Assembly: GCA_030747785.1 (NCBI GenBank)
Contig: JASLKC010000055.1
Location: forward strand, 1-64,000
Reading direction: 5' to 3'
Source of the DNA: Candidatus Poseidoniaceae archaeon
Lineage (GTDB): Archaea > Thermoplasmatota > Poseidoniia > Poseidoniales > Poseidoniaceae
DNA: 64,000 bases
Shown: one piece after another, positions 1 through 64,000 of the stretch
Position numbering within the stretch: the first letter of the stretch is position 1
How the letters are laid out: each line of letters begins with the position of its first letter
Translations under genes and position numbers: made by a program
Notes under the pieces: generated by a model
The model's input: the letters and a program-made list of their open reading frames with translations, nothing else
The model's database searches: none
Told to the model about the DNA's origin: nothing

Positions 1-2
1 AA

Positions 3-3000
3 GGCAATGGTTTGAAAAATTGGGAAACAACATCTTTTGAATATGAATATACAACTGGGCCCCCTACAATAAATTCGAGAGCTATATCGTTCTTAGGTCC
101 CGGAGCATTTGATGAAGGAGTATTGGCAGACAGATATTCTGCAAATATAATTTATGATATGGGCGAATGGTCTTCTCCAGAAGTTGTTGAGGAGAGAAGA
201 GGAGTATTCCTTCCATCAGACCTAGCTAGTGATGCTGGAGCTGCTGTCGGAGATGAAATTGACAAATTGACATTCTTGTACACTACAGTAAGTGCCGAAC
301 CTGGTGGACTGGAAGAGGATGATTGTGATGGCGAGATATTTGTTAGTGCAGAAAATGGATTTATGCATTGTCAAAAGCCTATGATGATTACAAATCTAAC
401 CGTTCTAGGAATCTATGAACCATGGCCTCAAGGAAACCCATCTCTCCCCGCAAATCCGATTTATACAACTTGGACTGTTTTGGATGAAGAAGATAAAATC
501 AAGCTAATGGATAGTGACCACTTCTACCTAGGTGTCACAATAGACCGTTCGCTGCTACCAACAACCTCGACAGATGATGCTGCTGAGTGGCTTGAAGGAT
601 TGAGGTCAGATGTAGAGGGACAATCTTATGCTGATGGTGAAATTGAATTGTATTATGTTGATATTATCAGTGGAACTATTCTATTCTTGAACATCTTCCT
701 TGCATTAATTCAAACATTTGATTATATCATCATGATTCCAATCGTTGTTCTTTCTCTATCAGTATTGGTTTACGGATTGATATTATCATTGGAACAAAGA
801 CGTAGAGAGATATCTATTCATCGAGTCATTGGTGCGACATCTAAAGGTTTACGCGGTATGATCCTAATGGAATTAGGCGTAATTTCATTTGTTGCTTGGT
901 TGATTGGTTATCTGTTAGCTATGGCTGCTGTACCCGTAGTTTTGGCAAGTGTAGGATTCATGCAATTTAGTTCACTCGGATATAGTGTAGATCCTCGTTT
1001 AAGTTTAGGTTCTACCATATTCACCGCCTTGACCACATTAGGTCTTGCGCTAATATTTGGTAGAACGAAAGCTAAGGATTTCATGGAGATTGAAATAGAT
1101 GAAGGCGTAAGTAGGGTTCAAATCAAGAATAAGCCGAAAGTTTGGCTACATTGGACCATGCTATTTATTGGAATGTTAGCCGTAATGGACACCTGGCTAG
1201 AGATGAATGGTAGTGAAGATGGACTTTACTCCAACTTCTTCCTCGAGGGATTATTCGGGATATTCGGGCCATTCTTCTTGTGGATTGGCGGTGCATTATT
1301 GCTTGGTAGAATAGGCGCAGCTGGACCCAAAATCATGCAGTTTTTCTTTGGTCGTTCCAGTCTATTATCAGATGTTAAGCGTGGCCTAAAAGGCAGTGGT
1401 TCAACTGAATCAGTAAACCGTTTAGCAGTAATTATGTTGCTCACATTATCGATTGTAACCTTGGCTGCAGTTCAAGGCTATACAGGCACTGTTGTAGATG
1501 AAAAGACAGCATCTGCAACTGTTGGTAGCGATTTACAGGTCGTTTCGATTGACAATCTCACCGCAGAACAAATCGAGTCGGCGATTGTAGAAATTAGTGG
1601 GGATGATATTACTGCAAATGCAGTAAGTGTACCTCTTGTTCTTTTGAAACCCGAAGATGGTGATTCTTTACCGGTTTATGTCTTGATGAATGAAACAGTA
1701 AATGTCATGGATTGGGATGCCCAAGCAGTACCTGGTGATTCTACAAGTGATGCATTGAAGGCTTACAGTGAAGGTGGATTTTCTGCAGGCGTAGACGCTG
1801 CATATGCGTTAGACCTGTGGGGTTCAGGTCGTGAAGGTGATAGTGATAGAGGAGATGAATTACTTTCAGCAAACGATGATAGAAGTGAAAACAAAATCCT
1901 AATTTGGGAAGAATATAATTTTAGTTTCGTTGAAGCAGATGATGGTGAAAATGAAAGTTTCTTTGAAACCATGCAGAATGCATTTGAAACATATGGTGAA
2001 TCTACAATCACAGACCTCTCAGAGACTGACTTAAGCGGTCAAGATCTTTCCCAAAGAGATTTCAATTTGGCCGACCTTAGCGGTGCAAACCTTAGTGGTG
2101 CAAACCTTAGCGGTGCTAATTTATCACAGGCGTTATTAGTGGGTACTAATCTAAATGGTGCCAATTTAACAGGTGCAAATTTAACCAATGCAATAATCTG
2201 GGAATTCTCACCATCAATGGTTGGAACACAATTAGATGGAGCAAAGTTGACTGGTGCATGGGGAGAATTTACTCTAAACCAATCCAATATCTCAGACACA
2301 ACAATTTGCCCCGATAATAGTTTAGGAAACGACACCTCTTGTATAGAAGGCCCAGCGCAAACACCTCCTCCATTGGCAGCAGCAGCTTTGTCATCAGGAG
2401 TCAAATTACAATATACGATTATTGAGCATAATTCTACAATGCGCTATATTGGCACTCATGAGTTCATACCTGGTATTTCGACAGAGTTTATGGAAGGAAG
2501 CCTCATAATTGGCGAGACCTCATTTAGAGAATTAGTCGGAGACGATTATGTTGACAATTTGACTACTACAACTTGGATTGTTCGTGTTGAAGGTGTTAGT
2601 GGAGATGATCTTTCAGCACTCCGTGCTAATATTGAAGCAGACTCCCGATTCGATAGTGCTCAAGACTGGGAAACCGCTCATGAGTTGGTAGAGAGAAATG
2701 GCGGACTAATTTTTGGTACTCCCGGGTTACTGAGTTTACAATTCGTAGTCGCTAGTATCGCTGCTGTTGCTTCTGCTTTCGTATTCCTTTCACTAGTTCT
2801 TAATCAGCGTCAAAAGGAATTAGCAGTATTACAAGCGATTGGGGCAAGCCCTAACCAAATTATCAGATTGGTATTATTCGAGATTCTGTCAATCGTCATA
2901 GTATCGATGGCATTAGGCATGTTCTTGGGAATGGGATTAGCATTATCCTTCAATGGATTATTCGATGTATTCGGATATATTTTCCAGTTATTCGGTGGTT

Positions 3001-3152
3001 CAAGTACGCCGATTGGACGTGAATTAGTGTGGCCATGGACTCAGTTAGGAATCGTCGCCTTGGCGGTGTTCTCTGCTGTTGTATTCGCACTATTATTGAC
3101 AACACGCAAAGCACTGCGTTCAGATTTGTCTAGTGTGCTAAAGGGGGAGTGA
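3..3152 (+). CDS. ABC transporter permease, FtsX/MacB type, with pentapeptide-repeat insert (5' partial)
   Basis: The reading frame is open to the left window edge, so the true start lies outside; a TTG at 12 is the first possible start codon inside. Two FtsX-like membrane blocks are visible. The first is around residues 225-345 and ends in the coupling-helix motif EQRRREISIHRVIGA. The second is around residues 890-1040 and has NQRQKELAVLQAIGAS. Between them lie more membrane spans and a large acidic extracellular domain. Inside that domain, at about residues 668-730, are A(D/N)LSG-type pentapeptide repeats followed by a CPDNS...C pair. FtsX/MacB permeases move lipids, lipoproteins or peptides, or transmit force, rather than importing nutrients. 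The next gene supplies the ATPase and overlaps it. The substrate is unknown. Confidence 0.88.
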   Translation, partial: GNGLKNWETTSFEYEYTTGPPTINSRAISFLGPGAFDEGVLADRYSANIIYDMGEWSSPEVVEERRGVFLPSDLASDAGAAVGDEIDKLTFLYTTVSAEPGGLEEDDCDGEIFVSAENGFMHCQKPMMITNLTVLGIYEPWPQGNPSLPANPIYTTWTVLDEEDKIKLMDSDHFYLGVTIDRSLLPTTSTDDAAEWLEGLRSDVEGQSYADGEIELYYVDIISGTILFLNIFLALIQTFDYIIMIPIVVLSLSVLVYGLILSLEQRRREISIHRVIGATSKGLRGMILMELGVISFVAWLIGYLLAMAAVPVVLASVGFMQFSSLGYSVDPRLSLGSTIFTALTTLGLALIFGRTKAKDFMEIEIDEGVSRVQIKNKPKVWLHWTMLFIGMLAVMDTWLEMNGSEDGLYSNFFLEGLFGIFGPFFLWIGGALLLGRIGAAGPKIMQFFFGRSSLLSDVKRGLKGSGSTESVNRLAVIMLLTLSIVTLAAVQGYTGTVVDEKTASATVGSDLQVVSIDNLTAEQIESAIVEISGDDITANAVSVPLVLLKPEDGDSLPVYVLMNETVNVMDWDAQAVPGDSTSDALKAYSEGGFSAGVDAAYALDLWGSGREGDSDRGDELLSANDDRSENKILIWEEYNFSFVEADDGENESFFETMQNAFETYGESTITDLSETDLSGQDLSQRDFNLADLSGANLSGANLSGANLSQALLVGTNLNGANLTGANLTNAIIWEFSPSMVGTQLDGAKLTGAWGEFTLNQSNISDTTICPDNSLGNDTSCIEGPAQTPPPLAAAALSSGVKLQYTIIEHNSTMRYIGTHEFIPGISTEFMEGSLIIGETSFRELVGDDYVDNLTTTTWIVRVEGVSGDDLSALRANIEADSRFDSAQDWETAHELVERNGGLIFGTPGLLSLQFVVASIAAVASAFVFLSLVLNQRQKELAVLQAIGASPNQIIRLVLFEILSIVIVSMALGMFLGMGLALSFNGLFDVFGYIFQLFGGSSTPIGRELVWPWTQLGIVALAVFSAVVFALLLTTRKALRSDLSSVLKGE
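2016..2195 (+). repeat. Pentapeptide-repeat segment within the ABC permease
   Basis: About a dozen A(D/N)LxG-type pentapeptides in frame (for example ANLSGANLSGANLSQ), at codons near residues 668-730 of the permease. The DNA is a near 15-base repeat of the form ggtgcaaaccttagt. The fold predicted for such repeats is a right-handed quadrilateral beta-helix, here placed in the extracellular loop. Confidence 0.85.
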
Positions 3153-3154
3153 AT

Positions 3155-4138
3155 ATGGTTGAAAATAAGGACTCAATCCTAAGTGCAAATGCACTTTATC
3201 ATGTTTATACTTCTAAGGCAGAAGACGGCAACGTAGTCGCTTTACGAGGCTTGCATGTCGATGTAAAGAAAGGAGAGGCTGTAGCCGTAGTAGGGCCTTC
3301 AGGATCGGGTAAATCTACATTGTTGAAGTGCCTTGGTGGATTGATGAAACCAAGCGCTGGTAATGTTTCACTAGATGGTAAAAATATGACTAGACTAACC
3401 GGACAAGAATTGGTTGAATTACGGCAAAAGACGGTATCATTCATCTTCCAAGAAGGTAACCTATTGCCACATCTTTCTGCAAGAGACAACATTGCTCAGC
3501 CGCTACGCAATCAGGGAGTTGCTCCAAAGGTTGCCCTGAAGGCTGCTGATGAAATGATGGAGAGATTAGGAATACTTTCCAGAGCAAAGGCGGTTCCAGC
3601 AAAACTTAGTGGTGGAGAACAACAAAGAGTTGCAATTGCCCGTGCTTTAATCACCAATCCACGATTGATTCTAGCCGATGAGCCAACAGGTGCTCTCGAC
3701 CCAATTACTTCTAGAGAAGTACTAAAATTGTTCAAGGAATTACACCAAGACGATGGCGTTTCATTCCTGATTGTTACCCACTCAAAGGAAGTAGCAGCAT
3801 TCGCTAATCGCTCTCTTGAACTCCGTGATGGACGGTTCGTAGCAGAACACGGTGATGATGTTGAGATCACAAATCTCAGTAAGGGCCGAGAACTACTCGT
3901 CGACGAAATGGGAATGGTAACATTCCCACCAGACTTGCTCACAAGGATGGGTGGACCAGGTCGATATTCGGTTGATGATGTCTCAAGTGGTGCTTTGAAA
4001 TTGGTTGGAGAATCGGTTTCTGATATCGGTGAAATGGTTCTTGCTACCAAGTGCCCTGCTTGCAAGTTCGACTACGAGTCGAGCGATGAGCAAGAGTGTC
4101 CGTCATGTGGTTCAAGCAGGCCAATGGTCGAAGCTTGA
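3155..4138 (+). CDS. ABC transporter ATP-binding protein with C-terminal zinc ribbon
   Basis: Cytosolic ATPase partner of the permease just upstream. Walker A (GPSGSGKST), signature (LSGGEQQRVAIARAL), Walker B (LILADEPTG) and the switch His (IVTHS) are all present, in the order of the MacB/LolD subfamily. I start at ATG 3155 because GGGGGAG ends 5 bases before it; a GTG at 3149 in the same frame is the alternative. The gene overlaps or abuts the permease stop at 3152, so the two are translated together. The usual family length is about 225-250 aa. This one is 327 aa because of an extra C-terminal domain ending in two CPxC knuckles about 14 residues apart, a probable zinc ribbon. The role of that tail is unknown. 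Confidence 0.93.
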   Translation: MVENKDSILSANALYHVYTSKAEDGNVVALRGLHVDVKKGEAVAVVGPSGSGKSTLLKCLGGLMKPSAGNVSLDGKNMTRLTGQELVELRQKTVSFIFQEGNLLPHLSARDNIAQPLRNQGVAPKVALKAADEMMERLGILSRAKAVPAKLSGGEQQRVAIARALITNPRLILADEPTGALDPITSREVLKLFKELHQDDGVSFLIVTHSKEVAAFANRSLELRDGRFVAEHGDDVEITNLSKGRELLVDEMGMVTFPPDLLTRMGGPGRYSVDDVSSGALKLVGESVSDIGEMVLATKCPACKFDYESSDEQECPSCGSSRPMVEA

Positions 4139-4158
4139 ACAGAGCATCTGACGGGTTA

Positions 4159-4174
4159 ATTTGGAATTCCAAAT
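4159..4174. promoter_or_regulatory. Perfect 16-bp palindrome (candidate operator)
   Basis: ATTTGGAATTCCAAAT is its own reverse complement over all 16 bases. It lies in the 66-base gap between the ABC ATPase stop and the ATG at 4205, about 31-46 bases upstream of that start. That is a plausible operator position near the TATA/BRE region of a leaderless archaeal promoter. Palindromes without a loop make poor terminators, so protein binding is the better guess. Confidence 0.4.
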
Positions 4175-4204
4175 GTTCAAAAGGAAGGACACAAATCTAA
4201 TTTT

Positions 4205-4519
4205 ATGACTGAAATTAAGACAGTTCCAGCAACCGAAGAAAGTCTGATTGTACAAAATGATACACACGGATTTGATCAGAATCCAAATACAGAACCCCCG
4301 GTAATGCATGATGTATTGATCGATGGCCAGCCAGCGAAAGCTGGAGTGGGTTCCTTTGGAGCATACAGTACACGAATAGTATTGTTATTCGACCCACCTC
4401 ATCCAGAATGGGGAGATGAATTTGCTACCAAGTATTTCATTTTCGATGAAAAAAACCCAGGCGTATTAAATTGGGGACATGATGGAAAAAGTTTCCAAAT
4501 TGAAAAGATAGCAGAATAA
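4205..4519 (+). CDS. Small protein of unknown function (104 aa)
   Basis: I do not recognise this family. The protein is soluble, acidic, without signal peptide, membrane span or cysteine. The N-terminal 35 residues look flexible. The remainder (about 36-104) has alternating hydrophobic residues and conserved-looking turns (GSFGAYSTRIVLLFDPPH, KSFQIEKI) that suggest a small beta-rich fold. The ATG at 4205 is the first start in frame. An AAGGAAGGA run sits about 14 bases upstream, rather far for a ribosome site. A perfect palindrome precedes it at 4159-4174. The codon pattern resembles its neighbours, so I treat it as a real gene. Confidence 0.6.
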   Translation: MTEIKTVPATEESLIVQNDTHGFDQNPNTEPPVMHDVLIDGQPAKAGVGSFGAYSTRIVLLFDPPHPEWGDEFATKYFIFDEKNPGVLNWGHDGKSFQIEKIAE

Positions 4520-4610
4520 TCTCTCTGAGACTACCTTTTCAAGAACATTCACATGTAAACAGCGCTTGGCCATGCTAAGTAGAGAACTAGATTCTCAATG
4601 TGGTGTTGTA

Positions 4611-6485
4611 ATGTCTGACGAATATAGTGGATGGGACCCGGGACGACCAGGCCACGACCTCCTAGATATTCTGAAGGATGAAATACGTACAAAGGGTCAA
4701 CCAAGCGCTGAAAGAGTGCGTGAAATTGCCAACTTAACCGGAACAACTGCGGCAAAAGTACGCGGCGTAATCGGATATTATACCGAATTAAAGCCTGATA
4801 ATTCCACTGTTCGAGTCTGTATGGGTGAATCTTGTAGAGCTCGCGGTTCAGAATTGGTTGCAGAATTTCTTGCGAAAGAAGGCGATACCGTAGGGATATT
4901 GCATTGTGCAGGTTTGTGCACTAGTGGCCCTGCGGTTTTGCGTGATGAAACGGTAGTTCCAATGGGTAGCACAGGTACTGGGCTGCAATTATTCGTTAGC
5001 ATGGACAGTATTAGCCAGAAATTAGGTTCAGAGGAAGTCGTACAATCACTAATTCAAGAATTAGATGAGAATGTGTCAATCACTCGAACCGGTAGCAGAG
5101 GACTATTCCACCTTGAGCCAATGGTCGAAGTTGATATCGACGGCACTCGTCATGCATTTGGGCCAATCCAGTCCGGAGATGTTTCCTCTTTGGTGAGTGC
5201 GATTACCAATGGTTCTGCAAGTGAGCACCCCGCAGCCCTTGGCCCAATTGATTCACTTCCGGGATTGAGTTCTCAAACTCGATTTGCCTTGGCAAGAATG
5301 GGTATCGGAAATCCACTTGACCTTGAAGCACAGCAAGGCCTGGGGGCATATTCAGGTTTGAATAAAGCGAGAGATGGTGGGGCTGAATTGGTATTACAAG
5401 AACTCGAAGCAGCAGGTCTCCGCGGAAGAGGCGGTGCTGGATTCCCTACACATTTCAAATGGAAATCAGCGATGGAACAAGGCGATCCAGTCAAGCACGT
5501 CGTTGCTAATGCAGACGAAGGAGACGCCGGCACTTTCATCGACAGGATGTTGATGGAAGGAGACCCACATTCACTGATTGAGGGAATGCTGATTTGTGCA
5601 GAAACGATTGGCGCATCACAAGGCTGGGTCTACTTACGAAGTGAATACCCTCAAGCAAAGAGAATTTTGCAATCCGCAATAGATAGCGCTCGAGAAGCAG
5701 GTATTCTTGGTGAGAATTTTGATATCACAATCGCCCTTGGTGCTGGCTCATATGTTTGCGGCGAGGAAACCGCATTACTCGAGAGCCTAGAAGGGCGTAG
5801 AGGCGAGGTAAGAGCACGACCACCTTATCCAACAGAACAGGGATTATTTGGTCATCCAACAATCGTGAATAATGTTCTGACATTTTCAATGGCTGCAGCA
5901 ATTATGCGTGAAGGCGGCAGTGTGGTTGGAAGTATTGGAACGGAACGAAGTAAGGGCACAGTAGTTGCTCAAATTTCTGGTGATGTTGGAATTCCAACTT
6001 GCGTCGAGGTGCCATTTGGTGGCAGTGTTGCCGACCTATTCAGGGACCATTCATCGCTCGATGAAGTCGTTGCAGTACAGGTAGGAGGACCTCTTGGTGG
6101 TGTCTTTGCCGCCGAAGAATTAGAAAATATTGAACTCTCATTTGAAGGGCTATCTGCTGCAGATGGCTTACTTGGCCACGGTGGTTTTGTTTGCTATGGC
6201 AATAAGTTCAATCCGCGTTCCGAAGTTCTTGGTTGGATGCGTTTCTTCCGTGACGAGAGTTGTGGTAAGTGCACACCGTGCCGAATTGGTACTCAAAGAG
6301 CTCTCGAATTGCTTCAAAGGATTGGAACTGATTCGGAAAAAGAGGGTGACCGCACCTTATTGGCAGATCTCGATGAAGTAATGACTGAAACATCATTATG
6401 TGCACTTGGAGGCCTTGCAATGAATCCAGTGCGCTCTACAATGAAACGCTGGCCAGCCTCTTTCGGAGGTGAAAATAATGAGTGA
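4611..6485 (+). CDS. fdhB: NAD-dependent formate dehydrogenase, beta subunit (NuoE-NuoF fusion)
   Basis: Diaphorase subunit passing electrons from the formate-oxidising subunit (next gene) to NAD+. The N-terminal part is NuoE-like, with a thioredoxin-fold 2Fe-2S site (C70, C75, C99, C103). From about residue 230 it is NuoF-like. It has the FMN/NADH loop GRGGAGFP near 271, the GAGSYVCGEETALL motif, and the N3-type 4Fe-4S site ESCGKCTPC (C551, C554, C557) with a fourth Cys near 597. Fused E-F beta subunits are known from two-subunit FDH1 of methylotrophs such as Methylobacterium (recalled family knowledge). Possible earlier starts are TTG 4566 and ATG 4572; I chose ATG 4611 because the NuoE helical region begins there. 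The end overlaps the next gene by 8 bases. No other complex I subunits lie nearby. Confidence 0.87.
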   Translation: MSDEYSGWDPGRPGHDLLDILKDEIRTKGQPSAERVREIANLTGTTAAKVRGVIGYYTELKPDNSTVRVCMGESCRARGSELVAEFLAKEGDTVGILHCAGLCTSGPAVLRDETVVPMGSTGTGLQLFVSMDSISQKLGSEEVVQSLIQELDENVSITRTGSRGLFHLEPMVEVDIDGTRHAFGPIQSGDVSSLVSAITNGSASEHPAALGPIDSLPGLSSQTRFALARMGIGNPLDLEAQQGLGAYSGLNKARDGGAELVLQELEAAGLRGRGGAGFPTHFKWKSAMEQGDPVKHVVANADEGDAGTFIDRMLMEGDPHSLIEGMLICAETIGASQGWVYLRSEYPQAKRILQSAIDSAREAGILGENFDITIALGAGSYVCGEETALLESLEGRRGEVRARPPYPTEQGLFGHPTIVNNVLTFSMAAAIMREGGSVVGSIGTERSKGTVVAQISGDVGIPTCVEVPFGGSVADLFRDHSSLDEVVAVQVGGPLGGVFAAEELENIELSFEGLSAADGLLGHGGFVCYGNKFNPRSEVLGWMRFFRDESCGKCTPCRIGTQRALELLQRIGTDSEKEGDRTLLADLDEVMTETSLCALGGLAMNPVRSTMKRWPASFGGENNE

Positions 6486-9174
6486 ATTCTCAGTAACTAT
6501 CGATGGTCAAGAGTTCTCAGGCCAACCTGGTCAAACTATCATGGAGGTTGCCAGAGATAATGGCATCAATATTCCAAGCCTTTGCGATTCACCACATCTC
6601 GACTCATTTGGTTCGTGTAGAATGTGTATTGTAGAAATTGATGGTCGCCGAGGAACTCCTTCCTCATGTACAACTCCAGCCGATAATGGCATGGTAGTTT
6701 CGACGGTTTCCGATAAATTGTGGAGACTGAGAAAAGGCATCACTGAACTCTATGTTAGCGAGCATCCTCTCGATTGTCTAACCTGCACTGCAAATGGCGA
6801 TTGTGAATTGCAAGATGTAGCTGCAGATGTTGGTTTGAGAGAATTACGTTATGATAACGAACCTGCATGTGAGACCATTCCAATCGATGAATCAAATCCC
6901 TTTTTCACCTTCGATGCAAGCAAGTGCATTGTGTGTTCACGCTGTATTAGGGCGTGTGACGAAACACAAGTTACGCACGCTCTTTCCATTGATGGACGTG
7001 GTTTTGACAGCCGAATTATCGCAGGTGTAGACGAGTCATTCATGGACTCGGATTGCGTATCCTGTGGTGCTTGTGTGAACGAGTGCCCGGTCGGTGCGCT
7101 TGAAGACCGTGTTGAGCGTTCATCTGGAATTCCAGACAAGTGGGTACGAACTACCTGTGCCTTCTGTGGTGTCGGCTGCCAATTCGATGCTGGAATCAAG
7201 GGCGGAAAATTGGTGACAATGGTTCCAGTAGCAGATTCTCCCGTCAATCAAGGTCATGCCTGTGTCAAGGGTCGGTTCGCATCGGCGTATATTCATCATG
7301 CAGACCGACTAAAATACCCGATGATCCGTGACTCCATCGATGATGAATTCCGACAAGTTTCCTGGGATGAAGTCTATTCATTCATCGCACAACGCTGGAA
7401 GCAAATCAAGGCTGAATCAGGCCCGAATGCTATTGGTTCAATCACTTCTTCACGCTCGACAAATGAATTGAATTACCTTGGCTCGAAACTAATGCGAGCT
7501 GTTATTGGAACCAATAATATCGATAATTGCGCAAGAGTTTGCCATTCTGCAACCGTCAAGGGAATGATGACGGTATTTGGTGCAGGAGCGGGAACAAATA
7601 GTCTGGATGACATTGATCATACAGATTTGCTATTGATCTCGGGATGCAACCCTATGCACGGACACCCAGTTACAGGCTCACGAATTCGCCGTGCACGCAT
7701 GCGTGGAATGAAGATGATAGTAGCAGACCCTAAGGCTACTGAATTGGCTCAAATGGCCGATATCCACCTACAATTGCGCCCTGGAACCAATGTTGCACTC
7801 TACCAAGGATTGGCTCACATTATCCTGCGAGAGAATATGCAAGCAGATTCAGAATGGCTCAATACACGAACAGAAAACCTCGAACCATTCAGAGCAATGG
7901 TTCAGGACATGACTCCTGAAGTATGTTCAGAAATCACTACAGTACCTGTGGAGACCCTAGAAGCAGCAGCGATTTACTATGCATCTGTACCCTCAGCAAT
8001 GTCGGTTCACGGCCTTGGAATGACAGAGCATAGCCATGGGTCTGAAGGGGTAATGGCGCTATCAAGTCTTGCACTTCTTACTGGAAACGTGGGACGCAAA
8101 GGCACTGGAATTAATCCTCTACGTGGACAAAACAATGTTCAGGGCTCTTGTGATATGGGGGCATTGCCAAATGTGTACACGAATTATCAATTGGTTTCAG
8201 ACCCTGATAACCGTGCAGCATTTTCCAAGGTCTGGGGAGTCGAAGCACCGGCAGAGCCAGGGCTAACATATCCCGAAATGCTTCGACAAGTCGAGTCCGG
8301 AAATGTTCGTTCACTATACTTGATAGGTTCAGATATTGCTCACACAGATCCGGATAACCTAGCGGTGAAGAAGGCACTCAGTGGCCTTGATTTACTAATT
8401 GTTCAAGATATTTTCATGTGTGAAACTGCAAAACTTGCACACGTGATTCTCCCAGCAGCTTCCTTCCTTGAATCAGATGGAACATATACCAATGGCGAGC
8501 GCCGAATTCAGCGAGTTAGAAAGGCGGTTGAGGCACCAGGTCAAGCAAAACAAGATTGGATAATCGTATCCGAATTGGCAGAAGCACTTGGGCACCCAAT
8601 CATTTCATCAAATGATGTGTCAGATATTTGGGATGAATTAGCTAGCCTGACTCCGAATTTCAGAGGCATCGATTATTCAAATCTTGATAATTCAGTTTCA
8701 GTACAATGGCCAAAGCCGACTGCAGACCACCCCGGAACCAGTGTTATGCACGTTGACAAATTCTCACGTGGATTAGGCAATTTCGCAGCACCAGCTTATG
8801 CTGAACCAAATGAGCAAGCATCGGATGAGTATCCGTTTATCCTAGTCACAGGAAGAAATCTCTTCCACTATAATGCTGGAACTCAAACCCGTCGAACAGG
8901 GCTAACAGAATTCCGTGGTACCGATCTATTGGAGATGCATCCAGTAGATGCTAGTGCTATGGGAATTAGCGATGGCGATATCGTCTGGTTATCGAGCCCA
9001 CGTAACCGTGTTGAGATGCAAGTTGAAGTCACAAATAATGTGCGAAAAGGCAATCTATTCACGACATTCCATTTCCCAGATGTTGGGGTAAATACCGTGT
9101 TAAGTGCTTCTGCAGATGGATATACGCACTGTCCTGAGTACAAGGTCCAAGCTGTTGCAATCGAAGTACAGTGA
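6478..9174 (+). CDS. fdhA: Formate dehydrogenase, alpha (catalytic) subunit, molybdopterin-dependent
   Basis: Oxidises formate to CO2 at a Mo or W bis-pterin centre and passes electrons through Fe-S clusters to the beta subunit. The N-terminal 2Fe-2S ferredoxin domain (CDSPHLDSFGSCRMC) is followed by a NuoG-type HxxxCxxC cluster (EHPLDCLTCTANGDC). Next come two 4Fe-4S ferredoxin motifs (CIVCSRCIRAC, CVSCGACVNEC). A further 4Fe-4S site precedes the pterin domain (C227, C230, C234, C262). The metal ligand is Cys355 in ARVCHSATVKGM, the place of selenocysteine in E. coli FdhF, with His following, as in formate dehydrogenases. The start ATG 6478 has GGAGG 8 bases upstream. The 898-aa length fits NAD-linked FdhA. 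Complex I NuoG is less likely because the Cys-His pair is intact and no nuo genes are near. Metal choice cannot be told from sequence. Confidence 0.9.
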   Translation: MSEFSVTIDGQEFSGQPGQTIMEVARDNGINIPSLCDSPHLDSFGSCRMCIVEIDGRRGTPSSCTTPADNGMVVSTVSDKLWRLRKGITELYVSEHPLDCLTCTANGDCELQDVAADVGLRELRYDNEPACETIPIDESNPFFTFDASKCIVCSRCIRACDETQVTHALSIDGRGFDSRIIAGVDESFMDSDCVSCGACVNECPVGALEDRVERSSGIPDKWVRTTCAFCGVGCQFDAGIKGGKLVTMVPVADSPVNQGHACVKGRFASAYIHHADRLKYPMIRDSIDDEFRQVSWDEVYSFIAQRWKQIKAESGPNAIGSITSSRSTNELNYLGSKLMRAVIGTNNIDNCARVCHSATVKGMMTVFGAGAGTNSLDDIDHTDLLLISGCNPMHGHPVTGSRIRRARMRGMKMIVADPKATELAQMADIHLQLRPGTNVALYQGLAHIILRENMQADSEWLNTRTENLEPFRAMVQDMTPEVCSEITTVPVETLEAAAIYYASVPSAMSVHGLGMTEHSHGSEGVMALSSLALLTGNVGRKGTGINPLRGQNNVQGSCDMGALPNVYTNYQLVSDPDNRAAFSKVWGVEAPAEPGLTYPEMLRQVESGNVRSLYLIGSDIAHTDPDNLAVKKALSGLDLLIVQDIFMCETAKLAHVILPAASFLESDGTYTNGERRIQRVRKAVEAPGQAKQDWIIVSELAEALGHPIISSNDVSDIWDELASLTPNFRGIDYSNLDNSVSVQWPKPTADHPGTSVMHVDKFSRGLGNFAAPAYAEPNEQASDEYPFILVTGRNLFHYNAGTQTRRTGLTEFRGTDLLEMHPVDASAMGISDGDIVWLSSPRNRVEMQVEVTNNVRKGNLFTTFHFPDVGVNTVLSASADGYTHCPEYKVQAVAIEVQ

Positions 9175-9180
9175 GCCTGC

Positions 9181-9996
9181 TCAATGGGTACCCTCGATAC
9201 AGTAGGGGCAGGAAACCCCTTGAACGAAAGCGGGATTCTTCTGCTCTTCAACTGTGAGAGGTTCTCTACAAGCCCAACAAACTTCAGTTGCGGTTTCAGT
9301 GAGGTCACCTGCTACTCCGACCCTTCTGTCGAAGACGAAGCATTCTCCATTCCAGTGCGCACCTCCAGTTTGCTCGAAGTAATTGAGAATTCCACCATGT
9401 ATTTGGTAGACCTCTTCGAATCCTTCGTTGAGCATTACTACGCTTGCTTTTTCGCAGCGAATTCCACCAGTACAGAACATTACGACTGGCTTATCTTTGG
9501 GTATTTCGCATTCAGCAACTGCCTTTGGGAATGCTCGGAAAGACTGGATGTCGAAGTCCACAGCCCCCTCAAAAGTACCCATTCGTATTTCGTAATCATT
9601 TCGAGTATCGAGAATTGTTACTTCTTTTCCATCATCGAGCCAACGCTTGAATTCAGCAGGTTCGATGGAATCGCCGGTAAATTCGTGCGGCTTTACACTT
9701 GGAACTCCCATGGAGATAATTTCCTTCTTTAGGCGGACATTCATTTTACGGAATGCACATTCCTCGGATTCGGAATATTTGACCCAGATGTCATCAAAGC
9801 GTTCGTCTTCTTTGAGGAACTCAACGAAAGCATCGATTTGTTCACGTTCAGCTGAGAGGAAGATGTTGATTCCTTCTGGAGAGAGGAGGATTGTTCCTTT
9901 GATGCCTTGTGAATAACAGAAATGCTGTAATGGAGCCCTCATTTCCTCAAAGTCATGCATGTCGAGGAATTTGTAAGCCGAGATATTTGTTAGCAT
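9181..9996 (-). CDS. trhO: tRNA uridine(34) hydroxylase, rhodanese-like
   Basis: Member of the TrhO/YceA family, which adds the 5-hydroxyl to U34 of certain tRNAs with O2. An N-terminal ferredoxin-like domain (residues 1-95, with GIKGTILLSPEGIN) is followed by a rhodanese domain (about 120-225) with LDTRNDYEIRMGTF and the active loop MFCTGGIRCEKA. The C-terminus has CWAC and CPYC knuckles, a likely zinc site also seen in bacterial relatives. It converges on fdhA with 6 bases between stops. It lies 9 bases downstream of the cupin gene on the same strand, and GGTGA stands 4 bases before its ATG. The presence of an O2-using tRNA hydroxylase fits an aerobic lifestyle. Confidence 0.92.
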   Translation of the reverse strand: MLTNISAYKFLDMHDFEEMRAPLQHFCYSQGIKGTILLSPEGINIFLSAEREQIDAFVEFLKEDERFDDIWVKYSESEECAFRKMNVRLKKEIISMGVPSVKPHEFTGDSIEPAEFKRWLDDGKEVTILDTRNDYEIRMGTFEGAVDFDIQSFRAFPKAVAECEIPKDKPVVMFCTGGIRCEKASVVMLNEGFEEVYQIHGGILNYFEQTGGAHWNGECFVFDRRVGVAGDLTETATEVCWACREPLTVEEQKNPAFVQGVSCPYCIEGTH

Positions 9997-10005
9997 GAAA
10001 TCACC

Positions 10006-10434
10006 TCAATTGACCTTTACACCCTCGGGCCAAAGTACCAGAATCAGAGTTTGACCTCGAGTACGTGGATTGTGTGTAGTCTCCCTGTCCATCCAAACAA
10101 TCGAGCCCTGTGGATAAGTTCCATCATCATCCCAAACTTCTCCTTCAAGGACGATGTAAACCTCGCCTCCAGGATGTGTGTGTGGCATGAATGCATCAAT
10201 GTCAACATCGCTCACAACATCATACAGTACCAGAGAGGTTGCATCCTCTCGGTGTAGCCTTCCCAAGCGTACACCTGTGCCGAAATCTTTCCAGCGAACA
10301 TTCTCATCGATCCATGCGCGGTCAACGCTCATGCTAAGCCAATCGGAGAGGCCGTGCCAGAAGGGCATGACACGGCGAAGTGCAAGGATGGCATGAACCC
10401 TGCGGCCTTGGATTGAAATGGGAGATAGTGGCAT
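10006..10434 (-). CDS. Cupin-domain protein (ChrR-like)
   Basis: A single small beta-barrel cupin of about 142 aa. The metal-binding motif HTHPGGEVYIVLEG fits the cupin pattern HxHx3-4E, and a later WMDRETTHNPRT supplies the distal His. Relatives include anti-sigma factor ChrR C-domains and small dioxygenase-like cupins, so metal binding is likely but the substrate is not predictable. The start is set at ATG 10434; a longer frame using TTG at 10452 would run into the divergent membrane-protein gene. It is the first gene of a two-gene unit with trhO. Confidence 0.78.
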   Translation of the reverse strand: MPLSPISIQGRRVHAILALRRVMPFWHGLSDWLSMSVDRAWIDENVRWKDFGTGVRLGRLHREDATSLVLYDVVSDVDIDAFMPHTHPGGEVYIVLEGEVWDDDGTYPQGSIVWMDRETTHNPRTRGQTLILVLWPEGVKVN

Positions 10435-10443
10435 CGGACATTT

Positions 10444-11244
10444 GTGGTCCAACCAATTTCCATCCCAGCATTCCCGCCCGAGGAAGTGTGGGGCACATAC
10501 ATTTGGCTCCTGTTAATCCCATTCACGCTACGCGTTTTGCTACTCACTGGGCCATTTACTCGTGTTACCAAACAGTTGTCACCTCATAGTGGTTGGATTC
10601 TGAAACGATTCCGAGAATTGCCGATAAAGGGATTTGGAATGCTCGCATTCAATGAAATCCTTGCATTTTTCATCCCGATGCTTGTGGTATTCATTTTCCG
10701 AATGACCAGAGATCCACTTGGTTGGGATGACTGGGCATCTTCCAATTCAACTGGACTTGCAGTACTAATGATTATTACAATGGGCTGGATAGTATTTGAT
10801 TTATTCAGAATTGCAAGAGTGCGTAGAATGCTAAGTGCAGTAGAGAAGCAGAATATCGAGCGCCTAAAACTAATGGCTGATGCTGGAATGGGCGTCAGAG
10901 GATTGTTGAGGAAATTCGCAGGTAAGGATGACCCTGAACCTGAAACTGATACTAAGAAAAAAATCGCAAAAAGCGCTCTTACAACCTGGGGACTTCTTGC
11001 TCTTAAAGCACGCAAATTCACCCCTGCTGGTTTGGTCAGTGCGGTGGCAACGAGTGCAGCAATCGAACTTGCAAGAAAAGGCGCGTCTAAAATCAGTGAT
11101 AAAATCGATGAGCACCTCCAATACGAGTTTGAGAAAATTGCTGAAGCCAATACTAAGACACTAATTCTCTTCTTCCTCAGAGATTTAGCAATGGGATTAT
11201 TCCCACTATTTGCAATCTGGATAGTTTCTGATGCCTTCCCCTGA
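10444..11244 (+). CDS. Membrane protein of unknown function
   Basis: About 266 aa with four probable membrane spans: near residues 18-38 (YIWLLLIPFTLRVLLL), 68-85 (FFIPMLVVFIF), 98-118 and 240-262. Between spans three and four is a cytosolic stretch of roughly 120 residues with a charged linker (KDDPEPETDTKKK) and an alpha-helical, Ala-rich segment. I recognise no family. The start is a GTG at 10444; no upstream ATG exists before the divergent cupin gene, whose start is only about 10 bases away. The promoters of the two genes must therefore overlap each other's coding ends. A second possible start is GTG near residue 15. Confidence 0.62.
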   Translation: MVQPISIPAFPPEEVWGTYIWLLLIPFTLRVLLLTGPFTRVTKQLSPHSGWILKRFRELPIKGFGMLAFNEILAFFIPMLVVFIFRMTRDPLGWDDWASSNSTGLAVLMIITMGWIVFDLFRIARVRRMLSAVEKQNIERLKLMADAGMGVRGLLRKFAGKDDPEPETDTKKKIAKSALTTWGLLALKARKFTPAGLVSAVATSAAIELARKGASKISDKIDEHLQYEFEKIAEANTKTLILFFLRDLAMGLFPLFAIWIVSDAFP

Positions 11245-11257
11245 TGTTCAAGTACCG

Positions 11258-11269
11258 GGGGCTTCGCCC
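11258..11269 (+). other. Short GC hairpin between genes
   Basis: GGGC-TTC-GCCC, a 4-bp stem in the 39-base gap between the membrane protein stop (11244) and the gpmA start. It is too short and lacks a T tract, so terminator function is doubtful; it may sit in the 5' leader of gpmA. Confidence 0.25.
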
Positions 11270-11283
11270 ATAGGATGAGGAAC

Positions 11284-11982
11284 ATGTCTCTTCTCATCCT
11301 CATGCGCCACGGCCAATCCATGTGGAATGCGGCAAATTTGTTTACTGGGTGGGTAGATGTTCCACTTACCAATAAGGGCATTGAAGAGGCTATTGCTGGT
11401 GGTAAAGAGATCTCCGAACTCCCAATCGATGAGGTCCATGTTTCCACATTAATTAGGGCTCAAATGACTGCAATGCTCGCTCTCGCACAGCGAGGAGATG
11501 GGTGTGTGCCGGTTTTCCAATATTCTGCAAATGATGAATCGATGAGTGAAAACGAATCGAGAATGGTAGAATGGGCTCAATCCAATGATAGTGGAGAGGG
11601 AACACTTCCAGTCTATGTGTCATGGCAATTGAATGAGCGGATGTATGGAGACCTCCAAGGCCTTGACAAGCAGGAAACTAGAGACAAGTATGGCGATGAG
11701 CAGGTGCATATTTGGCGTCGCTCATTTGACGTACCACCTCCGGGCGGAGAATCGCTTGAACTCACAGCTGCTCGCACAATTCCCTATCTCGATTCTGAGA
11801 TTGTTCCATCTCTTGAAAAAGGCCGTAATGTATTCGTTGCCGCCCATGGAAATAGCCTTCGAAGTATAGTGATGAGCATTGAAGGCTTGTCTCGTGAAGA
11901 AGTCCTCGGATTAGAGATTCCAACCGGAAAGCCACTTGTTTACGAGTGGATAGGTGGAAATTGGTCGCAAAAATCCATTTGA
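11284..11982 (+). CDS. gpmA: 2,3-bisphosphoglycerate-dependent phosphoglycerate mutase
   Basis: Interconverts 3- and 2-phosphoglycerate in glycolysis/gluconeogenesis. The catalytic His motif RHGQSMWN is at residues 8-15, followed by NLFTGWVDVPLTNKG. ERMYGDLQGLDK and RRSFDVPPPGGES are the substrate-binding blocks of the dPGM family. The second His is in AAHGNSLRSI. These make it the cofactor-dependent bacterial-type enzyme, not the iPGM usual in archaea, so horizontal gain by the lineage is likely. The first in-frame ATG is 11275; I prefer ATG 11284 because the family begins MxLLILMRHG and a GAGG precedes it closely. The DUF1499 gene follows after 9 bases. Confidence 0.9.
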   Translation: MSLLILMRHGQSMWNAANLFTGWVDVPLTNKGIEEAIAGGKEISELPIDEVHVSTLIRAQMTAMLALAQRGDGCVPVFQYSANDESMSENESRMVEWAQSNDSGEGTLPVYVSWQLNERMYGDLQGLDKQETRDKYGDEQVHIWRRSFDVPPPGGESLELTAARTIPYLDSEIVPSLEKGRNVFVAAHGNSLRSIVMSIEGLSREEVLGLEIPTGKPLVYEWIGGNWSQKSI

Positions 11983-11991
11983 GGATTCAGG

Positions 11992-12420
11992 ATGAATGAA
12001 GAATTACGCAAAGCCATAAAATGGGTACCTACATTTTGGGCGGGTGTCCTGCTCTTTATTCAGATGATTAGTATGCCATATTCGCTTGATGAAATGCCAG
12101 ATGCATGTCCTAAAGATTCGCAAAACTGCGCTAGAATGACTCTAGAGCTCAATGTTAGCGATGATGAACTTCACGAGGCGATGATGGCTTGGGAGGATAC
12201 TAGAATTTGGACATCAAATTTTGAGCCCGGACACATTGTCGACCGGACTCTGTTTATGCAGTTCTCGGATGATTTACTCTACGAGAATCAATGCGGAACA
12301 GTGAACTTCCACAGCGAGTCACGGCTAGGAGTGGGCGATTTAGGAGTAAATCAAGAAAGACTCGATGACCTCAATTCCTTTTTATCCGAATGGGAATTTA
12401 GCGGCGAAGGATGTCAATAG
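11992..12420 (+). CDS. DUF1499 family protein
   Basis: 142 aa with one N-terminal membrane span (residues about 10-28, WVPTFWAGVLLFIQMIS), so probably anchored with the domain outside. The rest matches the DUF1499 pattern: CPKDSQNC near the start, a DR.L...F.DD block, and the diagnostic ESRLGVGDLGVNQERLDDL close to the end. The molecular role of DUF1499 is not established. It starts 9 bases after gpmA on the same strand and its stop overlaps the convergent JAMM gene by 7 bases. Confidence 0.72.
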   Translation: MNEELRKAIKWVPTFWAGVLLFIQMISMPYSLDEMPDACPKDSQNCARMTLELNVSDDELHEAMMAWEDTRIWTSNFEPGHIVDRTLFMQFSDDLLYENQCGTVNFHSESRLGVGDLGVNQERLDDLNSFLSEWEFSGEGCQ

Positions 12421-13106
12421 GGCTGCCCTTCTTCATTTACGAAGACGACATTTACTCCAAGACCGGCCTTATGGAAGGCGATTAATTCCAGCGAATGTAT
12501 GTGATGACCAGTCACAGATCTACCTAATATCGGGCGCTTATCTTTGCGCTTGAACCAGGATTTCTTTTCACCAATTACTCTTCGTTCACCTTCAACATCA
12601 TCCCACCAAGGTAGTGGACCTTCAGGCGAGAATTCTATGCCGAGGATTAGGTCAACACCGTCAGTAGATTGGGCAGCATCAGCATCTGGGCCACTTGGGA
12701 TAGCAGGGCAATTTGGGTGAGTGTGAAGCCAATGGGTAAAACGTCCGGCCCTTGGCCCACGATCTGAACCGAATACCTCATCAGTCCATTCTTCAGGTAA
12801 ATGGTGAACAGAGAAGGAGTCACCTCTGTTGACCATCTTCGCCTCATTGATACGGTAGCCTTGACCGGCGAATAAGTTGTGTTTACTATTTTCACCTTGA
12901 AAGTCAACTTCAACATCTGGTAGATTTCTATCTTCTGAAACATCAAGTCCAACGAGAATTTCATCGGGTAATGCCTTGAAGGCCCATTCTAGAATATCCT
13001 CCAGAATATTTGATGGAAAGTGCACTTGAGCGACATATTCTTCCCGGCGCTGATGAGATTCATCATTGTAAATGGCCATCGCTTCGGCCAACCATTCACT
13101 CACCAT
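12414..13106 (-). CDS. JAMM/MPN+ metalloprotease-like protein
   Basis: 230 aa. The zinc motif of JAMM deubiquitinase-like proteases is complete: H128-x-H130 followed by seven residues and S138-x-x-D141 (HTHPNCPAIPSGPD). The upstream catalytic Glu could be one of several in residues 40-60 or 104-110; I cannot fix it by eye. Archaeal JAMM enzymes remove SAMP ubiquitin-like modifiers, and other family members act in sulfur-carrier or DNA-repair contexts. The N-terminal 100 residues and the C-terminal RSVTGHHIHSLEL region are not familiar. ATG 13106 is the first good start. It is convergent with the DUF1499 gene. Confidence 0.72.
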   Translation of the reverse strand: MVSEWLAEAMAIYNDESHQRREEYVAQVHFPSNILEDILEWAFKALPDEILVGLDVSEDRNLPDVEVDFQGENSKHNLFAGQGYRINEAKMVNRGDSFSVHHLPEEWTDEVFGSDRGPRAGRFTHWLHTHPNCPAIPSGPDADAAQSTDGVDLILGIEFSPEGPLPWWDDVEGERRVIGEKKSWFKRKDKRPILGRSVTGHHIHSLELIAFHKAGLGVNVVFVNEEGQPY

Positions 13107-13197
13107 AGCAGTGCCAACAGGTTCGTGGACATGAAGGGCGCGTTGATTGGCTCATTTTTTGCGAATCCTTGAATACTCAAGCACCACTCATTGCAAC

Positions 13198-13884
13198 ATG
13201 GCGAAGAAGAAGGGCGGATTCGGTCGTTTCCTCGGAGCAATTACTGGAAGCCCATATGAGCGTCTGGTAAAGCAGATTGACAAGACTGTCGACGAATCAT
13301 CTGGAGACAAAGCTCTCGCTAAGGCCTTGAATAAATTGGTTAAGGTTGTTCAACAGCAGTACGAAGAAGGTACAATTGATGACGAGGAACACGATTTGCT
13401 TATCGAAGCAATCGAAGATGTGGACCCAAAAGAGCGAACTTTCCCCAAGTTGGATGATTCAGTAGATTCATTCTATGCTGGAGATGCCCCTGATGCTCCA
13501 GAACTCAATCTCGGTAAGCGCAAGAATCTTGACGACTTGATGAAATCTCAGGGCGATGAGTTCACAGGTTCGTTCGGAAGAGATGAATTTGAAGAATTCA
13601 GACAATCGATGTCTGCAGACTTTTTGGCAGACTCAGATGAAGCGATTGCCGCAGGCGACCACCAGAAGGAAATTATCACCCAGCACCGCGTTTTTGCTGA
13701 TGCCGAAGAAGGGATTTCTAATCTTAAGAAGCAAATGGCAGAAGAGAGTGGTCTTGATGATCCTACTGCAACTCAAGATGAGGATTACTACACCGATGAC
13801 GACGGAGTCGAATGGTGGAAGGATGACGATGGTTACTGGTGGTATCGTGAGCCAGGACAAGAGGACTGGCAACCTCATGAGTGA
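13198..13884 (+). CDS. Soluble acidic protein with Trp-rich C-terminal motif
   Basis: 228 aa, no signal peptide. The basic start (MAKKKGGFGRFLG) precedes a helical segment at about 20-75 resembling SHOCT-type oligomerisation helices (YEEGTIDDEEHDLLIEAI). Then come a long acidic region and a final tail of the form DDDGVEWWKDDDGYWWYR. That tail resembles the one ending the membrane protein at 40899-42161 and is reminiscent of actinobacterial DUF2510 (GWYxDPxG...WWDG). The function is unknown; a scaffold or adaptor is a guess. ATG 13198 is chosen over a TTG at 13147, since the residues between look untranslated. The stop overlaps the convergent receiver gene by 10 bases. Confidence 0.7.
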   Translation: MAKKKGGFGRFLGAITGSPYERLVKQIDKTVDESSGDKALAKALNKLVKVVQQQYEEGTIDDEEHDLLIEAIEDVDPKERTFPKLDDSVDSFYAGDAPDAPELNLGKRKNLDDLMKSQGDEFTGSFGRDEFEEFRQSMSADFLADSDEAIAAGDHQKEIITQHRVFADAEEGISNLKKQMAEESGLDDPTATQDEDYYTDDDGVEWWKDDDGYWWYREPGQEDWQPHE

Positions 13885-14222
13885 CGTGGCCAGAATTCCA
13901 ATTTTGCTAGTTTGGATTTGATGATTCCCTCATCAGCGCCAGCTTCAAGCATTGCTTGGTTTGCCATATTCGCTGAACTCATTGCAATAATTCGAGTAGG
14001 TCTAGCAATATTGCTTGCTAACAAGTTTATCAGGACCTGCAAGCCCCTAGTTGGTGGAATATAGTGGTCGAGAAGTAGAACATCTGGGGCGCATTCTTCA
14101 ATAATCTCTAGATGGCCTGCAGTATTCCAATGTTGTAATATTTCTAAAGAATCACAATCGACTTTACCACTACGAAGCAAGGATTCGATATCAACTGTAT
14201 CTTCAAATGCGAGAATTTTCAT
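13875..14222 (-). CDS. Stand-alone response regulator receiver domain
   Basis: 115 aa CheY-like protein with no output domain. Canonical residues are seen: acidic pair E7-D8, phospho-acceptor D52 (VLLLDHYIPP), switch S82 (AMSSAN) and K102 (IIKSKL). No histidine kinase is encoded nearby. Its ATG (14222) overlaps the stop of the upstream X-Pro peptidase in an ATGA arrangement, so it is translated from the same message. A functional tie to the peptidase is not obvious. A longer frame from 14237 exists, but ATG 14222 gives the normal beta-1 start (MKILAFED). Confidence 0.82.
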   Translation of the reverse strand: MKILAFEDTVDIESLLRSGKVDCDSLEILQHWNTAGHLEIIEECAPDVLLLDHYIPPTRGLQVLINLLASNIARPTRIIAMSSANMANQAMLEAGADEGIIKSKLAKLEFWPRHS

Positions 14223-16069
14223 TCTACCATCTCCCACCAGGCCGGAACTTCAAACCATTCGGGCGCATTATCGGAGCGATAGATTAGCGGTAGACCAAGT
14301 GTGCTCGAAGAATCGATGTTGACATTCAATCCAACTGCTTGGCACGGGCTGGGCAGGTAATCCTCCCCAGTCTCGGTCAATACGATTTCAATTTCATGAC
14401 CAGCAGGGATAATTGCATCAATAGGGTTGAATTCCATTTTCATTGTATATGATGCGAAGGGAACTACGGGTTTTGCAGTATACCCTCCATCTCGGTATCT
14501 CAAATCCATAGTGGCGTGGCCAATTCGCAATCCATCTGTTTTATCGAACATAGTAGCAAAAATTTGACCACCATTACAAGAACTAGCCTGTACAGAAAGA
14601 TGCAATGTTGCTAGACCAGAGATGTGCATGTCATCAACCTGGCCGGGTAAAGTGATTGTAGTAGTCGAAGTTGCAGAAACTCTAGACCCTTGCGAGGTCG
14701 CGATATCGAGCGGAATTTCCCACATCGACATATCTGCAGGAGGCCAAGTCTCTTCTACGTGCCAGCGTCCATCATTACGTTGGATTTGGACATGAGATTC
14801 AGGCTCATCCCCAATTCCTTTGAGCCAATAATTGAACCAGCCATAGAGTTCTACCGCCCAATCCATTCGGCTCATTGAAGGGTATGCCTCTGCTCCATAG
14901 CCACTCTCAAGTGCGCCGTGTCTATCGGGTTGGTCGGGATAATTGTGAGCCCATTGGCCCATGATGCCACGAGCGGGAATTCCAGCATCTCGCATCAACT
15001 GATAGGTAGGGAATGCATGGTATGGATCGACATTCCAATCCTGCATTCCCCAGACGAGATAGACGCTACCTAGGTAGATTTCGAGTACATCTGGAATATG
15101 TCGACTCTCTTCCCAATAATCATTCCATTGGGCTCCGCCAAACTCAGCCCATCCCCAAGTAGACCAAGGGTTGAGTGGACCGATTAAGTCATCACTACAC
15201 ATTCTCAATTCATCGGTAGTAAGGTCACTAGTTGCAGCCTGATAAGCTGCATCATATCCAAGCGCACGTGCTTCAGATGAACCATTGCGGTAGAACATTT
15301 CCTGCACTCCTATTGAGCCGGAGATCGGTACGATTGTTTTGAGATATTCACTCGGTTGTTGGGCTGCTTCCCAATTGGTAGTTCCCGCGTATGATTTACC
15401 CATCAGGCCTACTTTGCCATTCGACCATTCTTGTTCACCAAGCCACTGAACAACCGCTTGAATTCCCGTTTGTTCACCGAGACCTTTCACATCCTGGCAA
15501 TGAGTACTCTTGCCAGTGCCAAAAGTTGAGGATTGAGCGAGTGCATATCCGTGAGAAATGAAATTATCATATACCCATTTTCCGATACCGCCATCAGGAA
15601 CGGTATTCGGACTTGAATCATCACCAACACCTGGCATTCCTTCACCGCCAAAGTCGTAATATGGATGGATTGTCATGATGACTGGCACTGTTGTTCCTTC
15701 TGGCACATCTGGTAACCAAAGTGCAACGTGCATCACATCTTCTTCTGGGAAACCAGCATCTTCTTCTGATATTGGAAGGTCTACTGAAACGAAGTGTTCG
15801 GTATATGTTAGAACTTCATAGGTTCCATTTTCAGGCAAGATAGAACGTTCTTGAGTCAAATCCAAATCCATTTTGTAACGGTCGTGCAATGGTATTTGCC
15901 ACCATTCTAATGAATCATCAGAATTTGAATCTCCTAGGACATCAGTACCGAAACCCATGGCGAGAATAAGGAAGGCTACAGCCACTGCAAAAGTGCCTGC
16001 GAGAGTAATATTGAGCCCTCGAACATCCCCTTCGGGGATGAGTTCGGCCTCGTAGGTCTCCTCCTCCAT
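14219..16069 (-). CDS. CocE/NonD hydrolase, X-Pro dipeptidyl-peptidase family, membrane-anchored
   Basis: About 616 aa. One N-terminal membrane span (LAGTFAVAVAFLILAMGFG, near residues 20-38) places the catalytic part outside the cell. An alpha/beta-hydrolase domain carries nucleophile Ser226 in GKSYAGTT, a likely acid in WGMQDWNVDPYH, and a His in GQWAHNYPD. The C-terminal beta-jelly-roll domain (from about residue 470) is typical of PepX_C. Such enzymes release X-Pro dipeptides or hydrolyse esters or acylated amides; peptide use fits the other peptidases here. ATG 16069 is preferred to a TTG at 16096. It is the first gene of a unit with the receiver domain and lies downstream of the small membrane protein. 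Confidence 0.86.
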   Translation of the reverse strand: MEEETYEAELIPEGDVRGLNITLAGTFAVAVAFLILAMGFGTDVLGDSNSDDSLEWWQIPLHDRYKMDLDLTQERSILPENGTYEVLTYTEHFVSVDLPISEEDAGFPEEDVMHVALWLPDVPEGTTVPVIMTIHPYYDFGGEGMPGVGDDSSPNTVPDGGIGKWVYDNFISHGYALAQSSTFGTGKSTHCQDVKGLGEQTGIQAVVQWLGEQEWSNGKVGLMGKSYAGTTNWEAAQQPSEYLKTIVPISGSIGVQEMFYRNGSSEARALGYDAAYQAATSDLTTDELRMCSDDLIGPLNPWSTWGWAEFGGAQWNDYWEESRHIPDVLEIYLGSVYLVWGMQDWNVDPYHAFPTYQLMRDAGIPARGIMGQWAHNYPDQPDRHGALESGYGAEAYPSMSRMDWAVELYGWFNYWLKGIGDEPESHVQIQRNDGRWHVEETWPPADMSMWEIPLDIATSQGSRVSATSTTTITLPGQVDDMHISGLATLHLSVQASSCNGGQIFATMFDKTDGLRIGHATMDLRYRDGGYTAKPVVPFASYTMKMEFNPIDAIIPAGHEIEIVLTETGEDYLPSPCQAVGLNVNIDSSSTLGLPLIYRSDNAPEWFEVPAWWEMVE

Positions 16070-16115
16070 CAGGAGGCGCTGTCCTCCATTGCTCAAGAGG
16101 ATTCGCTTACTCGGA

Positions 16116-16505
16116 TTACTCGGATGGGAATGCCTTTACCATCATCCAGAGCCTCATGAACATCAATACTCCAATTGGCGCATGTAACATCGAAAGGTGA
16201 TGCATTCCACTTGCAGACATCTCTCCAAGTCCGAACATGATGACCCACATTGTAGCGGCTTCAAATCCGAATCCTTTCAATTTACTATCATCGGTTTTAC
16301 TTATCATAATCGCTGCAACAGTGAGTATTGAAAGACCAAGTCCGAGATATGCACTATATTTGTGAGATGCTGCCAAGTCAAGTTCGGTGGTAAAATTACC
16401 CACTCCGGTCATTGATTGACCTAGAACTAGAACTAGCATTCCATATGTTGCGTATTTTGCTGCCTTCAGCAGATTTGCATTGGTCTCTACAACTTCTTCC
16501 GTCAT
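16116..16505 (-). CDS. Small four-span membrane protein of unknown function
   Basis: 129 aa, with four hydrophobic spans around residues 20-40, 50-70, 80-98 and 105-125. The last two spans contain a GMHHLSMLHAPIG stretch whose histidines could bind haem or metal, but this is only a suggestion. ATG 16505 is chosen, with AGGCAGG just upstream; a TTG at 16526 would reach to within a few bases of the divergent cyclophilin gene. The stop is 46 bases before the X-Pro peptidase ATG on the same strand. Confidence 0.68.
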   Translation of the reverse strand: MTEEVVETNANLLKAAKYATYGMLVLVLGQSMTGVGNFTTELDLAASHKYSAYLGLGLSILTVAAIMISKTDDSKLKGFGFEAATMWVIMFGLGEMSASGMHHLSMLHAPIGVLMFMRLWMMVKAFPSE

Positions 16506-16529
16506 GAGCCTGCCTTTTTCACTCAAGGG

Positions 16530-17519
16530 ATGAAACCATCGCTAATTAGGTGGAGGATTGATGGCATATGGCACCTTCCCAGTGTTATGCGAGGCATCGC
16601 GATAACTCTCGTCCTCCTCATGCTAATGCCGCATGTTGGAGCTGCAGGAGAGGGCGATGAAGCATGGCGCGGTATTGATGTGGACATGTCTGAATGGGAC
16701 GATGGTCCTGAATTTGAGGACACTCCGATGAATCAAACACGACCGGGCGATGCAGTATTGATGATTGAGGTCGATTACAAGCCAAGTCATACCGGCGCTA
16801 GAGTACAAGGTGAAATCATCATTGAATTATTCGAAGAGTGGGCTCCCCTTACTACTGCGAACATGATAATGCATGTTGAAAGTGACATTTACGATGGCAT
16901 ATTTTTCCACAGAGTAATCGATGATTTCGTTACACAAGGAGGGGATCCTACTTGTACGACGGTTGGGTTTTACCCTGTAACAAATGCAGAATGCGGCGGT
17001 GGCGGTGATGGACATACTCTGGTTATGGAGCATCACGAGAACCTTTCACATGTTGACGGAGCGATTGGAATGGCGCGCTCCCAAGACCCTGATAGTGCCG
17101 ATACGCAGTGGTATATCGCTGAAACTGAAGCTCACAACCTAGACCCAGAAAATCGTGATGATGAAGGATATGTTACCTTTGGAATCGTACGAAATGGAAT
17201 GAGTCACGTAAGAGCAATCGCACTCACACCAACTTCTGATGACCCTACTGGTGAAGAGATAATCGTGAACCCTGCTTCTTCGGCCGGCCGACCACTCTAT
17301 GAAGCGAAAATTATCAACATCGATATGATCGGTGTAATCCCAACCCCAGAGAGCCCCAAGGATGTAGAGGAACAGTCATTCTTCACTACTGCACTTGGAA
17401 TTACGACAATTGGTGGGTTAGGATTGATTATGGCAGTCGTTTTGCTTAAGAGAGTAAGAATTGAGTCAGATGAAGAGCAACACAAAGATGCGATTCTTCT
17501 TGAAAACGAGGATTTGTGA
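16530..17519 (+). CDS. Cyclophilin-type peptidyl-prolyl isomerase, membrane-anchored
   Basis: 329 aa. A signal peptide (RGIAITLVLLMLMPHVGAA) is followed by an acidic linker and a cyclophilin domain at about residues 75-255. Typical blocks are IIIELFEEWAPLTTANM, DGIFFHRVIDDFVTQGGDP with the catalytic Arg, and GAIGMARSQDPDSADTQWYI. A C-terminal membrane span (GITTIGGLGLIMAVVLL) and a short cytosolic tail follow. It should assist folding of exported proteins on the outer face, which fits the abundance of large surface proteins nearby. ATG 16587, giving a tidier signal peptide, is an alternative start. Its stop shares bases with the start of the M60 gene (TGATG). Confidence 0.88.
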   Translation: MKPSLIRWRIDGIWHLPSVMRGIAITLVLLMLMPHVGAAGEGDEAWRGIDVDMSEWDDGPEFEDTPMNQTRPGDAVLMIEVDYKPSHTGARVQGEIIIELFEEWAPLTTANMIMHVESDIYDGIFFHRVIDDFVTQGGDPTCTTVGFYPVTNAECGGGGDGHTLVMEHHENLSHVDGAIGMARSQDPDSADTQWYIAETEAHNLDPENRDDEGYVTFGIVRNGMSHVRAIALTPTSDDPTGEEIIVNPASSAGRPLYEAKIINIDMIGVIPTPESPKDVEEQSFFTTALGITTIGGLGLIMAVVLLKRVRIESDEEQHKDAILLENEDL

Positions 17520-20500
17520 TGTCGGGTAAGACGAATGCAATTGCTGCAATTCTTCTCGCAATTATGGTTGCAAGTGGCTCATATTGGGTAGTAATGAACA
17601 GAATGGTCACTGAGCCTAGCGACCAAGAACCAGAAACTGAACCCGACCCTGAGAATAACCATCGCGTTGACCCAACTCCTGATGATTGTACAATGTTACA
17701 GGTATGGCGCGATAATGCTTGTGTAGACTTGACGCCGGTTAGTGCACTCTCCTATGCATCTAGTAGCATAGAATGGAATTTAGGGCAATATATGGAACTC
17801 ATCCCTTCATTTTCTGGCGATGCACCCGATTCCTGGGCGGTAACACCCGAATTACCAATGGGCGTTTATCTATCGCAATCTGGAATAATTTCAGGGATTC
17901 CTTTGGAGTACGATGCAACTTCGAAAAATTATTCCATAACAGCATCTAATGTGATGGGTTCTTCGACTTTTGAAGTTGAAATCATTCTTTTTGACCTCGC
18001 ACCAAGTGAATTATTTTATGCAGGCTCACCTTATGCTTTCACTCTTGGAGAAATTCTCTTCAATGAGGTGCCAGATGTCCTTGGAGGAGAGGTAAATTCA
18101 TTTTCTTCATACCCGGCATTGCCTGAGGGGATATACCTTTCAGCAGATGGAATAGTTTCAGGACAGGCCTTATCACTTGGCATGAGTAATCATACAATTT
18201 TTGCCAATAATAGTGGAGGCTATACTACTGCAGAAATCACAATTCTAGTTGTTGATCATCCAACGTCTAATTTGAGATATTCCTACTCTCCACTTTCTTG
18301 CTTTGTCAATGAAACGATGTACACCCTCCAACCGAGTATGGGAGGTGGTCAGATTTCAGAATGGGGTGTTGAAGGATTACCCTCAGGCTTGTTATTTTCC
18401 GATGGCGAAATTTCTGGAATTCCAGATGAACTTGGTACTCATTCATTCCAAGTATTTGCTAATAATTCAGGTGGAACGACTTCTACAGTAGTGCAGATAC
18501 ATGTCGTAGACCGTCCAGTAACTGGAATCGATTATGGTGGCGATTTGAATTTGGTATGGAATCTTCATTACGATATTTTACCAGTCACAACAGGTGGGCC
18601 CGTTGTAGACTGGGGCATCATCCCCATATTGCCAACGGGGTTGTATTTCGAGAATGGTAGGATTCATGGAAATGCTACAGAACTTTATCCACAAACAGTT
18701 CACACAATATGGGCCAATAACTCCGGAGGGCCATTTTCTATTCCATTGAATATCGCCGTGACCGATATGACTCCTGGAAATATTTCATGGCAAGAATCGG
18801 TTATCGCCATTGCATCAAATCAATCTGCTCATATTGCTGTAATCAATGTAGGACCTGCGATTGAAACTTGGGAGATAGAACCGGCATTACCTGTAGGGAT
18901 GACTATCGATGAAGGAAATATCACAGGAACCCCACTCGGTAGAATGCATTGGACGACCTATTCGATTTGGGCAAATAATTCCGGAGGCTCCTTCCAAACT
19001 AGTTTGAAGATAGCCGTACATGACCTTGATGCGGATTCAAGTGATTTGAGCGCGGGAGTCGGAGTTCTCGATTATGGTTCATCATGGCCAAGTATGATTG
19101 TCCCTCATGGAGAATGGTCGTTCCCAATTGGAGTGGATTGGGATGAGAGGCCGCTGATAACGGCTTCACATGCAGGTCAGGGAAGAATGGTAGGTTTTGG
19201 ACATGAATCCCTTGCAACACGTAATACTGGCAATGAATCGATAATGTCGATGAATGCGGTTAATTGGGTCTGTCATGGCATAAATATCGGCGTCGTTTAT
19301 GGGTACAACCACTATGAGGACGAATTAACTGCAGCAGGATATTCCGTCACTACTTCAATCGACGTTAACACTCTCGGCAATTATGATTGCATCATGGCTG
19401 AATTTTGGAATTCTTATGGCGATATTGGAAATGATGCAATCGAATCATTCCTTCTCTCTGGGGGTGGAGTTGTAATGGGTGGCCATGCTTGGTATTGGTC
19501 ATATTCGAATATCGACGTTGCCAATAATTACCCCGGAAATCATTTTGCCAAATCCAGTGGCATGTTCGTTTCCTCTCAGAACATTGGAACAGGAGCGGAC
19601 CTCACCACGCCTCTAAGCGACTTACATCGCCCAGCAAGAGCGCTTGAAGCCGTTGAAGACCACATCTTAACCGGTCCGCTATTGAATGATGAAGGCAAAG
19701 GTGATGCTGGAGGATGTATCAAGCGGATTGCAGCGAATATTCCATTAGATTGGCCTGGTTTCTGGCCAGATATTCGCACATTGGTCAATACGACAGGATG
19801 GATAGAGATTTCTCCATCAAACACTTTTGATCTCGGTGCTGACGGTATCGATGACATGTTTCTCTCTATTCAGGAGAGCCTGATGCTTCAACTTCCTCCC
19901 GGCGAATTAGGAATTCACCCCAGCGCTAAGGATTTCCCCGGCCCAGTGCCAGCAAATGCATCGCGAATCACCCGTACCATCTCTATCGATGGAGATTACA
20001 ACGGCCTTCCTTCTAATTTCGGATATTCAGGTGCTAGAAGCGATGGGCGTTTCAGCACAGGCTTGTATGCAGCTCCCGGCGAATTGGTGAATATTACTAT
20101 TCCAACTTCAATAGTAAACACCGGAGTAAATATTCTGATAGGTGCTCATAGCGATTCACTATGGAGCAAGGATGTTCTTAGTCGTCATCCAAGAATCGTC
20201 CGAGCCTATCAGGCTGAAAGTACGAACTTCCAGGTTGCGAATTCTTTCGGCGGACCAATCTATGTGCGAGTACCTGCTGGAAGCAGTCTTGGTGTGTTCA
20301 ACATCACAATAGAGGGAGGAGTAGCAGCCCCTCTCTACATTCACAATCAAACAACAATGGCCGAATGGAATAATACAGAGAGAAACCACCCTGCTCCTTG
20401 GGCGGAATTGGTTTCTGGAGCCTTCATTTTGACCGTCCCAAGTAGTGAGATACGAACTCTAAACAATTCTGATGATTTGATGGATTGGTGGGAAACTGCA

Positions 20501-21463
20501 TTACAGATGGAACACGACCTTGCAGGAATGTCGGATTGGCCAAGGGTTGAGCGAGCGGTTTTCGATGTGCAAATTAGTGCTGGATGGATGCATTCAGGCT
20601 ACCCATTCATGGCGCATCTTGCTAGTGTGCCAAATGTAGTGGATTTAGACCACATGAGTACAAGTGGCGATTGGGGTATGTTCCACGAATTAGGACACAA
20701 CCATCAGTGGATGCCTTCAACACTCCCTGGTACAACTGAGGCAACTTGTAATCTATTCAGCGTTCGTTTGATGGAAGACCTCGTAGGAGTTAATCTAAGC
20801 CAAGGCCATTCTGCTCTACAATCTAGTTCGAGAGAAAGCCGCCGTGATAATTACTTCAATGGCGGTTCGCAAATTTCACAATGGAGCGTATGGACTGCTC
20901 TTGAAACTTATTTACAAATAAAGGAAGAGTTTGGTTGGGAACCAATCACTTTTGCCCTTTCTGAGTATTATACAATGAGTAATCAACCAAGTGGTGATAG
21001 TGCAGAATTCAATGAATGGACAATCCGGATTTCAAATGCTACGGGTTACAATCTAGCTCCATTCCATGAAGCGTGGGGCTTCCCTTTAACTCCGGAAACG
21101 CATGCTGCCTTAGATCACTTACCAGTTTGGACAACAGACCCTCAAAGAAATGGCGTCTATGAATATGACATCATTACTCAGAATCATACCGCTGCAAACA
21201 TCTCTGCTGGGACCGCCGATTTGGAATGGAGTATCTATGATAATGGCACCAATACCAATGTCACGATTTGTTGGGGTTGGGCCGATGGCGGACAGATTGC
21301 ATCCGCTTGGGCGAACTGCGCTTCAAAAGGAGCTAGCAGTGTTGGAGAAATGCAACATTGGGTTAGCGGATTGACGTCAGGCGTCACCTATCATTGGAGA
21401 ATAATGGGTGAGAACTCAAACGGAGAGACTTGGTCGGATGACCACACCTTTGTTGCAAGTTGA
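17519..21463 (+). CDS. Surface metallopeptidase, M60-like, with Ig-like repeats
   Basis: 1314 aa, N-terminal anchor or signal (AIAAILLAIMVASGSYWVV). Residues about 75-500 hold five putative Ig-like domains of about 90 aa. Each has an LPxGLxxxxGxIxG turn, and four end in ANNSGG, an N-glycosylation sequon. Residues about 510-690 look like a Rossmann/glutamine-amidotransferase-like domain (GVVYGYNHYEDELTAAGY, GGGVVMGGHAWYW), as found beside M60 domains in TCAF/IMPa-like proteins. The M60 region follows, with zinc motif HELGH near residues 1056-1060 (FHELGHNHQWMP). An FnIII-like end domain lies at about 1220-1314. M60 enzymes cut glycoproteins next to O-glycans, so host or algal mucin-like glycoproteins are plausible substrates. 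ATG 17519 overlaps the cyclophilin stop. Confidence 0.83.
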   Translation: MSGKTNAIAAILLAIMVASGSYWVVMNRMVTEPSDQEPETEPDPENNHRVDPTPDDCTMLQVWRDNACVDLTPVSALSYASSSIEWNLGQYMELIPSFSGDAPDSWAVTPELPMGVYLSQSGIISGIPLEYDATSKNYSITASNVMGSSTFEVEIILFDLAPSELFYAGSPYAFTLGEILFNEVPDVLGGEVNSFSSYPALPEGIYLSADGIVSGQALSLGMSNHTIFANNSGGYTTAEITILVVDHPTSNLRYSYSPLSCFVNETMYTLQPSMGGGQISEWGVEGLPSGLLFSDGEISGIPDELGTHSFQVFANNSGGTTSTVVQIHVVDRPVTGIDYGGDLNLVWNLHYDILPVTTGGPVVDWGIIPILPTGLYFENGRIHGNATELYPQTVHTIWANNSGGPFSIPLNIAVTDMTPGNISWQESVIAIASNQSAHIAVINVGPAIETWEIEPALPVGMTIDEGNITGTPLGRMHWTTYSIWANNSGGSFQTSLKIAVHDLDADSSDLSAGVGVLDYGSSWPSMIVPHGEWSFPIGVDWDERPLITASHAGQGRMVGFGHESLATRNTGNESIMSMNAVNWVCHGINIGVVYGYNHYEDELTAAGYSVTTSIDVNTLGNYDCIMAEFWNSYGDIGNDAIESFLLSGGGVVMGGHAWYWSYSNIDVANNYPGNHFAKSSGMFVSSQNIGTGADLTTPLSDLHRPARALEAVEDHILTGPLLNDEGKGDAGGCIKRIAANIPLDWPGFWPDIRTLVNTTGWIEISPSNTFDLGADGIDDMFLSIQESLMLQLPPGELGIHPSAKDFPGPVPANASRITRTISIDGDYNGLPSNFGYSGARSDGRFSTGLYAAPGELVNITIPTSIVNTGVNILIGAHSDSLWSKDVLSRHPRIVRAYQAESTNFQVANSFGGPIYVRVPAGSSLGVFNITIEGGVAAPLYIHNQTTMAEWNNTERNHPAPWAELVSGAFILTVPSSEIRTLNNSDDLMDWWETALQMEHDLAGMSDWPRVERAVFDVQISAGWMHSGYPFMAHLASVPNVVDLDHMSTSGDWGMFHELGHNHQWMPSTLPGTTEATCNLFSVRLMEDLVGVNLSQGHSALQSSSRESRRDNYFNGGSQISQWSVWTALETYLQIKEEFGWEPITFALSEYYTMSNQPSGDSAEFNEWTIRISNATGYNLAPFHEAWGFPLTPETHAALDHLPVWTTDPQRNGVYEYDIITQNHTAANISAGTADLEWSIYDNGTNTNVTICWGWADGGQIASAWANCASKGASSVGEMQHWVSGLTSGVTYHWRIMGENSNGETWSDDHTFVAS

Positions 21464-21466
21464 AAT

Positions 21467-22465
21467 TTATGAAATCTCGATGTCTAATACGACATGACGA
21501 ATGTGCGGACAATACCATTTAACTTTCTCGAAATGACTCGCAGTAGCATCTTTTCCTGAGACTGTGGAAAACCATTCGAGAGTTTTTTCAATCCACTCTT
21601 CGATTTCATTTTCTTCCACATTCATGTGGACATGAATTATTCCACCAGCGGGCTTGAGACATTTGATTGCTGATGCCCACGTTGCTTGAGATGAAGGGAT
21701 TAATCCAAGGATTACCCTGTCAGCAATTCCCCATAGATTCTGAAATGTATCACGATTATCACCATGGTATATTGTACATCTATGTGAGACTCCATTCCTT
21801 GCAAGTCCCTTCTGTAATGCAGTGATACTGTCTGGATTTATCTCACAGGCATGAACATGGGCAGCATTTGATCTTGCAAGCATTGGGATAGTGTAGTATC
21901 CAATTCCACAATATGCATCGACAATTGTTTCTCCTGACATGTCAAATTCGCCCATTCTCCTTCTTTCAGTGACATTACCCGAAGAGAACATTACTTTGGT
22001 AATATCAAATTCGTAATCTACAAAATTTTCCTTGTGAACTACCCAGCCATTATCGCCATGAATGAGTTCTAAATTCGACTTGCGCATAATTCCAGAATCA
22101 ATCTCTGCTTGTATTGCAACTCGTGTGCAACCCAGTGCTTCTGCTACTGAAGCGAGATTACCATCGCCTAGTTTCGAGTCTTCGGGGAATACAACGACAT
22201 CTCCTAGAATTTCCCATTTCAAAGGGGGGTCATCTAGTAACTGGGATAATTTTGAGTGTGGATTCTCATTTTCAACCGATTCAAAATTCAATTCTAAATC
22301 TCCTTTCCTTACGGGAAAGGCAATCTTATCGCCATACGGCATTGGTTTGAGTTCGGTAATCAATAGCCCATTTGCTTTCAAATCAGCATGGACACCACTA
22401 GCATCATCTCTCGATGAAATGAAAGCGAATGCCGGTGTCATCATGATTGCGATGAGGCAAACCAT
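21467..22465 (-). CDS. taw2: tRNA(Phe) 4-demethylwyosine aminocarboxypropyltransferase
   Basis: About 332 aa, TYW2/Taw2 family: transfers the 3-amino-3-carboxypropyl group of S-adenosylmethionine to the wyosine base at position 37 of tRNA-Phe. Visible are the N-terminal domain (PYGDKIAFPV), the FSSGNVTERRRMGEF block, motif I VDAYCGIGYYTIPML, ACEINPDSITALQKG, and the LGLIPSSQATW block in place of the NPP/LPxxS motif. Trm5 methyltransferase is the closest alternative; the FSSGN and LGLIPSS blocks favour Taw2. I start at ATG 22465, with AGGA 8 bases before; GTG 22483 is another option. The tRNA-Phe gene at 58578-58650 carries the needed G37. Confidence 0.85.
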   Translation of the reverse strand: MVCLIAIMMTPAFAFISSRDDASGVHADLKANGLLITELKPMPYGDKIAFPVRKGDLELNFESVENENPHSKLSQLLDDPPLKWEILGDVVVFPEDSKLGDGNLASVAEALGCTRVAIQAEIDSGIMRKSNLELIHGDNGWVVHKENFVDYEFDITKVMFSSGNVTERRRMGEFDMSGETIVDAYCGIGYYTIPMLARSNAAHVHACEINPDSITALQKGLARNGVSHRCTIYHGDNRDTFQNLWGIADRVILGLIPSSQATWASAIKCLKPAGGIIHVHMNVEENEIEEWIEKTLEWFSTVSGKDATASHFEKVKWYCPHIRHVVLDIEIS

Positions 22466-22498
22466 GTTAAATGTCCTAGACACATGGATAATACGAGC

Positions 22499-25400
22499 AT
22501 GAAGAAAAGTCTGACCCCCCTCCTACTCGCTATGTTTCTATTGCCAGCAGCAATGCCGTTCGCTAGCGCTGCTGGTATGGTTGCCTGCACATTGAATGGA
22601 GGCGAATGTGATACTTGGGATAAGGGCGATGATGGCACTGCAAATCAGCAAGATTGGATTGAAGGCGTATACACATTTGACTTGGTTGATACCGCAACAA
22701 TAAATCTTGAAATGAATTGGGCTTTACATGAATTCAATCGTACGGTTTTAGGATTAAACCAACCAGTAATTGAGGCAGCTCTTGCAACCGAGGGACTTAC
22801 TCCACAAGACGGAGCCCCTGCAGACTTGATTCGGAATTATTTCGATGAAAATCCAGGTGGCCCCGGCACTCCTACAGTAAAGGAAAAATTAGCGCTAGAG
22901 GTTAATGACACAATCGAGGAATTATTGGGTAGTGGTTTTGGTCAAGTGGACTTTATTTCAACAACTTATGTCAATTCATTCACCGATGCTGGAATTACTA
23001 CCAGTTGCAGTGACGATCCAACGCTTGATACCGCATCTGAGGCAGGATTGGATGACAATGTGTTCTACCCACCGATTTGCTTCTCAGTTACAGCCTCAGT
23101 TTCCCTTTCAACTTCCACTTTCAATATGGGCACAGTAGACCCATTGGTATTGGAAAGAGTATATCGAGGCATGCTTGCAATGGGTAGTGATGTCACTTCG
23201 GGATTCCAATTATTTTCAGAGCCTGGGCATTCATCTTCTTTCATAATCAATCCTCCTGACTATGCTACTATTCTTTCAACAGACCCTTCGGGAACTATTG
23301 CAGCAAGAACCGGCCCTCCTGCTTTTATGGCAGCCGAGTGGAATATCGATAACCGCGATGCTCCATTAACGGGGGGGCGTATTTCCAGCGATGTCAGTGT
23401 AATGATCGGCCATCGAAACTCCACACAAACGAGCAGTGTCGTAATCGGTGATACCGATAAGGGTCTTGACCTTCGTGTTACACTCGATTTATCTAACGAA
23501 GACCAAACATGGATTGAAGTGGTAGCATCAGTACATCATCTCGATGAGCAAACGATGCAGGAATGGGGTATTTCTCTTGTCGATGTTACAGAAAATGCGA
23601 CAATACCATGGGTAACATCTGATGGTATTAGATTAGCATATCATAATGGATTAGTAGACTTAGATTCCTTCACTTCAAATTTCCCAATGGGATTGATTGG
23701 CGACGCCATAGAAGGTGCAGTACCAAGTGTGGGTACAGTTGTGATGAATGATATGGAATGGGTTTCAGATTCACAAAATATCGGACTTCCCGGCCCAGGT
23801 GGAGGTTTGAATTTCAGCCATCCTGATTGTCCTGAAACACTCCCAATTGGTATGGATGCATACTATTGTGTCGAAGGGGCGACTGCTATGGATGGAAGCC
23901 ATCCAATTATTCTTAGGTCATATTCTGAACCATTCTCCCTCAAATTGCTAGATATTGCAAAGAGTGAGATAAATGACCCATCCGGGCTTCTCGATGCGAT
24001 TGTTGAAGACGATCTGAGGAATATACTCGAATCAGGATTAACCATTGAAACCGTTCTAGATTCAACAATGATGTCTGCTATGATTCCTGCTGATATGCCC
24101 CCCACAGAATTGACGTTGGAGATAATCCTACCCAGCTGGGTAACTAGCGCAACGGGGGAAAACTCGATTGTATTAATCGACAGAATACAGGGAACTGACC
24201 AACTCGATGTATCGCTAGGTAGTGTAGATGGATATGACCCTAGGCATTCGATTATAGGTTCTGATGGCGAAGAGATATGTACTGCAATTGAAGCGGATTG
24301 GTCATGCATCGAGTTGGATGTTGATGCTGATATTTACGAGATAAACTTCCACGAATGGGGGCCATCAATCGATGCAACCGTTTCCCTTACTGCAACAATT
24401 GACATTTATCGAATCAAGGTCCCTAATAGCCTTCGAGAAAACATGAGTAGTGGCGAAACTTCAGTCGATATTGAAGTAATCCCTTCGGATCTACTTCGCC
24501 TCATTATCGATATCTCTAGTAGGATGGATTCTCCAATTTCGAGGGAGGTTGACCCTGGGGGCGAAAACGAAATTCAAAACGTGTCGTTCACCAAGAATGG
24601 CATTGAGTCCTTCGTTGAAGATTTCGGGAAAATGGCCACAGATGCTCTTCATGAAAAGGGATTGGAAATTAGCGAAGAAGACCCAGCAAGCACAATCGAT
24701 TTTTCAGGAATTCAAATAGTAACCGAAGTTGAAAATCTTGATGGAATGGGAACCACAATTGGTGATGATATTCCAATTAGGCTCAAATTGACAATTCCAA
24801 AATTCACTGCGGACTTAGGCGTTCTAAATGGATGGGGTGGCTTGAAAAGTGGCAATCCTGAAATTGGGCTTAATACTGCATTCCAACCAGTTATTACCCA
24901 ATATCTTGTCGCTTTTTCTGACCTATTAGTTGGGAGCACAAGCCAATTCCTTACGATGAGTGGCGATGGAATCATTTTGGATGAAGATGGTGCTCCAATT
25001 AGAATGCCAGTTGGGCCACAAAACATGACATTCACAGCCCACCTCTTCTCTGATGAATTTGATGCAAAATTGCGAGGGGATGTAACCTTCACAATGCCTA
25101 GTGGAATCCTTCTGAAGGATTTCACTAGTCAGAATGGCTGGGAAGAAGTGAAGATGGTAGATGGAAGGCAACAAATCACGGTTACTCTTGAATCGTGGGA
25201 AGTTGGAGACGAATTCCAATTCAGTCTCCAAGTTACTTGGTGGTGGATATTTGGTCAAATATGGATATATCCTGCCTTATTGGCTGCACTAATCGTCTGG
25301 AGAGTTCGTGCTCGTAGAGCGAAGAAAAAGAGGAAACGAGAAGCCAAATTGAACATGCAAAAGCCATCGATATCCAAAGGAGGACTATCCAATCATGACT

Positions 25401-25531
25401 TTGCTTCACTTGCCAGCGGCTTTGAATCCACACCCGCGGGGAGCGGTATGGATTTCATGGATGATGATTTTGATATTCCTGAATCCAAGACAGATGTGGA
25501 TTTGTATCAAGAAATCTACGGCGATGATTGA
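22499..25531 (+). CDS. Large surface protein, signal peptide and C-terminal anchor
   Basis: About 1010 aa of unknown function. A clear signal peptide (KKSLTPLLLAMFLLPAAMPFASA) is followed by a very acidic, beta-rich extracellular part with no domain I can name. A single membrane span lies near residues 914-935 (WIFGQIWIYPALLAALIVW). A highly basic stop-transfer (RVRARRAKKKRKR) and a cytosolic tail of about 70 residues (DFMDDDFDIP) come last. The extracellular part has a few cysteines (for example DCPETLPIGMDAYYC), consistent with disulfides. ATG 22484 is an alternative start. The gene is divergent from taw2 and its stop abuts that of uvrC. Confidence 0.75.
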   Translation: MKKSLTPLLLAMFLLPAAMPFASAAGMVACTLNGGECDTWDKGDDGTANQQDWIEGVYTFDLVDTATINLEMNWALHEFNRTVLGLNQPVIEAALATEGLTPQDGAPADLIRNYFDENPGGPGTPTVKEKLALEVNDTIEELLGSGFGQVDFISTTYVNSFTDAGITTSCSDDPTLDTASEAGLDDNVFYPPICFSVTASVSLSTSTFNMGTVDPLVLERVYRGMLAMGSDVTSGFQLFSEPGHSSSFIINPPDYATILSTDPSGTIAARTGPPAFMAAEWNIDNRDAPLTGGRISSDVSVMIGHRNSTQTSSVVIGDTDKGLDLRVTLDLSNEDQTWIEVVASVHHLDEQTMQEWGISLVDVTENATIPWVTSDGIRLAYHNGLVDLDSFTSNFPMGLIGDAIEGAVPSVGTVVMNDMEWVSDSQNIGLPGPGGGLNFSHPDCPETLPIGMDAYYCVEGATAMDGSHPIILRSYSEPFSLKLLDIAKSEINDPSGLLDAIVEDDLRNILESGLTIETVLDSTMMSAMIPADMPPTELTLEIILPSWVTSATGENSIVLIDRIQGTDQLDVSLGSVDGYDPRHSIIGSDGEEICTAIEADWSCIELDVDADIYEINFHEWGPSIDATVSLTATIDIYRIKVPNSLRENMSSGETSVDIEVIPSDLLRLIIDISSRMDSPISREVDPGGENEIQNVSFTKNGIESFVEDFGKMATDALHEKGLEISEEDPASTIDFSGIQIVTEVENLDGMGTTIGDDIPIRLKLTIPKFTADLGVLNGWGGLKSGNPEIGLNTAFQPVITQYLVAFSDLLVGSTSQFLTMSGDGIILDEDGAPIRMPVGPQNMTFTAHLFSDEFDAKLRGDVTFTMPSGILLKDFTSQNGWEEVKMVDGRQQITVTLESWEVGDEFQFSLQVTWWWIFGQIWIYPALLAALIVWRVRARRAKKKRKREAKLNMQKPSISKGGLSNHDFASLASGFESTPAGSGMDFMDDDFDIPESKTDVDLYQEIYGDD

Positions 25532-27256
25532 TCAATGAAGCGATTCATGAATCCTTGTCGCAAGAGAGGGTCCTATGCCAGGGACAGATTTCAAATCGGC
25601 AATACTGGCATGCACTATTCCTTTTCGACCCCCGAAATGACGAATTAGCGATTGCAATTTCTTAGCACCAAGTCCTTGTACAGATTCAAGTGGGTCAGAC
25701 AGTCTTGCTCTAGATCTCGATTTCCGATGAAATCGGTTGACAAAACGGTGTGCTTCATCCCTTGCATGCACGAGAACTCTTCCTCTTCTGTCCAAGATTA
25801 AATCGGGTTTTCCATCGCGATGAAGAGTTTCTTCTCTTTTTGCGAGACTTGCTAGAACCATTCGATCCCTTATTCCATGTGATATGAGCAATTTTGAGAT
25901 GATTGATAGGTGGGTTTCTCCACCATCGATTAGCAAGAGGTCTGGCCACTCATCTTGCCGCTTTAGCCATCTTTCAACCACTTCACTCATCATTCTCAAA
26001 TCATCCATTGCATCACCTTTCACAGTGAAGGTTCGATACTCTTTTTTTGCAGGCCTACCATTGCGCATGCAAATGCTTGCTCCGACTCTTTGATCTCCAA
26101 GGAGTTGGGCCATATCGAAGCAAATAATATGGTCGAGAGATTCCATTCCAAGTAGAATTGCTCCATCATCTGCTGCTCTTTGCTCAAGACTTCCACTCGC
26201 TTTCTGGGATAAACGTTCGACTTGCATCTCTGCATTCTGTCGTGCGAGAGTTGACAAGGTCTGAAGGTCGCCACGAATTGGTGTTCTGACCTCAACACGT
26301 GCTCCTCTACGCGTAGATAGCCATTCAGATACGGTATCTGGTAATGGGATGGGGGTCAATAACAGCCGGGGTGGTCTACGAGTGGAATAGTGGTCGCTCA
26401 CAAATATTGAGATAGATTCTCCAATGTCACCTCGATGAATCAATGGCCAAGTCTCTTGTCCTCTAACGACTCCTCCATCGGCATGTAGTACTACAATTGC
26501 AGCCAAATCTCCTTTGATTCCAATGCCGATGGCATCACAGTCACGATAAACAGTTGAAGAAATCACTTGTTGACTGGTAACAGTTCTAATCGACTTGATC
26601 ATATCACGATGAACTGCGGCATTTTCGTATTGTTGAAGTTTGGATGCTGCATCCATCTCTAGGGCTAGTTCATCGATTAACTCTGCAGCATCACCATCGA
26701 GCAGCCGTCGAGCTGCATCGACTTGTTTGGAATAATCTCCTGGCTCGATACATGGGCCAGAGCACAAACCAATATGCATTGCCAAGCAGCCTTGTGGTAA
26801 CAATTCCTTGCAATCTCTTATGCCGAAATGTCTGCGTAGTAATTGCACTACTTGTTTTACGGCCCCAGCATTTGGAAAAGGACCCCAGCGCCACGAATCA
26901 GCAGGTGGATTACGAGTGTAAATTATTCGAGGAATTTCTTCTTTGGTTAGAACGAGATAAGGGAATGATTTGTCGTCCTTGAGCATTGAATTATAGCGCG
27001 GCCTATGCTGGTGAATCAACTGTCGTTCCAGAACCAATGCCTCTTGGGGTGAGTTTGTGATAATGCATTCCACTTCATCGGCACTTTCGATGAGAATAGG
27101 AATCATTGCACGGTCGGGATTGCTTGCAAAGTAGGCTCTAATTCTATCTCTGAGTACAGTCGCTTTGCCGACATATAGTACCCGCCCTGCCTCGGTTCTA
27201 AACATGTAGACGCCCGGCGAAGCCGGCAGGTCAACACTAGCGGCATCGACGGGCAT
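25532..27256 (-). CDS. uvrC: Excinuclease ABC subunit C
   Basis: 574 aa nuclease of bacterial-type nucleotide excision repair, making both incisions around a lesion with UvrAB. The N-terminal GIY-YIG domain (PGVYMFRTEAGRVLYVGKA) is followed by a cysteine cluster (CLAMHIGLCSGPC) and the UVR region (about 200-240). The RNase H-like endonuclease half (ICFDMAQLLGDQ, LLLIDGGETH) and a C-terminal helix-hairpin-helix pair (VQGLGAKKLQSL, VPGIGPSLATRI) follow. The frame extends upstream to 27424, but ATG 27256 gives the usual start just before the GIY-YIG domain and leaves room for a promoter of the divergent STAND gene. uvrA and uvrB are not in the window. Confidence 0.94.
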   Translation of the reverse strand: MPVDAASVDLPASPGVYMFRTEAGRVLYVGKATVLRDRIRAYFASNPDRAMIPILIESADEVECIITNSPQEALVLERQLIHQHRPRYNSMLKDDKSFPYLVLTKEEIPRIIYTRNPPADSWRWGPFPNAGAVKQVVQLLRRHFGIRDCKELLPQGCLAMHIGLCSGPCIEPGDYSKQVDAARRLLDGDAAELIDELALEMDAASKLQQYENAAVHRDMIKSIRTVTSQQVISSTVYRDCDAIGIGIKGDLAAIVVLHADGGVVRGQETWPLIHRGDIGESISIFVSDHYSTRRPPRLLLTPIPLPDTVSEWLSTRRGARVEVRTPIRGDLQTLSTLARQNAEMQVERLSQKASGSLEQRAADDGAILLGMESLDHIICFDMAQLLGDQRVGASICMRNGRPAKKEYRTFTVKGDAMDDLRMMSEVVERWLKRQDEWPDLLLIDGGETHLSIISKLLISHGIRDRMVLASLAKREETLHRDGKPDLILDRRGRVLVHARDEAHRFVNRFHRKSRSRARLSDPLESVQGLGAKKLQSLIRHFGGRKGIVHASIADLKSVPGIGPSLATRIHESLH

Positions 27257-27342
27257 GAAACCATTGCATCGTCCATCGATGAAGAATACATCGCTAAACG
27301 AAGAGGGGGAAGGAACTTGGGTGGGTAGTAGTTCCAACGTAC

Positions 27343-29388
27343 ATGGTGAGTGGGCCTCAAGGTAGGATTTTGCAATTGCTCTCCACTTATTCACCAAGTA
27401 TCGAAACCGCTTGGGATGTTCCACGTGACATCTGTTTACCAGGACTTGCCGAATTCATTGGAGTAGTTCGTTCTGCTCTTCATCAGCCGATAAACGACCT
27501 CCTGGAAAAGGGTTTGATTTCTGAAAGAAAGGCCCATGTTATCGGCGGCGGAAGCAGACGTCGTAAGGTCTACCATATTACCGAAGAAGGAAGAAAAGCC
27601 TGTTCTGAAATCGTTACACCAGATCGTAAGGTAGAGGTTGGAGAATTATTTGGTAATCCCCCGCCTGCGACTCAAATTACGGGTCGAGATAATCTTGTCA
27701 GTACACTTCTCGATGCCAAGAAAGTCATTCTCACCGGCTTACCGGGAATTGGAAAGACGGCAATTCTTCGTGCGCTTGCTGATGCGATGGTAGCAAATGG
27801 AGAACAGGTCAGATTCGCTCGAATGGAGTCGTTCAAAGATATTACAGCAATCCTTGAAGAATGGGAGATAGGGTTCACTTCTGAGTCAGCAGCTCTGAAT
27901 TCATCCAAAGGTGATGTTCTGATTCTAGATGAGTTACAGGAATTAAGTCAAAGACATTCAGGTAGAATAGAGGAATTTGTTGGAAAGGCGGAGCGTCTGA
28001 TTATTGCTAGTAGGGCACCTTTGCCCTTCCAAGAAGGATTCGAAGTACTGGAAGTACCCCCTCTTGAGGTAGAAGATGCAGCGAAATTATTGCCTGACCA
28101 TCTTGAAAATCGTGAACTTGTAGCCGAAAGACTCGGCGGCCATCCCCTTGCATTACAATTACATGACGAAGGAGCAGATTTGCCTGAATCGAGCGCAGAT
28201 ATCCAAAATTGGATTGAGGATATAGTACTGGCTGGACTCGGTGAGGAGATAATCGCCCTTGACGAATTAGCACTTCTTCCAGTTCCAGTTCCCGCAGAGC
28301 ACTTACTGCATGAGGAGATGCTAGGAGAACTCGATGACCACGCATTGCTCCGTTGGCATTTGAACGGTGTTGAGTTACATCATCTTGTTAGAAATGTCCG
28401 TTCTACGATGTTGGGAACAAAGCATCATGCTGCTGCTGCCGAGCATTGGTCTCAAAAGAAAGGTGATCTCGCCCGACTGGTTGAAATGCATCATATCTTG
28501 GAATCCGATGGTGATATTGAAGCACATCTTATCGCCAATTCCGAGGCACTAATGGTTCGCTCAAATGCGGGACTTGCCACACTCATCGGCGATGCTCTAT
28601 CAAGAACGCCTACCCCCAAATTGCATCGACTTGCTGCGATGGTGGCAATTGAGCGAGGAGAAGCCGATATTGCCGCAATCCATTTGGAGGAATGCGATTC
28701 ACCAGACCTTATGTTTTCACTTGGGTTATTGGAGGGTAGAATCGAAGAAATCTCTCTTGAAGGTTCTGATGCAACCTTCATCATTTCTGAGGCTACACGT
28801 CGCCTTGATGACAGGATGCCAAATGAGCAACCAATTGACGGTATAGATGAATTGTTAGACGACATCGACATGTCTGAAGTTACTCCTGAAATGCGTCGTT
28901 TAATGCTGGTTGCAATAGCTCATATCAGGCATGCTCTTGCCATTGTAAAATCGGATGAAAAATCCGCACGTAATATCAGAGAGAATTTGTGCGCTCTATC
29001 TCATGTCGATGACCCTCAAGTTTTGGCACTTGAAATCAGGGCTGAAATCGCAGAAACTCCAATCACTTCGCCTTCGTTCAAGCGATTGATTGAACGTGTA
29101 TTTGCAATGAATGGATTGAGGGCTACAATGCTACAATTGGCAATTATTGAAAGGGTAGAGGAAGACGATGCAAAGAACTTGATTGAACGCATCATGCTAC
29201 CGGATATTGAAAGCCAAGCAAATCTATCTTCTGCTAGAAGAATAGCTGCAAAAATATGGTATTGGCGTAGTAGACTTGGAACTCACAATAGATTTTCATC
29301 GTTAGCAGAAGCATTAGCGCTTTGGAAACAATCGATGTGTCCAAGGGCTGCAGCAAGCGCTGCAGAATTGATGCACAAGATACTCTGA
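27343..29388 (+). CDS. STAND-type ATPase with N-terminal winged helix
   Basis: 681 aa. Residues about 1-90 form a winged helix-turn-helix (VVRSALHQPINDLLEKGLISERK, then the wing SRRRKVYHITEEGR). A GxxP-loop NTPase of the STAND/NB-ARC type follows: Walker A GLPGIGKTAIL near 131-141, Walker B VLILDELQE with D196, and sensor RLIIASRAPLP. The C-terminal half (about 290-681) is helical with Leu/Ala repeats, likely TPR-like. STAND proteins act as signal-sensing switches in transcription control or defence; the ligand here is unknown. Starts at ATG 27343, 86 bases from divergent uvrC. Confidence 0.8.
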   Translation: MVSGPQGRILQLLSTYSPSIETAWDVPRDICLPGLAEFIGVVRSALHQPINDLLEKGLISERKAHVIGGGSRRRKVYHITEEGRKACSEIVTPDRKVEVGELFGNPPPATQITGRDNLVSTLLDAKKVILTGLPGIGKTAILRALADAMVANGEQVRFARMESFKDITAILEEWEIGFTSESAALNSSKGDVLILDELQELSQRHSGRIEEFVGKAERLIIASRAPLPFQEGFEVLEVPPLEVEDAAKLLPDHLENRELVAERLGGHPLALQLHDEGADLPESSADIQNWIEDIVLAGLGEEIIALDELALLPVPVPAEHLLHEEMLGELDDHALLRWHLNGVELHHLVRNVRSTMLGTKHHAAAAEHWSQKKGDLARLVEMHHILESDGDIEAHLIANSEALMVRSNAGLATLIGDALSRTPTPKLHRLAAMVAIERGEADIAAIHLEECDSPDLMFSLGLLEGRIEEISLEGSDATFIISEATRRLDDRMPNEQPIDGIDELLDDIDMSEVTPEMRRLMLVAIAHIRHALAIVKSDEKSARNIRENLCALSHVDDPQVLALEIRAEIAETPITSPSFKRLIERVFAMNGLRATMLQLAIIERVEEDDAKNLIERIMLPDIESQANLSSARRIAAKIWYWRSRLGTHNRFSSLAEALALWKQSMCPRAAASAAELMHKIL

Positions 29389-29389
29389 T

Positions 29390-29623
29390 TCAGAGTTCTG
29401 CGCCGATTAGCGTTTTGGTATTGGTAATACCTGAAATTGATCGAATTTCTTCGACGATAACTCGAGTAAGGGTGAATTCATCATCTGCTTGAACTTTGGC
29501 GATGAGGTCATACTCGCCAAATAGCATCCAGCGACTAGCTACATGTTCCACTGAATCAAGCGAATTGCGAACATCGTGTTCTGAGCCAGGTGCGGTGGTA
29601 ATTAGTACGAATCCTGTTGCCAT
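29390..29623 (-). CDS. Stand-alone Lrp/AsnC ligand-binding (RAM) domain protein
   Basis: 77 aa, only the RAM (regulation of amino-acid metabolism) domain, without a DNA-binding domain. The pattern GFVLITTAPGSE...VASRWMLFGEYDLIAKV...ISGITNTKTLIG is characteristic. Such proteins form dimers or octamers and may bind amino acids or modulate full-length Lrp proteins. GAGGTGA precedes ATG 29623 by 4 bases. It lies 9 bases after a second, diverged copy of the same domain on the same strand, so the pair may co-assemble. Convergent with the STAND ATPase gene, one base apart. Confidence 0.85.
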   Translation of the reverse strand: MATGFVLITTAPGSEHDVRNSLDSVEHVASRWMLFGEYDLIAKVQADDEFTLTRVIVEEIRSISGITNTKTLIGAEL

Positions 29624-29632
29624 CTTTTCACC

Positions 29633-29866
29633 TCAGTAATCTACTGCAATCAGAGTTTGCGTTTCTCGAACTCCCGATATTGCACGGAATTCTCGCATTA
29701 ACATACTTGTCAAATCCTTTGAATTTTCAGCTGAAACTCGTACCAGGAGGTCAAATTCACCATAAAGTGCGTGAACTTCAGCAACCGCGGAATTTTCAGA
29801 TAGTGCAACATATACCGCACGCTCTTGAGAGGGTTCGGTCTTGAACAGGACAAATGCCTCGGGCAT
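29633..29866 (-). CDS. Second stand-alone Lrp/AsnC (RAM) domain protein
   Basis: 77 aa, same fold as its downstream neighbour (MPEAFVLFKTEPS, VHALYGEFDLLVRV, ISGVRETQTLIAVDY), at moderate similarity, so an old tandem duplication is likely. I start at ATG 29866, with AGGTGG 8 bases upstream; GTG 29878 is the alternative. It is first in a two-gene unit and divergent from the beta-helix surface protein. Confidence 0.83.
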   Translation of the reverse strand: MPEAFVLFKTEPSQERAVYVALSENSAVAEVHALYGEFDLLVRVSAENSKDLTSMLMREFRAISGVRETQTLIAVDY

Positions 29867-29944
29867 CGACCCGGCCACCTATCTGGCCCTCTTGACTGTA
29901 CCGATGCTCCCCAATTGGATTGAATCGCGAAGGGGAACAGTCTA

Positions 29945-32900
29945 ATGAGACCCGGCTGCCGACCTCAAAACATGCAGGGCAGTGGACGGATTCGACCCTT
30001 TGCCATGCTGACCTTGCTCCTACTTTCCTCACTGTCGCCTATTATCTCAAGTGCAGAGGTTGCTGGTAGGGCTCAGACCACTTGGTCAGGCACTGTGGTT
30101 CTCACAAGTGATTACTACATTCCCGTGACTGATGAATTGGTAATTTCATCCTGTACCAATGTCACTATGGATTCCGGAGTTAGAATCGTTGTTGAGGGTA
30201 GAATTACGGTTGAAGGTACTAGTAATTGCCCAGTTTACCTAGATTATCTCGGCAACGGTGACCACATGGGAATAGTCTTCAATAGTACTTCAAACGGCCG
30301 TGGAAGTCAGATTGACAATTTGACAATTGTTCATTCAGTATATGGAATAACGGTATACGGCAGCGACCCCGTAATTTCAAATCTGACGGTATTCAATCCT
30401 GATGATGTTGGAGTTGACCTCTTCTCTGGTGCAACTCCAACGATCAGGAATCTAATCGTGAATGAGGCAGGACAGGATTGGGTATTTCCTCAATATTGGA
30501 GATATGGAATTGGTCTTTCAGTGGGTTCAGGCTCAGCACCGAATGTAGATGGTGTAATTCTGGATGGACTGGTGACTCGTGGAATCAATTATTGGCATAA
30601 TTCTGGAGGAGTAATTCGAAACATCACCATCACCAATGTTTCAGGGGCAACTCTTGCTACTGCAGCGGGAATTTGGGTAGAGGATAGTGTACCGTTAATC
30701 GAACATGTTAGTATTGATAGAGCCGACCATGGGGTACTTGTTCAACATACAAATGATACACTTCGAACCCGTGCAGTAATCAGAGACGTATCGATTTCAA
30801 ATTCGATGTACAAAGGATTGTATATCGACAAAACAGACCACACCAATTACACAAATTATCAGGCGGCAATCATCGAGGGAATCACGGTTACAGGAACTGG
30901 AGGTGCGGGAGCAAAGACAGCGGGTCTTGCAACAGCAGCAATCGAAGTAAATGCCTCTGGCGCATGGATCGAAGATGCAATTATCGAGGATAATGATGCA
31001 GTTGGAATCAAATTATATTTTGTAGATTCCACTTCGACTTTCACCAATGTTAGCATCAATTCTTCTGGTGGGCTGGGTTCTGGAGCAAATGGTGCTGGAG
31101 TATCCATTTTCGCCTCATATTTTGCTGCTAGTTTCGATGGTCTCGAGATTTCCAATTCAACCGGGCCAGGTGTTCATGCCTCTAGCGGAGGTGCCATTCA
31201 GGGTAGTGATTGGAATCTTCATGATAATGGTGCACAAGGTTTCTGGCTCGATAGTGCAGCTACAATTGTCGATGGTCTAGTTCTAACCGAAAATGGAGAT
31301 GATGGAGTTCACATCAATGATGCAAGGTATGTCTATCTCTCCAATTTGAGTTCTAGTGGTAACTCAGATGCTGGAATGAGTTTCTATAAGGCAAATGACA
31401 TTGAGACCACATCTGGTGATGTGAGTTGTCTTCATTGTACAACTACAGGAGACGGAAGAGGTATTGTCGTATCGGATTCTGTTGACTTATGGTTGACCGA
31501 TGTCGAAATCCATGACCCGATAGTCGGTCCAGCTATTTCCGTAGATAATTCAGGTCTGGACTTAGGAGTTCAAGGGGGTTCTTTCCACTTCATCCAGACT
31601 GAAATTTGGACAAATCACAGCACAGAATACGCAATCAATATCACTTCTGCAGAAGGGGAAATTGACGGCCTTGATATTCATGGCTCTCATCAAGGGATTT
31701 ACTGGGATGCAAATCACAATGTCGAAAGGACAAGTATTCTTTCAAATGCACGATTATCTGGCACGGATTGTTTGAAATTATTGAATCACGATCAGATGAC
31801 TGGAATGGGATCAACGATCACAACCGCATGTACTGGCGACATAGAATTCACCGATTCTGAAGTAAATTGGTCCAATTTGGAAGACCAAACTAACCACGTT
31901 CTCAATTTAGATGCAGATACCCACCTTCACCTTCATCAACCAATTTCGATTGATTTCTCTGCAGCAATAATGGCAAGTGGTGCGTGGATTGATGTGGCTT
32001 GGGACATCGATGTGTGGGTGGTAAACAATTACTCCAATGGCGTACCAAATGCAGTCATTGATGTTTCATTTGACCAATTGGAGCCCGCATTCACTGAAAG
32101 CACCAATGATTTCGGTCTGAAGATTATTCCAGACCTAGTAGGTAAGCGTTATACCTACAATGGAGAGACTCCATTTTCGAACGTTACTGTTGACTGTTCT
32201 TATGATGGCGTTAGCAATTCAACATCATCTATTCTAGACCAAGATATCTCGGTATGGTGCCACCTTCCCTTAGACAACCAAGCTCCATTCCTAATCTGGG
32301 AAGTACCTGTCGACGAGGATGTATTCCCAAGCCACGCAATGATACAATTCAATGCTAGTCAATCTTGGGATTTAGACGATGATCCAATGACGTTCAATTG
32401 GACATCTTCTATTGTTGGAACCTTCGGAAGCAGTGATAATTTCTATGTCAATGATGGTGGCCCATCTGAAATCATTCTTCCCGATGGCATCCACGATATC
32501 ACTCTTGAAATATGCGATGATAAGGGAAATTGTGTAGATGAGACTAGGACGATAGAATTGGCTAATCAACCGCCTGAAATCATAGTAAATACCGACCCTG
32601 CTCTTACGGCATGGGGTGAACTACATTCGCCGCTTACAAAGCCAGTTGCATGGTGGTTGAATGGAACTAATGACCCCGAAAACGACTCGATGTCGTGTTC
32701 GTGGTCATGGCCTGGGCATAGTGAAACAATTTCCGATTGTATCGAAGGTTCAGGAAATCTTAGTTTTGCAGATATGTCGATAACAATGTTTGACCTTACT
32801 CTAAGTGTGAGCGATGGAATCAATACTCCAAGTACTTTGGTAGTTTCAGTGGAGTTATTCAATGAAATGCCAAATGCTTCTTTCACAATTGATAGAGCCG

Positions 32901-34525
32901 ATAATTTCTCAGAAAATGAAGTAGTATTGACCAGCACATCCTTAGATCCTGAGAGTGACCCAATCGAATATTTGTGGTCGAGCAATCTCGATGGAAATCT
33001 AGGAAACCAGAGTGTATGGACCGGCCACCTATCTCGAGGTTCACATGTGATTTCCTTATCTGTGACCGATGGTAGAATGGAACATGTCAATTTGACATCG
33101 ATCAATACTCAAATCATAATTGTAGAAAATAGTCCACCACGGGCAGTAATTGGCGGACCAGATGCAAATGGAATTTATGATTCAAGCCATCTATTCGAAT
33201 TCAATTCTAGTGGTTCTGGCGATTGGGATAGTGCTTGTACGACCTTCCCGACTGGAATCGATTGGCATTGTGCTCCTGTTGAGCCGGCTTCGGGCTCGGA
33301 ATGGCTGGTTTATTCGTGGGTGAGCGATGTCGATGGCATTCTCCAAGAGGATGGTCAGGATTGGTTAATTTTTGAGACGCACCTTAGCTCTGGTCAACAC
33401 AATATCACCCTCTCAATGGATGATGGAATCAACAATCCAGTCGTTTCAACCATCCAACTCAATGTCACCCCTTCAGCTCCGGTATTGGGCCTCGTTTCAC
33501 CCGACCTCAGCGTTGGATACCATTCAAGTGAAACAATTACTCTTGATATCTCAGATTCAGTTGATTATGATGGAGATGAATTCACATTTAGTTTGAGTAG
33601 CGACCTAATGACAGAAACTATCCTAGAAGATGAGGATCCGATGGCGATTCATTTACTCAATTTACCTGCTGGAGATCACACATTGACCTTCACATTGACC
33701 GATGAAACTGGAGAATCAAGAGATGAAGGAATCTTCATCGAAGTCGTAGAATCTGACCCAATGGCAATTATTTTCACTCCAAACGATGGACAATATTTCG
33801 CTCCAGGCTCAGAAATTCTTCTAGATTCTGAAGGCACCTATGATGCAGATGATGACATTACCAAGCGCGAGTGGCGCCATTACATTCCCGGAGCACCATA
33901 CCCCACAATTGTGTCAAATGATGCAGTATACTCTCTTTCATTATCTCCCGGAGCCCACCATCTCTCGCTCTATGTAGAAGATCGCAGAGGCGGCTGGGAT
34001 GAGAATCACATCAACATCACGGCTGGCTCAAGTCCACCCGATTTATCCAACCTTACCGTTAGTTCAGATTCGTTAATTGTGAACAAACTCACTACCCTGG
34101 TCGTAGAGGTAGAACTGGATGACCCCGATGGAACCACAAATTTGGTTACGGGAATAATTTCCCATGATATGCAAAAATGGGAATTCAATCTAAGTGATGA
34201 GGATGGAGATGGAATCTGGATTGGTTCTGTGGACGTTATGCCCGGTATTGAAGGTAGAGCTGCTCTCAAAGTAACCGCTCATGATGGCGGAGTAATAGAC
34301 TCCCAAAGTATGGATTTGAAGTTTAGAAATCAAGTGGAAGATACTTCCTCAATTGTCGCGATAGGGGGCGGAATTGGAATCTTTATCTTACTCTCTCTAG
34401 CTATCGCCATGTTTGTGATTAGACGAAGAAAGAAGTTTGCAGACCTTGAATTAATTGATAATTGGGGTGTATTTGGTTCAGAAACAAAAGAATACCTCCA
34501 AGAGGAAATCGATGAACTGAAGTGA
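29945..34525 (+). CDS. Surface protein with parallel beta-helix and PKD-like domains, membrane-anchored
   Basis: 1526 aa. The signal peptide (FAMLTLLLLSSLSPIISSA) follows a basic stretch. Residues about 60-640 show PbH1/NosD-like repeats (short turns such as GSDPVISNLTV, GATPTIRNLIV, SVPLIEHVSI), the mark of a right-handed beta-helix that often binds or cleaves polysaccharide. From about 780 to 1440 come PKD/Ig-like beta-sandwich domains (for example NASQSWDLDDDPMTFNW, STSLDPESDPIEYLWSS, SEGTYDADDDITKREW), probably seven or so. A membrane span at about 1470-1492 (GGGIGIFILLSLAIAMFVI) and a short charged tail finish it. NxS/T sequons are very frequent. No catalytic site of a known polysaccharide lyase is evident to me, so adhesion or glycan binding is the safer guess. 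ATG 29945 is the first start. Confidence 0.82.
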   Translation: MRPGCRPQNMQGSGRIRPFAMLTLLLLSSLSPIISSAEVAGRAQTTWSGTVVLTSDYYIPVTDELVISSCTNVTMDSGVRIVVEGRITVEGTSNCPVYLDYLGNGDHMGIVFNSTSNGRGSQIDNLTIVHSVYGITVYGSDPVISNLTVFNPDDVGVDLFSGATPTIRNLIVNEAGQDWVFPQYWRYGIGLSVGSGSAPNVDGVILDGLVTRGINYWHNSGGVIRNITITNVSGATLATAAGIWVEDSVPLIEHVSIDRADHGVLVQHTNDTLRTRAVIRDVSISNSMYKGLYIDKTDHTNYTNYQAAIIEGITVTGTGGAGAKTAGLATAAIEVNASGAWIEDAIIEDNDAVGIKLYFVDSTSTFTNVSINSSGGLGSGANGAGVSIFASYFAASFDGLEISNSTGPGVHASSGGAIQGSDWNLHDNGAQGFWLDSAATIVDGLVLTENGDDGVHINDARYVYLSNLSSSGNSDAGMSFYKANDIETTSGDVSCLHCTTTGDGRGIVVSDSVDLWLTDVEIHDPIVGPAISVDNSGLDLGVQGGSFHFIQTEIWTNHSTEYAINITSAEGEIDGLDIHGSHQGIYWDANHNVERTSILSNARLSGTDCLKLLNHDQMTGMGSTITTACTGDIEFTDSEVNWSNLEDQTNHVLNLDADTHLHLHQPISIDFSAAIMASGAWIDVAWDIDVWVVNNYSNGVPNAVIDVSFDQLEPAFTESTNDFGLKIIPDLVGKRYTYNGETPFSNVTVDCSYDGVSNSTSSILDQDISVWCHLPLDNQAPFLIWEVPVDEDVFPSHAMIQFNASQSWDLDDDPMTFNWTSSIVGTFGSSDNFYVNDGGPSEIILPDGIHDITLEICDDKGNCVDETRTIELANQPPEIIVNTDPALTAWGELHSPLTKPVAWWLNGTNDPENDSMSCSWSWPGHSETISDCIEGSGNLSFADMSITMFDLTLSVSDGINTPSTLVVSVELFNEMPNASFTIDRADNFSENEVVLTSTSLDPESDPIEYLWSSNLDGNLGNQSVWTGHLSRGSHVISLSVTDGRMEHVNLTSINTQIIIVENSPPRAVIGGPDANGIYDSSHLFEFNSSGSGDWDSACTTFPTGIDWHCAPVEPASGSEWLVYSWVSDVDGILQEDGQDWLIFETHLSSGQHNITLSMDDGINNPVVSTIQLNVTPSAPVLGLVSPDLSVGYHSSETITLDISDSVDYDGDEFTFSLSSDLMTETILEDEDPMAIHLLNLPAGDHTLTFTLTDETGESRDEGIFIEVVESDPMAIIFTPNDGQYFAPGSEILLDSEGTYDADDDITKREWRHYIPGAPYPTIVSNDAVYSLSLSPGAHHLSLYVEDRRGGWDENHINITAGSSPPDLSNLTVSSDSLIVNKLTTLVVEVELDDPDGTTNLVTGIISHDMQKWEFNLSDEDGDGIWIGSVDVMPGIEGRAALKVTAHDGGVIDSQSMDLKFRNQVEDTSSIVAIGGGIGIFILLSLAIAMFVIRRRKKFADLELIDNWGVFGSETKEYLQEEIDELK

Positions 34526-34537
34526 AACGCCTTTGAT

Positions 34538-35311
34538 TCACTTTTGCTCAGGTATGTCACCATTCAAAGAATCCGGATTATCATCTAGAGGACCCCATGG
34601 TGTGCGTGTACGGTTTAAGCCGAAACGCTTAGCCCAGATAAATCGAAGATTTTTCCAACCATCTCCCCAGGTATGAATTTCAGCATCCCCAACACGTGGA
34701 CGATATGGTACTGAGATTTCGATGGCCTTCTTTTTGCCAAGCACCTTTCGAGCGAGAATCTTCATCTCTTCTGAAAGAGGCATTCCGTCATTTGTCGGTC
34801 GCATCTTTTCATTCTCGAAAATAGACTTGCGGAAGACCCACATTCCGGACTGAGAATCCTTTATTCCATATCCAAATGCCAAACGGGCATTGAATGAAAG
34901 CATCCAGTTCCCAAATCCATGAAGTCCAGACATTGAACCATCTTCAGCTAATGATAGACGGTCACAAGTGATGAAGTCTAATTCATCGTCGATAAGCCTC
35001 TTGACGAGTTCTGGAACTAATTCAGCAGGGTAAGTGCAATCAGCATCCATTGTGATGATGATATCACCTTTGGCTACAACAAATCCAGTTCGGTAGGCAC
35101 GTCCGTACCCTTTTCGTGGCTCAAGATGGACTCTCACGCCCTTTTCCAAAGCGATTTCACGGGTGCGGTCAGTCGAATTACCATCGACGATCATGATTTC
35201 TAATTCATCACACCAATCACGAGGAATGGCATCAACGGTTGGACCAAGAGCCTCCTCTTCATTGCGAGTTGGTAGAATCACCGTCACCGAGACCGGGAGT
35301 CTGTCCGCCAT
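34538..35311 (-). CDS. Family 2 glycosyltransferase (polyprenyl-phosphate sugar synthase-like)
   Basis: 257 aa GT-A enzyme close to dolichol-phosphate mannosyltransferases. The nucleotide-binding start VSVTVILPTRNEEEALGPTV and a DGNSTDRT block are followed by the metal motif MDADCTYP (DxD). EPRKGYGRAYRTGF and DSQSGMWVFRKS are typical of this subgroup. There is no membrane span. It probably loads a sugar on a lipid carrier for N-glycosylation of surface proteins, which are rich in sequons here. Divergent from the GT4 gene with a 77-base gap. Confidence 0.88.
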   Translation of the reverse strand: MADRLPVSVTVILPTRNEEEALGPTVDAIPRDWCDELEIMIVDGNSTDRTREIALEKGVRVHLEPRKGYGRAYRTGFVVAKGDIIITMDADCTYPAELVPELVKRLIDDELDFITCDRLSLAEDGSMSGLHGFGNWMLSFNARLAFGYGIKDSQSGMWVFRKSIFENEKMRPTNDGMPLSEEMKILARKVLGKKKAIEISVPYRPRVGDAEIHTWGDGWKNLRFIWAKRFGLNRTRTPWGPLDDNPDSLNGDIPEQK

Positions 35312-35352
35312 GACCGCTCGACCGAGGAATCAGACTTGAAGGCACCTATCCA

Positions 35353-35364
35353 GCGATTATTTAG
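35353..35364. promoter_or_regulatory. TATA-like element between divergent glycosyltransferase genes
   Basis: CGATTATTTAGA, AT-rich core centred near 35359. It is about 30 bases before ATG 35389, where a leaderless GT4 transcript would begin. Read on the other strand the same core gives CTAAATAATC, about 47 bases before the GT2 start, so it may serve both directions. Based on position and composition only. Confidence 0.35.
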
Positions 35365-35388
35365 AGAACTAGCAGTTGGGTGGCATGA

Positions 35389-36681
35389 ATGACCATGCAC
35401 ATAGCCATCGTCTCAGGTGAATATCCTCCTCGTTGGGGGGGAATCGGCTCGGTGGTATTCCATCTGGCCGGCCATCTGGTTTCATTGGGTCATGAGGTGT
35501 CGATTATCACTCGTTCTCATAATGGGAGTACGCCCACTCAAGAAGGTGTAGAAGTAATTCCCGTGAGATGGGCCCGACTGCCGATGGCTTTCACTAGATC
35601 ATACGGTAAAAGCGCGTTAAGAGCATTGAAGAAACTGCATGCTAAAAAGCCAATTGATGTCATTAATGCCCACCTTCCTTTAGTCTCGTGGAAAAGAAGA
35701 GAATTTCGTAGTCTCGAAAATAATATTGCTCCGGTAGTCTCGTGCTTACATGGCTCTTGGCTTGGCGAAAAAGAGGGTGTAAAGAGAGCAGCCGCTGCAG
35801 GAGAGTCTGCTATTTGGCGAAATCCGAATGACCTAGCAATTCTCACCACTGGCGGTTGGTATTCTCGATATGAGAGAGCTGGTGTATTAGAATCGAGCAT
35901 TTGTGTTTCCAATTCCCAATCAACCCTCAAGGAATTCAAGCGTTGGTACAAGCCCGCTACTGATTTCGATTGTGAAGTCATTCTTTGGGGGTGTGACCAC
36001 AAGGTGTTCAGACCACCAAATATCGATAATGAGGCTGAGCAATTGGAGCATGAGCGAATACGCACTCAATATGGGTGTGGAGATGAATCAGCACTATCAC
36101 ATTCCCCTGATACCAAAACTCCAATGTTACTTGCAGTCGGACGATTAGTAGCACGAAAGGGATACATGACACTCCTTAGAGCCATGCCGGCCATTATTGC
36201 AGAGAACCCGGGTGCTAAACTGGTTATTGTGGGACGAGGTCATATGCGAAAAAGCCTTGAGAAGACCGCAAAGAAATTCGGTCTTGAAAATTCAATACAT
36301 ATCAAGAGTAGTTTGTCATTCGATGAATTAGCACAACATTTCCGTTCAGCCGACCTCGTCATATATCCCTCATATTATGAGGGTCAAGGCCTAATTCCTC
36401 TGGAATCTTTAGCGAGCGGCACTCCTGTTGCTACTGTTAATCAAGAGCCGCTGACAGAAATGGTTGATGAAACGGTTGGAGGCTTATTCAAAAGAGGTGA
36501 TCCTATTGATCTCGCACGTGTTGTAAATGAGATGCTGTCTTCCGAACAGAGGCTCGAAAAGGCCAACTTAGGACGAGAAAGAGTTCTCTCAAATTTCACC
36601 TATGAGCACAATGCTGAGGCCTATGAATCTGTGTTTTTGCGTGCTATTAGCAAAAAGAACGCTGAGCCGAAGTCCTCTTGA
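35389..36681 (+). CDS. Family 4 glycosyltransferase (GT-B)
   Basis: 430 aa. The N-terminal Rossmann domain opens with MHIAIVSGEYPPRWGGIGSV, the usual glycine-rich acceptor loop. The C-terminal donor domain contains LLAVGRLVARKGYMTLL, KLVIVGRGHMRKSLE and the E-x7-E nucleotide-sugar motif in YPSYYEGQGLIPLESLASG. It should transfer a sugar from a nucleotide or lipid donor to a glycan on the cytosolic face, likely in the surface-glycan pathway with the GT2 enzyme. ATG 35389 suits the TATA-like element; ATG 35395 is just inside. The stop shares bases with the next gene (TGATG). Confidence 0.9.
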   Translation: MTMHIAIVSGEYPPRWGGIGSVVFHLAGHLVSLGHEVSIITRSHNGSTPTQEGVEVIPVRWARLPMAFTRSYGKSALRALKKLHAKKPIDVINAHLPLVSWKRREFRSLENNIAPVVSCLHGSWLGEKEGVKRAAAAGESAIWRNPNDLAILTTGGWYSRYERAGVLESSICVSNSQSTLKEFKRWYKPATDFDCEVILWGCDHKVFRPPNIDNEAEQLEHERIRTQYGCGDESALSHSPDTKTPMLLAVGRLVARKGYMTLLRAMPAIIAENPGAKLVIVGRGHMRKSLEKTAKKFGLENSIHIKSSLSFDELAQHFRSADLVIYPSYYEGQGLIPLESLASGTPVATVNQEPLTEMVDETVGGLFKRGDPIDLARVVNEMLSSEQRLEKANLGRERVLSNFTYEHNAEAYESVFLRAISKKNAEPKSS

Positions 36682-38405
36682 TGTTGGTGCTACCACCTAT
36701 GTCTATGGAAGAGGGTTTCTTCGACGCTGAATTGGTCGAGAATTCTGATACTAGTATCCTGAATGGCTTATTGGCAGCCACAGGTGCAGTCAGCATCGTT
36801 TTCCTTCTGGTTGCCATGATGATGGGCGAAGTTCTTGATGGAATTGGCAATCAAAATAGTCCACCTCTTCAACCAGGTGACCAAGTAGAACTTGAATGGG
36901 GAGAGCCGATTTACATGCCTCGTCACGAAGAGTGCATCGACCCGGGTAATGGTCAGGATGAAGATTACATTGCATACGGAATTGGCTATGAGCCATCCTT
37001 GTCGATTGATTCGATGGGAAATATGCAGGTCACTGCTCATAAGGACTTGAGATGGGGTGGAGAAGATGCACCAATTCCAATTTTCCTCGACCCTGATGAC
37101 CCAGGATTGTGGTACGCATGTTCAGAAGGAGACCAAACCAGTTGGGATTATTGGGCTTCTTGGTTCTGGATCTCCACCGATAATGGCTCCACATGGGGCC
37201 ATGGCGATGGTTTTGAGCCAACGCCTGGTAATATGCTCAGTTCCATTCCCGGCTCGGTAACAGGCGGTGGTTCGGAATGCCTTGGAGATGAAGGCGATAT
37301 TGCAGTTGATGCAAATGATGTAGTCTACTATCTTGATACCACTCTAGAGGATAATTGGTGGCACCGATTTACCGGTGGTGGCTCCACATATGAGATGGGT
37401 TCAGTTTGCCAACGCATGAATACTATGGCTGCTGATGATAGGCCATGGGTTGCAGCTCAAGGTGATGGAATAATCCACTATCTTGGTAATTCCGGGGTGA
37501 GCCCTCCAGAATGTACTGCCGATACTGGCCGATATTGGTATTATCACTCTGAGAATGGAGGTAATTCTTTCTCCCAATGTTACTCAATGCCAGGAGGCTG
37601 GTCTACAATTTCTTCACAGAAGAACGGCTCTTACGTTTTTGTTGCTCAAGAGGATGCAGATACTGACTCAGGTTCGGTGCAGGTCCGAATCAGTGATGAT
37701 TATGGCCGAGGAACAGGACCGGGACCTTCTGATGGAAGTTGGGAAAGCCCGGTTATGGTTGGACCAAGGAATGGTAATTGCCCTGAGGGATACCCGGTAG
37801 TCAACAATAACGAAGGCGGAACTGTCGTTGTAGTTTGGGCGGATTGCCCAGGTGGTAATCTCGGAGCTTGGGATATTTACATGGCTATTTCCTACGATAA
37901 TGGAACCAATTGGGAGGAGTCTTGGACCATTACACCATATTGGGGAGAAGCGGGTGGAATTACGATGTATCCATTCGTTTCCATAAGCGAAAGCGATGTT
38001 GTTTCAGTTTCATTTTATGGCTTAGAATTCGGCGCTGATGGTTCTTATTCACAAGGTGATGAGTGGTATCTGTACGCTGGTGCGGTATACCAACCACACG
38101 GCAATGATTCCTTTGATTGGTACATTGCAGATCCTACTCCACTACACATCGTTACCGCCTATGAGGAGGCCGAAGGGGATGTGCATGCTCTGCACGATTT
38201 CTTTGAGACGGTTCTTTCACCGGAAGGAGATTGGATGGGAATAGCATATCAGCAGAATATCGGAGAGCATCCTTTCGAGGAATACGAGGAACAGCGTTAC
38301 ATTAAATTCGTTAGAGGGGATGTGACGAGCAACGTTCCAGAACCCGAAAGTGAGCCGGAAATAGAGGAGATTAGAACCTCCCCATTGATTGCAACTGACC
38401 TCTAA
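36681..38405 (+). CDS. Anchored sialidase-like (Asp-box) beta-propeller protein
   Basis: About 574 aa. One membrane span near residues 30-50 (GLLAATGAVSIVFLLVAMM) anchors a large outer domain. At least two Asp-box/BNR motifs (STDNGSTWGHG and SYDNGTNWEES) and a likely third (HSENGGNSFS) indicate a sialidase-type propeller. The usual sialidase catalytic Arg triad and Tyr/Glu pair cannot be confirmed by eye, so binding rather than hydrolysis is possible. Several cysteines (ECIDPGN, CPGGN) may form disulfides. The start overlaps the GT4 stop; ATG 36699 or 36705 are alternatives that still keep the membrane span. Confidence 0.72.
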   Translation: MLVLPPMSMEEGFFDAELVENSDTSILNGLLAATGAVSIVFLLVAMMMGEVLDGIGNQNSPPLQPGDQVELEWGEPIYMPRHEECIDPGNGQDEDYIAYGIGYEPSLSIDSMGNMQVTAHKDLRWGGEDAPIPIFLDPDDPGLWYACSEGDQTSWDYWASWFWISTDNGSTWGHGDGFEPTPGNMLSSIPGSVTGGGSECLGDEGDIAVDANDVVYYLDTTLEDNWWHRFTGGGSTYEMGSVCQRMNTMAADDRPWVAAQGDGIIHYLGNSGVSPPECTADTGRYWYYHSENGGNSFSQCYSMPGGWSTISSQKNGSYVFVAQEDADTDSGSVQVRISDDYGRGTGPGPSDGSWESPVMVGPRNGNCPEGYPVVNNNEGGTVVVVWADCPGGNLGAWDIYMAISYDNGTNWEESWTITPYWGEAGGITMYPFVSISESDVVSVSFYGLEFGADGSYSQGDEWYLYAGAVYQPHGNDSFDWYIADPTPLHIVTAYEEAEGDVHALHDFFETVLSPEGDWMGIAYQQNIGEHPFEEYEEQRYIKFVRGDVTSNVPEPESEPEIEEIRTSPLIATDL

Positions 38406-38449
38406 AGTGCCGGCGACCCATTGAAAACCCCCTCCTCGCATGCAGGTAC

Positions 38450-40906
38450 ATGCGCGCGAGAGCATGGCTGGCGTTTTGTCTGGCCGCGTGCATGGTGACT
38501 TTTCTTCCACCAGTCGCTGCTGATGATGATATTACCAATGCCAATCCAATGACAAATGGCGTTTCCTCAAATGGCTATGTTTGCTATGATGATGGCTGTT
38601 CACCAAACGATGAAATCGACTGGTGGAAAATGTATGCTTACAAAGGCGACATAGTCCAAGTTTCATTTTCAGGTTCAATGAATAATGGAGCTTGGTGGTG
38701 CCCAGGTGATGGTTGGGAAGCCGATTTTTCTATGCATGACGGGGCAGGGTCACAAGTTGCAAGTCAGGCAATGTCTGATGCAGGTTCATCGACGACTCTG
38801 TCGACGACGATGCCAACTGCGGGATGGGTTTACGCCAAAATCAAGGGCAAGGATAGTTGGTGCAATGATGGAGTCGATTATACTCTAACTCCAAGCATCA
38901 ATCAGGATAGTAGAGATACAGATGAGGATGGTTTCATCGACACTGAAGATGATTGTGATCTTACTGCAGGAACCTCAACCAATGACCGTCAAGGATGCCC
39001 AGATGAGGATTCAGATGGATGGTCGGACCCCGATGGGGGATGGGGCCCAAATAATGGTGCAGATGCATTCCGATCCGAGCCAAGTCAATGGATGGATTCA
39101 GATAACGATGGTTATGGCGATAATTTAGATGGATTCCAAGGAGATCATTGCCCTTATCGACGTGGATACTCTGCCGAGGACCGCTTCGGTTGCCTTGATT
39201 CAGATGGTGATGGCTGGTCTGATGCAGACCCTGGCGGCCTAGATGGCGTAACCGAATGGTACGCACATCCTCAGGGCTTAGGCGATTCTTTCCCATTTGA
39301 AGCCAGCCAATGGCAAGATACCGATGAGGATGGCTTCGGCGATAATTGGGCTGACCCTGAATGGAATGATACCAGAGTCAATTGGTCGATTGGAATTTGG
39401 TATGATAATGCCAGTACACCAGATGCTTGTCCTTTCGTAACAGGATATTCAATTCAAGATAGGTATGGTTGTCCAGACGAAGATTCCGATGGATGGTCAG
39501 ATCCAGATGGAAATTGGACAGCAGCCGATGGCGCAGATGCATTCCCTACCATTCCAAGCCAGTGGTCTGACCGCGATGGCGATGGTTGGGGTGATAATCA
39601 GAGCCTAGATGCCGAACAAGTCGATGACTTCCCTGATAATCCAAGCCAGTGGTTGGATACCGATGGCGATGGCTGGGGAGACAATCAATCATATGGTGCA
39701 TCTCAAGTAGACGATTTCCCACTAATACCTTCGCAGCACCTCGATTCCGATGGAGATGGCTATGGGGATAATCTAACGGGATTCGAAGCTGATGTTTGCC
39801 CTCTTTCAACAGTTGAAGAAGTTGAAAGTGGTTGGATTAGTTGGGCTGACCGCTTTGGTTGCTTTGACTCAGATATGGATGGATATTCCAATCCCGATGA
39901 TTGGTGGATTTCGCACCCCGACGGCTTTGCAGATGCCTTCCCAGACGACGAGAGCCAATGGCACGATACCGATGACGATGGCTATGGCGACAATTCCGAA
40001 TATTTTGACGGAGAGACTTGGCGAGAAGCATGGAGAGGAGATGGCTGCGTTTCTACAGAAGGCAACTCCACCATGGACCGTTGGGGCTGCCCTGACTATG
40101 ATGGCGACGGCTATTCCGACCCTACTGCGCACTGGTTATCTAGCCCAGGAGGGCAAGGAGATGCTTGGCCTGCTGACCCAACTCAGTGGCACGATAGAGA
40201 TGGCGATGGTAGAGGTGATAATCCACGTGGAACCACTGCAGACGTTTGTCCAGACGTTCCCGGTACCTCAGTCGGACCAATACAAGGTGGAGATCGATGG
40301 GGTTGTCACGATACCGATGGTGATGGTTGGTCAGACCTCGGAGATACTTTCCCGCATGAGCCAACTCAGTGGCGTGATTCTGATAGTGATGGTTTCGGCG
40401 ATGATCCAAATGGGCATGAAGGCGATGCTTGTCCTAGTGAGAGAGGTCAATCATTCTTTGACCGCTTAGGTTGCCGTGATTCAGACGGTGATGGATGGTC
40501 AGACCCTTCACAGGATTGGCCGGCATCACCGTGGGGTACTGCAGATGCTTTCCCTACAGACAGAATGCAATGGGAAGACCTTGATGAAGATGGCTTTGGC
40601 GATGTTCAGATGGGCGCTCTAAGAGATGACTGCCCAGATGTTTCTGGCACTTCGTATAGAGATGTACAAGGTTGCCCAGACCGCGACGGTGACGGATGGT
40701 CTGACGAATACGGCGGCTGGAATGCAGCGATTTCAATCATGGGTGAAGACCCAGCAGCGAGTTGGTTATCATATCTCATTCTTGGGAGCACGATGATTTT
40801 CGCATCGATGATAGCCCATCTTACCAAAATGAGTAGATCGGCTGAAGCACTTGAGAGAGGACTTTCCAATCCAGAGAAAGAACAAGGAGGTGAATTCGAT
40901 GCGTGA
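38450..40906 (+). CDS. Anchored thrombospondin-type-3-like calcium-repeat protein
   Basis: 818 aa. A signal peptide (AWLAFCLAACMVTFLPPVAA) is followed by a pre-peptidase C-terminal-like beta domain (about 25-150, with DEIDWWKMYAYKGDIVQVSF). Residues about 155-760 hold 18 acidic loops of the form DxDxDGxxD, arranged with eight CPx..DRxGC units and repeated PSQWxDxDxDGxGDN units. These should bind many Ca2+ ions and form a rigid stalk in seawater. A membrane span near 770-793 (WLSYLILGSTMIFASMIA) and a 25-residue tail end it. The next gene begins within its last 8 bases behind a perfect ribosome site, so the two are coexpressed. Confidence 0.85.
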   Translation: MRARAWLAFCLAACMVTFLPPVAADDDITNANPMTNGVSSNGYVCYDDGCSPNDEIDWWKMYAYKGDIVQVSFSGSMNNGAWWCPGDGWEADFSMHDGAGSQVASQAMSDAGSSTTLSTTMPTAGWVYAKIKGKDSWCNDGVDYTLTPSINQDSRDTDEDGFIDTEDDCDLTAGTSTNDRQGCPDEDSDGWSDPDGGWGPNNGADAFRSEPSQWMDSDNDGYGDNLDGFQGDHCPYRRGYSAEDRFGCLDSDGDGWSDADPGGLDGVTEWYAHPQGLGDSFPFEASQWQDTDEDGFGDNWADPEWNDTRVNWSIGIWYDNASTPDACPFVTGYSIQDRYGCPDEDSDGWSDPDGNWTAADGADAFPTIPSQWSDRDGDGWGDNQSLDAEQVDDFPDNPSQWLDTDGDGWGDNQSYGASQVDDFPLIPSQHLDSDGDGYGDNLTGFEADVCPLSTVEEVESGWISWADRFGCFDSDMDGYSNPDDWWISHPDGFADAFPDDESQWHDTDDDGYGDNSEYFDGETWREAWRGDGCVSTEGNSTMDRWGCPDYDGDGYSDPTAHWLSSPGGQGDAWPADPTQWHDRDGDGRGDNPRGTTADVCPDVPGTSVGPIQGGDRWGCHDTDGDGWSDLGDTFPHEPTQWRDSDSDGFGDDPNGHEGDACPSERGQSFFDRLGCRDSDGDGWSDPSQDWPASPWGTADAFPTDRMQWEDLDEDGFGDVQMGALRDDCPDVSGTSYRDVQGCPDRDGDGWSDEYGGWNAAISIMGEDPAASWLSYLILGSTMIFASMIAHLTKMSRSAEALERGLSNPEKEQGGEFDA
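38910..40720 (+). repeat. Composite TSP3-like calcium-repeat region
   Basis: In-frame repeats of two alternating types. Type A is CP-x(n)-DRxGCxDxDGDGWSD, eight copies. Type B is (P/T)SQWxDxDxDGxGDN. The DNA is a degenerate gatggcgatggttgg-like repeat rather than an exact tandem, which points to selection at the protein level. Confidence 0.8.
40884..40893 (+). promoter_or_regulatory. Strong ribosome-binding site
   Basis: AAGGAGGTGA, a near-complete complement of the archaeal 16S 3' end, 5 bases before ATG 40899. It lies inside the end of the upstream gene and decides the start of the downstream gene against the longer frame beginning at 40851. Confidence 0.8.
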
Positions 40907-42161
40907 GTTCTTCCTTGCTCTGCTAATTATCACCTCGTGTTTCATCCAACCGGTTTCTGCTGAGGAGGTAGACCCATTCGAAGAAGCTGGACTGACACTC
41001 GTCGCTCTAAGAAACGATAGTTTGGATGTAGACCAAGACGGTATTATTGATTCTATCCGGGTAGTAATCGTTCTTAATTCAACAAATTCTTGGGTGGATT
41101 TGACACTTACATTATACGGAGAATATGCCGGTAGAATCGTGGATGATGAAATTACTATGTCCTTTGATATGCAGGCCAATGCATCGATTACATACGATTC
41201 TTGGGCCGAAGGAGAACATATGCTATATCTCGATATTACAGATGTTGAAGGGCGATTATTATCGCAGATTGCCATAGGTAGTTTTGACCTAACACCTGCA
41301 CTCTTGACGCCTTCTATTGACTTGCAACTATCCGGCTCGGAAATAATGGAGACCGGGGACGATTGCCAAATTGAGAGAAAATTCATCGACGAAACAGGTC
41401 CACGATATGGAATGGATGGAACCCGTTCAATCAGTGGAACCCCATTCAAGGTTCTCGATGACCAGAACTTCTTAGATTGCAGCGATTGGCCTGCAGGCGA
41501 ATACATTATTCGCGAAACATATCAAAACGGACTTGGCCAAACATCGATGGATGAATTGGAGATTGTTATTGTTAACAAGCCACCTCCAGCATTTGAGTTG
41601 GCTGTATCAGGAAATGAAGTGGCAGTCGGCGGTCCATGCTCAATCGACCATGTCCCTGCACCCGGAGAGGACCATCTGCTCTATACCAAAACATGGACAA
41701 TTACTCCACAAAGTGGTCTTGATTCCAACAGTAGTCGAGTTGATTGTAAAGACTGGTCACCAGGAGTCTACAAGGTTCTTCTGACAGTTACAAATTTCGA
41801 GGGCATAAAGGCTACTGAAGGAGTGATGTTGGTCCGACTTCCACCGCCAGTCGTACAAGATGTTCCCCAAGATGATGCCCTACCATTACAGTCACGCGGT
41901 GAGGATACTCAAACTTCATCTGTAGGATGGTATGGTATTGGTTTACTTTCGATTTTCCTTGGAATTGCGGTATTTGTATTGATGTCTCGAAATTCTGAAG
42001 ACGAAGATATTCTGATGTCCATCAACCTAGATTCAGATGGGAAACCAGATTCTGATGGCTTACCAACCCATGTCGATGATGAGGGAATTCTTTGGCGTCG
42101 TCATGAAGATGGTCAAGTAGATTGGTGGGATCAATCAATGATGATGTGGTCAAGGTGGTAG
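40899..42161 (+). CDS. Anchored surface protein with Trp-rich cytosolic tail
   Basis: 420 aa. A signal peptide (REFFLALLIITSCFIQPVSA) is followed by an outer part with one EF-like loop (DVDQDGIIDSIRVVI), a GEY-type beta domain and two repeats with a DC/W-x-G motif (CSDWPAGEYIIRETY, CKDWSPGVYKVLLTV). A membrane span lies near 345-365 (YGIGLLSIFLGIAVFVLM). The cytosolic tail ends in DDEGILWRRHEDGQVDWWDQ, resembling the end of the soluble protein at 13198-13884. The function is unknown. Coupled to the calcium-repeat protein upstream by an 8-base overlap, and followed after 1 base by the DUF4105 gene, so the three form an operon. Confidence 0.74.
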   Translation: MREFFLALLIITSCFIQPVSAEEVDPFEEAGLTLVALRNDSLDVDQDGIIDSIRVVIVLNSTNSWVDLTLTLYGEYAGRIVDDEITMSFDMQANASITYDSWAEGEHMLYLDITDVEGRLLSQIAIGSFDLTPALLTPSIDLQLSGSEIMETGDDCQIERKFIDETGPRYGMDGTRSISGTPFKVLDDQNFLDCSDWPAGEYIIRETYQNGLGQTSMDELEIVIVNKPPPAFELAVSGNEVAVGGPCSIDHVPAPGEDHLLYTKTWTITPQSGLDSNSSRVDCKDWSPGVYKVLLTVTNFEGIKATEGVMLVRLPPPVVQDVPQDDALPLQSRGEDTQTSSVGWYGIGLLSIFLGIAVFVLMSRNSEDEDILMSINLDSDGKPDSDGLPTHVDDEGILWRRHEDGQVDWWDQSMMMWSRW

Positions 42162-42162
42162 T

Positions 42163-43032
42163 ATGGAATGGGGAATCATACTAAAATGGACATTATATCT
42201 TGTCTGTGTATTAGCCATTATTTTTGCTTCAAGGCTAATGTGGATATGGTGGACCCGAGTAAGAACAGAGGCTCCACAACTCAATAGAGAATGGGTTGCA
42301 GATTGCAGGGGATTGGGTACAGCAACGATAGATGGACCGGAAATTGTAATCAAAGATGTCAGAGATTTCAAATGGCGGACTAGTAGGGATTTTGATGAGA
42401 AATGGATAGAAGTTTCAGTAAATGCAGATTCGATAAAGGATGTGTGGTTTGTCATCGATCACTTCCACAAAATCAAAGGATTAGCTCACACCATGATTTC
42501 ATTTGAATTCGAAGATGGACAAGTAATCACATTCTCATTTGAGACAAGGCGAGAAATCGGCGAAAGATATCACCCATGGGATGGGATGTGGAGAGCATAC
42601 GAACTCTATCTTCTCGTAGCTACCGAGAGAGATGCTCTGCATCTCAGAACAAATGTCAGACATCACAAGGTTCACTTATTCAGGGCACAGACGCCTCCGG
42701 GTAAAGACAAGGCCTTGCTATTGGCCTTGCTGGCTCGCCTAAATCAGATTGCAGAACGTCCGGAATGGTATCACACCCTATTCAGTACATGTACTACCTC
42801 GATTGTCGACCAAGTGAATTTGATTACTCCCGGAAGAATTCCAAAGATGTGGCGCACATTACTTCCTGGCCATTCTGGCAAGGCCGCATGGAAATTGAAG
42901 TTGATCGAAGATTGGGGCGGATTTGAAGGAACAATGATTGCGAGCCGTATCGATGAAAAGGCTTGTGACTGGGATGAAAAAGAGGAATATTCTCTTCACA
43001 TCAGACGCCATCTACCTCCGCGTTCAAGTTGA
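42163..43032 (+). CDS. DUF4105-like membrane-anchored protein
   Basis: 289 aa. One N-terminal span (WTLYLVCVLAIIFASRLMWIWW) precedes a domain resembling DUF4105. It has KDVRDFKWRTSRDFDEKW, then VWFVIDHF..GLAHTMISFEFEDG and SFETRREIGERY, and late FSTCTTSIVDQVN, which resembles the NCTT motif of the family. The catalytic-looking Cys and the conserved His/Arg suggest an enzyme. DUF4105 proteins are thought to be membrane-associated and linked to cell-envelope lipid or lipoprotein handling, but no activity is established to my knowledge. The end overlaps the convergent thiN by 9 bases. Confidence 0.7.
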   Translation: MEWGIILKWTLYLVCVLAIIFASRLMWIWWTRVRTEAPQLNREWVADCRGLGTATIDGPEIVIKDVRDFKWRTSRDFDEKWIEVSVNADSIKDVWFVIDHFHKIKGLAHTMISFEFEDGQVITFSFETRREIGERYHPWDGMWRAYELYLLVATERDALHLRTNVRHHKVHLFRAQTPPGKDKALLLALLARLNQIAERPEWYHTLFSTCTTSIVDQVNLITPGRIPKMWRTLLPGHSGKAAWKLKLIEDWGGFEGTMIASRIDEKACDWDEKEEYSLHIRRHLPPRSS

Positions 43033-43593
43033 CCAGACGAAGAGTAAATCTCCTGTCGCATGGGAGATTTCTACAGCCCCACCTTTTGCGGTGTTTCCTA
43101 CTCCCTTTGTTCCGGTGTTCAAGTTCTCATTATTCATTTCAAATTCACAACCACTTAGGGTGACCGACTCGACGGGACCGAGTGCAAATAGAGCGCAAAT
43201 AGAGCTGCTTTCCAACTCGATACTTAGCCCATCATCTGGGACTCTACATGCTCTCCAGCCATCGAGATATAGAATTGCATCAGAGTTGGATTCCACAAGT
43301 GAAGTATATGCTTGAAGTTGGTGATCTAACCTTCCTCCAGCAATTCCTACTACTGCATCAACATCATATTTCTTCAGTGCTTTTGCAAGGTCTGAATCAT
43401 CTTGATTATCCGTGGTTTCAAGGCCTTCACGACTCTTAATTGAATCGAGATCGCCAATCACCACATCCCATCCTTCAAAACGGTCGGCAGCACCATCGAG
43501 TGCAATGGTGAAATCCGCTTGCTCAATTAATGCTTCAAATAGCTCATCTGAAGGAAACTCACCATTGGCCACTACGAGGACAAATTCCGCCAT
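43024..43593 (-). CDS. thiN: Thiamine pyrophosphokinase
   Basis: 189 aa enzyme making thiamine diphosphate from thiamine and ATP. Motifs are in order: LVVANGEFPS, ALDGAADRF, VIGDLDSIKS, DQDDSDLAKAL (the Asp-rich catalytic block), and GGRLDHQLQAYTSL. The C-terminal beta domain (VTLSGCEFEM, GVGNTAKGGAVEI) binds thiamine. A salvage role is likely, since no thiamine biosynthesis genes are nearby. It overlaps the DUF4105 stop and is divergent from the giant surface gene across a 117-base gap with two hairpins. Confidence 0.9.
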   Translation of the reverse strand: MAEFVLVVANGEFPSDELFEALIEQADFTIALDGAADRFEGWDVVIGDLDSIKSREGLETTDNQDDSDLAKALKKYDVDAVVGIAGGRLDHQLQAYTSLVESNSDAILYLDGWRACRVPDDGLSIELESSSICALFALGPVESVTLSGCEFEMNNENLNTGTKGVGNTAKGGAVEISHATGDLLFVWST

Positions 43594-43628
43594 GAACAGC
43601 CCATCAAGTACACCGATTCAAGCCGTTC

Positions 43629-43641
43629 GCTCCAAAGGAGC
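43629..43641. other. Short hairpin upstream of the giant surface gene
   Basis: GCTCC-AAA-GGAGC, a 5-bp stem in the gap between thiN and the 2048-aa gene, directly before a longer hairpin. No T tract follows. Confidence 0.35.
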
Positions 43642-43646
43642 CAAAC

Positions 43647-43667
43647 CGGCCCCCTACAAGGGGGCCG
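43647..43667. other. GC-rich perfect hairpin in divergent intergenic gap
   Basis: CGGCCCCC-TACAA-GGGGGCCG, an 8-bp all-matched stem with a 5-base loop, 44 bases before ATG 43711 and 54 bases before the thiN ATG. In a rather AT-rich genome such a stem is unlikely by chance. It could be a leader structure, an insulator between divergent promoters, or a DNA-binding site. Confidence 0.5.
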
Positions 43668-43710
43668 TACGCACTTGTCTTGGCAAAGGTGATGAAGGAA
43701 GGGAATTCTG

Positions 43711-46700
43711 ATGGATAGCATGTCATGGCGCGGCAAGGCTCTGCCAATCGCGATTCTTGTGTTATTTGTCATGCAATCCGCTTCGCCATTCATTGGCAAC
43801 CAGCCTGTTCTCGTAGAGGATGAAGTAGTCCATAATACGGCAACTGTGCCCTTTTCCAACGGAAGTGGGCATGATTTAGCAGGCACCACGTTGACCTTGG
43901 ATGGAGTGGATTGGACCGTTCGACCAGAATCGAATTTGGACCTCTGGAATAGTTATCCATTACTCAATAAATCGGATAGCAAGGATTTGCTTGTATTGCC
44001 TAATGGAGAAGTAATGGCTTGCTCATTGAATGCTGGCCAACCCAGTTTGATTATTTTACATCTCAATGACTCTTTGTCAGAAATAGAATTCGACTCCCCT
44101 TCAGTCACACCGATATTTGAGCAGTCTTGTTCAATCGCAGTAAATGATCTGGGTCGCATTCACATCGCATACACGATGGACAATAATCTCAAGGTCGCAA
44201 GATTAGCGGTAGAAAATGCAGTATACTCTGAACCAACTTGGCATATCAGAACAATTGAGAATGAATCACAACCACTCGGCCTTGAGATGGTTATCGATTC
44301 TGATGAGAGAATGCATATCCTCTATGTAACGGATGTCGGATTGGAAAAGATGTCTTTTAACAAGGCATTCTGGGACCATAACATTCTAGAAAAAGGTGAC
44401 ATTGGCACTGATTTGGAAGTCGAGATAGATGATTCAGATATGTTACATATCGTCTATGTTGAAGAGACAGAAGGCGAGGTAAGGCTACTTAGAACCGATG
44501 GTTTGCAGACTACAAAGCAGGTATTGGCAAGAGGTACTGAGATAATGTCGCATGTTGCGATGGACCTCGATTCTAATTCTATCGAACAACTTGTTTATTC
44601 ATCGGGTAACGATGTCAATAACACTTCACTTTCTTTGGTTCGGAGCCTTGTCGGAGAAGATGAGGGGCGAATCAATCCCAATGCAAAATGGAGTTTGAGT
44701 CTTGATGATGATAGTGAAGAAGGAGTCATTGCAAGTGGTGACCTCAACGGCGATGGTCGTGATGACCTCGTCTATACAATCCCTGATGGAAATGGTACAG
44801 TTTCGATTCACTATGGCTCACCCGATGGGCCAAGTGACTATCCCGACAAGGTTCTGGTTGGAGAGAATGCAGATTCTTCTTTGGGAACTGGATTAGCAAT
44901 CGGAGATTGGAATTGTGATGGATATGATGATATTGCAGTTTCAGAACCTGGTCTGGCAAATAATTCCTCAGGATACGTATGGGCAATTCTCGGAGGAGAA
45001 GATGGGCTCGAGAATTCATCTTGGTGGAATATGACCGGCGAGGATGACGATGGACTGGGATGGTCCATGACCTCGATGGGAGATGTTGAGAATGATGGCT
45101 GTGATGATTTAGCTATCGTCGCTTACGGTACTGTTTCAGTAGATGAAGAAGGAGTGGTGGTCGCCAAAGGCAAGGTCGTCTTGCTACGTGGAAATTCCTC
45201 TGGTCTTCAGAATTACCAAAATATTACTCAAACACTCGATGGGCCACAATTTGGTAGAGTTGTAGTCGGTGGAGGAGATTACGATGGTGATGGTCATCCA
45301 GACCTCGCAATCTCAAATACCGGTACAGTTGATTCACCTACTGGATACAGTTCTCTCGAAGTATTTGCAGGCGGAACTGGAGGAATCGATCCACTCCCTA
45401 TTCAATCTGAACAAATTCTACTACAAGGCAAATTATTCGGTGCAGCAATGGCATGTGTTGGAGATATTGATGGTGATGGAAATGATGACCTCTTACTATC
45501 CGAACTCTATGCTGATGGTGGATTGTACCACTCTGGGAAAATACATCTCTGGACAGGTAGTTCTAACGGGCCCACATCGACTTGGAGTCTCAAAGGAAGT
45601 TATGCTAATGCTAACTTTGGAACAAATCTCGCATCTGCTGGCGATGTGAATGAGGACGGGTACGATGATTTCCTAGTAATGCAACTCCCCAATTCCAATA
45701 GTGGCAAGGTCGAACTATTCCTTGGTGGGCCAAATGGTGTACGCACCGATGTGCAATTATTCGCAGAAGGTGCAACAAATGAGCACCTTGGGCTCAGACT
45801 GCTAACAGGCATGGACCTAGATGGAGATGGAATGGGAGACTTGGCCTATTCAACTAGAGATTTGACACGTGGAGATGCTTTCGGCCCAGAGATTGTCATT
45901 TTGACCGAGCGTGACTGGGAGTTCATCGACTTTTCAATCAATGCAGAGATTTCTGATGTCTCAATGGGAACAAGCGCTCGTGGAACGCCCTCGATACTTG
46001 TCGACATTACCGGCCAAGACAATCTGTTAATCGAACATATTCTTGACGGTACCCCTGGTGGTAAATGGTCGATGCTTTCAATGCAAGATATCAGAGATGG
46101 CTTAATCGATGTTAGTTCGGCTGGTAAACCCTATATTTTCAATAATTGTAATTGGGAAATATGTGTAGAAGGCGCGAAAATAACTACACCAATAGGCCAA
46201 ACAATGTTGGAGAAAGAATTGGTATCAAGCGGTAGCATGGGGCAGATGTTAGGTGGAATTACAGATGATGCTGGAAAGCAGCGTCTCGCTTTTGCTAGTG
46301 CACCTATGTCCCAGATTCTCTACTCTGAAGAAGGAGTTAGCAGTTGGTCTTCTAGTTTGGTCAGGGGTTCTATTGATCTCCGACATCCAATCGATGTCCA
46401 TCTCGATTCTGATGGATATAGTAACCTAATCTATGTGAACGACGATGGTGGTCAAATTGAAATTGCAACACTAAATAGCACCTGGTCACTTTCACAACTC
46501 ACTAATACAACAGTTGGAAATGATTTCGATTCACTCTGGCTCGACGATGATAGAATAATAATTCTGCAAGTCGGAATGGTAGAGAATGATAGCTGGTTAC
46601 AATTCTTAGAATTCAGTGCAGAAAATGAAACTGGAGTGCGAAATCATACAGTGACAGATATCGCTCAGGTCAATACTACTGCCCTATTTGAAATCGACAT

Positions 46701-49700
46701 TATTCGTGATGACCAACTTGCCCTCGTTTACATGGATGGCGATACCATGCAAATCGACGTACGTAATCTCAGCGGTGGTAATTGGACCAACGAGCAAAAT
46801 ATTTGGTTAGGCAATCATGATACTAATCGTATACTTGCAATGGATGGTGGAGCAATCCTCCATGATTCAAATGGCAGTAGCCATGGGACTCTTATCGAAA
46901 GTAATGGTTCATGGAATAGCATTACTCACGATGTACCTACATCCGCTTCAGGCATCGAATATACCAGTATGGCCAATCATTGGTATGCAACAACAATCGA
47001 TACCAATGGTAACCTTGTGTTGACATTTGGTGCAAATGATGGCGAAATCCAATTTTCTCATGCAATGGAATCGATTTTTGCATCTGGCCCTGCTCCAATT
47101 TCTGAAGGGTTGAATGAGAGTGCGCACATCGTATACTTTGAGAGTATAAATGAAGATGTAATTCTTCTACGCACCCTTCGTGATAAAGACCGTGATATGA
47201 TTCCTAATCTAATTGATGATATGGCCCGAATTGGCGATCAATGGTCCGATTCTGATGGTGATGGGTATGGAGATAATGACCTCGGACCATCGGCTGATAA
47301 TTGCCCGAATACGAATGGGCCCTCTTCAATTCAAGTATTGGGCTGCAATGACTATGATTTGGATGGTTGGACAGATGCTGAAGATGATTGTGTCAATGAT
47401 GACGGAATGTCATGGTGGGGTCGATTCGGTTGTGCAGACCTTGACCAAGATGGCTGGTCTGACAATGATGCGACGTGGATTGGTGGCGACCGTTTTGGAA
47501 CAAATTGGAAGCAGGCTTTAGACACCGATTTGGATGGATACGGGGATAACCATGGACCGGATTGTTGTAATACAGAATTCGATAACAAGATGCCAGACCT
47601 TTTCCCATACAATAGCAAACAGTGGGAAGATCTTGATGGTGATGGTTATGGGGACAACTCATCCGATTTCGTGACTGGAGACCAATGCCCTTGGGAAGCA
47701 GGATATTCGTGGAGAGACCGCCTTGGTTGCTATGATTCGGATGGCGACGGAGCATCGGACCCTTCGAATATTGGCAAAGTAACCGAATGGAATGAGAGTC
47801 ATGGTGCCGATTGGTGGCCATCTGATGGGACCCAATGGGCAGATTCAGATGGTGATGGATTTGGAGATAATGATTCAGAGGGCGCTACGACTCCAGATAA
47901 ATTCCCAACTAATGAAGCAGCTGCAAATGATACTGATGGCGACGGATACCCAAATAATTGGACCAGCCTGAAAAATGCAAATAATACTCAAGGACTCGAA
48001 TTAGATTCTTGTCCTAATATGTGGGGGAATTCTACCAATCCACAGTGGGGCTGTGTTGACAGTGATGGCGATGGAATGATGGACGCCGCAGATCATTTCC
48101 CATACGATTCAACTCAGGTCCAGGATTCCGATGGCGACGGATGGGGCGATAATCAACAAGGAACAGACCCGGACAAGTGTCCTTTCGATATTGGAGTTTG
48201 GAATGGTACGCTTGGTCTAGGTTGTCCGCTAATCAACGATGATGATGACGATGCTGATTTGGTTCCAAATGAATACGATGAGTGCCCTGATACTGAAGCA
48301 GATTTAGAAGTAGATTCAGTCGGATGTGCAAATAATCAGAAGGATGATGACCAAGATGGTGTTAACAACCATCTCGACCTTTGTCCAAATTCGGAATTCG
48401 AGGCCGTGGTAGATGCAGATGGTTGTACTCTAACCCAATCAGAAACCGACTCAGATAATGACGGTGTAATGGATCCAGAAGATTTGTGTCCTGATTCAGA
48501 CTCAGAAATTGAGGTAGATGATGTAGGTTGTAACCCTGCTCAAAGAGATGATGATGGTGATGGAATCAGCAATGCAGAGGATATGCAATGTCCAGAAACC
48601 CCTGAAGGTTATCCAATTTATGAGGATGGCCCAGATATCGGATGTACCGATGAAACTCAACTAGAAGTTGACTTCGATGGCGATGGTTGGCTAGGAGATT
48701 ACTCCTATGACCCGATTAATGACATTCACACCGGCGATGCATTCCCTGCAGATCCTACTCAATGGCAAGACCGTGATGGTGATGGCTATGGCGATAATGC
48801 AAACGGAAATCTCGCAGATGATTGCCCAGACCAATGGGGTAATTCCACAGAGAGAGATACGCTTGGTTGCACAGATACAGATGGGGACGGATTCCAAGAT
48901 GCAATGGGTCATGATGCATTCCCGAATGATTCAACACAGTGGCTAGACGAAGATTTCGATGGATATGGTGACAATTCTTCTGGGAATTTACCTGATTTAT
49001 GTCCAGGTACAAATCCGTCATTAAAACACGAGGCAGATGGGTTTTCAGGCTGTTCACAAGAACAAAGAGATTCAGATGGCGATGGTGTAAATGACAGATT
49101 AGATACTTGCCCTGATACTCCACTCGGCAAGGAAGTCTACACCGATGGCTGTCCAGTACCTTCTACCGAAGGCCCAAATGGTGATTCTGACCTAATCATG
49201 GGAATGGAGCCAATGATATTCTACGCCGCAGCAGGCGGTGGTGCACTATTGATACTCGTCATATTGATTTTGATAATCAGAAGACTTGGGGGAGGAGATT
49301 ACGACCTCGATGATGATGAAGATGATGAGGATTGGTTCGATGACGATGATGATGAAGATGATTTCATGTCGAATTTACTCGGTGGTAGCGGTCCAACACG
49401 AGGTCCTGCCGGTCCAAACCCAGCACGAGGCCCCGGTGGTCCAACAAGAGGTCCAGGAGGTCCAACTCGAGGCCCTAGTGGCCCAGCAGGAGGTCCAACC
49501 CGAGGTCCCGGCGGTCCAATAGGAGGTCCAGGAGGCCCAACTCGAGGCCCCGGCGGTCCAGCAAGAGGCCCAGGAGGTCCAACACGAGGCCCCGGTGGTC
49601 CAGCAAGCGGTCCAGAAGGCTCAAAACCAGTAACTAAGAAAAAAGCAGTTAGTGGAAAAAAGGTCAGGAAGACTAAGGTAAATATCCCTTCAGATTTGTT

Positions 49701-49857
49701 TTCGCAGGATGAACTTGCAGACCGTAAGGCAGCAATAGATTGGGCAAAGCAAGCAATCTCAGATGGTGATGCAGAAAGGAGCATTATGATGCAACTACAG
49801 AGCACTGGTTGGACAGCTCCTCAGTCTCGAGCAATCCATGACCTTGCGAAGCGTTAA
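43711..49857 (+). CDS. Giant anchored surface protein: integrin-like FG-GAP propeller plus calcium repeats
   Basis: 2048 aa. A signal peptide (ALPIAILVLFVMQSASPF) is followed by a beta-rich region. Residues about 340-710 hold exactly seven FG-GAP blades, each with a Ca loop (GDLNGDGRDDL, GDWNCDGYDDI, GDVENDGCDDL, GDYDGDGHPDL, GDIDGDGNDDL, GDVNEDGYDDF, MDLDGDGMGDL), as in the integrin-alpha propeller. A further beta region precedes about 20 TSP3-like loops (about 1157-1815). A membrane span sits near 1832-1855 (FYAAAGGGALLILVILILII). The cytosolic tail has an acidic tract (about 1862-1888), an RGP/GGP repeat (1893-1970) and a terminal helical module (about 1985-2048, AIDWAKQAISDGDAERSIM). An adhesive or ligand-binding role outside, with coupling to cytosolic partners, is inferred. 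Confidence 0.85.
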   Translation: MDSMSWRGKALPIAILVLFVMQSASPFIGNQPVLVEDEVVHNTATVPFSNGSGHDLAGTTLTLDGVDWTVRPESNLDLWNSYPLLNKSDSKDLLVLPNGEVMACSLNAGQPSLIILHLNDSLSEIEFDSPSVTPIFEQSCSIAVNDLGRIHIAYTMDNNLKVARLAVENAVYSEPTWHIRTIENESQPLGLEMVIDSDERMHILYVTDVGLEKMSFNKAFWDHNILEKGDIGTDLEVEIDDSDMLHIVYVEETEGEVRLLRTDGLQTTKQVLARGTEIMSHVAMDLDSNSIEQLVYSSGNDVNNTSLSLVRSLVGEDEGRINPNAKWSLSLDDDSEEGVIASGDLNGDGRDDLVYTIPDGNGTVSIHYGSPDGPSDYPDKVLVGENADSSLGTGLAIGDWNCDGYDDIAVSEPGLANNSSGYVWAILGGEDGLENSSWWNMTGEDDDGLGWSMTSMGDVENDGCDDLAIVAYGTVSVDEEGVVVAKGKVVLLRGNSSGLQNYQNITQTLDGPQFGRVVVGGGDYDGDGHPDLAISNTGTVDSPTGYSSLEVFAGGTGGIDPLPIQSEQILLQGKLFGAAMACVGDIDGDGNDDLLLSELYADGGLYHSGKIHLWTGSSNGPTSTWSLKGSYANANFGTNLASAGDVNEDGYDDFLVMQLPNSNSGKVELFLGGPNGVRTDVQLFAEGATNEHLGLRLLTGMDLDGDGMGDLAYSTRDLTRGDAFGPEIVILTERDWEFIDFSINAEISDVSMGTSARGTPSILVDITGQDNLLIEHILDGTPGGKWSMLSMQDIRDGLIDVSSAGKPYIFNNCNWEICVEGAKITTPIGQTMLEKELVSSGSMGQMLGGITDDAGKQRLAFASAPMSQILYSEEGVSSWSSSLVRGSIDLRHPIDVHLDSDGYSNLIYVNDDGGQIEIATLNSTWSLSQLTNTTVGNDFDSLWLDDDRIIILQVGMVENDSWLQFLEFSAENETGVRNHTVTDIAQVNTTALFEIDIIRDDQLALVYMDGDTMQIDVRNLSGGNWTNEQNIWLGNHDTNRILAMDGGAILHDSNGSSHGTLIESNGSWNSITHDVPTSASGIEYTSMANHWYATTIDTNGNLVLTFGANDGEIQFSHAMESIFASGPAPISEGLNESAHIVYFESINEDVILLRTLRDKDRDMIPNLIDDMARIGDQWSDSDGDGYGDNDLGPSADNCPNTNGPSSIQVLGCNDYDLDGWTDAEDDCVNDDGMSWWGRFGCADLDQDGWSDNDATWIGGDRFGTNWKQALDTDLDGYGDNHGPDCCNTEFDNKMPDLFPYNSKQWEDLDGDGYGDNSSDFVTGDQCPWEAGYSWRDRLGCYDSDGDGASDPSNIGKVTEWNESHGADWWPSDGTQWADSDGDGFGDNDSEGATTPDKFPTNEAAANDTDGDGYPNNWTSLKNANNTQGLELDSCPNMWGNSTNPQWGCVDSDGDGMMDAADHFPYDSTQVQDSDGDGWGDNQQGTDPDKCPFDIGVWNGTLGLGCPLINDDDDDADLVPNEYDECPDTEADLEVDSVGCANNQKDDDQDGVNNHLDLCPNSEFEAVVDADGCTLTQSETDSDNDGVMDPEDLCPDSDSEIEVDDVGCNPAQRDDDGDGISNAEDMQCPETPEGYPIYEDGPDIGCTDETQLEVDFDGDGWLGDYSYDPINDIHTGDAFPADPTQWQDRDGDGYGDNANGNLADDCPDQWGNSTERDTLGCTDTDGDGFQDAMGHDAFPNDSTQWLDEDFDGYGDNSSGNLPDLCPGTNPSLKHEADGFSGCSQEQRDSDGDGVNDRLDTCPDTPLGKEVYTDGCPVPSTEGPNGDSDLIMGMEPMIFYAAAGGGALLILVILILIIRRLGGGDYDLDDDEDDEDWFDDDDDEDDFMSNLLGGSGPTRGPAGPNPARGPGGPTRGPGGPTRGPSGPAGGPTRGPGGPIGGPGGPTRGPGGPARGPGGPTRGPGGPASGPEGSKPVTKKKAVSGKKVRKTKVNIPSDLFSQDELADRKAAIDWAKQAISDGDAERSIMMQLQSTGWTAPQSRAIHDLAKR
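47180..49150 (+). repeat. Second TSP3-like calcium-repeat region
   Basis: About 20 DxDxDGxxD loops in frame. Early units share the CPx..DRxGC and QWxDxDGDGxGDN pattern with the protein at 38450-40906. The units at 48240-48600 are closer to classical TSP3 (DDDQDGVNNHLDLC, DSDNDGVMDPEDLC). So two repeat classes are joined in one stalk. Confidence 0.78.
49390..49620 (+). repeat. RGP/GGP low-complexity repeat
   Basis: Eight RGP units, mostly as GPGGPTRGP, in about 77 codons; DNA repeat of roughly 18-27 bases (ggtccaacacgaggccc-like). Expected to be disordered and cytosolic. Repeat length may vary between strains through slippage or recombination. Confidence 0.85.
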
Positions 49858-49914
49858 GGGTCTCCATCAGAATCAATAAGTGCATGCGGTTGGCCATGAA
49901 AAGGAGGAGTTAGG

Positions 49915-51369
49915 ATGAGCACTGAAGGTGAAGGCGCAATGATGCCAGATGGCATCGAGGTCGATGAGGCCGCTGCTTACTTTGGTGTGGTTGCATCTTC
50001 CGATAGTCTTCATCAGATGATGGCCTTACCTCGCAAAGAATCAATGCAACGTTTCTTTGTTCTATTATCTGATTTGGTTCTCAAGCCTGGGGATTTTGAT
50101 TTTGAAGAAGCGAGCGAACGTTTGCAGTGCGAAGGTGGCGAAATCTACTATCTGGTCGCAGGACATCTTGGAATAATGTCGATGCCACTTCCATTATTGG
50201 CTGCTATTGAGGCGGGTAATTTTTCTGGAGAAGATATGGTCTTAGCAACCGAAATGTCAGATCCAATGAGAATTCTCAAACTCTTTGCTATTGCCCAGCA
50301 GACCGGAGGAGAGGCAGAGGTCGCAAATTATCTTTCAATTATGGATACGATAATGAGTGACCCAGTCTCAAATTCAGATAAATTACTTGCTGTTGCTCGA
50401 GATTTACGTGCTTCATTCGATGTATCAGGCCATGTAATGCCAGTTTCTAGTCTGGCAACTTCTGGAGCGAATGCATCTGAACTTGAAGCAGCAAATGTGG
50501 CGAATGTTGCAGCATTACCTGCACTCGAAAAGACACCTTCTGTTCCAGTAACAATCCCTAAGCCTGAAGTCATTGCAAGTGTGCCTTTGCCAAAAGAAGT
50601 TGCAAGTGTTCCTATTCCAACAGCAGAGCCAATACCACTTCCAGAGGTAGAGGAGCCAAAGATAGCAGTCGATGAGCGCAAGGATGCTGAAAAGACCGAT
50701 GATGCATTTGCTGGCGCATTTGGTATGCAAGAACCCGAACCTGAGCCAGAACCTGAGCCAGAACCCGAACCTGAGCCAGAGCCAGAACCAGAACCCGAGC
50801 CTGAGCCAGAGCCAGAACCCGAGCCTGAGCCTGAGCCAGAACCCGAACCTGAGCCCACTCTCGAAGAGAAGTTTGCTGCTGCAGATACAGATGATAGCGG
50901 TTCCCTTTCGGTTGAGGAAGTAGCTGAAGTAACGGGATTAGATATCGAAGCAGCAACAACACTCCATGCAGCAGCAGATGCTGATGGTGATGGAGAAGTC
51001 ACTCTTGAAGAGCTTAAAGCAGCTCCAAAGGTTGCGGAAAAGATACTCCCCAAGCCAGTCAAACCGGTTAGAAGTAAGATTCAGCCCCAGCCGCCTCAAG
51101 CACCTCAAGCACCACAAGGAACGCCACAGTGGGGCCAGCAACAACCAGTGCAGCAGCCAACGCAGCAACCAGTGCAGCAACCAATGCAGCAATGGCCGCA
51201 ACAAAATCCTCCTTTAGGCCAGCAAATTGGCCAGCAACAGCAGCAATGGAATCAGCCAGTACAACCAATGCAACCTACTATTAGATCTGGAATTCATTGT
51301 AGAGGTTGTAGAATTGGTGTTGATCCCAACTGGAGATTTTGTCCGGTATGCGGAACACAAAATCGTTGA
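49915..51369 (+). CDS. Cytosolic EF-hand protein with EP repeat and zinc ribbon
   Basis: 484 aa, no signal peptide or membrane span. Helical N-terminal domain at residues about 10-170. A linker leads to 21 tandem Glu-Pro pairs (about residues 273-314). Two EF-hands follow ([12 protein letters not shown] near 323 and [12 protein letters not shown] near 354). A Pro/Gln-rich region (about 385-455) precedes a C-terminal zinc ribbon ([18 protein letters not shown]). It looks like a calcium-responsive adaptor. The gene follows the giant surface gene by 57 bases on the same strand with its own AAGGAGGAG site about 6 bases before ATG 49915, so co-transcription is likely. The EP stretch would act as a stiff spacer. 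Confidence 0.8.
50731..50856 (+). repeat. Glu-Pro dipeptide repeat (21 units)
   Basis: 126 bases of gaRccN hexamers encoding 21 EP pairs. Third positions vary (gaa/gag, cca/ccc/cct), so the repeat is old or maintained by selection rather than a fresh slippage product. Confidence 0.9.
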
Positions 51370-52497
51370 TCACGGCATGAAAATTCCATCATCAAGAATT
51401 TGTGTGTCATCGAGCCACACAGAAGGTTTAGTGATTACTCCTGGAATGTGAATTCCCACATTGGAATTCCCACCAAGGCTTGAGTTATCTCCAATTGAGA
51501 AGTAACAGGTTCCCAGCATTTTTTCATCTTCTAGAACATGCCCGGTCAATTTGGCTTCCGGGTTCATGCCAAATCCAAATTCTGCAACAGTCCAAACGAG
51601 TTCCCTATCTCTAGATTTCAGTCGCGTAGCAGCCTCGCCGAATTGTTGACGAATCTGTGCCGCAACAGCATCTCCTTTGAGATCAATTACTATTCCATCC
51701 TCAACGATTAATTCTAATGGTTCTTCCAAGAGTGTGGCTTCCCATGTACCATCAATCACGATTGTTCCATTCATCGTACCTTCTTTTGGCAAAACGAATA
51801 CTTTACCGGCTGGAAGATTAGTAATCATTCTTGGTCGATTACAAATTCCATTATCATCAAGTTTCCAATCACGCCAATTTACTTCAAATTCCACATCGGT
51901 TCCATTAGAATCTTTGACATGTATCAAGCGCTTTCTCCTAAAGATACTCGAAAGGCCAGAAATTCTATTTTTTATTTCTGAAAAATCAGCAGTCATGCCG
52001 CCTTGAGTGAACATTTCAATGGTCATTCCCGGCATTGTAGCCACCCTTGCCCCTTCTCGAATAGCTGTTCTAATCGCTCTGGTATGAGTAAGTGAATATC
52101 TGGTAGGTGCGATGACAATTTGTTGTTGTTTCATTAGATTAGCAACTGGAGCAGGTGGCTCTTCACCATGGTGGCGGCCCTTTGGCATGACCACAAGTAG
52201 AACACGGTCTGACCTCTCACAAGCGGCTGTATGGAGGGCTTGACCAATTTCCCCTGTAGTGGGGTCACACACGATGAGGACATTCTCTCCTCTTCGAATA
52301 TCCATACAGGTTTGGATCACCGCTTTAGCCGATTCAATAAGAGTCTTGGAAATGTCCAATTCCACATTGGAATCATCGTTTGATACAATTTCTTCTTCAG
52401 GAACTTCTGCATCGATTATCTCTTCGAGATCCTGGTCTAATTCTAAATCAACGGGCGCTTCCTCATCCTTCGCACGACGGCGGAATGGAGGGGCCAT
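51370..52497 (-). CDS. M29-type aminopeptidase
   Basis: 375 aa, related to aminopeptidase T/AmpS (thermophilic metal aminopeptidases). After an acidic N-terminal extension of about 50 residues comes a Rossmann-like part (NVLIVCDPTTGEIGQALHTAA, VLLVVMPKGRHHGEEPP). The metal-site half has RPRMITNLPAGKVFVLP, TVAEFGFGMNPEAKLTG and GIHIPGVITKPSVWLDD. These fit the M29 ligand pattern, although the usual HxD near the end is changed to HIPG. It would free N-terminal amino acids from peptides in the cytosol. The frame reaches 52665, but ATG 52497 is the sensible start, leaving an 84-base gap to the divergent M32 gene. It converges on the EF-hand gene with stops adjoining. Confidence 0.8.
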   Translation of the reverse strand: MAPPFRRRAKDEEAPVDLELDQDLEEIIDAEVPEEEIVSNDDSNVELDISKTLIESAKAVIQTCMDIRRGENVLIVCDPTTGEIGQALHTAACERSDRVLLVVMPKGRHHGEEPPAPVANLMKQQQIVIAPTRYSLTHTRAIRTAIREGARVATMPGMTIEMFTQGGMTADFSEIKNRISGLSSIFRRKRLIHVKDSNGTDVEFEVNWRDWKLDDNGICNRPRMITNLPAGKVFVLPKEGTMNGTIVIDGTWEATLLEEPLELIVEDGIVIDLKGDAVAAQIRQQFGEAATRLKSRDRELVWTVAEFGFGMNPEAKLTGHVLEDEKMLGTCYFSIGDNSSLGGNSNVGIHIPGVITKPSVWLDDTQILDDGIFMP

Positions 52498-52581
52498 GAA
52501 AAGCGCAATCGCCCAACTGACTTCAAGGTGTGCCAAGACAAAGTGGGAGTGTTCAAGGACGAGATACAACCCCCAGAGCCT

Positions 52582-54069
52582 ATGGACGCCAAAGAGGAAT
52601 TTCTCAACCTGGTCCGCGATATGCACCGACTGACATCGCTTCAAGGTCATCTCGGTTGGGACCAAGAGACCAAAATGCCTCCAAAAGGTGCGGCTGCACG
52701 CGGTGATATCTTAGCGTGGTTAGCAAGTGAAGCGCATGGCCGTTTAACCGACGCCAGAATGGGTGAATTGCTTGCTGAATTAGAAGTGGGTAGTTTGGAT
52801 GCCGACCTCGGTGCGAATGTTCGTGAGATGAGGAGAAAGTACGACGAGGCCGTAAAAATCCCAAGTGAATTCATTCATGAATTTACCAAAACTCGTAGTT
52901 CTGCATTAGTAGCATGGCAACAAGCACGTTCCGAAGATAATTGGTCTCACTTTGCTCCACATCTTGAGAAGTTGGTAGCATTGACACGCCAGAAAATCGA
53001 ATTGCTTGGAAATGAAGGCACTCCTTACGATACTTTACTCGATGAATACGAAGTAGGTATGACCGTCGCAGATTATGACCCATTATTTGCTGGATTGAAA
53101 GATCGTCTTGTTCCTTTACTCAAGTCAATCATGGATTCTGGAGTAATGATTCCCCGTTTGCCTGAAGGTATGACATTCCCTGCCGATGCTCAAGAAGCAT
53201 TTTGCAATCGTGTTTCAAATGCCATGGGTTTCGATTTTGAAGCGGGTAGAATGGACCGCTCCACTCATCCCTTCTGTGCTGGATTGTGGCCAGGAGATAC
53301 ACGTTTTACCACACGGTTCGATGAAGCAGACCCATTCTCTTGCCTCTATGCGGTTATGCACGAGGCGGGACATGGACTCTATGAGCAAGGTCTTGGAGCC
53401 GAGCATGTATTTACTCCACGAGGACATGCAATTAGCTTAGGCGTTCACGAGAGCCAGAGTAGACTTTGGGAGAATCAGATAGGTAGAACAGCGGCTTTTT
53501 GGAAGGTTGCAATGCCATGGTTCAGAGAGGAATTCCCCGATATGCCTGATTGGAGTCCAGAGAAACTCGACCTCGTCGCAAATGAAGTAAAGCCAGATTT
53601 CATTAGAGTCGAAGCCGATGAAGTTACTTACAATCTACACGTCATGCTTCGCTATGAGATCGAGAAGATGATTTTCAATGAAGGATTAGATGTTGAGGAT
53701 ATTCCAGCCACTTGGAATCGTATGTTTATCGAGTGGTTTGGAATTGAGGTTCCAGACGACACACATGGTTGTTTACAGGATGTTCATTGGTCTATGGCTG
53801 CCTTTGGTTACTTCCCAACCTATACTTTGGGAAATATGTATGCAGCACAACTCTTGCAAGCGATGTCCAAAGATTTGGGTGACATTGATTCGCTAATCGA
53901 AGGCGGGGATTGGACATCAATGTTGGATTGGTTACGTACTAATATTCACGAGAAGGGCTCTGTTATGACGCCGGCTGAATTAATTCAACAAGCGACAGGC
54001 TCACCGCCAGCCCCAGATGCATTCCTCGAGTATGTCGAAGGAAAGTATGGCTCCCTATATGGGATTTGA
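52582..54069 (+). CDS. Carboxypeptidase Taq (M32 family metallocarboxypeptidase)
   Basis: 495 aa cytosolic enzyme removing C-terminal amino acids. The zinc motif HEAGH is at residues 260-264 (VMHEAGHGLYEQG), followed by HESQSRLWENQ supplying the third ligand. Other M32 blocks are the LGWDQETKMPPKGAAARGD start, TRFDEADPFSCLYAVMHE, and EADEVTYNLHVMLRYEIEK with LQDVHWSMAAFGYFPTYTLGN. The length matches the family (about 500). ATG 52582 is preferred over ATG/TTG options at 52528, because the family begins at this point. Divergent from the M29 gene; the two peptidases probably complete the breakdown of imported peptides. Confidence 0.94.
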   Translation: MDAKEEFLNLVRDMHRLTSLQGHLGWDQETKMPPKGAAARGDILAWLASEAHGRLTDARMGELLAELEVGSLDADLGANVREMRRKYDEAVKIPSEFIHEFTKTRSSALVAWQQARSEDNWSHFAPHLEKLVALTRQKIELLGNEGTPYDTLLDEYEVGMTVADYDPLFAGLKDRLVPLLKSIMDSGVMIPRLPEGMTFPADAQEAFCNRVSNAMGFDFEAGRMDRSTHPFCAGLWPGDTRFTTRFDEADPFSCLYAVMHEAGHGLYEQGLGAEHVFTPRGHAISLGVHESQSRLWENQIGRTAAFWKVAMPWFREEFPDMPDWSPEKLDLVANEVKPDFIRVEADEVTYNLHVMLRYEIEKMIFNEGLDVEDIPATWNRMFIEWFGIEVPDDTHGCLQDVHWSMAAFGYFPTYTLGNMYAAQLLQAMSKDLGDIDSLIEGGDWTSMLDWLRTNIHEKGSVMTPAELIQQATGSPPAPDAFLEYVEGKYGSLYGI

Positions 54070-54378
54070 TTACTCTTCGCTATCGTCGTTATTATTGCCC
54101 ATCAATCTCTCTTGAAGGATATTGAACATATCAGTTAGTTCGTTCAACGAGTCCTGGAGATCATTGCTTCTATCCTCAGAATCATCTGTACCAAATGTTG
54201 TTCCAAGAAGAGTTATCATTGCACCAGATAGCATAGTGACAGCAGGCCAATAGACCATTTCTGCCTTCATGCCTTCTCCAGCCGACATACCTCCCCAAAT
54301 CGCTCCAATTGCGAATATAATCAATCCAATGACAATCTGCTGATAGCCCGCTCCAAGTTTTTCTTCAAGGTCACTCAT
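54070..54378 (-). CDS. Small two-span membrane protein
   Basis: 102 aa. Two spans at about 14-34 (IVIGLIIFAIGAIWGGMSA) and 42-62 (YWPAVTMLSGAMITLLGTTFG) precede an acidic helical tail (DLQDSLNELTDMFNILQERL) that could form a coiled coil. No family is recognised. Its stop adjoins the M32 stop. A TTATTA-like TATA candidate lies about 25 bases before ATG 54378, so the start may be leaderless. Confidence 0.65.
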   Translation of the reverse strand: MSDLEEKLGAGYQQIVIGLIIFAIGAIWGGMSAGEGMKAEMVYWPAVTMLSGAMITLLGTTFGTDDSEDRSNDLQDSLNELTDMFNILQERLMGNNNDDSEE

Positions 54379-54422
54379 AGATATTACCAGATGCTAATAA
54401 CAACTACGGGGTTATGAATATG

Positions 54423-54461
54423 CTGGAACATATCATTCCAGTAATTGGAAATCAATTCCAA
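54423..54461. promoter_or_regulatory. Two adjacent inverted repeats with GGAA/TTCC half-sites
   Basis: CTGGAA-N7-TTCCAG at 54423-54441 and TTGGAA-N5-TTCCAA at 54445-54461. They overlap the stop of the dihydroorotase gene and stand 45-83 bases upstream of the small membrane protein on the same strand. The TTGGAA half-site is the same as in the palindrome at 4159-4174. Either an operator pair or a weak transcription end is possible. Confidence 0.35.
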
Positions 54462-55843
54462 GGCATCATTACCAGAGGAGAACCTACGGTTCCTGCTTCA
54501 GCAAGTAGGCGCCCCATATCTCCGCTACTTGCATCTCTGGCAAATACGGGGATACCGTCTACGACTGTAAGATGAGACCATCCAACGAGGCTTCGACCAT
54601 GGAATGGATTCCATCCTACACGAGTCCAAGAATTTTCATCATCAACGACAATTTCTCGGTTCATATCGACCACGACAACGTCACCATCCATGCCAACCTC
54701 TAGTTTTCCTTTACCTACCATTTGGTAAGCTTGTGCAACATTTGTGCTCATCCAAGCAACTACTTGTTCTATTGTGCATCTTCCATCACGTGCATGGGTG
54801 AGCATTACGGCTAGGCTTGTTTCTACACCGGGCATTCCTGAAGGAGCATTAGGCCAACCCTTTGCCTTGTCTTCGAGGAGATGGGGGGCGTGGTCGGTTG
54901 CGATGCATACGATTGTCCCATCATGGAGGCGCTTCCATAATGTCTCACGATCTTGAGAGTACCTAATCGGAGGATTCATTTTGAGCCTCACACCTCTTTC
55001 CTCGACATCATCTTGATTGAATGTGAGGTGTTGTGGTAGAGTTTCAGTAGTGATTTGCATTTTTTCATCAGCACTGAGTTCAGCGAGATAATCTGCTTCA
55101 ATTCCACTGGTAAGGTGTAAGACATGAAGGCGATGCCCGGTTTCTTTTGCCATTTCTACAGCGAGTTGGGTTGCATTTAGAGCAGTAATCTCGTCTCTCC
55201 ATTCTGCGTGCGCAGCAATGTCACTGCGATGCTTGTGGTCTTCAAATCGTGATTTTAGACGATTTTCATCTTCGGCGTGGACTGCAATCAGTCCAGCAGT
55301 ATTTGAGAAAATATTCGAAAGGTGTTCTTTTTCGTGAACGAGGAGGTCTCCAGTCGATGACCCCATGAATATCTTAATTCCACAAATCCCCGGATATGCA
55401 ATTCCTTCTCCCGGTTCACCGACCGCCCTTTGGAGTTCTACGAGATTGTCTGGAGTCGCACCGATAAAGAATCCATAATTGGTGATGCATTTTTGTGATG
55501 CAGAATCAATTTTCGCTTGAATCGATTCTAGTGTAGTGGCCGCTGGGTTGTTATTTGGCATGTCAAGGAAACTGGTGATACCGCCACTTGCAGCAGCGGC
55601 CGAACCAGATTGGAGGTCTTCCTTGAATTCTTGACCCGGTTCTCTGAAATGGACCTGAGGGTCAATTCCTCCGGGGAGGAGGTGCATTCCCGTAGCATCG
55701 TGAAACATCTCTCCATCCTCCGGTTGCAGACCGCCTCCAGGACAGATTTCTGTAATCACGCCATCTGTAATCCGTAGGTCGCCTACTACTATGCCATTTG
55801 GCAGGACCATACTCGCTCCTCTAATCAAAATTCCACCGCTCAT
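54452..55843 (-). CDS. pyrC: Dihydroorotase
   Basis: 463 aa amidohydrolase of pyrimidine synthesis, closing carbamoyl-aspartate to dihydroorotate. Metal-site blocks are IDPQVHFREPG, GIKIFMGSS (carbamylated Lys), AVHAEDEN, LHVLHLTSG and IATDHAPH. The first block has Gln where most relatives have His (HxH); a DxQVHFREPG variant is known in some bacterial dihydroorotases as far as I recall. Allantoinase or dihydropyrimidinase are less likely. The frame runs to 55960, but ATG 55843 has GGTGA 4 bases before it and begins just after the mog stop (4 bases apart). Confidence 0.88.
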   Translation of the reverse strand: MSGGILIRGASMVLPNGIVVGDLRITDGVITEICPGGGLQPEDGEMFHDATGMHLLPGGIDPQVHFREPGQEFKEDLQSGSAAAASGGITSFLDMPNNNPAATTLESIQAKIDSASQKCITNYGFFIGATPDNLVELQRAVGEPGEGIAYPGICGIKIFMGSSTGDLLVHEKEHLSNIFSNTAGLIAVHAEDENRLKSRFEDHKHRSDIAAHAEWRDEITALNATQLAVEMAKETGHRLHVLHLTSGIEADYLAELSADEKMQITTETLPQHLTFNQDDVEERGVRLKMNPPIRYSQDRETLWKRLHDGTIVCIATDHAPHLLEDKAKGWPNAPSGMPGVETSLAVMLTHARDGRCTIEQVVAWMSTNVAQAYQMVGKGKLEVGMDGDVVVVDMNREIVVDDENSWTRVGWNPFHGRSLVGWSHLTVVDGIPVFARDASSGDMGRLLAEAGTVGSPLVMMPWN

Positions 55844-55847
55844 AGTT

Positions 55848-56396
55848 TCACCTTCGTCGGGCACTCTTTGGCCTGAATGCATTACATATTCCATCGACCA
55901 TATCGATATATGGTCCTCCGATGAGATCAACGCAGTATGGAACTGCTTTCCAGATTTCATCTAAAGTCTCACGAATTGCTTTGGGTCGTCCGGGTAAATT
56001 GAAAATCAATGATGAACCTCTGATTCCACCTATTTGTCTGGAAAGAATTGCTGTAGGTACATATTGGAGAGAAATAGAGCGCATTTGTTCTCCGAACCCA
56101 TCAAGGATGCGTTCACAAACAGCTACAGTTGCATCAGGAGTAACATCTCTGATGGCGGGCCCTGTACCACCTGTAGTGACTACTACATCACAGCCTTGAT
56201 CGTCGACCATCTCTTTCAAAGCGGCTTCAATCTCATTAGATTCATCAGGAACGATTTGAGAGTGGTGCGACCACTCGCTGGCTATTGCCTCGGTAAAGAA
56301 TCCAAGAATTGCAGGTCCGCCCTCATCCTCATATTCACCTGAAAATGCACGGTCGGAGATTGTGAGTATTCCGAATTTTGCAGGGTCGCCAACCAT
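55848..56396 (-). CDS. mog: Molybdopterin adenylyltransferase-type protein (MogA/MoaB)
   Basis: 182 aa. It activates molybdopterin with AMP before metal insertion. Family blocks: GILTISDRAFSGEYEDEGGPA, VVVTTGGTGPAIRDVTPDAT and SSLIFNLPGRPKAIRETLDEI, with the Asp residues of the MPT site. MogA and MoaB cannot be separated with confidence; the symbol mog is generic. The only pterin enzyme in the window is the formate dehydrogenase at 6.5-9.2 kb. GAGGTGA lies 4 bases before ATG 56396 and overlaps the stop of the upstream membrane-protein gene, and pyrC follows after 4 bases, so this is an operon. Confidence 0.9.
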   Translation of the reverse strand: MVGDPAKFGILTISDRAFSGEYEDEGGPAILGFFTEAIASEWSHHSQIVPDESNEIEAALKEMVDDQGCDVVVTTGGTGPAIRDVTPDATVAVCERILDGFGEQMRSISLQYVPTAILSRQIGGIRGSSLIFNLPGRPKAIRETLDEIWKAVPYCVDLIGGPYIDMVDGICNAFRPKSARRR

Positions 56397-56405
56397 GTAG
56401 TCACC

Positions 56406-58505
56406 TCAGTCATTACCGTATTTATCACGGATATCAGCATGGAATGAATCGAGCAGGGTATCTTCGAATAATTCGGTCTGGCGACGGTTTTTGGTCGAAC
56501 GCATGTGTAAGAATGCCATACCTACGAATGCAATAATTGCAATTGGAATAGCGGCTTCAAGTTTGTATTTGTGCATGACAGTCACGATGCCTTCAGCAGT
56601 ATAAGCCCAAGTTAGAGATGCACCTGCGCCTCCAAGGAAAGTAGCCCAAAGCACGCGCATGAACTTCATTCGAGACAATAATCCCAACATTGCTCCAACT
56701 AGAACACCAGATGCCATGAAAGGAATCCACACGAATACAATTAGTCCCCAGAAGCCCCAACGGTTAATCATCTCACGTTTCTCATTCGCAGTATATTCTA
56801 CTGTTGAAAGGATATTTCCAAAGAGTTTGGTCTGGAGCACTCTGCCACCTAAACCATCTTGTCGTGCAACAGCTGCAACTCGCTCATCTTGAGGGTCGCT
56901 GCTCGCCAATTTCTCAACTCTTCCAGCACCGGAACGATCTGCAAGAGTAGATACAAGGTTACGGCCTTTTACGATTAATTCTTGGCTACCGATTAATTCT
57001 GGGTTTTCACGAGAAATATAGGAGCGCAGGTCTTTTTCAATGTCATAATTTGATTCCTTGAATCTGAAGAAAGCCAACCGCTTAGTAGGCCTGTAAGCCA
57101 CTCTGACGAAAATGATACTATCTTCACTGGTGACGGTCGCCATTTGCAATAAGAGGTCGGTTTTTGAACGGAAGAATCCCTTTACAGATTCCCGAACCTC
57201 GTCTTCAACCTTTGAAAGCATGTGTAGGTCGCGGAAGAATGCCGTGTAATCCTGGTCTTCTTTTTCATCATCATCTACCATTCCACTACCGACTCCGACT
57301 CCGGTTTCGAAATCAATTGCTTGATTATCACCAATCGTACGAACAGTTAATTGTACAGGTTTGAAGACTCTGAAGAGAGCAAATTCATCGAGAACCTCCT
57401 TTAGAACTTCTGAACGTACATCACCTGAATCGGAAAGAGTTCCGTCGGTATTGTGGTAAGGTATCATAATATCAATTGAAAGGTCCCTCACTTCGATTTT
57501 GTAAAGGTCCCAGTCGATATTGATATGGAGCCGTATCTCAGTACTTTGTAGTATATCTGCTACTACCTTTTTGATGTGTGTTCGTGACAACATATCGTCA
57601 GAATCTTGGTGATATAATTTGTACATCACAGGATATGCAAGGAATAGACTGATGACAGAAAGAGATAGCGAAACAAAGGCCATCCACCATGCAGGGATAC
57701 CAGCAGCTCCACCGGTCAACATTGCGGTCTCACGGCCACCGCCTAATTCGGCACCCATCAGAACGAACCCCCAGTTCCCAAGGTCCTGAACAGACCAACA
57801 GGAACGAGGCCCAGTATCAGTAATGTGAGCCTCTCTTTTCACATCGGAATCAACCCACGGTAAGAATGCCAGAGCATTTTCTGAAGTTACAATTTCAAAT
57901 TCGATTACCTTCTCTAGTGTCTCACTACCTTCGGTTCGGTTATCATCGGTTAGATTATTTGGGTCTGAGATGTTTGCATCTTCATTGTATACATCGATAA
58001 ATACGCTAACTTCGTATTTACCTTCAGACCAATCCGAGTAATCAACTAGTGCACTTTTATCTTCTACTTGACCAGTAACAACATCAGGGTCGCTCGTATT
58101 CCCAATACCTTCGACCGTCCAATTCAAAATGACTTGCCCATCATCTAAATTCCGTCCTGAAATTTTAACGGCTTCAACATCATTATCGGGATAAGCGTGT
58201 ATCCAGGGAACATCAGAAATCTCTTCACATTGGTCTCCTCTATCGAGAAAAGTATCAGATGCATAGTGATCAAGCGTGGTCGATTCTCCAAAAACACCAG
58301 TTGACATCCCAAATAGCAGAATAGCGTAAAGAGCACCATAACCGATTCCCAATAGCAGAATCCAATCTTCACGTGCTGCAGGGAAGCGTCTACTCGAATC
58401 ACTAGTACGGCGTTTTCGTATTGCAGCGAGTTCCTTTGCGGCTTTGCTGATGGGTTTACGCTCAGAAGATGTATCCTCTTCTGGAACCTCATCTTCGACC
58501 GTCAT
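56406..58505 (-). CDS. Multi-domain membrane protein with small-multidrug-export-like C-terminus
   Basis: 699 aa, unknown function. The cytosolic N-terminus has KAAKELAAIRKRR. A span near 42-62 (WILLLGIGYGALYAILLFG), an outer beta domain with NxS/T sites, and a second span pair near 255-280 (WWMAFVSLSLSVISLFLAYPV) follow. A cytosolic domain of about 270 residues comes next. The C-terminal spans (about 570-690) resemble the putative small multidrug export family PF06695 (WGFWGLIVFVWIPFMASGVLVGAMLGLL); the usual role of that family is itself unproven. The frame extends to 58613 through the tRNA gene, so ATG 58505 is used. First gene of the mog-pyrC operon. Confidence 0.7.
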   Translation of the reverse strand: MTVEDEVPEEDTSSERKPISKAAKELAAIRKRRTSDSSRRFPAAREDWILLLGIGYGALYAILLFGMSTGVFGESTTLDHYASDTFLDRGDQCEEISDVPWIHAYPDNDVEAVKISGRNLDDGQVILNWTVEGIGNTSDPDVVTGQVEDKSALVDYSDWSEGKYEVSVFIDVYNEDANISDPNNLTDDNRTEGSETLEKVIEFEIVTSENALAFLPWVDSDVKREAHITDTGPRSCWSVQDLGNWGFVLMGAELGGGRETAMLTGGAAGIPAWWMAFVSLSLSVISLFLAYPVMYKLYHQDSDDMLSRTHIKKVVADILQSTEIRLHINIDWDLYKIEVRDLSIDIMIPYHNTDGTLSDSGDVRSEVLKEVLDEFALFRVFKPVQLTVRTIGDNQAIDFETGVGVGSGMVDDDEKEDQDYTAFFRDLHMLSKVEDEVRESVKGFFRSKTDLLLQMATVTSEDSIIFVRVAYRPTKRLAFFRFKESNYDIEKDLRSYISRENPELIGSQELIVKGRNLVSTLADRSGAGRVEKLASSDPQDERVAAVARQDGLGGRVLQTKLFGNILSTVEYTANEKREMINRWGFWGLIVFVWIPFMASGVLVGAMLGLLSRMKFMRVLWATFLGGAGASLTWAYTAEGIVTVMHKYKLEAAIPIAIIAFVGMAFLHMRSTKNRRQTELFEDTLLDSFHADIRDKYGND

Positions 58506-58506
58506 A

Positions 58507-58525
58507 TGTGCCCCTACGGGGCACA
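58507..58525 (-). other. Perfect hairpin directly before the start codon
   Basis: TGTGCCCC-TAC-GGGGCACA, an 8-bp stem with a 3-base loop, ending 1 base from ATG 58505 and 52 bases after the tRNA 3' end. It could block ribosome access to the membrane-protein start, protect the processed 3' end between tRNA and mRNA, or be an intrinsic stop after the tRNA (no T run is seen). Confidence 0.5.
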
Positions 58526-58577
58526 GGCTCATGAAGCCTCTGTTAGTACAACTACTACGTCTAGAAGACACTGAAGG

Positions 58578-58650
58578 TGGGTTAGGCCGGACTTGAACCA
58601 GCGACCTCGGCATCTTCAGTGCCGCGCTCTCCCAACTAAGCTACTAACCC
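58578..58650 (-). tRNA. tRNA-Phe (GAA)
   Basis: Complete cloverleaf of 73 bases without intron. The acceptor stem is GGGTTAG/CTAACCC with discriminator A. The D arm is GCTTAGTTGGGAGAGC. The anticodon stem CGGCA/TGCCG encloses loop CTGAAGA, giving anticodon GAA with G37. The T arm GCTGG-TTCAAGT-CCGGC has one G-T pair. CCA is not encoded (the next bases are CCT), so it is added after transcription. G37 is the substrate base for the wyosine pathway, of which taw2 lies at 21.5 kb. It sits 48 bases after the RNase PH stop on the same strand with no clear promoter between, so it may be cut from a common transcript. Confidence 0.96.
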
Positions 58651-58698
58651 GGGATGTCATTGCCAGATGCATCTGCATTTCAAGCCTTGCGGCCCGGC

Positions 58699-59535
58699 TC
58701 ATTCGATGTCGCTTAGCACTACGGCCTGCATCTCAGCAAGTTGCGCAAGACCGTTGCGAGCCATGTCTAGTAGCGCCTGTAGTTCATCGTACGAGAATGT
58801 AGATTCTTCACCAGTCCCTTGTACTTCGACAAAGCGACCATCAGAAGTTCCTACGACATTCATATCAACATCAGCATTGGAGTCGAGAATATAGTCAAGG
58901 TCGAGGAAAACATCCTCTCCTAGCAGTCCGACAGAAATCGCTGAAAGATCATTTGGAATCACCTTATTTTCATGGTTTGTAGCCTCGGTTTCTGAAAGTG
59001 TAGGAGCAGTCCATCCAGCCTCTCTTTGGTCACGGGTTGGACGAAGATCAATAGGCAAGCATTCACCCATTGCAATCAGCCTTCGTACCGCCAATCGTAG
59101 TGCAATATTAGCAGCGGTAATCGATGCACATCGGGTGCCTCCATCCGCATTTAGAACATCACAATCGACTGTGAGTGCGATAGGTCCCAGTGCTTCAAGG
59201 TCAATCGCACCGCGCAATGAACGTGCGACTAATCTCTCGATTTCCTGAGTACGGCCCTTTGCACCTCTGCGTTCGCGACGGAATCGGGAATCAGTAGATC
59301 CAGGGAGAAGGGAATATTCTGCATGAACCCAACCCTTTGTAGCATCACGAGGGAACCAGCCTGGCAGGCGTGATTCTTTGGTAACACAACACAAAATGTG
59401 TGTTTCTCCCTGACGGTATAGTATACTTGCAAGAGCATTTGGAGTAAAGTCGATTTCGACTTCGATATTCCTCATCTCATCCTTTGCGCGGTCACTAGCA
59501 ACATCGGTCTTGAACTTAGCCATGAATCCGCCCAT
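58699..59535 (-). CDS. rph: Ribonuclease PH
   Basis: 278 aa phosphorolytic 3'-5' exoribonuclease that trims tRNA 3' ends. Blocks: DFTPNALASILYRQGETHILC, GWVHAEYSLLPGSTDSR, GAKGRTQEIERLVARSLRGAIDL, VDCDVLNADGGTRCASITAANIAL, LDLDYILDSNADVDMNVVGT and FVEVQGTGEESTFSYDEL. The last blocks match bacterial RNase PH more than archaeal exosome Rrp41, the main alternative. ATG 59535 is chosen with GGGAGGGG just upstream; ATG 59523 also possible. The tRNA-Phe gene follows 48 bases downstream, a fitting neighbour. Divergent from the thiolase gene by 67 bases. Confidence 0.9.
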   Translation of the reverse strand: MGGFMAKFKTDVASDRAKDEMRNIEVEIDFTPNALASILYRQGETHILCCVTKESRLPGWFPRDATKGWVHAEYSLLPGSTDSRFRRERRGAKGRTQEIERLVARSLRGAIDLEALGPIALTVDCDVLNADGGTRCASITAANIALRLAVRRLIAMGECLPIDLRPTRDQREAGWTAPTLSETEATNHENKVIPNDLSAISVGLLGEDVFLDLDYILDSNADVDMNVVGTSDGRFVEVQGTGEESTFSYDELQALLDMARNGLAQLAEMQAVVLSDIE

Positions 59536-59602
59536 GACCCCTCCCTCAAGAACACTTCTGTTCACGCGCAGGTTGAATAATCGGACCGGATTGCCCCTAA
59601 AC

Positions 59603-60748
59603 ATGGCAAGGGTCGCAATATGTGGAGTTGCGCGCACCCCCATTGGGAAGTTTAGAGGAAGCCTCTCAGGAATGAGTGCGGTTGAACTCGGTACCCGTGC
59701 GGTGAAAGAGTTACTTTCTCGTTGCAATATCGATGCAGCAAGTGGCATAATCGATGAGGTTCTTTTCGGTCAAGTCTTACAGGCAGGTTCGGGTCAAGCG
59801 CCAGCTCGTCAAGTAGCGCTTGGTGCTGGATTACCTTCCTCAATCCCAGCAACTTCCATCAACAAAGTGTGTGGCTCTTCACTAAAATGTGCAATGCTTG
59901 CAGCAAATAGCATCCGTGCAGGAGAATATCGTGCAATCATCGCCGGCGGAATGGAAAGCATGACCAATTCGGTAAAGATCGAAATTCGAAATGGTGGGGA
60001 AAAGGAACTCGTATCATCAATGGTTCATGATGGACTTTGGGATGTTTACAATGATGTTCACATGGGAAGTACCGGTGAAATTGTAGCACGGGAATGCGAT
60101 ATCTCCCGTGAAATGATGGATGAATTCGCCGCCCGCTCACAAAATAGAGCAGCTCAAGCCGAAGCAAATGGCTGGTTTGACTGGGAGCGATTCGACATGC
60201 CTGAACTTTCAACTGATGAAGGAGTAAGAGCTGGAACAACTGCTGAGAAATTAGCAGGACTCAAGGCTGTCTTCGAAGAAGATGGAATGGTCACTGCTGG
60301 CAATGCATCAACTCTCAACGATGGAGCATCTGCTATTCTAGTCGCAGAAGAATCACTTGCACTTGAGCAAGGATGGGAAATTATCGCTTATATCGAAGAC
60401 CACTGCACAAGTGGCGTTGAGCCTCATCGTGTAATGTATGCTCCAGTACCTGCAATACAAACACTTCTCGAGCGTGCAGAAATGGATGTGTTAGACATCG
60501 ATATCTACGAACATAACGAGGCATTTGCAAGTGCATCATGTGCAGTTGCAAAAGGTGTTGGGATTCCTGATGACCGATTCAATCTCCATGGTGGAGCAGT
60601 TGCATTGGGTCACCCCTTAGGTAGCAGTGGAACCCGTTGCCTAATCACCATGCTTGGAATCATGCGACGCCTCGATGCAAAGAGTGGAATTGTCTCGCTT
60701 TGCCTTGGTGGCGGAAACGCAGTAGCAATGCGCGTTTCAAGAACTTGA
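59603..60748 (+). CDS. Acetyl-CoA C-acyltransferase (thiolase)
   Basis: 381 aa. Condenses or cleaves acyl-CoA: acetoacetyl-CoA formation for isoprenoids or the last step of beta-oxidation. Catalytic residues visible: Cys90 in INKVCGSSLK, His337 in VALGHPLGSSGTR and Cys367 in LCLGGGNAVA. The complete Cys-His-Cys set and length are those of true bacterial-type thiolases, unlike the archaeal acetyl-CoA thiolase that needs HMG-CoA synthase and a DUF35 partner. ATG 59603 is the natural start (MARVAICGVARTPIGKF); the frame before it overlaps rph. Whether it serves biosynthesis or fatty-acid breakdown cannot be told from this window. Confidence 0.93.
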   Translation: MARVAICGVARTPIGKFRGSLSGMSAVELGTRAVKELLSRCNIDAASGIIDEVLFGQVLQAGSGQAPARQVALGAGLPSSIPATSINKVCGSSLKCAMLAANSIRAGEYRAIIAGGMESMTNSVKIEIRNGGEKELVSSMVHDGLWDVYNDVHMGSTGEIVARECDISREMMDEFAARSQNRAAQAEANGWFDWERFDMPELSTDEGVRAGTTAEKLAGLKAVFEEDGMVTAGNASTLNDGASAILVAEESLALEQGWEIIAYIEDHCTSGVEPHRVMYAPVPAIQTLLERAEMDVLDIDIYEHNEAFASASCAVAKGVGIPDDRFNLHGGAVALGHPLGSSGTRCLITMLGIMRRLDAKSGIVSLCLGGGNAVAMRVSRT

Positions 60749-60770
60749 AATTACTACAGTCCAACACTTA

Positions 60771-61877
60771 TCAGTGCGAATGTCCTAATCCCAGAACGTC
60801 TGCCAAAAGCAGTAATGCAATCATTATTACAATCCCTGCAACGACATAGGTCATTGCTTTCTTTCCTGATTCAGCATTGTGAATGTCGGGAAGAGTATCG
60901 ACAGTAGCGACGTAAAGGAAAGTTCCTCCAGAGAATAGCATTGTCAAACCAATTATCGAAGTCTCTAATCCTTCCAATGCAAAATATGCAATCATAATCA
61001 TAACAGGAGTTGCTAAAGAAAAGATTATGACATCTTTGATTGAATCTTTTCTCTCACTTCTTTCATGCATCGAAAATACGCCAAGACTGAATGCAGCAGG
61101 TCCTTTGTGAATCAATACAGCAAAGACTACTGCAGCGGTTAGGGAAATGCTGCCAGTTGCCGCAGCCGCTCCTACTGCAAGACCGTCAGTTGCTGCGTGA
61201 AGTGTTAATCCGAAAACCAACATCCAACCTGATGCACTATGATGCACATGGCCATGACCATGTTCGTGAGAATGCTCGTGATGCTCTTCGTGTACAGCAT
61301 GACCGATCCCTGAACCCTCCAGGATTAACATTAGAACAAATCCCCCTAATATTGCACCTCCAAGCATCAATCCGCTAGCATGTTCTTCATGCTCATCTTC
61401 ATGGGAATGTGCGCCTATTAGTTCGGTGATTTCTAAGATTCCAGTTGAAGCATCAATTTCTTCATGCTCAACTTCCTCGATAACATGTTCAATTTTTGCA
61501 GACAAACCTTCTCCGTGTTCATCAGCATGATCATCATGACCCTCCTCGTCTTCATGGTCATCATGGCCCCCGAGCAAGGCTTCGATTTCCTCGATACCTT
61601 CTTCGGCGGTAATTTCGTCATTGTTAACTTCTAGAATAATCAATGCAGTTGAGCCTGCAAGTCCTTCTTCAGCCGCATGCTCATCGGTCGTAGCCAATTC
61701 GTATCCTTCAGGTATTACAACTAATAATGCAGAGGCAATAATAATTCCAGCAGCTATGCCAGTCAGTATTTTTAGCTTATTTGCATCTTCTTTTATCTTC
61801 GTGAAGATAGGTGCTAAACCGCACACCAAGGCTATGATTAGGGCAATTAGCGCATACATCAATACCGTTGAGGACAT
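60771..61877 (-). CDS. ZIP-family metal transporter
   Basis: 368 aa. Importer of Zn2+ or other divalent metals across the membrane. The metal-site helices are HAATDGLAVGAAAATG (TM4) and IHKGPAAFSLGVF (TM5). Seven to eight spans are visible. Two His/Asp-rich stretches stand out: one between spans 2 and 3 (GGHDDHEDEEGHDDHADEH) and one before TM4 (EEHHEHSHEHGHGHVHH), plus a final HSH. These may sense or collect metal. ZIP sequences with large His loops are known, but the first is unusually long. ATG 61877 is near the expected start point of a leaderless transcript from the TATA element at 61898-61905. Divergent from a NikR-like regulator. Confidence 0.9.
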   Translation of the reverse strand: MSSTVLMYALIALIIALVCGLAPIFTKIKEDANKLKILTGIAAGIIIASALLVVIPEGYELATTDEHAAEEGLAGSTALIILEVNNDEITAEEGIEEIEALLGGHDDHEDEEGHDDHADEHGEGLSAKIEHVIEEVEHEEIDASTGILEITELIGAHSHEDEHEEHASGLMLGGAILGGFVLMLILEGSGIGHAVHEEHHEHSHEHGHGHVHHSASGWMLVFGLTLHAATDGLAVGAAAATGSISLTAAVVFAVLIHKGPAAFSLGVFSMHERSERKDSIKDVIIFSLATPVMIMIAYFALEGLETSIIGLTMLFSGGTFLYVATVDTLPDIHNAESGKKAMTYVVAGIVIMIALLLLADVLGLGHSH

Positions 61878-61897
61878 AACCTTTCGTCAGATAATAA

Positions 61898-61917
61898 GTA
61901 TATAATAAATGTTATTA
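61898..61917. promoter_or_regulatory. Divergent TATA element with overlapping operator-like inverted repeat
   Basis: TATATAA at 61899-61905 lies about 25 bases from the ZIP ATG (minus strand) and about 38 bases from the regulator ATG 61940, suiting both directions. TAATAA-ATG-TTATTA at 61903-61917 is a perfect 6+6 inverted repeat overlapping it. A ribbon-helix-helix dimer bound there would block both promoters, giving metal-dependent control of the transporter and autoregulation. Confidence 0.6.
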
Positions 61918-61939
61918 ATTTCGGATGAGACGGAAAAAT

Positions 61940-62365
61940 ATGTCCAGAATAATGTCCTTTAGTACCGACAATGATTTTGCCAATTTATTGGATGATTTGA
62001 TTGATAGATCGGGCTACAAAAACCGGAGTATGTTTTTGCGAGATGCCAGTCTTTATTTTGCAGAAATAACACAAAAGGGAGATCTATCCACTATGAAAAG
62101 TAGCGATATTGTAGAGGGAACTTTGGTAATTTACTATCAGCACGGAGTAGAGAGTAAACTTGCGGAATTACGGCATTCCCATTCTATTTCAGTTTCTTCT
62201 TATCATCATAACTGTCTCACTGAAAGCCATACTTGCGTAGATACTATGCAAATCAATGGCAAAGTGAAGCCATTGAAAGAAGCGATATCTAGTCTGAGAA
62301 ATACTCAAGATATCGACAGGGTAGTTTTCGTTTCAGCTCCAATGAGACAAGAAGGCTGTTGCTGA
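61940..62365 (+). CDS. NikR-like metal-responsive transcription regulator
   Basis: 141 aa. The N-terminal ribbon-helix-helix (residues 1-45, SRIMSFSTDNDFANLLDDLI, with RSMFLRDASLYF) binds DNA. The C-terminal ACT-like domain resembles NikR (GTLVIYYQHGVESKLAELRH, VSSYHHNCLTESHTC, DRVVFVSAPM). In NikR nickel is held by three His and one Cys; here His and Cys remain but the spacing differs (HHNC..SHTC), so another metal such as zinc is plausible given the ZIP neighbour. The last residues are GCC. ATG 61925 and 61952 are other possible starts. Divergent from the transporter across a shared AT-rich promoter. Confidence 0.82.
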   Translation: MSRIMSFSTDNDFANLLDDLIDRSGYKNRSMFLRDASLYFAEITQKGDLSTMKSSDIVEGTLVIYYQHGVESKLAELRHSHSISVSSYHHNCLTESHTCVDTMQINGKVKPLKEAISSLRNTQDIDRVVFVSAPMRQEGCC

Positions 62366-62507
62366 ACCGAATGATAATCGATCTGCAAGTGAGAGAGCCT
62401 CCTACAGTCCCTCCAAATCATAGGAAATTTATCGAGTTTCAATATTTCAAGATGAATTGGTTACACCTTTGGAATAATTTTTACACTATCCGTAATAATG
62501 GGTTGGT
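62366..62507 (+). promoter_or_regulatory. Intergenic gap with leaderless-type promoter
   Basis: 142-base gap. A TATA-like AATTTTTACA (62476-62485) is centred about 27 bases before ATG 62508, the spacing expected for a leaderless archaeal transcript. Nothing else is evident in the gap. Confidence 0.45.
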
Positions 62508-62900
62508 ATGCAGCCACACCCGGACCCGAGTCAATACTATCCTCCACAAGTTGACCCATATGCTCAAACGCAATTCGTTCACCAGAATCCGCAGCCACAA
62601 TATGTTCAACCTCAGATGCAAACAGTCGTGATGCCTACTGCAGGTGCACAGATGGTGATGACCCCTCAAGGTATGGTAATGGTCGGTAAACCTCAGGGTG
62701 ATGGATTGATTACTGCAGCCTACATTCTTGCAATTTGCTCATTAATAATTTCACCATTATTTTGCGGCCTTCCAGCATTTATCTGTGCAGTTATCGCCAT
62801 GTCTCAAGGACATCCAAAGGGCGGAGGCGCACTTGCAGCATCACTTATTTGTCCGGTAATCGGATTCATCATTGCAATGCTGCTGCTCGGGGCGCTTTGA
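62508..62900 (+). CDS. Small membrane protein with Pro/Gln-rich N-terminus
   Basis: 130 aa. The first about 40 residues are rich in Pro, Gln and Tyr (YYPPQVDPYAQTQ), probably disordered and cytosolic. Two spans follow at about 70-92 (AAYILAICSLIISPLFCGLPAF) and 105-128 (GGALAASLICPVIGFIIAMLL), with a GHPKGGG turn between them. The layout resembles DUF4190-like proteins, whose function is unknown. Its stop overlaps the convergent secreted protein by 32 bases. ATG 62508 is supported by the TATA spacing. Confidence 0.72.
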   Translation: MQPHPDPSQYYPPQVDPYAQTQFVHQNPQPQYVQPQMQTVVMPTAGAQMVMTPQGMVMVGKPQGDGLITAAYILAICSLIISPLFCGLPAFICAVIAMSQGHPKGGGALAASLICPVIGFIIAMLLLGAL

Positions 62901-63330
62901 AAACCCACACAATTACTCCAATTAATACACATGTTAATCTGAGGTCTACAGCCATAGGCTCGAGAACGTGGAATTCGATACTTTGTTCGTAGCGAATATT
63001 ATCGGTTTTGTAACTCTTCAATACATATTCACCTTCCTCTAGATGCCATTCTTCATCACAAGGTGCATCTCTGGGTTTATCTTCCGAAGAGGCGATTTCC
63101 ATATTTCCCTTGATCAAAAACCACTCTAAATAGGTACTATTTCCATCCCGAAAAGCCTCGCAGTGGTATGTTACTCTGACAGTATCACCTTTCCAAGGAT
63201 TGATAGTGATAATGACCTCTTCATTGATGGGTTCTTCTTCTACATTGATTACTTGCTCAGGCGGATTTGATAATGACAACTCGAGTATCAATAACAGAAC
63301 TAGAGAGGTCAAGATTGGCGCCTTCATCAT
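62869..63330 (-). CDS. Small exported protein with C-terminal membrane span
   Basis: 153 aa. The signal peptide (APILTSLVLLLILELSLS) precedes an outer beta-sandwich-like domain (VRVTYHCEAFRDGNSTYLEWF) with one Cys pair (C58-like and DAPCDEEW). A membrane span near 129-145 (LTCVLIGVIVWVF) and a short tail follow. The family is unknown. The start is ATG 63330 or 63327. The end overlaps the small membrane protein by 32 bases, the longest overlap in the window. It starts 1 base after the methyltransferase stop on the same strand, so the two are cotranscribed. Confidence 0.65.
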   Translation of the reverse strand: MMKAPILTSLVLLLILELSLSNPPEQVINVEEEPINEEVIITINPWKGDTVRVTYHCEAFRDGNSTYLEWFLIKGNMEIASSEDKPRDAPCDEEWHLEEGEYVLKSYKTDNIRYEQSIEFHVLEPMAVDLRLTCVLIGVIVWVFKAPRAAALQ

Positions 63331-63331
63331 C

Positions 63332-63952
63332 TTAGTTCGACCTCACAAGGTGAATACGCACCACATGTGCCTTTCCTCTATGTAGGTCTGATTCGTCTAG
63401 AATCGTAGTTTCTACAGCAGCATGCAGAACTTCAAACCCATTACCAATGGTGTCCATCACTTCATCAAGTTCCCAAAGGAGGTCAAGTGATTTCGGTCCA
63501 CCACTACTCATTTCCATTTGGCTAGTATGATATCCTTCAGTGATGAAATGACCACCGATTTTTAGAGAATTTAACATCCGGGGATAGTGGATGGTAAACA
63601 TGTCCCAAGGAACATGGAACCATGAACAAGCAATCAGATCGAAATCCTCTTGAGAGAATTCTCTGGTCTCAAGGTCGTCTACTTCATATGAAACTTCTAC
63701 ACCGTTTTCATTTGCAAGAGATTGACATTTATTCTGTCCAACTGGAGAAAGGTCGAACACATGTGCCTCCCAACCCTTTGTTGCAGCCCATACAGCATTT
63801 CTCCCTTCACCATCTGCTGGAAATGATGCCTTTCCAGGAGTCAAAGGCGATATTCTCTCCTCAAGCCAGCGATTAGGTTCTCGACCGTATGCCCAACCTT
63901 TCCCACTGAATCTTGCATCCCAAGCTTCAGCACCTGATTTGACATTACTCAA
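63332..63952 (-). CDS. Class I SAM-dependent methyltransferase
   Basis: 206 aa. The opening (AEAWDARFSGKGWAYGREPN) and the rest resemble TehB/thiopurine-type methyltransferases. It has a SAM-binding loop (ADGEGRNAVWAA), the acidic end of beta-2 (AHVFDLSPVG), DDLETREFSQEDFDLIACSW and GGHFITEGYHTSQM. The substrate is unknown. TTG 63952 is the start because AAGGAGGGG lies about 6 bases upstream and no ATG is near; the frame stays open to the window edge, so a longer product is not excluded. Upstream of the small exported protein gene. Confidence 0.82.
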   Translation of the reverse strand: MSNVKSGAEAWDARFSGKGWAYGREPNRWLEERISPLTPGKASFPADGEGRNAVWAATKGWEAHVFDLSPVGQNKCQSLANENGVEVSYEVDDLETREFSQEDFDLIACSWFHVPWDMFTIHYPRMLNSLKIGGHFITEGYHTSQMEMSSGGPKSLDLLWELDEVMDTIGNGFEVLHAAVETTILDESDLHRGKAHVVRIHLVRSN

Positions 63953-64000
63953 TTTTTCCCCTCCTTGGAGAATTTGATTAGCCCATGGTCTTCGATAACT

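Follow-up and report, generated by a model that had tools for sequence, protein, structure and literature searches.

A NikR-type regulator and its predicted operator point to a zinc-import switch in Poseidoniales archaea

The window studied here, a stretch of 64,000 nucleotides, comes from a 1.83 Mb genome of the Poseidoniales (Marine Group II). At positions 61878–61939 it contains a gap of 62 bases from which 2 genes diverge, as the original prediction had described. On the minus strand, a gene at 60771–61877 with its start at 61877 encodes a ZIP-family metal transporter of 368 amino acids with a histidine-rich loop (PF02535, E = 1.6e-29), which we propose as a regulated target. On the plus strand, the gene at 61940–62365 encodes a NikR-type regulator of 141 amino acids that combines a ribbon-helix-helix with a NikR_C metal domain (PF08753, E = 1.2e-7), so that both the NikR-like regulator and its facing ZIP partner were named correctly from the outset. 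We place the start of the regulator at 61940 because homologs align from this position and because only this codon fits the promoter; an alternative start at 61925 was rejected, as relatives begin at 61940 and the TATA-like box described below would fall at −13 to −7. The ZIP transporter has a single, weak relative among solved structures (BbZIP), and its motifs HAATDG and HKGPAAFSLG presumably recall those of eukaryotic ZIP9. A second type of ZIP was seen within open frames of 760–800 amino acids in Poseidoniales genomes (e.g., G018:C7:5702 and G051:C104:6492).

The regulator scores 32.2 bits against NikR_C (PF08753, E about 1.1e-7 to 1.2e-7, cut-off 22), and its closest solved relative is the NikR of P. 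horikoshii, with an alignment spanning both domains (phmmer, E = 3.8e-6). Its AlphaFold model has a mean pLDDT of 79, with the first 6 residues (the ribbon) poorly placed at pLDDT below 50, and the top 39 Foldseek matches of this model are all NikR proteins (best 2bj7, E = 7.5e-8; TM 0.5–0.7). As modeled, the protein has the NikR fold with an N-terminal ribbon-helix-helix followed by a C-terminal ACT-like domain; a Fur-type winged helix as in Zur was not found in the regulator, of which PF08753 is the sole Pfam domain. It nevertheless falls far below the NCBIfam cut-offs for nickel-responsive NikR (PRK01002, 38.4 versus 111; PRK04460, 37.4 versus 105; TIGR02793, 29.7 versus 175).

Nickel is bound in E. 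coli NikR by His87, His89, Cys95, and His76′ (PMC7055735). In the regulator, His79 (codon 62174–62176, plus strand like all codons given here) aligns with His76, and Cys99 (62234–62236) aligns with Cys95; within His90-Asn91-Cys92 (62207–62215), His90 corresponds to His87 and Cys92 stands in place of the ligand His89. The altered ligands that had been predicted are therefore real, since the His3Cys set is broken by a cysteine at the His89 position in 34/34 regulators of ZIP-type loci. Among 49 regulators of loci where a ZnuA-family protein is the partner instead, this position holds Cys in 29, Ser in 18, and Thr in 2. The His87 equivalent is kept in all members of both types, the Cys95 equivalent in 34/34 ZIP-type and 47/49 ZnuA-type members, and the His76 equivalent in 34/34 and 34/49, with its loss (15/49) in one ZnuA-side subclade. 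The metal site is thus not uniform, since His79 is lost in 15/49 and Cys92 is replaced by Ser or Thr in 20/49 members on the ZnuA side. The subclade of L090, L092, L077, and their relatives, in which the His76 ligand is lost, carries HHSSRLGHSCHSC instead of HHNC..SHTC and appears to have rebuilt its metal site a second time. A C-terminal Cys140-Cys141 pair (62357–62362; 34/34 ZIP-type and 48/49 ZnuA-type members) is specific to the Poseidoniales group and is absent outside it. Where E. coli NikR has Glu30, which is a ligand of its potassium site (PMC7055735), the regulator group has Met or Arg. Of the high-scoring NikR proteins of the phylum, 30/30 have His3Cys including histidine at the His89 position.

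A His2Cys2 site of this kind would be compatible with tetrahedral zinc. It is improbable that the regulator is instead a genuine nickel sensor, with adjacent importers that carry nickel and a cysteine substitution that leaves selectivity unchanged: although it belongs to the NikR family, retains 3 of 4 ligands, and has some high-scoring relatives in the phylum that adjoin nickel-insertion LarC genes, with Cys in place of His89 the known set of nickel ligands is no longer intact, the scores lie far under the nickel-NikR cut-offs, and every divergent partner in Poseidoniales is a ZIP or ZnuA protein.

For the gap itself, the original prediction had proposed a TAATAA-N3-TTATTA repeat as operator, overlapping a single TATA core that would serve both directions. 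A perfect copy of the repeat indeed lies at 61903–61917 (plus strand) and is the only one in 64 kb, where 0.01 would be expected. When the gap is aligned in relatives, however, the inverted repeat is not conserved: among 84 non-redundant loci (34 ZIP-type and 50 ZnuA-type), it is exact in only 2, namely 1/34 ZIP-type and 1/50 ZnuA-type gaps, and its left arm varies at the fourth base (A16 G10 C3 T1 in 30 ZIP-type gaps); we dropped this repeat as the operator. In its place the alignment reveals a different, strongly conserved element, WTAWTANNTATWTAANAAATRTTATTAATT, located at 61890–61920 (plus strand), with near-invariant columns across 30 aligned ZIP-type gaps that share 29 bp of the form TAWTANNTATWTAANAAATRTTATTAATT. 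Its spacing is nearly fixed in most relatives, with 12–13 nt to the transporter start and 19–20 nt to the regulator start.

The element contains 2 TAWTA pentamers, 21 bp apart from center to center (TAWTA-N16-TAWTA), of which putative operator pentamer A (TAATA, 61892–61896) is found 14 nt ahead of the ZIP start codon and putative pentamer B (TATTA, 61913–61917) lies 21 bp from it with N16 in between (both plus strand). Each gene further has its own TATA-like heptamer at −28 to −22, which makes the reading of one shared TATA core unlikely, and we abandoned it in favor of 2 boxes. The putative box of the ZIP promoter (61899–61905, minus strand; −28 to −22 from the ZIP ATG) has pentamers on both sides and occupies conserved element columns 9–15, and that of the regulator (TTATTAA, 61912–61918, plus strand; −28 to −22 relative to the start codon at 61940) shares bases with pentamer B in conserved columns 22–28. 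These distances would fit the spacing expected for leaderless archaeal genes; a promoter background from genes of the window (21 usable genes with uncertain starts) gave a weak AT peak and was uninformative.

As both TATA-like boxes lie inside the element, part of its conservation reflects promoter rather than operator function. We nevertheless regard it as very improbable that the element is merely a pair of back-to-back archaeal promoters whose AT-rich core elements, placed at the distance expected for leaderless genes, explain all conservation without an operator. Pairs of TAWTA pentamers 21 bp apart, i.e., a half-site dyad 2 helical turns apart, occur in 30/34 ZIP-type gaps and 48/50 ZnuA-type gaps (0.3 and 1.1 expected from shuffles, respectively), and this exact spacing recurs at 3 kinds of promoters but is absent from ZIP promoters of genomes without the regulator. 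A matrix built from ZIP gaps alone has its best site at the corresponding position of the ZnuA gaps, with scores of 3.0–45.8 there and scores below 0 in the remainder of these loci. In a scan with the matrix, the conserved element was not found at ZIP orthologs from genomes without a detected regulator, which score at most 0.6 (versus 28.6–46.4). A pattern search also links the sites to the regulator gap: in 40 genomes with the regulator, a stricter pattern matched 34 times, with 32 matches in this gap, and 27 genomes lacking the regulator gave 0 matches. In its own genome the element has exactly one site, which is the sole match at up to 3 mismatches. One more operator-like site (G030:C32:23363) falls within a coding frame, and we regard it as a chance match. 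Taken from sequence comparison, the conserved TAWTA-N16-TAWTA is the predicted operator of the NikR-type regulator and appears tied to the presence of this protein.

The operator of H. pylori NikR consists of pentamers TRTTA and TAWTA with a 15-nt spacer (PMC5385501). TAWTA is common to both systems and the pentamers are 2 helical turns apart in each, with a spacer of 16 rather than 15 nt (21 bp here versus 20 bp there); this match to a footprinted operator supports the binding model proposed below. The regulator is a member of the NikR family that fails 2 tests for nickel-responsive NikR yet would seem to behave like NikR on DNA.

The divergent neighbor of the regulator is ZIP in 34/84 non-redundant loci and a ZnuA-family binding protein in about 50 gaps (PF01297, E down to 3e-62), where a third pentamer follows 22 or 25 bp further along. 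One locus, L064, contains a full znuABC set, with genes for a ZnuC-type ATPase and a permease of the ZnuB type (PF00950, E = 7.5e-56) after that for ZnuA. Among 65 regulator-bearing genomes, 42 have only ZnuA, 17 only ZIP, 3 both, and 3 neither, a mutual avoidance with Fisher p = 6e-10 (not corrected for shared ancestry), and in every ZIP-only genome ZIP adjoins the regulator. Parsimony on the tree of regulators gives 5 switches of partner, of which 2 are forced by well-supported branches. Mixed combinations exist as well: L050 is a ZIP-type locus inside a ZnuA clade (support 98) that has retained the ZnuA-type operator array, and L063 and L064 are ZnuA-type loci with a ZIP-type operator. Because of these partner changes and mixed combinations of partner and operator, a single switch seems able to use either the ZIP or the ZnuA importer as its output. 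One record among these loci, AH-558-G13 (L041), is titled Deltaproteobacteria but has a Poseidoniales-type locus with a regulator nearest to that of L038 (Poseidoniaceae), and is probably mislabelled or mixed.

The ZnuA proteins of Poseidoniales (L052:1177-3912, L073:412-2979, L064:1831-3945, and other ZnuA-type loci) are 700–1000 amino acids long, and their PF01297 domain is interrupted by an insert, several hundred residues in length and rich in His/Asp runs and EF-hand calcium motifs, for which a calcium-linked role in metal buffering is possible.

A third kind of promoter is not linked to the regulator gene. In one of the 2 genomic sites outside the regulator gap (G046), the near pentamer lies 14 nt ahead of a gene start; the gene encodes a YpdA-like flavoprotein (PF13738) with a Cys-rich C-terminus (L198:1122-2252, L201-L226). 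Of 99 genomes, 26 have an ortholog of this flavoprotein, and ZnuA is also present in 23 of these (p = 2e-5). TAWTA-N16-TAWTA occurs in 25/26 of the ortholog promoters (0.42 expected), and its distance to the ATG is mostly 14 nt, as it is at ZIP. In 5/26 flavoprotein genomes the regulator was not detected, which may be because the sequence is missing from these assemblies (81%–88% complete). This unlinked site is the best evidence here for a regulator acting in trans, as opposed to a mere pair of conserved promoters.

We therefore read the gap as regulatory DNA for a switch of zinc import, operated by a zinc-responsive NikR-type autorepressor, with a probability of roughly 0.72. The regulator would form a NikR-type tetramer in which 2 ribbon-helix-helix dimers are joined by the metal-binding ACT-like core. 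With ample zinc, the metal would fill the His2Cys2 site (His79′, His90, Cys92, and Cys99, perhaps assisted by the C-terminal Cys-Cys) and thereby position both DNA-binding dimers to grip the 2 TAWTA pentamers 2 helical turns apart. Since pentamer A is located between the ZIP TATA box and the leaderless start and pentamer B covers the TATA box of the regulator itself, bound regulator may block TBP and TFB on both strands and switch off ZIP import and its own synthesis together; under zinc shortage, it would be released and both genes would open. In relatives, this pairing of protein and operator would govern ZnuABC in place of ZIP, plus the flavoprotein.

Judged from the partner genes, zinc is likely the signal metal: the regulator and its operator are paired now with one, now with the other of 2 unrelated zinc-type importers, and this operator recurs at a third promoter. 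The presence of the predicted operator at both ZIP and ZnuA promoters would fit a zinc-uptake repressor. The ZIP (PF02535) and ZnuA (PF01297) families, both found here, include manganese and iron importers as well as those for zinc, and the same switch might thus sense and carry one of these metals. We consider this unlikely: the 2 cysteines of the predicted site would favor a soft or borderline metal such as zinc over manganese, and the His/Asp runs of the ZnuA insert resemble zinc binders. A survey of Poseidoniales, which does not mention NikR, moreover reported a zinc transporter in most members but not in deep-water genera, and this surface-versus-deep distribution fits zinc scarcity (PMC6461757).

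The zinc-responsive switch that we propose shares the fold, the domain order, and the equivalents of His76, His87, and Cys95 with NikR of H. pylori, E. coli, and P. horikoshii, but differs in the cysteine at the His89 position, the added C-terminal Cys-Cys, and partners that are ZIP or ZnuABC rather than nickel importers. Zur and AdcR of bacteria would have the same function, in that they repress zinc uptake genes such as znuABC in response to zinc, with unrelated DNA-binding folds of the Fur and MarR families (PMC6103462); that review, which covers zinc regulation in bacteria, lists sensors of the Fur, MarR, MerR, and ArsR families without mentioning NikR, and another calls NikR the sole metal-regulated ribbon-helix-helix protein, for nickel (PMC7055735). 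A zinc response was already suggested in 2011 for MTH603, a NikR homolog beside znuABC in Methanothermobacter, though without analysis of operator, ligands, or regulon (Kaster et al., PMC3087415). Both systems thus have a NikR homolog adjoining a ZnuABC cluster, but Poseidoniales are another archaeal lineage, also use ZIP, and carry the Cys substitution. The idea of a zinc-responsive NikR homolog is therefore known, and the operator, regulon, and altered ligands are added here; we found no literature on this operator or regulon among open papers and no experimentally defined archaeal zinc-uptake repressor in the literature searched. If true, a NikR tuned to zinc would illustrate how the metal of a given scaffold can change, with a single-residue ligand change that is directly testable, and its operator sites could serve as a readable signal of zinc stress in one of the most abundant groups of archaea in the zinc-poor surface ocean.

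In other Thermoplasmatota, NikR_C proteins with lower scores (L133-L169) lie beside ZnuABC or ZIP in 21/32 loci and mostly retain His3Cys. The zinc context is thus independent of the Cys change: comparison gives good support to the proposed uptake switch under a NikR-family protein with zinc as the likely metal, but the altered ligands are not what sets this context. Upstream of the lower-scoring loci, GTTAWTAA half-sites occur in 16/33 (0.7 expected) and a 22-bp pentamer spacing in 9/33 (0.2 expected), compared with 2/30 and 0 at high-scoring NikR loci. Among the latter, 4/30 adjoin a LarC nickel-insertion gene and one of 30 lies beside ABC-3 and ATPase genes. Neighbor queries with close homologs gave zinc-type transporters at 1/30 high-scoring loci, to which Pfam added at least 6 more, where NikR with unchanged ligands faces a divergent PF01297 protein (L106, L107, L109, L110, L112, and L127). 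The contrast in zinc-type neighbors (21/32 lower-scoring versus 7/30 high-scoring, p = 0.001, from sets that were scanned unequally and with shared ancestry uncorrected) is therefore weaker than it first appeared; zinc and nickel NikR cannot be told apart by their partner alone, and the zinc context is not unique to the divergent branch. Next to 3 haloarchaeal plasmid homologs that were checked, there were no Znu or ZIP genes. With somewhat less confidence than for the switch itself, we favor the view that a zinc-sensing branch of NikR serves as zinc-uptake repressor in many archaea of the phylum, with its own operator code of GTTAWTAA half-sites and swapped ZIP or ZnuABC outputs, within which the Poseidoniales would have moved to a His2Cys2 site and extra control of the flavoprotein.
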